25,520 nt of DNA from a virus, in IMG/VR virus record IMGVR_UViG_3300035459_000215, positions 1 to 25,520 of that record; one strand, 5' to 3'. The translations under genes were made by a program, and so were the position numbers. Positions 1 through 25,520 of the stretch are shown here, one piece after another (position 1 is the stretch's first letter; every line of letters starts with the position of its first letter). Under the pieces are notes generated by a model. The model had not been told where the DNA came from. It worked only from the letters and a program-made list of their open reading frames with translations, and made no database searches.

Positions 1-24
1 CAAAATAAATATCCCGGAATCCCC

Positions 25-52
25 TTGACAAAACCTGTATACATGTTATCCT
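25..52 (+). promoter_or_regulatory. sigma70-type promoter of the left module
   Basis: A perfect -35 hexamer TTGACA (25-30) is followed after 16 bases by TATCCT (47-52), a fair -10 hexamer. Transcription would begin near base 59-60 and run into the plus-strand genes starting at 144. Palindromic CTGTATAC motifs lie inside and just downstream of the promoter, which suggests repressor control. Confidence 0.7.
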
Positions 53-60
53 GTATACAG
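35..60. promoter_or_regulatory. paired palindromic operator-like sites
   Basis: CTGTATACAT (35-44) lies in the promoter spacer and CTGTATACAG (51-60) overlaps the -10 and probable start site. The second is a perfect 10-base palindrome and the first differs from it at one base. They are 16 bases apart, about one and a half helical turns. A dimeric repressor bound here would block the promoter. The CTGT/ACAG ends recall LexA boxes, but the spacing is not the E. coli form, so the regulator is unknown. Confidence 0.5.
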
Positions 61-61
61 T

Positions 62-126
62 GATGAGCAGCATAGCTCATCGACCGTATGCCCCGGATCG
101 GGCAGGCTTTACCCCGCAGAGCGGGG
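62..126 (+). other. leader hairpins
   Basis: Two inverted repeats lie between the promoter and the first gene: GATGAGC (62-68) with GCTCATC (75-81), and CCCCGC (112-117) with GCGGGG (121-126) around a 3-base loop. The second sits just before the purine-rich ribosome-binding stretch of the gene at 144, so it could affect translation. No T-run follows, so neither is a standard terminator. Confidence 0.45.
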
Positions 127-143
127 AGAAAGAGAATTGAAAC

Positions 144-545
144 ATGTCGAACAGCAAACTCCACTACGTACAGCCCAGCCCCAGAATCGGCATCATCCGT
201 GCCAGCGAAGTCGAATTCGACATATCAACCGCAGACACGGATGAGCAAGGCTATCTCGTGCAAAACGGGACAAACAGATCCTTGGCCTGCGGCATCACAG
301 AGCGCGGTGATCTCACCCTCATCATGCGCACCAATGGTGATGATGAGGCCCTCTGCGATGATGTGGATAACACCCGTGCAATGGCCCTCACAATGAGCGA
401 TAGTCCCCAGTGCGACATCAAGCAGGGCTTTGCCAGGCTGCGCAGCGGTATTGAGGCGATGCGTGCAATCTACACAACCGACGCCGCCCAAGAGCAGATC
501 GACGAGCTTGAGCAACTTATCCAGCAAGCCGAGGACGCTGATTGA
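144..545 (+). CDS. hypothetical phage early protein (133 aa)
   Basis: First gene behind the promoter at 25-52. The start is supported by a purine-rich stretch (GGGGAGAAAGAG) upstream of the ATG. The protein is acidic. Its N-terminal half looks beta-rich (the stretch from VQPSPRIGIIRASEVEFDI into a GDLTLIMRTNGDDEA segment), and a C-terminal helix of roughly 30 residues ends IDELEQLIQQAEDAD and could form a coiled coil. No family is recognised. A hairpin begins immediately after the stop, so it is probably a single-gene transcript or the head of an attenuated one. Confidence 0.7.
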   Translation: MSNSKLHYVQPSPRIGIIRASEVEFDISTADTDEQGYLVQNGTNRSLACGITERGDLTLIMRTNGDDEALCDDVDNTRAMALTMSDSPQCDIKQGFARLRSGIEAMRAIYTTDAAQEQIDELEQLIQQAEDAD

Positions 546-546
546 C

Positions 547-573
547 AGGCCGAAACGCCCCGCCCGGGGCGTC
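547..573 (+). repeat. 27-base hairpin repeat, copy 1
   Basis: The unit begins AGGCCGAAACGCCCCGC and ends CGGGGCGTC. It forms a strong GC stem (CGCCCCG with CGGGGCG) directly after the stop of the gene at 144-545 and just before a tRNA. A copy with one mismatch lies at 1551-1577, directly after the next gene. The stem could act as a terminator or processing signal, although there is no U-run. Confidence 0.7.
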
Positions 574-575
574 TG

Positions 576-649
576 CGGGTGGTAGCTCAGTTTGGCAGAG
601 CGCCTGGTTTGGGACCAGGAGGTCGCGGGTTCAAATTCCGCCTGCCCGA
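576..649 (+). tRNA. tRNA-Pro (anticodon UGG)
   Basis: A complete 74-base cloverleaf is visible. The acceptor stem is CGGGTGG (576-582) with CTGCCCG (642-648), containing two G-U pairs, and the discriminator is A649. The D arm is AGCTCAGTTTGGCAGAGC. The anticodon arm is CCTGG-TTTGGGA-CCAGG, giving anticodon TGG with T at position 33. The T arm is GCGGG-TTCAAAT-TCCGC. CCA is not encoded. A protein gene starts three bases after its end, so tRNA and mRNA are probably co-transcribed and cleaved. Confidence 0.93.
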
Positions 650-651
650 AT

Positions 652-1545
652 ATGCCCGAAAGATTTTATCCAATTGCAAAACAGTGCGAACTCTGTGGCG
701 AGTGGTTTTGGACTCGCCGCAAGAAGCGGCGCACCTGCTCAGACGAGTGCCGCAATATCCTGATCCGCATACATCGCTGGTCGCAGGACATGAGTGGGCG
801 GGTTAAGATACACAAACTGGTCTGTCCTATATGTAGCGGCATCTTTGAGATGACGGGTGCTGAGCTTAACCACTCCTGCCGGATCACCTGCTCCGACCGA
901 TGCTCTGACATACTGCGTAGCCGCAATGCAACTGTGCGCAACGCAGCACTCAGCCCAGAGACCCGCGCCCTGATTGGGCGCAAGGTCGCATCGCATCCCC
1001 ACACTGGACATTTTGAGACCCACGCCTGTGCCAAAGACTGGCACCTGATTACACCGGACGGGCAGGCGGTCGATTGTGTCAACCTAACCCTGCACATTGA
1101 TAACCACCCTGAGATTTACGCGGCCGAGACGCCGGACGAAAAAGTGCGCACATACAACGGCTTGTCGCGGTTGCGGCCAGATCGAGGAGACCCGCGCCCG
1201 CGTTGGTTTGGCTGGCGGTGGAACGACAACTACCAAGCCGGTCTGCGAGTTGGGGCTCCGCCATCGACGACCATAGACATCTATGGCAAGGAATACCGCG
1301 TCACTCACCAAGTTGAGACAAAACACGGCTGGCCAATCTATTACGGCATCCCGTCAGATTCCTCTGGGATTCGCGGCCCGGAGATTATAATCACACCCAA
1401 GCTCAGAGATCACATGATAGCGAGGTCACAGGTGTATTTTTGTGGACCGTGGGATTTGCCGATCAGTCTACTCTCCGCGAGCAGGATACGCCGAAAGCTC
1501 GGTATCAACCGCAAGACTGGGGTCAGGAGAACTCACGAACCATAG
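652..1545 (+). CDS. zinc-finger protein resembling phage HNH/homing-endonuclease relatives
   Basis: A 297-residue protein. The reading frame extends upstream into the tRNA, so the ATG at 652, just after the tRNA, is the sensible start. Two treble-clef-like Cys4 units lie at the N terminus: CELCGEWF...CSDEC (about residues 12-33) and CPICSGIF...CSDRC (about 58-82). Further on, CAKDWHLITPDGQAVDCVNL and GLSRLRPDRGDPRPRWFGWRW match the style of repeats I know from phage homing endonucleases (AK-x-W-x-L-x-x-P-x-G ... NL, then GLS-x-LRP). No clear HNH active site is visible, so it may bind DNA without cutting. The gene and the tRNA are bracketed by a 27-base repeat, which is consistent with acquisition as a unit. 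The family link is inferred from memory of motifs. Confidence 0.6.
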   Translation: MPERFYPIAKQCELCGEWFWTRRKKRRTCSDECRNILIRIHRWSQDMSGRVKIHKLVCPICSGIFEMTGAELNHSCRITCSDRCSDILRSRNATVRNAALSPETRALIGRKVASHPHTGHFETHACAKDWHLITPDGQAVDCVNLTLHIDNHPEIYAAETPDEKVRTYNGLSRLRPDRGDPRPRWFGWRWNDNYQAGLRVGAPPSTTIDIYGKEYRVTHQVETKHGWPIYYGIPSDSSGIRGPEIIITPKLRDHMIARSQVYFCGPWDLPISLLSASRIRRKLGINRKTGVRRTHEP

Positions 1546-1550
1546 CCGTA

Positions 1551-1577
1551 AGGCCGAAACGCCCCGCGCGGGGCGTC
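1551..1577 (+). repeat. 27-base hairpin repeat, copy 2
   Basis: Differs from the copy at 547-573 at one base. Here the central 18 bases, ACGCCCCGCGCGGGGCGT, are a perfect palindrome. It starts five bases after the stop of the zinc-finger gene. Similarity to the first copy continues into GGTGGTAG, the sequence that in copy 1 begins the tRNA. Confidence 0.7.
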
Positions 1578-1648
1578 CGGTGGTAGTGCCACCGCTGATG
1601 AGGTCGCAGACACAGACCGACTGACCCCAAAACCGAAAGGGTAGGACG

Positions 1649-1921
1649 ATGGAAGATCCGAAAGTCACACTCGCACGCGCGAGACTCGAAGCCGCGGAAC
1701 TCCGCACCCGCGCAGCGCATCAAGCCGACCAAGCGGCGGCATACCGTCGGCAGTCGAAAAAGCCGGCCTATGAGGGCCCGGAGGAAATTTGCCTCAACAA
1801 CGCCGCCAAGGCCGAATCGCTGGCCGCCGAGAACCGAGCCAAAGCTGATCTCATCGAGGTGGAAGCGGAAGCAGAGTACCGAGCCGCCACCGGACGGGGG
1901 CGGGACAACGACCAGAAATAG
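1649..1921 (+). CDS. hypothetical helical protein (90 aa)
   Basis: A small, highly charged protein rich in Ala, Glu, Arg and Lys, with long heptad-like stretches (VTLARARLEAAELRTRAAHQ near the N terminus and NNAAKAESLAAENRAKADL in the middle). It is therefore probably a coiled coil. The ATG follows a purine stretch (AAAGGGTAGGACG). A second gene starts 11 bases after its stop. No family is recognised. Confidence 0.65.
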   Translation: MEDPKVTLARARLEAAELRTRAAHQADQAAAYRRQSKKPAYEGPEEICLNNAAKAESLAAENRAKADLIEVEAEAEYRAATGRGRDNDQK

Positions 1922-1932
1922 GAGGAAACACA

Positions 1933-2127
1933 ATGGCAAAGACCTACAGTCCGCGAGGTGCATCACAGAGGCAGGCCATACGACAAGCCGCGATAGCCGC
2001 AATGCGCGCTGGAGCACAGGTGCATATTGGCCCGGATGGCAAACGATACATCAATCTGCCGGTCGGAACATCTGGCAGTCGGCCGAAGATGCGGCATATC
2101 GTCATCGGCAGCAACTGGGGAGTGTAA
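1933..2127 (+). CDS. hypothetical basic protein (64 aa)
   Basis: A strong ribosome-binding site (AGGAGG) lies upstream of the ATG and overlaps the end of the preceding gene, indicating one transcript. The protein is basic, with an Ala/Arg-rich helix (ASQRQAIRQAAIAAMRAGA) followed by a short beta-like segment (VHIGPDGKRYINLPV). It is not recognised. Confidence 0.65.
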   Translation: MAKTYSPRGASQRQAIRQAAIAAMRAGAQVHIGPDGKRYINLPVGTSGSRPKMRHIVIGSNWGV

Positions 2128-2228
2128 CCGTTTCCGTGTCCGGGCCGCCGTGGGGAAGACGGCTATGGCGCAGGCCACGACAACAAAACCACAAATATAA
2201 CGAAACCAGAGAACAGGAGAGCAGGCAA

Positions 2229-2462
2229 ATGGCAACACACAACGACTGGATCATTGACGACCGAGTCAACGTGACCGGGATATGCCGTTCATGCAACTGG
2301 CACTACGCGAGCGTTTTGAAGGCACTCTCAGAGCGAGGTTACACGCGAGAGGACGCAGAGGTGTTTGCGCGATTTGCTTTTGCGGACCACGCCAGAAAGG
2401 GCGAACGGCCCGAGGACCAGATCACAACGGAACACTGGGAACGGCTGAGTTTGGCCGAGTAA
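2229..2462 (+). CDS. hypothetical protein (77 aa)
   Basis: The ATG at 2229 is preceded by AACAGGAGAG, a good ribosome-binding site; the longer frame upstream of it overlaps two other genes and is rejected. The protein has one CRSC pair (residues 18-21) and a helical, charged C-terminal half (SERGYTREDAEVFARFAFAD). A lone Cys pair is not enough for a zinc site unless the protein dimerises. A terminator follows 33 bases after the stop, closing this small operon. Confidence 0.65.
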   Translation: MATHNDWIIDDRVNVTGICRSCNWHYASVLKALSERGYTREDAEVFARFAFADHARKGERPEDQITTEHWERLSLAE

Positions 2463-2495
2463 CCCGGGTCGGCCCGGCGAAGCAGTGACGAACCT

Positions 2496-2552
2496 CGGGG
2501 CAGGCGGCCGGGCCCTCCCGGCAGGCTTCCAACCAAACGCCTGCCCCGTTTT
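2496..2552 (+). terminator. rho-independent terminator
   Basis: CGGGGCAGGCG (2496-2506) pairs perfectly with CGCCTGCCCCG (2538-2548) and is followed by TTTT (2549-2552). The 31-base loop holds a second hairpin, GCCGG (2507-2511) with CCGGC (2518-2522). It lies after the 77-residue gene and before the small regulator gene at 2584. Confidence 0.75.
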
Positions 2553-2583
2553 CCAAACGCAGTCGAGATCGCAGGATATTAGC

Positions 2584-2763
2584 ATGTCAAAGAGCAATAT
2601 GACGATTAACCCCTTGCCGGCCCGGGCACAGATGTACCGCGTCCCGCGAGCTCTGCACGCCCGTGCCGAGGCCGAGGCCAAACGCCAGCGCCAGCACACC
2701 GGCGCGCCGGTAACCTGGCAGCAGATCCTCCGCGCAACGCTTGATGCCCATCTGCCGAAGTAG
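2584..2763 (+). CDS. ribbon-helix-helix-like small DNA-binding protein (59 aa)
   Basis: The protein has the layout of an Arc/CopG-type regulator: a short basic strand (QMYRVPRAL), helix A (HARAEAEAKRQRQH), a turn (TGAPV) and helix B (TWQQILRATLDAHL). Such proteins bind operators as dimers through the strand pair. The ATG at 2584 has AGGA eight bases upstream; an in-frame ATG at 2599 is a possible alternative. The gene is isolated between a terminator and the convergent minus-strand operon. It could regulate the promoter at 25-52, but nothing in the sequence proves that. Confidence 0.55.
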   Translation: MSKSNMTINPLPARAQMYRVPRALHARAEAEAKRQRQHTGAPVTWQQILRATLDAHLPK

Positions 2764-2859
2764 AGGCGGATAGATACCGCTCATGGCTTGTCCATGCTCG
2801 CCAGCGCCGGAAACAAATTCTCGTAGCCACAGGGGTACAAAGGCCCTCGGATGGCGGCG

Positions 2860-3438
2860 TCATCCTGTGTGTCCTTTCTCCGGTTCCGCCCCCTCGGCGG
2901 GATTTGTCACGTCTTTGCTCGGCACGCGAATTCGGGTGCCGTACTTGGTCTCCAGAGTCTCCCGGGCCAGGTCGGCCAGCTCGGCCAGCCGCGCGCCCTC
3001 GGGCGCCGCCTCCGCACCCGGCGGCAGCTCGTTGCCCAGCACCCCCGGCGGCGGCAGGGCCGGGCCGGCCTGGCTGCCCGCCGGCGGCAACCGCCACTGC
3101 TGGCGATTACACATCCACAGCGCGGCCGCCTTGACGTCCGGGTGGCGGAACCGCCACAGCCGCACGATCGTGCCGGAGTCCTTATCGTAGATCTCCTCCT
3201 GGTAATGATAGCCGTTGGCCATGGCCAGGATGCTGTTGGCGACGTGGCGGTTGTCGAATTCGGCCTTGCCCTCCGAAACCGCCTGCAGAAACTCCGGATG
3301 CTCCTGTTTCCAATCGTAAACCACCCGATCGGAGACGCCCAGGGCTTTCGCGAGCTGCTCATCGGTCGCCCCGAAGACCGCACAGATGTAGCGGGCCTGC
3401 TGGGCGATCTGCTCCGAGTACTTCGGGGGACGCGCCAT
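2860..3438 (-). CDS. terS: terminase small subunit
   Basis: A 192-residue protein that would recognise phage DNA and load the packaging motor. An N-terminal helix-turn-helix is visible (ATDEQLAKALGVSDRVVYDW, about residues 24-43). It is followed by a segment typical of phage small terminases: EFDNRHVANSILAMANGYHY, then RFRHPDVKAAALWMCNRQQW. The C terminus is Pro/Ala-rich and ends with a charged tail. The ATG at 3438 shares one base with the stop of the upstream gene (TGATG), so translation is coupled; the 5-residue longer frame is less likely. It is the last gene of the minus-strand transcript, and no large terminase follows, which is unusual. Confidence 0.75.
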   Translation of the reverse strand: MARPPKYSEQIAQQARYICAVFGATDEQLAKALGVSDRVVYDWKQEHPEFLQAVSEGKAEFDNRHVANSILAMANGYHYQEEIYDKDSGTIVRLWRFRHPDVKAAALWMCNRQQWRLPPAGSQAGPALPPPGVLGNELPPGAEAAPEGARLAELADLARETLETKYGTRIRVPSKDVTNPAEGAEPEKGHTG

Positions 3439-4727
3439 CAATGGTTCCACCAATCGGTCTTTTCCTGCCGCTGCTGTCTCTCCTGCCGGCGGCGGGCCTG
3501 CACCTGCCGGATTATATCATCCCGGCCCTTGCGCTCCAAGCACTTGAATAAACGGTCATAGTGCACTTTCGTGAGCACCGCCCCGGGCCGTTTATTGCCC
3601 CGCCAGCGGCCCTTTTCCCGGGCCGTCTTGACATCATGGGCCAGGATCAGGTCCCGCTCCGCCTCCGTCAGGGCGGAGGCCACCGGCTCCTGGAAGAGTC
3701 GATCGTAGAGCGCGGCCAGGGCCCCGCACTCCTGGCGGCCGGCGGGCGATTCGGGCGGAAACTTGAATCCGAGGCCCCCGAAAACCGCCAGGACCCAGCC
3801 GTCACGCCGCGGGTCGGCCAGGGCCTTCGCCCAGGCCGGCAGGCAATCGCCGAGCGATCGAGGATCCCCGGGGCCGGACGGAGGCGATCGGCCCGGGAAA
3901 AGGCCGCCAGGGGCCTCGCCCCGCATGCCGTCGGATACCGGCGGAAAGGGCGGAGCAGCGGATAACCCGGGCGGAGGCAGAGGGTTCGCCAGGATGCGGA
4001 CGGAGCCCGGGACAACTGTGGGTATTGTCTCGCTCTCCTCGGGCCTGCTCTGGTTTGGCTCCGGGCTCTGCTCTGCTCTGGCCTGGTCGGGGCCAGAGGC
4101 CCCTCTCTCTCTGGACTCTCTCTCTTGTTTCCGCTGTTCCGCCAGGGCGCGCGCAGGATCTTCCGTTACCGCTGTCCCGCCCGCCGGGGACCTGGCCCCT
4201 TGCTCTTGCTCTTGCTCTTGTTCTTGCTTGCTTGCTTGCTTGCTTGCGTGCTTGTCTTTGGTTTCGCGCGGGCTACGGGAGCCGGTCCGCCCCCGCCGGG
4301 GCGGCTGCCACCCGCGGACCGCATCGGCCTCCTCCTCCGACAGGTAGACCGCCAGGCCACGCGCGATCATCCAATCCAGGTGCGCCTGCAATGTCGTGCG
4401 CTCCAGGCGCCACTGCCGCACCATGCGGACAGGATCGCCCCAGATGATCCCCCAATCATCCTCCTCGGCGGCCCGGGCCCAAACTGTCAGGGCAAAGACC
4501 CGCTGGCCGTCGCTGGCGGCACGCCAGAACTCCTTGCGGAACAGGTCCAGACTCAGCGGGATAAAGGGAGGATTGGCCGATTCGTGCCGCCACACGGCCC
4601 AGGGCCCCCGCGCATTGACCACGGCCAGGTAGGGATAATCCATCGAGTACCGCCGCCCGGGGTCTGCCGGCCAGGGGAAGCGCCGCAATTCCTCGTTCAC
4701 CAGGTCCGCCGCCGCCACGCTTGCCAT
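3438..4727 (-). CDS. putative phage replication initiator / helicase-loader-like protein
   Basis: A 429-residue protein in three parts. The N-terminal ~140 residues look like a winged-helix domain (FALTVWARAAEEDDWGIIWG ... LERTTLQAHLDWMIARGL), as in many phage replisome organisers. A long low-complexity linker follows, rich in Gln, Glu, Ser, Pro and Gly. The C-terminal domain (GWVLAVFGGLGFKFPPE ... GAVLTKVHYDRLFKCLERK) ends in a basic helix. The ATG at 4727 is preferred (GGAG ten bases upstream). A GTG at 4757 would add ten residues but abuts the U-run of a terminator. The stop overlaps the terS start. Function is inferred from layout only. Confidence 0.45.
   Translation of the reverse strand: MASVAAADLVNEELRRFPWPADPGRRYSMDYPYLAVVNARGPWAVWRHESANPPFIPLSLDLFRKEFWRAASDGQRVFALTVWARAAEEDDWGIIWGDPVRMVRQWRLERTTLQAHLDWMIARGLAVYLSEEEADAVRGWQPPRRGRTGSRSPRETKDKHASKQASKQEQEQEQEQGARSPAGGTAVTEDPARALAEQRKQERESRERGASGPDQARAEQSPEPNQSRPEESETIPTVVPGSVRILANPLPPPGLSAAPPFPPVSDGMRGEAPGGLFPGRSPPSGPGDPRSLGDCLPAWAKALADPRRDGWVLAVFGGLGFKFPPESPAGRQECGALAALYDRLFQEPVASALTEAERDLILAHDVKTAREKGRWRGNKRPGAVLTKVHYDRLFKCLERKGRDDIIRQVQARRRQERQQRQEKTDWWNH
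4199..4254. repeat. simple-sequence repeat inside the replication gene
   Basis: On the plus strand, three CTTGCT hexamers and one CTTGTT (4199-4222) are followed by six perfect CTTG tetramers (4223-4246), then CGTG and CTTG. On the coding strand these give the ASKQASKQ and EQEQEQEQ runs of the linker. Gain or loss of a tetramer would shift the reading frame; hexamer changes would not. Confidence 0.9.
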
Positions 4728-4757
4728 CCGTGTCGCACTCCGATTCCCGATGGGCAC

Positions 4758-4786
4758 AAAAAAAACCGGACATCCTTCCGGTCCGG
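4758..4786 (-). terminator. rho-independent terminator
   Basis: On the minus strand CCGGAC (4786-4781) and GTCCGG (4771-4766) form a 6-base stem with a 9-base loop, followed directly by eight U residues (4765-4758). It sits between the 129-residue orphan gene and the replication gene, so only read-through or antiterminated transcripts would reach the replication and terminase genes. That makes it a possible control point. Confidence 0.8.
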
Positions 4787-4829
4787 TGCACAGGGCGAAT
4801 TTGCCCGCTCGTGGTATGTCCGTGGCCCC

Positions 4830-5219
4830 TTACGGGTCCTCCGCCGACCGGCCCGCCAGAAAGTGCGCGATCGAGCGGCCGTCGTCGACGGCCCGCTCCC
4901 GGGCGAGAACGCAGCGCTGCGGCTCTCCCAGCAGGGCATCGACAACACTGCCCCGCATGGCCTCCAGCGCCGGCGGCGTCAGCGTCCGACCCTGGTCCCG
5001 GGCCGCCGCCCGGATCGCCTCATCCACCTGCTGCGCCAGAAAGGCCCCCGCCGCCCGCGGCTCGGGACATTTCGTGACCGCCCGGAGCGTCCAGAGGGCC
5101 AACCGCGTTTTGGGATCGATCCGCGTGTGCACCGCCGCGACAAACCGGTCGGACAGTCCCACGCCGGAGGCCGCCAGGGACAGGGGCGCGGCCTTAATTG
5201 ACGAGCTTTGTTTTGGCAC
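4830..5219 (-). CDS. hypothetical protein (129 aa)
   Basis: Starts at a GTG with a near-perfect GGAGG six bases upstream and overlaps the end of the preceding gene by 26 bases. It looks all-helical (RFVAAVHTRIDPKTRLALW; AGAFLAQQVDEAIRAAARDQ; LEAMRGSVVDALL) and soluble. The family is not recognised. Lying between a zinc-ribbon protein and the replication gene, it may belong to DNA metabolism, but that rests on position alone. Confidence 0.6.
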   Translation of the reverse strand: MPKQSSSIKAAPLSLAASGVGLSDRFVAAVHTRIDPKTRLALWTLRAVTKCPEPRAAGAFLAQQVDEAIRAAARDQGRTLTPPALEAMRGSVVDALLGEPQRCVLARERAVDDGRSIAHFLAGRSAEDP

Positions 5220-5484
5220 GGAAGCCTCCGCACGCCGGCAGGTTCTCCTGGACCGGCGGGTAAAACGCGTTGACGATCCATTGGACGCTCACCCCCGGGC
5301 CTGGAGAGGCTATTTTGGCCGGGACGGCGACCGGCGCCGCCGCCACCTGCGGCGGGTCCCTGCGACAAGAGAGCCGGCCCGCTTCTCCGCCGCAGTGGGC
5401 ACAGTTGCCACAGACCTCGAGGGGCGGACCCCCCGCCCACCCCGGCAGGGCCGGCAGTGCAGGATTCGATCCACAGTCGCTCAT
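5194..5484 (-). CDS. small Cys-rich zinc-ribbon-like protein (96 aa)
   Basis: The ATG overlaps the stop of the large ParB-like gene (ATGA). The pattern is CGNCAHCGGEAGRLSCRRDPP, then a Pro/Ala-rich spacer, then VNAFYPPVQENLPACGGFRAK. I recognise this arrangement (CxxC ... CRRxPP ... P-x-V ... CGxF) from small phage and bacterial zinc-ribbon proteins of unknown role. The four-Cys set is complete. The N-terminal 24 residues are Pro/Gly-rich and add little. No catalytic function should be assumed. Confidence 0.65.
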   Translation of the reverse strand: MSDCGSNPALPALPGWAGGPPLEVCGNCAHCGGEAGRLSCRRDPPQVAAAPVAVPAKIASPGPGVSVQWIVNAFYPPVQENLPACGGFRAKTKLVN

Positions 5485-7829
5485 GCCTCGTCCTCCTTCT
5501 CCGCCTGGTCGGGTTTCGCCTCGGCGCACCGGCTGCACAGATCCGGCTCGACCCACGTACAGGGCCTGCCCGTCGCCTCGACGCACTGCGCGCAGTCCTC
5601 GTCGGTGCACCCACAGACTCGGCAGACCCCGGGGAGGGCCGGGCCGCGACCCTTCCGCTTCTTCCGACCTTGGGCCTGGCCCTGGCCCGCGCCCTTCTTG
5701 GCCGGGCCGGGGTCCACCGCTACGCCGGTTTTGGCGCACGTATCGAGCGAGCAGGCCGAGCACTCCCCCGTGCAGACGGCCTCCTTCGAGCCGGCCGGCT
5801 CCTTGCGCTGGCCGCCCTTATCGTTTTCCGCGATCACGGCCGCCATCGCCTGGGCATCCGCTTGAGCCTTTCCCTCTGCGCCTTTGACCGCCGCATACTC
5901 GGCCGCCGGGTCAAACCCGAATACCGGCCCCAGTAACTCTGCCATTCGGTACGGATCGTCGGCCCTGCACTCCAGGTACCCTGTCCTCGCCGGCTCGGTC
6001 ACCAGCTTCCAAATTTCCTTTTGTCCCCTTTCGGGGTCGCCCTTGGCCCTGGCCTTGAGCACAGCCGCCAAGAGCCTCAACTCTTCGTCCCAGGGCCAGG
6101 CGATCTCGAAGGCCAGGGCGCACAGCAGCACCACGTCCGCCGGCGGCACCGGCTGCCGAGCCAAGTGCTGGCAGAAGCGAGCGAAGACCTCCTCCCGGCG
6201 CTCGGTTTCTTTGTGGCGCTCGATCTCCGCCGCCGTCCGCGGCCGGGGCGCACCCACGCCGGCACGCCCTTTCTTTTCGCCCACCTTCACCCAGAGCACA
6301 TCGCCTTTTTGCCGGCCTTTCTCCTTAGTCCCCACCACGACCAGGCCCGGGATCGCGCCCTTGTCGCCCTCTTTGGCGATCGTGATCCGGTCCGCCGTGA
6401 CCAGCGCCGGCAGGGCCTTTTTCACCCCCCTGACCCTCTCGTCGTAGGCCTCCTCGGCGCTGGGGTTATACTGCTTCGGTGGCTCCGCGAGGGATAGCGG
6501 CACAATCTGGTCGGCCTTGCCCCGCAGGGAGCAGACCGGATCGAGCAGTTTGCGGCCCTTCGTGGGCGCCTGGTACGTCTCCGCAACCTCGAGCGCCCGC
6601 CGTTTGAAATCCTCCCGGATGCTGGCGGCAATGCGATTGTCCCAGCATTTGGAATTCAGGCACCGTTCCTTCCCGCCCGAGGCCTCCTCGGGCGTCTCCG
6701 CGAACAGCAGCGGCTGCACTCCGGTCCGGTCCAGGCACCGCTCGCACCGGGTCCCGGGGCCCGTCGCGAACGGCGCCTTACCCAGATACAACAACTTGAT
6801 CTTGATCTCTCTCTCCAGCGTCCGAATTGACCAGCCGGGCATGGCATAGCCGTTGCCCCCGCGCGCCCGGCGCAGCCACCAGGCCTGCAGAGCGGCCGGC
6901 AGCCGGGCGAGCAGGACCAGGTGCCCGGCCGTCCACTGGCGCCACCGCGGCCGCTCCTCATGGTCCAGCGCCTGCGTGATCTCCTGCTGCCAATCCGCGA
7001 TCAGGCCGCGGGCGATTTGCGCGTGCTGGACGACCCAGGAGGGGGTCCGGCCCAGCTTGGAGGCCACGGCCTCGGCATCCTGGTGGTAGCGGTCCAGCCA
7101 CACGGCCGCCCGTTTGCCCTCCTCCAGCGGGGTCAGATCCTCGTGCAGGTTGCCCATGGCCACGATGTCGTAGGCCAGGTCGTCCGCGATCGTTCCCAGG
7201 TTGCGGACCGGGATGCAGTCCCGGCCCTCCAGCCGGGCCGCCGCCAGGCGGCGGTGCCCGCTGAGGACTTGCAGTACCGGCCGGCCCTCAGCGCTGTGGA
7301 CCTGGCCGCCGGTCTCCGGACGCCGTAACTCCCGCACGGTCACCGGCTCGATGACGCCGTTGGCCCGGATACTGGCCCGCAGCTCCAAGAACCTGGGACT
7401 ATTCGCGACCACCACCCGGGGATTGTCGGGGTGATCCACCAACTGCGCCGTCGGCCAGAGCTCGACCTGGACCACCTCCAGGAAAGGCCTGACCCCCTTC
7501 GGATCTTCCACGCCCGGCGGCGCCGCAAGCCACGGCACCTCCTGCGTCGTCACTCCCGTTTCCCCCGTCACCACGATTTCCGCGCTGGCTTTCCTACGCA
7601 TCGTCAGTCTCCAAAGGGGCGAATGATGATTCGCCCCTATCCATCGTTTCCGTTTCTGGTGGTTGCGGTCGTGCAGGGCCCGGGCCAGGTCTTCCCCGGG
7701 CCCGCAGCCCAGCTCGTACGCCAGCCGCCACCGCTGGCCCAGGCTCAGGCAGGCCACCCGGGCCCGGCAACCGGCCCGCGTGCGGAGGACCGGGCCGGCC
7801 AGGAGAGAGAAAGAGGGAGAGAGGTTCAT
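5481..7829 (-). CDS. ParB/Spo0J-family protein with added Cys-rich domains (782 aa)
   Basis: The ParB N-terminal domain spans about residues 118-275. It includes WPTAQLVDHPDNPR, the box II-like VLSGHRRLAAARLEG (GHRR at 191-194), the NLHEDLTPLEEG segment (227-238) and a helix-turn-helix (AEAVASKLGRTPSWVVQHAQ). A Cys4 unit follows (CERCLDRTGVQPLLF ... RCLNSKCW), as in plasmid and phage ParB relatives. A second Cys-rich module sits near the C terminus (CRVCGCTDEDCAQC ... CTWVEPDLCSRC). No ParA partner is nearby, so a DNA-binding or nuclease/regulatory role is more likely than partition. There are two credible starts: 7829, overlapping the previous stop (ATGA), and ATG 7601, with GGAG eight bases upstream; the latter gives 706 residues. 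Confidence 0.8.
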   Translation of the reverse strand: MNLSPSFSLLAGPVLRTRAGCRARVACLSLGQRWRLAYELGCGPGEDLARALHDRNHQKRKRWIGANHHSPLWRLTMRRKASAEIVVTGETGVTTQEVPWLAAPPGVEDPKGVRPFLEVVQVELWPTAQLVDHPDNPRVVVANSPRFLELRASIRANGVIEPVTVRELRRPETGGQVHSAEGRPVLQVLSGHRRLAAARLEGRDCIPVRNLGTIADDLAYDIVAMGNLHEDLTPLEEGKRAAVWLDRYHQDAEAVASKLGRTPSWVVQHAQIARGLIADWQQEITQALDHEERPRWRQWTAGHLVLLARLPAALQAWWLRRARGGNGYAMPGWSIRTLEREIKIKLLYLGKAPFATGPGTRCERCLDRTGVQPLLFAETPEEASGGKERCLNSKCWDNRIAASIREDFKRRALEVAETYQAPTKGRKLLDPVCSLRGKADQIVPLSLAEPPKQYNPSAEEAYDERVRGVKKALPALVTADRITIAKEGDKGAIPGLVVVGTKEKGRQKGDVLWVKVGEKKGRAGVGAPRPRTAAEIERHKETERREEVFARFCQHLARQPVPPADVVLLCALAFEIAWPWDEELRLLAAVLKARAKGDPERGQKEIWKLVTEPARTGYLECRADDPYRMAELLGPVFGFDPAAEYAAVKGAEGKAQADAQAMAAVIAENDKGGQRKEPAGSKEAVCTGECSACSLDTCAKTGVAVDPGPAKKGAGQGQAQGRKKRKGRGPALPGVCRVCGCTDEDCAQCVEATGRPCTWVEPDLCSRCAEAKPDQAEKEDEA
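7616..7637 (-). promoter_or_regulatory. perfect hairpin / palindrome before internal parB start
   Basis: GGGGCGAAT (7616-7624) and ATTCGCCCC (7629-7637) form a perfect 9-base stem with a 4-base loop. On the minus strand it ends four bases before the GGAG of the start at 7601. Its core closely matches a palindrome at 12449-12464. It could control translation from the inner start or be a protein-binding site. Confidence 0.6.
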
Positions 7830-8107
7830 CCGCCAGCTCCCCCCTCCCGGCTCCGGGCCCGGATCGCCGCGGCCAGATCCTCGGTGTCCATGAACTCATG
7901 CTCGATGTCGTCCAGCAACTCCAGTTCGACCGCCTCTACCTGCGACGCCACGGCGTCGCCGGCGCCCCAGGACTCCGTCCAGACCGCCATCCCATCCGCC
8001 TCGTGCCCTGGCCGCGGGGGACCAAACGCCACAATAATCACTGCCGTGGCCCCGATCTCCTGGGCTACGGTCCGCGCCATTTCCTCGCTCAACTTTTGCA
8101 TGCTCAT
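7826..8107 (-). CDS. hypothetical protein (93 aa)
   Basis: The ATG at 8107 overlaps the stop of the upstream gene (ATGA), and its own stop overlaps the ATG of the ParB-like gene in the same way; the longer frame upstream is therefore rejected. A predicted helix (MSMQKLSEEMARTVAQEIGA) leads into a hydrophobic strand (TAVIIVAFGPP) and a very acidic C-terminal helix (VEAVELELLDDIEHEFMDTE). The N-terminal helix-strand pattern resembles a small alpha/beta fold, but no family is recognised. Confidence 0.65.
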   Translation of the reverse strand: MSMQKLSEEMARTVAQEIGATAVIIVAFGPPRPGHEADGMAVWTESWGAGDAVASQVEAVELELLDDIEHEFMDTEDLAAAIRARSREGGAGG

Positions 8108-8493
8108 CCTTCCCGCGCCGCCTTGATCTGCTGCGCCGTTGCCAGTTGCGCCGCCTGTTCCCAGCCGGGACAAAGGGCCCCGGTCTGGTCGTTGTGCATC
8201 ATCGGGTAGCGCTTTTGGTCAATGATGCGCGAGCCCGTCACCGCCCCGCAGCGGGAGCAGGCGGCCTTCTGCCATGATTTCGAGACCTGGCCGGTCGCCT
8301 TCGGGCTCCGCCGCCGCTGCCCGAGCGTAACCACGCGACCGCCTTGTGCCTCCCGAAGGGAGGGTCCCTCCGCGGGTCCGGCAGGCGCCGGCCCGCCCGC
8401 GATCTGCACGCAAATCGCTACGATCCTGTCCTCCGCCGCCCGCTGCTGGGCGAACGCCTCATCCAACTGCAACAACAGTCCCTTGTCCAACAT
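8104..8493 (-). CDS. hypothetical protein with one CxxC pair (129 aa)
   Basis: The ATG at 8493 is preceded by AAGGAG nine bases upstream; the longer upstream frame crosses the neighbouring gene and is rejected. The N-terminal helix (GLLLQLDEAFAQQRAAEDRI) is followed by a Gly/Pro linker and a C-terminal part with CSRCG and a later Cys (ALCPGWEQ). Three Cys and nearby His residues could hold a metal, but the pattern matches nothing I know. It overlaps the next gene by four bases. Confidence 0.6.
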   Translation of the reverse strand: MLDKGLLLQLDEAFAQQRAAEDRIVAICVQIAGGPAPAGPAEGPSLREAQGGRVVTLGQRRRSPKATGQVSKSWQKAACSRCGAVTGSRIIDQKRYPMMHNDQTGALCPGWEQAAQLATAQQIKAAREG

Positions 8494-8533
8494 GATCCTT
8501 GTCTCCTTATTTTCCGTGCCGCGCCCGGCTCGA

Positions 8534-8863
8534 TCACCGCGCCGGCAAATAGTCGCCCCTGCTGTTCCGGATGTACCCGCTGCCGGGCCCGGGAACGTAG
8601 ACCCCATCGTCGGCCAGGACCCAGTGGCTGTCCTCGGGCGGGGTCTCGAATTTGAAGAACTTGCCCAGCGCATTCGCCAGGAGGTCGTCATCGGGATCCT
8701 CCTGGGAGAGGATCGTCTTGAGCTTATACTGCCACCAGTCCCGGCGACAGCGCGTGCGCCAAGCATCCGCCTTTTGCAGCATCCACTCGTAGCCCCGGCG
8801 GCGCCCGGCCCGCAGGGCCGCCAGGAACGCCGAGAGCATCAGATTCGCCAACCACGCCTTCAT
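8534..8863 (-). CDS. hypothetical protein with hydrophobic N terminus (109 aa)
   Basis: First gene after the terminator at 8883-8910. ATG 8863 has AAGGTGG upstream. The protein starts MKAWLANLMLSAFLAALRAG, a short hydrophobic or amphipathic helix that could be a weak membrane anchor, then becomes very basic and Trp-rich (RRGYEWMLQKADAWRTRCRR DWWQYKLK), and ends in a Gly/Tyr-rich segment (DDGVYVPGPGSGYIRNSRGD). No family is recognised. Confidence 0.6.
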   Translation of the reverse strand: MKAWLANLMLSAFLAALRAGRRRGYEWMLQKADAWRTRCRRDWWQYKLKTILSQEDPDDDLLANALGKFFKFETPPEDSHWVLADDGVYVPGPGSGYIRNSRGDYLPAR

Positions 8864-8882
8864 GGGTGCACCACCTTTCAGG

Positions 8883-8910
8883 AAAAGCCGGGGCGCGAAA
8901 CCGCCCCGGC
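8883..8910 (-). terminator. rho-independent terminator after the outer-membrane-like gene
   Basis: GCCGGGGCG (read 8910-8902 on the minus strand) pairs perfectly with CGCCCCGGC (8895-8887) around a 6-base loop, followed by UUUU (8886-8883). It lies 24 bases after the stop of the outer-membrane-like gene, so that gene can be expressed as the end of a separate transcript. Confidence 0.8.
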
Positions 8911-8933
8911 CTCGGAGGAGAGTGTTTGAAAGC

Positions 8934-9488
8934 TCAGAATTTGCGCCGCAGGCCAATCACCACCGTCTGCGTATTGGCCCGCTCGCCCCACATATCGTGA
9001 TCGTACTCCGCCACCGTCTGCCACACCCGCGACGGGAACGAGAGGACGCCTCCCACCAGCCAACCGGCGCTCCAATCGTAGTACCGCCAGCCGTACTGGC
9101 CGTAGAGACCCCCGTAGATGTCCCCATCGGGCAGGGTCGCTCCGCCGATCAGGCGGGACAGCAGCGAGGCATCGAGGGCGTGGGCCAGGAGATAGCCGCG
9201 CAGCGCCCACGCCGCCCCGGCACTGTCCAGGCCATCCGAGTGCATCAGGCCGACCGCCGGCTCCAGCCAGGACAGCCAGCCGCCGCTCCCGAAATCGTAC
9301 CCCGCGCGCAATTCCTCGCTCTGGCCGAAAACGGGGTTCGCCCCCAGGAGGGCCCAGCCCGTGACGCCCGCCGCGGCCCCGTTGGGATCAGCGCCGCCGG
9401 CGGCCGCCGGCGCCACGAGGGCCGCGGACAACAGGATCAGCGCCGGCGCGATCGCCCTGAACCACACATGCATCCGTTCACCGTTCAT
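8934..9488 (-). CDS. secreted, outer-membrane-barrel-like protein (184 aa)
   Basis: ATG 9488 has AAAGGA five bases upstream and overlaps the preceding stop (ATGA). A clear signal peptide is visible: MHVWFRAIAPALILLSAALV, then APAAAGGA with a likely cleavage after AAA or AAG. The mature part alternates polar and aromatic/aliphatic residues in strand-sized blocks (GYLLAHALDASLL; DIYGGLYGQYGWRYYDWSAG; TQTVVIGLRRKF) and ends in Phe, the usual signal for the outer-membrane assembly machinery. In a phage this would suggest alteration of the host surface during lysogeny, for example receptor masking. The barrel call is inferred; a periplasmic protein is the main alternative. Confidence 0.6.
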   Translation of the reverse strand: MNGERMHVWFRAIAPALILLSAALVAPAAAGGADPNGAAAGVTGWALLGANPVFGQSEELRAGYDFGSGGWLSWLEPAVGLMHSDGLDSAGAAWALRGYLLAHALDASLLSRLIGGATLPDGDIYGGLYGQYGWRYYDWSAGWLVGGVLSFPSRVWQTVAEYDHDMWGERANTQTVVIGLRRKF

Positions 9489-9712
9489 GAGATTCCTTTC
9501 TGCAAAGGTCCCGCCGTTGCGGCGGGACGGGACATCGGTCCACACGACCGCTCAAATTGCTCGCACAAATCGCACCCGGGCGGACAGATGCCCGGTTCCT
9601 CCTGCCGCACGCAGGACTGGCCGCTGCCTCGGACCGGCACCAGGTGTTCCGGCGTCGCCGTCCCGCCCCAGACGTCGATATCCTGCCCGCTGTTGTCAGC
9701 GCCCGCGCTCAC
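9485..9712 (-). CDS. small Cys-rich protein (75 aa)
   Basis: Starts at a GTG overlapping the stop of the upstream gene (GTGA) and ends overlapping the start of the outer-membrane-like gene (ATGA). Five Cys lie close together (CVRQEEPGICPPGCDLCEQF, then ERSC), a likely zinc or disulphide-bonded knot. There is no signal peptide, which favours metal binding in the cytoplasm. The family is not recognised. Confidence 0.55.
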   Translation of the reverse strand: MSAGADNSGQDIDVWGGTATPEHLVPVRGSGQSCVRQEEPGICPPGCDLCEQFERSCGPMSRPAATAGPLQKGIS

Positions 9713-10200
9713 GTCAACACCATCTCCATCTGCCGTCCCGCCGTCCGAACGGGCAGCGGTTTGCCCGGCAGGGGTTTCGCGATGCCGATGGACCGACGCC
9801 GCAGGCGGTCCGCGTGCACCGCATCCATCTGCGCCCGCAGGCTGGTCCAGGCCTGCCGGGCGCGAATCCGCCGGGCATCCTGCGCCGCGTTAAACTCCTG
9901 CACCCTCATGATCAGGTCCTTGGCCAGCGGCGGCCGCACATGGCAGACCACCGCCTCGACCACGCACCAGCACGCCAGGATCAGGGCCGCCTCCTGGAGG
10001 AGATCGCGCTGCGGATCCGGCAGAACCACCGGCAATACCAGGGCCTCGGTCCGGGGCGGCTCCGTGTCGTACGTCGCCAGGCAATCCAGCCACCAGGTGT
10101 CGGCCTGGTCCCACCGTGTCGTCGGCAGCCGGATCAGCCCGGTCAGCTCGCCCCGCTCGGGCTCATAGCGAATTTGCGCTGGGACCAGGACCGGAAACAT
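9709..10200 (-). CDS. hypothetical protein (163 aa)
   Basis: ATG 10200 has a strong AAGGAGG upstream. The N-terminal third looks beta-rich (FPVLVPAQIRYEPERGELTG). A hydrophobic segment in the middle (LLQEAALILACWCVVEAVVC) could be one membrane-spanning or buried helix. The C-terminal half is a basic helical region (VQEFNAAQDARRIRARQAW ... LRRRSIG). The function is unknown. Confidence 0.6.
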   Translation of the reverse strand: MFPVLVPAQIRYEPERGELTGLIRLPTTRWDQADTWWLDCLATYDTEPPRTEALVLPVVLPDPQRDLLQEAALILACWCVVEAVVCHVRPPLAKDLIMRVQEFNAAQDARRIRARQAWTSLRAQMDAVHADRLRRRSIGIAKPLPGKPLPVRTAGRQMEMVLT

Positions 10201-10218
10201 CAGAGGTCCTCCTTCATC

Positions 10219-10350
10219 TCACTTGCCTCCCGTCAGGGCGATCGTCGCCAGGTAGGCGACCAGGCCCCAGACGCCCATGCAGCTCAGCAGCAACAGAAGC
10301 ATCACGACGGCGTGGCTCGTACTCCAATCTCCGCTGCGATCACCATCCAT
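10219..10350 (-). CDS. 43-residue single-span membrane protein
   Basis: ATG 10350 has GGGAG seven bases upstream. Twelve polar residues precede a long hydrophobic stretch (AVVMLLLLLSCMGVWGLVAY, then LATIAL) and a short GGK tail. Small one-span proteins like this occur in phage lysis and exclusion roles, but it is far from the lysis genes. It leads the 43-residue / 163-residue / Cys-rich / outer-membrane-like gene set that ends at the terminator at 8883. The longer upstream frame runs through a large hairpin and is rejected. Confidence 0.6.
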   Translation of the reverse strand: MDGDRSGDWSTSHAVVMLLLLLSCMGVWGLVAYLATIALTGGK

Positions 10351-10361
10351 AGTGTTCTCCC

Positions 10362-10401
10362 GGCGCCCCCGACCCGGCCTCCCTGCCGGGTCGGGGGCGC
10401 C
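10362..10401. other. 17-base-pair perfect hairpin before the 43-residue gene
   Basis: The left arm 10362-10378 (GGCGCCCCCGACCCGGC) is exactly complementary to the right arm 10385-10401, with a 6-base loop. It ends directly against the GGGAG ribosome-binding site of the gene starting at 10350 on the minus strand. There is no T-run, so it looks like a leader or protein-binding structure rather than a terminator. A smaller hairpin (GCCTCC/GGAGGC, 10419-10435) lies just upstream. Confidence 0.7.
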
Positions 10402-10447
10402 AACTCCTGTACGCGGCCGCCTCCCTCCTGGAGGCCTGCCGCTCCGC

Positions 10448-10478
10448 AAAAAACCACCCGGCGGGCAGAGACCCGCCG
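10448..10478 (-). terminator. probable terminator downstream of the integrase
   Basis: On the minus strand CGGCGGG (10478-10472) pairs with CCCGCCG (10465-10459), then GGUGG, then six U residues (10453-10448). The five bases between stem and U-run make it less than ideal. It would end integrase transcripts before the 43-residue gene. Confidence 0.55.
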
Positions 10479-10620
10479 CGACATTGTTGGCATAGGGAAG
10501 AAGCACTGCGGTTTCCAATTGATGATTGCGAAAATGTCGCCGTTATCGAAGAGCTTGCGGCCGGCCAAAGCGGCCTTGCCAAACTGCGCGACTCTTGGCC
10601 CCGCGCCAACCGGCGGTTGG

Positions 10621-10667
10621 CTTGCATGGGGTGCAAGAGGTCGGTGGTTCAAGTCCACTCGCCCCGA
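10621..10667 (+). other. 3' part of a tRNA-Pro(GGG) gene: probable phage attachment core
   Basis: From 10621 the sequence is a tRNA from the anticodon stem onward. The anticodon arm is CTTGC-ATGGGGT-GCAAG (anticodon GGG at 10628-10630), the variable loop AGGTC, the T arm GGTGG-TTCAAGT-CCACT, the acceptor 3' strand CGCCCCG and the discriminator A10667. Upstream there is no acceptor or D arm. Phages that integrate in a tRNA gene carry exactly such a 3' fragment so that the host gene is rebuilt. The integrase gene ends 45 bases away. With phage genes on both sides, this is better read as attP than as a prophage end. The 7-base anticodon loop between its inverted stems is the likely crossover region. 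Confidence 0.75.
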
Positions 10668-10692
10668 ATGGTTCAAGTCCACCCGGTCCGAA
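10645..10692 (+). repeat. 24-base tandem duplication of the tRNA 3' end
   Basis: 10645-10668 and 10669-10692 are adjacent 24-base units that agree at 21 positions. Both start TGGTTCAAGTCCAC and end CCGAA. The first is the T arm and acceptor 3' end of the tRNA-Pro fragment; the second repeats it immediately downstream with three changes. Confidence 0.85.
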
Positions 10693-10712
10693 AGGACTAC
10701 GTGGGGCCTGGG

Positions 10713-11759
10713 TCACGCACCCAGGCGGCTAAGGCGCGCCGTTCCTGAGACCCGCGCCTTTTCTATTGCGCTGGCCTCGGGGGCCAGGTACTTCTCGGTC
10801 GTCTCCAGGCTGCTATGTCCCATCATGCCCTGGACGCTGCGGATATCCACCCCGTCCCGCAGGCTGTTCGTCGCGAACGTGCACCGCAGGTGCTTCTGGG
10901 ACAAGCCGGTCGTCCCGGCCTCCTCCCGGATCCGCCGGAAGGGCCGCCAGTTTTCGTCCAGGCAATCCCGGATCCGGTCCGTCAGCCGGCCCCGGGAGCG
11001 CAGGTACATCAGATAGGCGTAGCGGTCCGCACTCAGGAGCAGGTACGGCTGCGCCGGCGGCAGAATCGTACGCCGGTACTCCAGGACCGCGCGGGCCTGC
11101 TGCACCAGCGGCACCCGCCGCCAGTCATCATCCTTGGGATCCCAGGCCACCGTGGCCTCGGTCTCCGCGTGGCTCTGGACGATAATCTGGTCCGCGTCCC
11201 AATCGACGTCGGCCGCCAGCAGATGAAAGGCCTCCGAGCGCCGCAGACCGGCGGTCGCCATGACGAGAACCCGGCCCTCCGTCAGGCGCTCATCCTGGAC
11301 CTGGCGGGCGGCCGCCAGCAGGGCGCCGAGCTTCTGGTCGCTGTAGACGCCCACCGGCTTACGAGGGACCTTGATCCGGGGCAGGTACTGCCACTGATCG
11401 TAGTCCGCCCGCTCCGCGATCGCGACAGTCCGGAAAGGCGACCGGACCATCTTGAGATAGCTGGCCGCCGTGACCGGTTTGAATCCGCGTTCCAGGCCCT
11501 GGCGGGCCCGGGGCGGCATCTGGTTGAGGCGGCTGACCTGGTCGATCGTCTGCGGATGGAATCCTCCGAGGAGAGCCGCTCGATACGCCACGGCGTCATC
11601 GAGACCGAATTCTCCCAACGGCCGATCCCCGCAGACGGCGATCAGTTGCTCAAACGCCAGGTGCCGGATATAGCGCGTGCCTGCCTCCTGTTCGGGATGC
11701 GTTTCGTCAAATCGTTGTAACAGTTGTGATAGAGTGATGGCGCTGCTGTCCTGTGTCAT
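10713..11759 (-). CDS. int: tyrosine-family site-specific integrase
   Basis: A 348-residue phage integrase that would recombine the phage with a host tRNA-Pro gene. The N-terminal half is an arm/core-binding region (SAM-like helices, about residues 8-125). In the catalytic domain I see Arg173 (ATAGLRRSEAFHLL), Lys209 in the beta-hairpin (DPKDDDWRRVPL), the box II segment KHLRCTFATNSL with Arg292, His315 (MMGHSSLETTEKY) and the nucleophile Tyr324. The canonical HxLR histidine is a Lys (K289-H-L-R292). The ATG has AAAGGAGGG upstream and overlaps one arm of an inverted repeat. A hairpin (CCTGGGT/ACCCAGG, 10707-10725) covers the stop codon. The adjacent tRNA fragment supports the role. Confidence 0.93.
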   Translation of the reverse strand: MTQDSSAITLSQLLQRFDETHPEQEAGTRYIRHLAFEQLIAVCGDRPLGEFGLDDAVAYRAALLGGFHPQTIDQVSRLNQMPPRARQGLERGFKPVTAASYLKMVRSPFRTVAIAERADYDQWQYLPRIKVPRKPVGVYSDQKLGALLAAARQVQDERLTEGRVLVMATAGLRRSEAFHLLAADVDWDADQIIVQSHAETEATVAWDPKDDDWRRVPLVQQARAVLEYRRTILPPAQPYLLLSADRYAYLMYLRSRGRLTDRIRDCLDENWRPFRRIREEAGTTGLSQKHLRCTFATNSLRDGVDIRSVQGMMGHSSLETTEKYLAPEASAIEKARVSGTARLSRLGA

Positions 11760-11844
11760 AAATGCCCTCCTTTCTCAGCTTCGGACAGCCGCAAGCTCGT
11801 CGGGGCGTCCGAGGACGCCCCGTCGGCCTACAGCTTATGACACA
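11752..11844. promoter_or_regulatory. integrase leader with inverted repeats
   Basis: TGTGTCATAA (11752-11761) covers the integrase start codon and is exactly complementary to TTATGACACA (11835-11844), 73 bases away. Between them GGGGCGTC (11802-11809) and GACGCCCC (11814-11821) make a further perfect stem. The long arms could be binding sites for a regulator or for the integrase itself. No convincing -35/-10 pair is visible on the minus strand here. Confidence 0.5.
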
Positions 11845-11993
11845 ACACAGCAAGCACGCCAGGAAAAAATGCACCACCCCGATTGCTTCTTCCCTATGGA
11901 CTTGTGAAAGAGCACCCCGCGGGGCCACCGCGAGAAAGAGGGCCCGGGACGCCAGTCGGCGCCCCGGGTCTTGGTTGAGGCCCCGGGAGGGGA

Positions 11994-12067
11994 CTGCGGC
12001 GGCCGGAATCGAACCGGCGAGATGTCGAGGACTTGGGACCCCGGCCGCTCACCAGAGCAGCGCCGCA
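11994..12067 (-). tRNA. tRNA-like element, possibly degenerate tRNA (CCC-containing loop)
   Basis: On the minus strand TGCGGCG (12067-12061) pairs fully with CGCCGCA (12001-11995). The T arm GCCGG-TTCGATT-CCGGC is perfect and the total length is 74 bases, as for a tRNA. The middle is abnormal: the D arm is GCTC-TGGT-GAGC with only four loop bases, the best anticodon stem CGGGG/CCTCG encloses eight bases (TCCCAAGT), three bases link the D and anticodon arms, and the variable region is seven bases. If T is position 33 the anticodon is CCC (Gly). It could be a decayed tRNA, an unusual phage tRNA or a tRNA mimic. It lies between the stop of the 115-residue gene and the integrase. Confidence 0.5.
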
Positions 12068-12074
12068 TTTAGGA

Positions 12075-12422
12075 TCAGTCGCCGCCGGCGGGCCTTTTCG
12101 CCGCCAGAATCGCCAGCCCCGCGGCATGGTCCCCCGCCAGAATCGCCAGCGCTGCGGCAAGGTCCGCCTGGGCGACGCCGTTCTTCGGGGGCGAGATCAA
12201 TATGCCAAATTCGGCCTGCGCGTAGGCGCAGACAATTTCGTCACGCATAGGTGCGGGCAAAGCCTCCAGCAGAACCATCAAGACCTCGCCAAGCCGCCCG
12301 ACGACCTTGCCGGGCGGCTGGCCCGTAGTCGCCGAGAGGAGTGCTATTATCTGGTCGCGATGACTCTCGCAGCTCAGACCCTGGACCCACATGGTGAACA
12401 ACTCGCTATCACTGACATCCAT
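12075..12422 (-). CDS. hypothetical protein (115 aa)
   Basis: ATG 12422 has AAAGGA five bases upstream. The protein looks all-helical (SHRDQIIALLSATTGQPPGK; VVGRLGEVLMVLLEALPAPM). Its C terminus is two 11-residue repeats, AALAILAGDHA and AGLAILAAKRP, encoded by a 33-base tandem duplication. The family is not recognised. The upstream frame ends inside this gene's ribosome-binding site, so the two are probably co-translated. Confidence 0.65.
   Translation of the reverse strand: MDVSDSELFTMWVQGLSCESHRDQIIALLSATTGQPPGKVVGRLGEVLMVLLEALPAPMRDEIVCAYAQAEFGILISPPKNGVAQADLAAALAILAGDHAAGLAILAAKRPAGGD
12101..12166. repeat. 33-base tandem duplication within the 115-residue gene
   Basis: Units 12101-12133 and 12134-12166 both begin CCGCCAGAATCGCCAGC and continue with GCGGCA-GGTCC, differing at a few bases. 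The unit length is a multiple of three and keeps the frame. Confidence 0.8.
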
Positions 12423-12424
12423 GC

Positions 12425-12820
12425 TTATCCTTTCTCACGAAAATGGCCGCGAATCATCGTTCGCGTGTACAAACCCGCGGTCCGGGCCCGGACGGCGGCG
12501 TCCCTGCCGCCGCCCGGTGGGTCCGCACCCGGATCTGCGTCACTGAGATTTATGCTCACCTTGGTCACGCGAGCGACGAGGGGCAAGGGCCGAGAGGATG
12601 CCCCTGCCCCACCGTCGGATACCGGCGCAAACACGAGAGCCCGCCCGTGACCCGACTCGGTCGGCCGGGCCCCGGTGGTGCGGAGAGCGAAGCCCCGGAG
12701 CCGGGCCAGTCCGTTGGCGCGGCCCCAGGGGTTGTTGGCCGCTCCGGCTGCTGCAATTCGGCCGGAGCCGTCGGTAATGGCGAGTCGCCCGGCCACAAGG
12801 CAGGGCAACACAGGAGACAA
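12425..12820 (-). CDS. hypothetical protein, possibly 5'-truncated
   Basis: This frame ends with a stop (TAA) embedded in the ribosome-binding site of the gene at 12075-12422, as expected for coupled genes. The translation reads like a real small protein (LVAGRLAITDGSGRIAAAG; GHGRALVFAPVSDGGAGASS; PLPLVARVTKVSINLSDADP), with strand-like blocks reminiscent of small phage structural or decoration proteins. However, its only starts are TTG (12820) or GTG (12811), and no ribosome-binding site precedes either. It may be a gene that has lost its 5' end. The function is unknown. Confidence 0.4.
   Translation of the reverse strand: MSPVLPCLVAGRLAITDGSGRIAAAGAANNPWGRANGLARLRGFALRTTGARPTESGHGRALVFAPVSDGGAGASSRPLPLVARVTKVSINLSDADPGADPPGGGRDAAVRARTAGLYTRTMIRGHFREKG
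12449..12464. promoter_or_regulatory. 16-base palindromic element shared with the parB leader
   Basis: GCGAATCATCGTTCGC (12449-12464) is a near-perfect inverted repeat (GCGAA/TTCGC). It agrees at 15 of 16 positions with the core of the hairpin at 7618-7633 read on the other strand. Both lie just upstream of a minus-strand ribosome-binding site (here 27 bases before ATG 12422), although this copy lies inside the upstream reading frame. Confidence 0.5.
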
Positions 12821-13283
12821 AGGAGGGCGTCCGCCGCCGCGGAGCGGAGGGAGAAGAGATAGAACCTCGGTCGGCGGCCCGCCCGTGAGATAGCTTGGTG
12901 ATTATTTTTGACTTTTGTCTGTTCATGTGCTATGCTCAGACTGTCCCCCCGGAGGGGGTGCTCACCTTGAATCATTTCGCTGGGAGGCGTCCAACTCATT
13001 TGATGCGCTGCCGTCAGATCGTGCGCGGACCCGGCCAGGAACCTGCTCGATCTAATGCGATGCGTTTCCGCTTTTGGGGCAACCCATCCGTTTGCCTCCG
13101 GACAATCCCTACCTGGAACCCAACCTCGTCGGCCGCCGGTGATGAGCGACTGAACAGAGATGATTATCGTCGGGAGATTCCGGATGTCAATAGGGAAAGT
13201 TCGGGAATTCTGCGGGAACAGTCGCGAGGAACCCCGCACATACAGGGCTGGAATTTACCTAAATCTTGGCGTAGAGTGAGGTT
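12821..13283. other. 463-base stretch without a convincing gene
   Basis: Reading frames on both strands here give compositionally odd translations without ribosome-binding sites. It contains a good plus-strand promoter (12908-12936), a GC hairpin just downstream (CCCCC/GGGGG around CGGA, about 12945-12958) and a wider inverted pair AGATCG (13016-13021) / CGATCT (13048-13053). It is best read as a long leader or a small RNA region upstream of the gene at 13284. Confidence 0.5.
12908..12936 (+). promoter_or_regulatory. sigma70-type promoter
   Basis: TTGACT (12908-12913), an exact 17-base spacer and TATGCT (12931-12936) make a strong consensus-like promoter preceded by a T-rich tract. It points toward the three small plus-strand genes at 13284-14249 and away from the integrase. 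This is the layout expected of a lysogeny or immunity promoter, but no repressor family is recognised downstream. Confidence 0.7.
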
Positions 13284-13631
13284 ATGGCACAGGGCCCGGA
13301 TCAAACAAAATTTGAGGCGCTGATCAGAAATTCTCTGGTCGACGCGATCAATGCCTGGGCGAAGGAGCGCGGCAAGCTCAGCAACAGCCAGATCGGCGAG
13401 GCCATGTTCCGCCTGTTTCTCGCCGCTCCGAACTGGGTGAGGCTCCTGGCCTTCGTGGCATCCCCGGAGGAGCTGCAAAGCGTCCCGGAAGAAACCTGGC
13501 GCCAGATCGTTGAGCGAATGTCCGTCAGAGCGAAAAGCGACGAGGCGGGCGAGATCGTTGCCGAAGCAGAACGCAACGCCCAATCTGGGCGATCAGCTCG
13601 GGATCGTCCGAAAGGCAAAGCCGCAGGATAA
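13284..13631 (+). CDS. hypothetical protein (115 aa)
   Basis: First gene after the promoter at 12908. The ribosome-binding site is weak (GAGTGAGG close to the ATG). The translation is helical (KFEALIRNSLVDAINAWAKE; LSNSQIGEAMFRLFLAAPNW; PEETWRQIVERMSVRAKSDE) with a basic, Gly/Ala-rich tail. The segment KLSNSQIGEAMFRLFLAAP could be a helix-turn-helix, which would suit a regulator in this position, but this is not certain and no family is recognised. Confidence 0.55.
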   Translation: MAQGPDQTKFEALIRNSLVDAINAWAKERGKLSNSQIGEAMFRLFLAAPNWVRLLAFVASPEELQSVPEETWRQIVERMSVRAKSDEAGEIVAEAERNAQSGRSARDRPKGKAAG

Positions 13632-13756
13632 GATACGTATACTGCAGGGCCTCATCGACAGAGGGATCCGGTGCGAGGCCCGGGTAGCGGATCACGTCAC
13701 GTGGTGGCATCATCATCGTTGCGAATCCTTAAAACCAGAAACTGGGCACGAAGAAG

Positions 13757-13864
13757 ATGGCGTTTGGGAATGTCCCGGGGTTGACTGGAAAAATTCTGGT
13801 ATTCGTCCTGGCCTGGGTCGTCGGGTTCATCATTCTGGCCCACCGGCGCCGGCGGTTCCGGTGA
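13757..13864 (+). CDS. 35-residue membrane protein
   Basis: An ATG at 13757 with a weak purine-rich GAAGAAG immediately before it opens a frame of 35 residues. It has a short polar N terminus (MAFGNVPGLTGK), one clear transmembrane helix (ILVFVLAWVVGFIILA) and a basic tail (HRRRRFR), which by the positive-inside rule puts the C terminus in the cytoplasm. The codon pattern fits a real product, and its neighbour downstream is also a membrane protein. It could be a holin regulator or an exclusion peptide; this is inference. Confidence 0.5.
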   Translation: MAFGNVPGLTGKILVFVLAWVVGFIILAHRRRRFR

Positions 13865-13913
13865 AGGCGATTATCGCTTTATCGATATCCGGAAAAGAGA
13901 CAAACGGGGAACC

Positions 13914-14249
13914 ATGAGCATACTCCAAGCGACTTTTAAGGCAGTCCGGACTTCCGCTTCCGTGTTATTCGGGGCTGCTCTGATCCTTTGGCTGGTTTTC
14001 CTGGCACTGGCGGCCCTGCTCTTCTGTGCGGACGGGTGGGATGAGTTTTCCTGGTGGAGGGGAACCGAGGCGGCTGGCCATTGGATCGACGGATTTATCG
14101 GCGGAATCACGGTTTCATGCGTGATAGGGCTAATCATCTTCGACCGCGCTCGGCGCCGGTGGCAAGCGGAGTACTTCAGACGCGGCGCCTTTTACGGGGC
14201 GATCCGAGGTCAAACCGGCGAGAGCACGCTCACGGAAAAGCAGAAATAG
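13914..14249 (+). CDS. two-span membrane protein (111 aa)
   Basis: The ATG has GGGGAACC upstream. Two hydrophobic helices are visible: SASVLFGAALILWLVFLALA continuing into ALLF (about residues 14-37), and GFIGGITVSCVIGLIIF (about 60-76). A Trp-rich loop lies between them (GWDEFSWWRG) and a basic cytoplasmic tail follows (RARRRWQAEYFRRG). The hairpin topology would suit a holin or a superinfection-exclusion protein. Its last 20 bases overlap the end of the convergent transglycosylase gene. Confidence 0.6.
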   Translation: MSILQATFKAVRTSASVLFGAALILWLVFLALAALLFCADGWDEFSWWRGTEAAGHWIDGFIGGITVSCVIGLIIFDRARRRWQAEYFRRGAFYGAIRGQTGESTLTEKQK

Positions 14250-14625
14250 CCCGCTGGACGTTCCGCCAGTAACCGAGCGTCCCGGCCCGCCGGGGCCCTT
14301 TCGGCCCGCCGTTCCAACCCCGGGCCCACTGCTCGGGGCTGCCCTGAGGCCAATAGTGCAGGCAGTAGCAGTGGAACATCTCGAAGGATTTGACCGGGTC
14401 GGAGCGATCCTCCGGCCACCAGCGGATAGAGCCGGCGATCCGGTTGCAGTCGGCCACCATCTGCGGATGGATCTGGGCGATTCCGACTGCCCGGCCGCCG
14501 TCTCCGGGTTTCGTATGGGGATCGCCGCGGGATTCGATCCAGCAGATGGCCCGCCACGTGGACAAGAGCCGGGCCTCGGTAGAATTAGGGGTTGCCAGAA
14601 TCAGAGAAAGCAGTAGACTCGCCAT
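14230..14625 (-). CDS. lytic transglycosylase-like endolysin with signal sequence (131 aa)
   Basis: ATG 14625 is chosen because AGGAGG lies just upstream; the longer frame is rejected. The N terminus MASLLLSLILATPNSTEA is a signal or signal-anchor segment. The lysozyme-fold motifs follow: the catalytic-type Glu31 in WRAICWIESRGDP, GRAVGIAQIHP (about 45-54), a helix EMFHCYCLHYW (82-92) and ARGWNGGPKG (101-110) close to GTLGYWRNVQ. It would cleave the glycan chain of peptidoglycan from the periplasm. The holin-like gene lies just upstream. It ends the late operon and overlaps the convergent gene by 20 bases. Confidence 0.75.
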   Translation of the reverse strand: MASLLLSLILATPNSTEARLLSTWRAICWIESRGDPHTKPGDGGRAVGIAQIHPQMVADCNRIAGSIRWWPEDRSDPVKSFEMFHCYCLHYWPQGSPEQWARGWNGGPKGPRRAGTLGYWRNVQRAISAFP

Positions 14626-14711
14626 CGTCGGAACCTCCTGAACAGGTTTCGGCCACGGCCCCGGTGCTTGCAACACGCGGGGCCACTTTTTCACCTGGCT
14701 CTTCTATCGGC

Positions 14712-15020
14712 TCAATCCCCGCCGGGCTTTAGTATTTTATCGATCCGCTCGTGGACCCGGCAAAAGCCCTCATTCACAGCCGTCTTGATCTCGGAGAGGT
14801 CGCCCCGGACCTGGGCGTGGCGCTCGTCGAGGAGTTTGACCAGCGGCTCGTGGAGCGAGCAGGGTTTCGTCTTGCCATTGGGTTCGCCCCCCAGGTCCAG
14901 ATCCAGGTGGACCCGGCGCTTGAGGATCTGTTGGAGGGCATAGAGCCCCGCCCCGCCAACCGCCACGCCGCCGCCGGTCTGGAGGACTGTCTCGCCGATC
15001 TGGGCCAGGATGTGCATCAT
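14712..15020 (-). CDS. holin-like one-span membrane protein (102 aa)
   Basis: A Gly-rich hydrophobic segment near the N terminus (VLQTGGGVAVGGAGLYALQQ) is followed by a charged coiled-coil-like C terminus (VKLLDERHAQVRGDLSEIKT ... RVHERIDKILK). It lies directly between the tail fibre and the endolysin, the position of T7 gp17.5 (type II holin). ATG 15020, with a second ATG at 15017, is preceded by GAGGAG. A spanin or virion-anchored protein is an alternative. Function is inferred mainly from position. Confidence 0.5.
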   Translation of the reverse strand: MMHILAQIGETVLQTGGGVAVGGAGLYALQQILKRRVHLDLDLGGEPNGKTKPCSLHEPLVKLLDERHAQVRGDLSEIKTAVNEGFCRVHERIDKILKPGGD

Positions 15021-15044
15021 GCTCGGTACTCCTCGGGATTGAGG

Positions 15045-17594
15045 TCAGGGCAGGTTCGCCGCGGCCAGGAACGTGTGGGGCGCTGTGCCGCAGATCCAAA
15101 ACGGCGGCTGCCCGGAGGCCGGGGCGGAGTGCCAGACGACGTCGCCGACCGCCCAGGTCCCGGCCCCGGGGGCGGCCGCGGCGGCCCAGACGATCGCCGG
15201 AGTCGCGGCCCCATCATAGGGCGTGCCGATCTCGCAGAGCATCGGCGGCGTGACATAGAGATGGGCGTCCGCGGTGCCGATTTTCTGGACCCCGAAAGAC
15301 AACGTCGTTGCCGTGTGCGGGATCGCCACCAGCCGGGCGCGGAACTGCCAGAGGCCCGTGCCGGCCGCGTAGTCGGTGCGGTCGTAGCCGTCCGGCAGGG
15401 ACAGGGCCAGGTCGATATTGCCGGTGTGCTTTTCCCAACAGCCGAACCAGACCCACCGGCCCAGGAGCTGGGGATAATTGTTGGCGATGTCGAGCGTGCA
15501 GCCCCAGGCGATCGACTTGGAGTCGCTGTCGTAGAGATCGGCGATCGGCAGGCCGCGATAGGAGCCGGCGGCCCGGGTGAGCGTCCCGCCCCAACTGCCG
15601 CCGCCGGTGGCCAGCGCTGCGTAACCGAGAAAATTCTGGGGGAAGTAATTGGCCGGCTGGGCCCGGTCGCGGCGCCAGGTGTAGGCGAAGAGGTTGTCCG
15701 TCGTCGCGGTGCCCAGGCCCCCCTGGATCTCCAGCTCGTTGGCGTCCGTGTAGTTGTTGCTCATCTCCAGCCCGAGGACCTCGCCCCAGGCGTACTTGCC
15801 GGCCCGGGCGATGAGGGGGACCCCGGAGGCGTACTGGACGTTGTCGCGGACCGCCAACCGCGTCGCGGCCGCCGCCCAGATGGCGGCGTTGGGATCGGTG
15901 ACGCTGGTATTGAAATAGCAACCGGCGATCGTGACGCCGGTGCAGGGATATGAATTGTCGAACCCGGTGGCCGCGGTGTTGGCGGCCAGGATGATCTCGG
16001 CCCGCACCCGGGCCGTGACGGGACTGGTGACGGCCCAGCCGGTTGTCCCGTTGGCCTCGAAGTAAGCGTCCTGGACACTCAGGTTCCGCACGTTGAAGGC
16101 GTGGATCGCCGCCACGGCGTTGCTCTCGAAATCCGTGCTCGAGATGCAAATGCCGGCCGATCCGGCGGCCGCCGCCCCCAGGACCAGGCCGGTGCCCGTA
16201 TTGCCGTAGATCGCACTGTGTCCGATCCGCACATTGTTCGCGGCCCTCCCGAGACGCAGGCCATCAGCGCAGCCCGTGACGGTCGTATCCTCGATCCGGC
16301 TGCACCAGCAGTAGGCCGCCGACAGGCCGGCCGTCCCGGCGTTCAGGAGGCGCACGCCGGAGATCGTCCAATCGGAGGCCTGCGGGGCGTTGAGGCAATA
16401 GGCCCCGACGCGGTTGGCGTCCACCGTGAGGTCACGGAGCCCCCCGTAGATCTGGGAGGTGCCGCTGAGGTAGACGACGGCCGTCATCGTCCGGCCGGCC
16501 ACCAGGGCCGTGGCCATTTTGCCTTCGCCGCGGAGGAGGACGCCCACGGCCCCGGGGACGAGGACCGGGGTATCCACCCGATAAGTCCCCGCCGGCAGAT
16601 CGACGGCCCGGTAGCCCGCGGCCTGGGCGGCCGCCACGGCAGCGTTCAGCGCTGCGGCATCATCCATCACCCCATCGCCCCGGGCGCCGTAGTGCCGGAC
16701 GTTGAGGCCCGGGGTGTGCTTACGCAGCGACTCCCGGGCCGCGTTGGCGTCGGAGAGGCCCTGGCCGCCGTAGACGGAGACGGCATTGCCGTCGACGGCG
16801 AGGCCCGCGAACGCCGGCGCATCGTCCGTATCCAGGCCCAGCGTCGCCCGGGCGCCGGCCTGCTGGCCGGCCGTCGGGGCCCCCCGGACCGTCCCGATCC
16901 AGTTGGGGTCGACCCCCAGATCGGCCAGTCCCGTCCGCTGCTGGGCCGCGGTCGCCAGTGCCTGCACGATGGCCGTCCAGGCGGCGGTGAGGACGGTGCC
17001 CGTCTGGGAGCCGGTCGTCATATCCCCCTGGGCGTCGAACCCCAGCCACGTATGGGCCCGTACCGCCGCCGCCGGCAGGTTCATGTCGCGGACGTCCCCT
17101 TCCGGCGTGCGCAGGCTGCGGCCCAGCCAGCGGAGGAGCTGCTGGTCGCGTACCGCCGCGCGGTCCAGATCCTCCTGGACGTTCGCCAGGGACAGTTCCG
17201 CGGCGTCCGCGTAATTGGCCGCCTGGCCGTAATCGACCTCCCGGCACAGGTAGACCCGCGTCCCGGCGGCGGGCGCTCTCGTAAAGGTCACCGTCCCCCC
17301 GGGGGTCAACCACCCATCGTCATTGGGCAAGGCAACGGTGTAGTCGCTATGCTCGGTCTGGAGATCCGGGACGCCGCTGGCGTCCACGATCAGGACCCGG
17401 ACTTCGGACGAGTCCCAGACGCCGAAATGGAAAATATACGACTTGTCCGCGCCGGTGGCGTTGTAGCTGATCCAATCCGGCGTGGTGGTCACGACGCCCC
17501 GGACCGGGGTCGACCAGACCAGGGCCAGGAACAAACCGGCCGCCAGCAAGTACAGACCTCGATATCTCCGGACGCGATACTGCCGCGTGTTCAT
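15045..17594 (-). CDS. tail fibre/spike with T7-type adaptor and beta-helix domain (849 aa)
   Basis: Residues about 36-165 match the T7 tail-fibre N-terminal adaptor: YNATGADKSYIFHFGVW, DYTVALPNDD, GGTVTFTRAPAAGTRVYLCR, then a helix SLANVQEDLDRAAVRDQQLL. From about residue 298, NVRHYGARGDGVMDDAAALN is the start signature of pectate-lyase-type right-handed beta helices, which runs to roughly residue 640. The C terminus has GTWAVGDVVWHSAPASGQPP, a common phage-fibre ending. Such spikes bind, and often cut, host polysaccharide. ATG 17594 has AAGGAG upstream and adds a signal-peptide-like N terminus (YRGLYLLAAGLFLALVWST); a GTG at 17492 would give the classic fibre start but has no ribosome-binding site. 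Confidence 0.85.
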   Translation of the reverse strand: MNTRQYRVRRYRGLYLLAAGLFLALVWSTPVRGVVTTTPDWISYNATGADKSYIFHFGVWDSSEVRVLIVDASGVPDLQTEHSDYTVALPNDDGWLTPGGTVTFTRAPAAGTRVYLCREVDYGQAANYADAAELSLANVQEDLDRAAVRDQQLLRWLGRSLRTPEGDVRDMNLPAAAVRAHTWLGFDAQGDMTTGSQTGTVLTAAWTAIVQALATAAQQRTGLADLGVDPNWIGTVRGAPTAGQQAGARATLGLDTDDAPAFAGLAVDGNAVSVYGGQGLSDANAARESLRKHTPGLNVRHYGARGDGVMDDAAALNAAVAAAQAAGYRAVDLPAGTYRVDTPVLVPGAVGVLLRGEGKMATALVAGRTMTAVVYLSGTSQIYGGLRDLTVDANRVGAYCLNAPQASDWTISGVRLLNAGTAGLSAAYCWCSRIEDTTVTGCADGLRLGRAANNVRIGHSAIYGNTGTGLVLGAAAAGSAGICISSTDFESNAVAAIHAFNVRNLSVQDAYFEANGTTGWAVTSPVTARVRAEIILAANTAATGFDNSYPCTGVTIAGCYFNTSVTDPNAAIWAAAATRLAVRDNVQYASGVPLIARAGKYAWGEVLGLEMSNNYTDANELEIQGGLGTATTDNLFAYTWRRDRAQPANYFPQNFLGYAALATGGGSWGGTLTRAAGSYRGLPIADLYDSDSKSIAWGCTLDIANNYPQLLGRWVWFGCWEKHTGNIDLALSLPDGYDRTDYAAGTGLWQFRARLVAIPHTATTLSFGVQKIGTADAHLYVTPPMLCEIGTPYDGAATPAIVWAAAAAPGAGTWAVGDVVWHSAPASGQPPFWICGTAPHTFLAAANLP

Positions 17595-17607
17595 CGATCG
17601 ACTCCTT

Positions 17608-20600
17608 TCATTTGCCCCAGATCTGCTGCACCAGGGGCAGCATCTCTGGCGAGGGCAGGTTCACGGGCTTGGCCCGCGTTTTGGTCATCTCCAGGACATC
17701 TTTCCAGGGCACGAGCCGGCCGGGCTCGCCGTGGGCCAGCAGATCCGCGTTGTAGTTTTGCCAGTCGCGGCCGACGTCCATGATCTCGTCCTGGTTGCCG
17801 GTCTTGAGGGCCAGGTAGAGGCGGTCCGCCCAGCCCTGCTTGGTATGGCCCCGCAGGGCCTCCAGCGCCGCCAGCATCTGGGCCCGATCGGTCTCGCGCA
17901 CGACGCGGTCCGGCGCAAAGCCCAGGGCCTTCAAACCCGCCTCGACGGCGGTCAACTTCATCTGCCGGCCGCTGTCGAGGTCGAGGATCGAGCGGCCGGT
18001 CCGCGTGGTGGCGCCCTCGGTAGAGAGCCGGTAGGCGGCCAGGGGCGAACGGATAAACTGGGGCGTCCCCGGGAAGTCCTCCAGGAGCCGCTCGTAGTTG
18101 CGGCTGCCCAGATCCTGGACAGCACGGCCGACATCCGCCGCCAGGCCCTCCGGGACGCCGCCCAGCTCCTTCAGGAAGGCATCCGGCCAACTCTGCTTCG
18201 GCTCGGGCAGAGGCACCAGGTCCTGCATGCCCAGACTGCCGCGGAGCGAGACGTTGGCGAGGGACGGCACGCCCCGGAGGAGGATCTTCGTCGCCGTTTC
18301 GCCGGCGTATTGTTCGAGGTCCTCCTCGGGATTGCTGCCCGCGACGCGGGGATAGAGCCAGTAGAGCAGGGGTCCGGTCAGGGCCCCGCCGCCCAGGCCC
18401 ACGAGCAGCCACTGGGCCAGCTTCGAGCGGGCGAGGGCGGCATATTCGCCCTGCTCGAGCTGGTTCTTCTGCCAGGTCAGGTAATTCAGATTCCAGGTCT
18501 TGAAGAGGGCCAATGGCTTAAAGAGGCCCCGGGCGATCGCCGGGCGGTTGCCCTTGCCGTACTCGAAATGGGCCTCGGTGACGAGGTCATCGGCAGGATC
18601 GCCGCCCGCTTCGGCCGCCGGATCGGCCAGACCGGCCCGGAGGCAGGCGATATACATCGACTGGCGATTGAATCGCTCCGCCTGCCCCATAAAATCGAGC
18701 GCCGAACCCACCTTGGCCAGGGGCGTTTTCAAGGCCTGGACGGCGGCGGAGCCGCCCCGGCCGGAGATCTCCAGGGCCAGTTTCGGATCCAGGAAACCCT
18801 CGGCCTCTTTCCGGGCCAGGTAGGCCTTCTCCGCATCAGTCAGGCGGCCGGTCGCGGTATCTGCCATGGCGTCGAGGAGCCTGGCCAGGGGCCAGGTCGT
18901 GTTCTTGGACAGAACCGGCCAGCCGAGCTGGAGATTCTGGGTCAGGTTGCCCACGGCGGAGGAAACCCGGGCCCAGAGTTTGGTCGCGTAGATCAACGGA
19001 ATCAGGCGGCCCCAGTCGGTGTCATCGCCCAGCCAGTACTGCGTATCGGCGACGGCGCGGGCAAAAAGATTGGGCGTGCGGGCCGGATCGATTTCGCCCA
19101 GGGCCCGCGAGAACCCGAGCGCCGCTTCCATCTTGGTGATGGAGCCCGCGGCCCCCTGGAGATACTGGGCGAACGGCCGGCGGAGATCGCCCGTCCAGCC
19201 CGGGGTCTCCTCGCGGTGGATGAAGTGCCCCCCCCAGCCCTTGGCCTTCCACCAGTCCAGAACCGCCTGGCCGATTGCGTCTTTCTGCTCGACGGTGATC
19301 CCCGGGATCTGGCCGGCTTGCGCGTTGACCCGGTCAAATAGATGCTCCAGGACCGACTGCACCGCCGGCAGCGTGCTCGCCTGGTAGGTCTCGCTGGCGG
19401 TTTTCGTCGCCCTGATCGGGCCGATCACCTCCGCCTCGGGATAGCGCTCCCGGAGGACCTCCATCTCCGTCTTACGCTGGAGGTATCCGATCTGGCCCTT
19501 ATAGAGCGTGGCCTTGGTCGCGGGATCGCGGACGATCACGACCCAGTCGCCGCCGGCGTGCGTGGGCCAGGTGTGGGGGATATAGTTGCCGATCCGGCCG
19601 CGGAACTGGTCGATCCACTCCTGCCGGACGCCGAGATCCTCCATCTGCTTGACGTAGAGTTCCCCGATGTCGTCGAGCGAACGGCGAAAGGCCTGGGCCC
19701 CGGCCCGCTGCTTCTCCGTCAGGGCCGCCTGCAGGGCGGCGTGCAGTTTACCGTTGCCCGGGCCCCCGCCGATCGCGACCAGGAGCTGGTCCTGGTCGAT
19801 CGCGACCAGGAGCTGGTCGACGGCCGTGCGCTCCTCGTCCGTCAGGTCGAAATAGGGTTTGCTCTTTTCGGCCAGGGCCTGGACCATAATGCGGAATTTC
19901 CGCTGGCGCTCGACCTGGAGGTCCCGCAGGGGCGCGTACTGCGGGAACTGGATCGCCCGGTCGTGCGGCAACTGAAACGCGCCCCAGAGCTTCCAAAGGT
20001 CCTTATCCGCGAGGGGTTTGCCCGTGTCGGCATCGTGGTAGAGGCCCAGGTGATCGAGCACCTGCCGGGCCAGGGCCAGTTCCCACGGATAGGGCGGCCG
20101 CTCGGGGTCCGGACGCGCGGGCAGCCCGGCGGCGGCCGGCGGGGCCGGCGGCACGGGCGGCAGATCGGTCGGCGGCCGCTGGCCGGCGTAGACCTGGCCC
20201 GCATCCCGCACTTCCCGGGTCTCGGCGTCGGCGATCTGGTCGCGGAGCTCGGTTTCACCGAGGGCCCGCTGCGGCGCGGCGGGGGCCGGCGGAGACTCGG
20301 CGGGCGGGCGCGGCTGGCTGGTCAAATCATAAAAGGCCTGCCAGGCGCTCAGGCGGTGCCACTCATCAACCAGGGATTTATACAGGCCCCGGGGACCGCC
20401 GGTGCTCTCGCCGGCGGCGTAGCGGGCCAGCCAGGCCGCGCTGGCCGGGGCGGTCGGACTTTCCAGGGCCTGGCCGTAGCGGACGAAGAAGCGCTTATAG
20501 GTCATACTGCCGGGGTGCGGCTCGCCCTCGAGGGCGGCCGGGGGCTCCGGCTCTTTCGTCAGCGTCGCGACGGCATCGCCCACCCATTGGCGCAGATTCT

Positions 20601-22821
20601 CGCCCGTAGCTCCGGGCACCTTCGTCCCCAGCCGCCGGGCCAGGGCGGCCAGATCCGGCTCCGAGGCGCCCTCGAGGGCGCGGGCGTAATCCTGGAACGT
20701 GAATTCGGTGGGGGCGATGAAGCGTTCCCGGGCCTGGGCCGCGGCCTCGGCCTCCGCCGCGGCGAGGGCTTGGCCCCAGACCCCGGCCCCCTCCGGCGCC
20801 GGGGGCGTCGAAGTATCCGATTTGGCCGGCAGCGCCGGGAGCGGGGCCTCGGCCGCACCGGGTCGGTGAAGGGCGTCGGCGTAGAGCCGGTTGGCCAGCG
20901 CCTCATAGACTACGAGGCCACGCTCGACACCTTCCAACTGGTCCGGATGATCCGCCACGATGATGTCATTGGCCGCAATGTCTTGCCAATTCCGCGCGAC
21001 GAGTCTCTCGCCCGTGCCTCTATCCACCTCGAGGACGTCCCCCGGCTTCATGCCGGTGACAGCGGCGAGGCCGCGCTCGAAGCGCCGCTGCTCTTCCAGC
21101 GGCAGGTTGGGGTAGACCTCGCGCCAGAAGCTGTCGTGGACATCCCTGGGCGAAACGCCTTCGACCTCCAATTGGTCGAGGACGTTCTGGCCTGTCCCTT
21201 CCAGAGCCGCCTTTTTCAGAGCGGCGGCGATGGTATTCTCAACTCGCCCGCGGCCCTCCGATCCAATCACAGCGCCGGAGGGCGATTCCGCGGCGGTGGC
21301 GGCCCCGGGGGCTGCGGGTAAAGGGGCGGGGGCTACCGGAGTAGCCCCCTGGGCGGCCTCGGGCGCTAACGACCCTTGCGCCCCTTGCATTTCTTGGCCA
21401 TGGGTCAGTGCCTTTCCGGGAAGGACCGCCGCTGTTGATTCGGCCGCGGCGCTTGCCGATCTTTTTTGGGCGACCTGGGCGACGAGGTGGGCGGAGGCGG
21501 GCAGGGCCAGCGTGGCCGCCTCGACCGCCAGCCGCCGGATCTCGAAATCCCGCGTCAGGCCCGCCCGGAGGCGCTCCAGGGGACCGGCGGCGGGACCCGC
21601 CCCGAAATCCTGCGTCCCGGTCAGACCCTCCAGGACCGTCTGGAGACGGTTCTCGCCCATCTGATTGAGGATCCCGTCGAAACCGGCCTTACGGAAAAAG
21701 TCCGAGGCGAACGTCGCCGCCGCGCCGGTCTCGGGATGCGTGGCCAGGTACATCCGCTCCAGGCCATCGTACAAGGCCCGCCCGAAGGGCAGCCGGGCCA
21801 GCGTGCTCTCGACCGTGGGCAGGGCCGCCCGGGCCAGAGGAGCGCCTACTTCCTGGGTCGCGGCCTGGGCCGCGGACTGGATCACCGCCTCGCCCCAGCC
21901 TTTGAGGATCGAGGTCGCCCAGGATTCGGGATCAACCGCGATCGAAAGCTCGCCCTCGGGCCCGATGGAGAGGGCCGGGATGCGGCGCTGGAGGATTTCG
22001 TCGGCGATATGGTTCGGCAGGCCCAGCGTCGTCCGCGTCAGTGCCCCGCCGGTCCAGCCGGCGGTCGCGAGCAGGCCCCGGCCCGCGGTGGTCTTGGCAT
22101 AGCCCTGGAGAGTCTTGGCCCCGATCTCGCGGGCCGTCTCGCTACCGAGCTGGGCCAAGCCGCCCGTCAGGGCGAACTCGATCATCCAGGCCGGCATGTA
22201 GGACGCCCCGTCGAAGACGGCCGCGGCGAAGGTCTGGCCCCGCTCCGCGACCTCCTGGCGCTTCAGCAGCCAGCTTTCGACCCTTTGGATATCCCGATCC
22301 CGCAGGGCCGAGGCGGAGGCCTCGGGCCGGGGGCCGGCGCCCGCCAGGACCATCTGCCCCGGCGCGGCGGTGACGATCGGCTCGGGGTAATTGCCCTGCT
22401 TGAGGCGCGTGACGGCGAGGAGCAGATCGGCGGTCTCGCCGGCGGCGGTCCCGCTGAACGGCACGCGGTTGGCCCAGTCCAGGGCGTCCATCCGCGTGAC
22501 CTGCTCCCGCAGGGTGATAGGATTGGGCCGGCCCGGGCCCGGCGGAGCCGATCCTACGTCGGCCGGATCGGCGGGCCGGGCCCGGAACCAGTCGTAATCC
22601 GCCTGGATCTCAGGCCCAAAACGTTCGACCGTCGGCCGGGGAATATTGAGCTCGTCGGACAGGCCCAGGACCTGCCGCGCCTGTTTCTCGGGATCGGCGG
22701 CCAGGGCCGTGTCGGAGGCAGCGACGTAGGCAGAGAGAGGGCCGCCGGCGACGGACGGTGGGGCAGCCGGCGCCGGGGCGGGGGCGGTCTGATCAACGAA
22801 TTGGCTCAGGAGACCGGCCAT
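17608..22821 (-). CDS. large polyvalent-type internal virion (ejection core) protein (1737 aa)
   Basis: It occupies the T7 gp16 position, after the 565-residue core protein and before the fibre. The N-terminal region has helical segments, including PTVERFGPEIQADYDWFRAR and a hydrophobic stretch MIEFALTGGLAQLG. The middle is Pro/Ala-rich linkers. The C-terminal ~500 residues contain LWARVSSAVGNLTQNLQLGW, FMGQAERFNRQSMYIACLRA, LFKTWNLNYLTWQKNQLEQG and a membrane-like helix LLVGLGGGALTGPLLYWLYP, a pattern known from large polyvalent proteins of phages. T7 gp16 carries a transglycosylase domain; none is evident here. It would be ejected into the host to form the DNA channel. The start follows the preceding stop by one base. 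Confidence 0.75.
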   Translation of the reverse strand: MAGLLSQFVDQTAPAPAPAAPPSVAGGPLSAYVAASDTALAADPEKQARQVLGLSDELNIPRPTVERFGPEIQADYDWFRARPADPADVGSAPPGPGRPNPITLREQVTRMDALDWANRVPFSGTAAGETADLLLAVTRLKQGNYPEPIVTAAPGQMVLAGAGPRPEASASALRDRDIQRVESWLLKRQEVAERGQTFAAAVFDGASYMPAWMIEFALTGGLAQLGSETAREIGAKTLQGYAKTTAGRGLLATAGWTGGALTRTTLGLPNHIADEILQRRIPALSIGPEGELSIAVDPESWATSILKGWGEAVIQSAAQAATQEVGAPLARAALPTVESTLARLPFGRALYDGLERMYLATHPETGAAATFASDFFRKAGFDGILNQMGENRLQTVLEGLTGTQDFGAGPAAGPLERLRAGLTRDFEIRRLAVEAATLALPASAHLVAQVAQKRSASAAAESTAAVLPGKALTHGQEMQGAQGSLAPEAAQGATPVAPAPLPAAPGAATAAESPSGAVIGSEGRGRVENTIAAALKKAALEGTGQNVLDQLEVEGVSPRDVHDSFWREVYPNLPLEEQRRFERGLAAVTGMKPGDVLEVDRGTGERLVARNWQDIAANDIIVADHPDQLEGVERGLVVYEALANRLYADALHRPGAAEAPLPALPAKSDTSTPPAPEGAGVWGQALAAAEAEAAAQARERFIAPTEFTFQDYARALEGASEPDLAALARRLGTKVPGATGENLRQWVGDAVATLTKEPEPPAALEGEPHPGSMTYKRFFVRYGQALESPTAPASAAWLARYAAGESTGGPRGLYKSLVDEWHRLSAWQAFYDLTSQPRPPAESPPAPAAPQRALGETELRDQIADAETREVRDAGQVYAGQRPPTDLPPVPPAPPAAAGLPARPDPERPPYPWELALARQVLDHLGLYHDADTGKPLADKDLWKLWGAFQLPHDRAIQFPQYAPLRDLQVERQRKFRIMVQALAEKSKPYFDLTDEERTAVDQLLVAIDQDQLLVAIGGGPGNGKLHAALQAALTEKQRAGAQAFRRSLDDIGELYVKQMEDLGVRQEWIDQFRGRIGNYIPHTWPTHAGGDWVVIVRDPATKATLYKGQIGYLQRKTEMEVLRERYPEAEVIGPIRATKTASETYQASTLPAVQSVLEHLFDRVNAQAGQIPGITVEQKDAIGQAVLDWWKAKGWGGHFIHREETPGWTGDLRRPFAQYLQGAAGSITKMEAALGFSRALGEIDPARTPNLFARAVADTQYWLGDDTDWGRLIPLIYATKLWARVSSAVGNLTQNLQLGWPVLSKNTTWPLARLLDAMADTATGRLTDAEKAYLARKEAEGFLDPKLALEISGRGGSAAVQALKTPLAKVGSALDFMGQAERFNRQSMYIACLRAGLADPAAEAGGDPADDLVTEAHFEYGKGNRPAIARGLFKPLALFKTWNLNYLTWQKNQLEQGEYAALARSKLAQWLLVGLGGGALTGPLLYWLYPRVAGSNPEEDLEQYAGETATKILLRGVPSLANVSLRGSLGMQDLVPLPEPKQSWPDAFLKELGGVPEGLAADVGRAVQDLGSRNYERLLEDFPGTPQFIRSPLAAYRLSTEGATTRTGRSILDLDSGRQMKLTAVEAGLKALGFAPDRVVRETDRAQMLAALEALRGHTKQGWADRLYLALKTGNQDEIMDVGRDWQNYNADLLAHGEPGRLVPWKDVLEMTKTRAKPVNLPSPEMLPLVQQIWGK
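19771..19818. repeat. in-frame tandem duplication in the 1737-residue gene
   Basis: GATCGCGACCAGGAGCTGGT begins at 19771 and recurs at 19798; 21 bases are identical at a 27-base offset. It encodes neighbouring copies of DQLLVAI in a charged helical region. Confidence 0.85.
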
Positions 22822-22822
22822 A

Positions 22823-24520
22823 TCACTGCGGCAATTTCTCCAGGATCATCTCGGCCGTCCAGCCCCGCCCCAACAGGGTCAGGGCATCTTTCCGCGTGTC
22901 GGCGTCGAGGCGGTCCCAGACGCCCTCCAATCCCGCCGGGGCCGGGACGGCCGGAGCGGGACCCGGGCCCTGGCGCGGGGCGGGTGTCAGGGGCGCAGCC
23001 GCGGGCGCGGCCGGGGCGGAGCGCTGATTGGCGGCCACCGCGCGATCGAGGGACCGGCCCAGGTCGTCCGCGGCGCCGGCGGCGAGGCGGCCGCTCTCGT
23101 AGGCCTCCAGGAGGCTCTTGACCTGGTCGCTGGTGGAGCGCTGGAGATTCCGCAGGAGTTTGACCCGCTGCACATAGAGATCGTCCGGCAGCGCCTGGGG
23201 GTTGGCCGTGACGTAATCCATGAGGCTGCGGCGCACGTAATCCACCTGGCGATACTGATTGGCCCGCTGATTCTCGGCGGCGGTGACGAGGGCGGGATTG
23301 GCCAGGGCCGCCAGGCTCTGGAGCGTAGTGTCGGTCACCGTCACCAGCTCGCGGCCCGCCTGCTGGACCTCATCGTTGAGGGCCTGCATCTGGGGCGTGT
23401 AGGTTTCCGTCGCGAATTTGAGGGCATCGCGCCAGCTCGTCTCTTTGAGCCGGGTCCCGGCATGCGCCAGGGCGAAGGCGGTCAGCTCCGCGGGGGCGGC
23501 ATCCCCGCGGGCGACGCGGTCTTGCAGGGTGAGCAGTTGCCGGGCCACCGCCGGGTCATCGGTCGTCACCGGGCCGCCGACGATCACCTTTTCCACGCGG
23601 TCGGCGGCCTCGGGATCGAGTTGCCCGCGGCCGACCAGTTGCCACATGCCGGCCAGGTCCACCGGCTGGTGGGTGTGGGCCGCCTCCAGGAGCTTGAGGG
23701 CATTGTTCTGGCGGACCGTCGTAGTCAGGTTCTGGGCCTGGGCCGCCGCGGCCCGCTGGCGGTCGAGCAGCCCGGTCTGGACGTGCAGGAAGGTTTGCTT
23801 TTCCTGGGGGTTCATCCCGGTCCCGTAGAACGGGGCGTCGCTATTGAGATAGGCCACGGCCTGGTCGTAGGGCAGGCCGGAGACCGTCCGGGCGATGCGG
23901 TCTTTCTGCAACTCGTGACTGACGGCGAGATCCACCTTCGAGAATTCGTCCTGGACCTGCTGGTCGGACCAGCCGACCAGCGGAGCCGCGTGCTGGAGGC
24001 GCTCCAGGAAGAGACTCGTATCCCGCATCTGGACCGCGGCGGTCCGGGCGCTATCGAGCGAGGCCTGGGCCTGGCCGATGCGCTTGCTCTGGAGGTCCGA
24101 GGAGATCACCTTTTCCCAGGAGGACATCTCGCGATCGTAGGTCTGGCGCTGGAGCTGGAGGGTCTCGTTATCGGCGGCGAGCACGCCATCTCCCGTCGCC
24201 GGCAGGAGCTCCGAGCGAGCCTGCTCCCAGCGGGCCTGGCCCTGGTCGGGGTCCGGGATGGAGGAGATCTCGTTGCGCACCCGGAGGAACCGCTGGGTCG
24301 CATCGAGGGCGTAGTCATCGACCGCCGTCTGGCGGGTCAAGGCCTTGGTCCGGCGGTCCGCCTCGCGCGCTTCCTGGGTCAGGTAGAGACCGGTTTCAAA
24401 GGCGTTCTGCCCGAGACCGGCCAGGGCCCGGCCGGGGGCGTCCGTCATGGTCGGCACGGAGACCACCGGCCCCGCGCCCGCGGGGCTGTTCGCGACCTGC
24501 CACTGAGGAGTTTTTGCCAT
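22823..24520 (-). CDS. internal virion core protein, T7 gp15-like position (565 aa)
   Basis: A long, soluble, almost wholly helical protein rich in Gln, Ala and Arg, lacking a signal or membrane span. The N terminus has a short tail-like beta segment (GPVVSVPTMTDAPGRALAGL) followed by helices. The C terminus has a Pro/Ala linker and a small last domain (VWDRLDADTRKDALTLLGRG). It lies between the small core protein and the 1737-residue protein, as gp15 lies between gp14 and gp16 in T7, where it helps build the trans-periplasmic DNA channel. Sequence alone would not identify it; position is the main support. Confidence 0.65.
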   Translation of the reverse strand: MAKTPQWQVANSPAGAGPVVSVPTMTDAPGRALAGLGQNAFETGLYLTQEAREADRRTKALTRQTAVDDYALDATQRFLRVRNEISSIPDPDQGQARWEQARSELLPATGDGVLAADNETLQLQRQTYDREMSSWEKVISSDLQSKRIGQAQASLDSARTAAVQMRDTSLFLERLQHAAPLVGWSDQQVQDEFSKVDLAVSHELQKDRIARTVSGLPYDQAVAYLNSDAPFYGTGMNPQEKQTFLHVQTGLLDRQRAAAAQAQNLTTTVRQNNALKLLEAAHTHQPVDLAGMWQLVGRGQLDPEAADRVEKVIVGGPVTTDDPAVARQLLTLQDRVARGDAAPAELTAFALAHAGTRLKETSWRDALKFATETYTPQMQALNDEVQQAGRELVTVTDTTLQSLAALANPALVTAAENQRANQYRQVDYVRRSLMDYVTANPQALPDDLYVQRVKLLRNLQRSTSDQVKSLLEAYESGRLAAGAADDLGRSLDRAVAANQRSAPAAPAAAPLTPAPRQGPGPAPAVPAPAGLEGVWDRLDADTRKDALTLLGRGWTAEMILEKLPQ

Positions 24521-24532
24521 GGAAACCGGTCC

Positions 24533-25048
24533 TTACGCGTTATAGCTGCCCGTGGGGACGCCGCTGTAGGTGGCCTGGGGCGCGGTGCTCGCGGGCCGCG
24601 GAACGAGACGACCGACCTGCAGGAGTGTGCCGATCGCCCCGAGCGTGCCGGCCTGCGAGGCGGCGTCGGCGTCCGACAAGCTGGCCAGGATCCCGGCGTC
24701 GAGACGCCGCTGCGTCACCGCGCCCGCCCGCCGCTCGTAGGCCGCGGACAGCTCCACCCGCCGGGCATTGTCCACCAGACTGGCCAGCGGCGTGCCGGTC
24801 AGGGCCAGGCCGCTCTGGGCCGTCTCGGCCTCGACGCCGCCGAGCAGGCCCGAGCCTTGCTCGTAGATCTGCCGCACGCGGTAGTCCGTCTGGTAAGCCG
24901 TCTCCGTTTTCTCCAGGCGGATCTGCTCCGCCCGCTGCTGGGCCGCGGCGGCTGCGGCGTCCCCGGCGGCATACTGGCCGTAGGCCGAGACCCCCAGCCC
25001 CGCTACCGAGGTCGCCAGACCGGCAATCGCAATCGTCTCCAGACCCAT
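24533..25048 (-). CDS. small internal virion protein, T7 gp14-like (171 aa)
   Basis: The N terminus is a Gly/Ala-rich hydrophobic helix (IAIAGLATSVAGLGVSAYGQ) running into a long Ala/Gln/Arg helix (AAAAAAQQRAEQIRLEKTET). A second Ser/Ala/Leu helix region follows (GTPLASLVDNARRVELSAAY). This is the typical layout of gp14-like proteins, which insert in the outer membrane during DNA ejection. The ATG shares one base with the upstream stop (TGATG). The C terminus is Pro/Thr/Ser-rich. Confidence 0.65.
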   Translation of the reverse strand: MGLETIAIAGLATSVAGLGVSAYGQYAAGDAAAAAAQQRAEQIRLEKTETAYQTDYRVRQIYEQGSGLLGGVEAETAQSGLALTGTPLASLVDNARRVELSAAYERRAGAVTQRRLDAGILASLSDADAASQAGTLGAIGTLLQVGRLVPRPASTAPQATYSGVPTGSYNA

Positions 25049-25520
25049 CAGCCCACCTCCGCAAACCGCACGCAGATGATCATATCGTGGCCGTCGGCGC
25101 AGGCCCTTTCGAGGCGGGCCTCGGGCTCAAAGCCCAGGGCCCGCGTCCAGGCCAGGAACCGCACCACGGACTGCGGCGCCGCCGGGACGCCGCAGTCGAT
25201 GCGCCGCCACCGGCCCGCCCGGATCCATTGATCGAAGAGCCCGCGGGCCAGCCGCGTGAACCGAAAGCCGAGATCGTGACGTCCGACCGCATCCCCGATG
25301 ATCGCCCAGGCCTCCGCGACGCCGGGGAAGCGCTCGGCCAGCCCGCCCAGGGCGAGCAGGGTATTGCCGCCCGCCCACACCGAGGCGGAGGGGCCCCGGG
25401 CGAGCAGGCGGGCGACGGTCTCACGGACGAGGGCGGGCTCAGGCATCACGGAGAGGGCCGCCTCGAGGTTGACGGGCCGGGCCAGGAGACGCTCCGCATC
25501 CTCTATACGGGCCGGACGCG
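25048..25520 (-). CDS. GNAT-like protein, T7 gp13-like position (partial)
   Basis: The frame stays open to the window edge; the in-frame codons upstream of the GTG-ATG pair near 25449 read as plausible protein (RIEDAERLLARPVNLEAALS), so the true start may lie outside. An acetyltransferase-type pattern is visible: a GGNTLLALGGLAERFPGVAE helix/strand, RWRRIDCGVPA, then VVRFLAWTRALGFEPEARLE and DGHDMIICVRF. In many phages gp13-like internal proteins have this fold, and the gene order (before gp14-, gp15- and gp16-like genes) agrees. Enzymatic activity should not be assumed. Confidence 0.6.
   Translation of the reverse strand, partial: RPARIEDAERLLARPVNLEAALSVMPEPALVRETVARLLARGPSASVWAGGNTLLALGGLAERFPGVAEAWAIIGDAVGRHDLGFRFTRLARGLFDQWIRAGRWRRIDCGVPAAPQSVVRFLAWTRALGFEPEARLERACADGHDMIICVRFAEVG

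Follow-up and report, generated by a model that had tools for sequence, protein, structure and literature searches.

The window analysed here is an entire linear virus record of 25,520 bases, a single metagenomic contig, whose right half carries on the minus strand a structural block of podovirus type. The phage that carries the fibre gene of this block is temperate and podovirus-like. The features that concern us are the following.

minus strand, right half: phrog_4177-like protein, a member of the structural block
24533..25048, minus strand: gp14-like internal virion protein (phrog_418, E 2e-9), with a relative in contig L130
minus strand: 565-aa ORF, occupying the gp15 place
17608..22821, minus strand: 1737-aa ORF, internal virion (ejection) protein-like by its position (gp16 place), the order being that of L130
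17602..17608, minus strand: Shine-Dalgarno (SD) sequence AAAGGAG, which shares bases with the stop of the gene before it; -8.5 kcal/mol with the anti-SD
15045..17594, minus strand: tail fibre / tailspike gene, 849 aa, starting at ATG 17594
17592..17594, minus strand: ATG start codon of the fibre gene, with SD, a 13-nt gap and weakly structured RNA
17556..17594, minus strand: n-region MNTRQYRVRRYRG, five Arg and no acidic residues (translation and rule-based scan)
17514..17555, minus strand: h-region LYLLAAGLFLALVW, core at residues 14-26 (rule-based scan)
17496..17513, minus strand: c-region STPVRG, with a possible signal peptidase I site after Gly33 (-3 Val, -1 Gly)
17490..17492, minus strand: GTG codon 35, a weakly supported alternative start; SD of -5.5 kcal/mol, structured RNA
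17115..17495, minus strand: T7 gp17-type adaptor domain, residues 34-160 (PHROG, AlphaFold/Foldseek, profile)
15921..16706, minus strand: pectate-lyase-like right-handed beta-helix, residues 297-558 (PF12708, E 7e-13; PF13229, E 1e-7)
minus strand, listed after the fibre gene: small holin-like ORF of the structural block
14230-14619: SLT-domain lysozyme-like gene, the last listed in the block
10713-11759: integrase gene

A matching gene order was found in contig L130 (IMGVR_UViG_3300046723_000024), where a GNAT-like gene, a gp14-like gene, a gp15-like gene, a 2270-aa gp16-like ORF and a fibre gene follow one another. With the phrog_418 protein and the large ORFs upstream of it, the window fibre gene is placed after the internal virion protein genes, as is the case for T7-type fibres. 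A family search with the 1737-aa ORF gave no match, and no second fibre gene was seen within the 25.5-kb fragment.

The first-pass annotation of this DNA, made from the letters alone, had placed a T7-type adaptor domain directly behind a signal-like leader, and this was borne out. PHROG tail families 13893 and 1640 align from residue 35, which corresponds to position 3 of the profile, and a profile built from four adaptor domains found Dpo31/Dpo36 in the PDB (E 2e-22). In an AlphaFold model computed with 20 relatives as input, residues 41-110 mostly have a pLDDT above 95, and residues 1-33 are unstructured with a pLDDT of about 52; such a leader ahead of a domain at about 95 is what would be expected if the leader were removable. 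The top Foldseek match of the adaptor model was the Carin-1 fibre (8ck1, E 1e-8), and T7 gp17 was among the significant matches (7boz, E 3e-4, and 7ey9). Residues 34-160 match the T7 gp17 N terminus, Carin-1 Dpo36, BPP-1 Bbp9 and BcepC6B gp18 in sequence profile and in fold, so that, by sequence and predicted fold, the domain is assigned to the T7-type adaptors. The beta-helix further downstream also matches mannuronan C5-epimerase chains, and the only phage relative found for its C-terminal part is the tail protein of Escherichia phage N7. By fold class the fibre fits a beta-helix tailspike depolymerase, with putative polysaccharide cleavage.

The same annotation had proposed a start with a strong ribosome-binding site at 17594, and had raised the possibility that GTG 17492 gives rise to a second form from the same gene. 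The former proposal was upheld. The TGA of the preceding gene (17610-17608) lies 13 nt from ATG 17594, the spacing between AAAGGAG and the ATG is 7 nt, and the anti-SD pairing at this site was matched by only 4.7% of 193 internal start codons taken from three structural ORFs. The pairing at GTG 17492 was attained by 24% of these internal codons, and is thus not better than that of many codons within this GC-rich gene. The RNA around ATG 17594 is open and weakly structured (-11.3 kcal/mol over 61 nt) and that around GTG 17492 is strongly folded (-30.1 kcal/mol over 71 nt), with neither folding energy distinct from that of its own shuffled sequences. A second form from GTG 17492 is therefore possible but weak. 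The leader has a GC content of 0.62, 0.50 and 0.82 at codon positions 1 to 3, resembling the coding sequence of the window, and the third-position value of its 34 codons (0.82) may be compared with 0.89 in the fibre body. Judged by these signals, ATG 17594 is the single well-supported start of the fibre gene, and the leader is probably translated.

The leader comprises 33 residues, MNTRQYRVRRYRG-LYLLAAGLFLALVW-STPVRG|VVTTT, and has the basic n-region and the hydrophobic core (13-14 residues) that had been described for it. In a rule-based scan only, it follows the plan of a Sec / signal peptidase I substrate (charge +6, LYLLAAGLFLALV, PVRG), and we take it to resemble a cleavable Sec signal peptide. 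The description of a cleavage-like segment held in part: the candidate cleavage site is confirmed only as a permitted pattern, with Val at -3 and Gly at -1; the combination of Arg at -2 and Gly at -1 is below ideal for cleavage. Two other export routes were considered and rejected. The S/T-R-R-x-hydrophobic-hydrophobic motif of a Tat signal is absent, as the leader reads V-R-R-Y-R-G, and there is no lipobox Cys at +1 for signal peptidase II, nor any Cys in the first 60 residues.

We estimated how readily such a leader arises by chance, using a simple and crude rule for the three-part signal-peptide plan. In a 50-kb region of E. coli K-12, tolB, cpoB, ybgS, modA and ybhC, which we class as encoding exported proteins, passed the rule, and one lipoprotein, pal, was missed; of the other 39 proteins three passed, two of them membrane proteins and the third cytosolic. 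Of the 848 start codons in the window, 15 passed the rule, and some of these are probably genuine signals; the pass rate was 0.75% for Markov sequences and 7.7% for shuffles of the leader's own residues. When 100,000 random 115-nt gaps were simulated, an in-frame signal-like leader appeared in 169, and in only 10 (about 1 in 10,000) did such a leader come with an SD that equalled or exceeded the one at ATG 17594, suggesting that a chance origin of the leader together with its start is unlikely.

For comparison we collected related fibres from annotated phages (BPP-1, BcepC6B, HTVC034P and MD07), from 27 viral loci and from 80 more, by alignment-based scans and, in the case of L130, through its gp14-like gene. 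This gave 93 distinct complete adaptor N termini, a sampling that leans to a few podovirus groups. An initial DNA motif scan had returned mostly chance matches and four real fibres; no relatives came out of scans of viral contigs in which the fibre, the 1737-aa ORF or the SLT gene served as query, and a genome scan found only Prevotella beta-helix fragments. Identities to the window fibre were about 23-38%, and no close relative was among the relatives found.

All 93 relatives start at the adaptor domain, with M/V/L-T-V/I-S-S-T or a similar sequence, and a signal-like leader was found in none of them, nor in the syntenic L130, whose fibre begins MAVTSEISS with a TAG five codons upstream. An in-frame stop lies within 34 codons upstream in 85 of the 93. 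In the remaining relatives with a possible upstream start the leader is not signal-like, and three possible longer upstream frames (L009, L010 and L073) have weak start sites and are likewise not signal-like. The first-pass annotation had turned to conservation of the first 34 codons in relatives as a check on its export proposal, and here the outcome went against it: these codons are absent or interrupted by a stop in every relative found, so that conservation or selection of the leader is not demonstrated. In an alignment of 21 N termini, the canonical Met of the relatives corresponds to Gly33 of the window fibre, and the sequences align ungapped (GVVTTTPDWISY over MTVSSTISREQY); the start of the PHROG tail families, like that of every relative, falls at window residues 33-35. 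The T7-type members found thus begin at the domain, usually with its start Met, whereas the window fibre carries 33 residues ahead of it and its Met codon is gone. Since the relatives are distant and without a leader and the canonical Met has been lost, a private acquisition is indicated and a misread start is disfavoured; an assembly error by a simple frameshift is also unlikely, given the loss of that codon and the seamless frame. By sequence comparison, the leader is private to the window phage among the relatives checked. As Gly33 stands in the place of the canonical Met, a cut after it would give back the N terminus that fibres ordinarily have.

The explanation that we favour, to which we give a probability of about 0.5, is that the fibre gained a 33-residue Sec-type signal peptide by a fusion exactly at its start codon, with predicted export and cleavage. 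The fibre would be translated from ATG 17594, the leader would carry it over the inner membrane, and signal peptidase I would cut after Gly33 to leave VVTTTPDW..., the residue-for-residue counterpart of the ordinary TVSST... N terminus after removal of Met. The substrate of the exported beta-helix spike would then be polysaccharide at the cell surface or outside the cell, and the spike could still be taken up into virions once lysis mixes the compartments. The complete scheme, in which cleavage recreates the native N terminus and the product of one gene serves as a depolymerase in the periplasm or outside the cell, yet can be built into virions when the cell lyses or later, we put forward only tentatively. 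Against a reading that involves export, a large trimeric beta-helix would be a difficult cargo for Sec, the leader has no Tat motif and, with no second fibre gene in the 25.5-kb fragment, export of the sole fibre would seem to starve virion assembly.

Other fates of a translated leader have to be weighed against this. The leader may be without a role, a chance or recent N-terminal extension which is tolerated by virions or degraded; its absence from relatives agrees with this, but signal-like anatomy and a strong SD come together by chance at only about 1e-4 and the gene no longer has the canonical Met codon, and we regard this as rather unlikely. We are a little less inclined still to see in the leader an uncleaved signal anchor, or something like a signal-anchor-release sequence, by which the fibre would be tethered to the inner membrane until lysis and assembled or stored there. 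Signal-anchor-release export is common among phage lysis proteins (PMC6116005; PMC3765740) and the -2 Arg and -1 Gly are not ideal for cleavage, but an h-region of only 14 residues is short for a stable membrane anchor, and the Pro-containing, cleavage-permitting c-region stops exactly at the canonical N terminus.

The remaining alternatives concern the start codon or the ownership of the gene. Two products, one initiated at ATG 17594 and exported, the other initiated at GTG 17492 and kept in the cytoplasm for the virion, would supply the virion form that a fragment with a single fibre gene needs, and the GTG is in frame and no more than two residues away from the canonical start; its commonplace SD score and its position in strongly folded RNA nevertheless make this improbable. 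If only GTG 17492 or another internal codon were used, the 102 nt would be a leader-like untranslated spacer; the product would then match all relatives, and BPP-1 and BcepC6B have a spacer of about 60 nt ahead of the fibre gene, but the best SD and open structure are at ATG 17594, and the leader frame has a coding-like third-position GC and encodes a signal-like peptide, so that we consider this very unlikely. Least credible of all is a decaying prophage whose spike was taken over by the host as a secreted polysaccharide enzyme, for which WceF of Pantoea stewartii, a host-encoded tailspike-like enzyme bearing an export signal, offers a parallel (PMC7949094); against this, the window gene is flanked by intact internal-virion-like genes on one side and lysis-type genes on the other, arranged as is usual in phages.

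Searches of an open-access library turned up no description of a signal peptide on a T7-type fibre. The idea of an exported phage-like spike nevertheless has precedent in WceF, the Bdellovibrio MAT fibres and PblB. Like WceF, the window fibre is beta-helix tailspike-like with an N-terminal export-like signal; however, in WceF the signal is of Tat type and the gene belongs to the host, within an exopolysaccharide locus (PMC7949094), whereas the window leader is without a Tat motif and its gene is inside a phage structural operon. In the Bdellovibrio MAT fibres a signal peptide is followed directly by a beta-rich domain of about 130 aa and the fibre; the likeness to the window fibre is in layout, and the MAT fibres are encoded by bacterial genes serving the predator (PMC10769870). 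PblB, a prophage-encoded tail-fibre homologue of pneumococcus and S. mitis, has a putative signal peptide in one strain, as in the window fibre, although it is a Gram-positive siphophage protein and not of T7 type, and S. mitis PblB is drawn without a signal peptide, its release there depending on lysis (PMC4508584). Secreted endolysins, such as Lys44 of fOg44 and the SAR endolysins, are also phage products made with a Sec signal, but they are lysis enzymes and not virion parts (PMC6116005).

In the usual view, tailed-phage fibres fold and are added to the virion inside the cytoplasm. If the leader works, this phage would export one of its own virion parts, and the exported fibre would be a free polysaccharide enzyme, a component joining virions at lysis, or both. 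Export ahead of assembly would imply either that the last steps of assembly can take place during or after lysis, or that an adhesin is spent on clearing or altering the surface polysaccharide of the phage's own host. Because the fusion lies exactly at the canonical start, the idea is directly testable.

Several other features were observed. The SLT-domain lysozyme-like gene (14230-14619) has a hydrophobic start, MASLLLSLILATPNSTEA, behind a strong AGGAGGT, so this lysis enzyme may be exported too. Near the integrase gene, positions 8934-9488 encode an aromatic-rich 184-aa protein with a signal-like start and a terminal Phe, which resembles a small outer-membrane barrel; a family search with it gave no match. 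Beside the integrase stop, positions 10618-10692 resemble the 3' half of a tRNA from the anticodon stem to the acceptor (GGCTTGCATGGGGTGCAAG...GGTTCAAGTCCACTCGCCCCGA), and the end of this sequence recurs in a second copy of 24 nt; this is probably an attachment site. The window has two tRNA genes, for tRNA-Pro(TGG) and tRNA-Trp(CCA) (576-649 and 11994-12067, respectively), and encodes a ParB-like protein (5481-7829) that has several Cys-rich motifs and, at 782 aa, an unusual length for such a protein in a phage, exceeding the ordinary size. Among the contigs with related fibres, some carry tandem pairs of T7-type adaptor fibres: L024 (1868-3187 with 3197-5311), L025 (2630-3961 with 3971-5392) and L026 (1971-3968 with 3923-6205).
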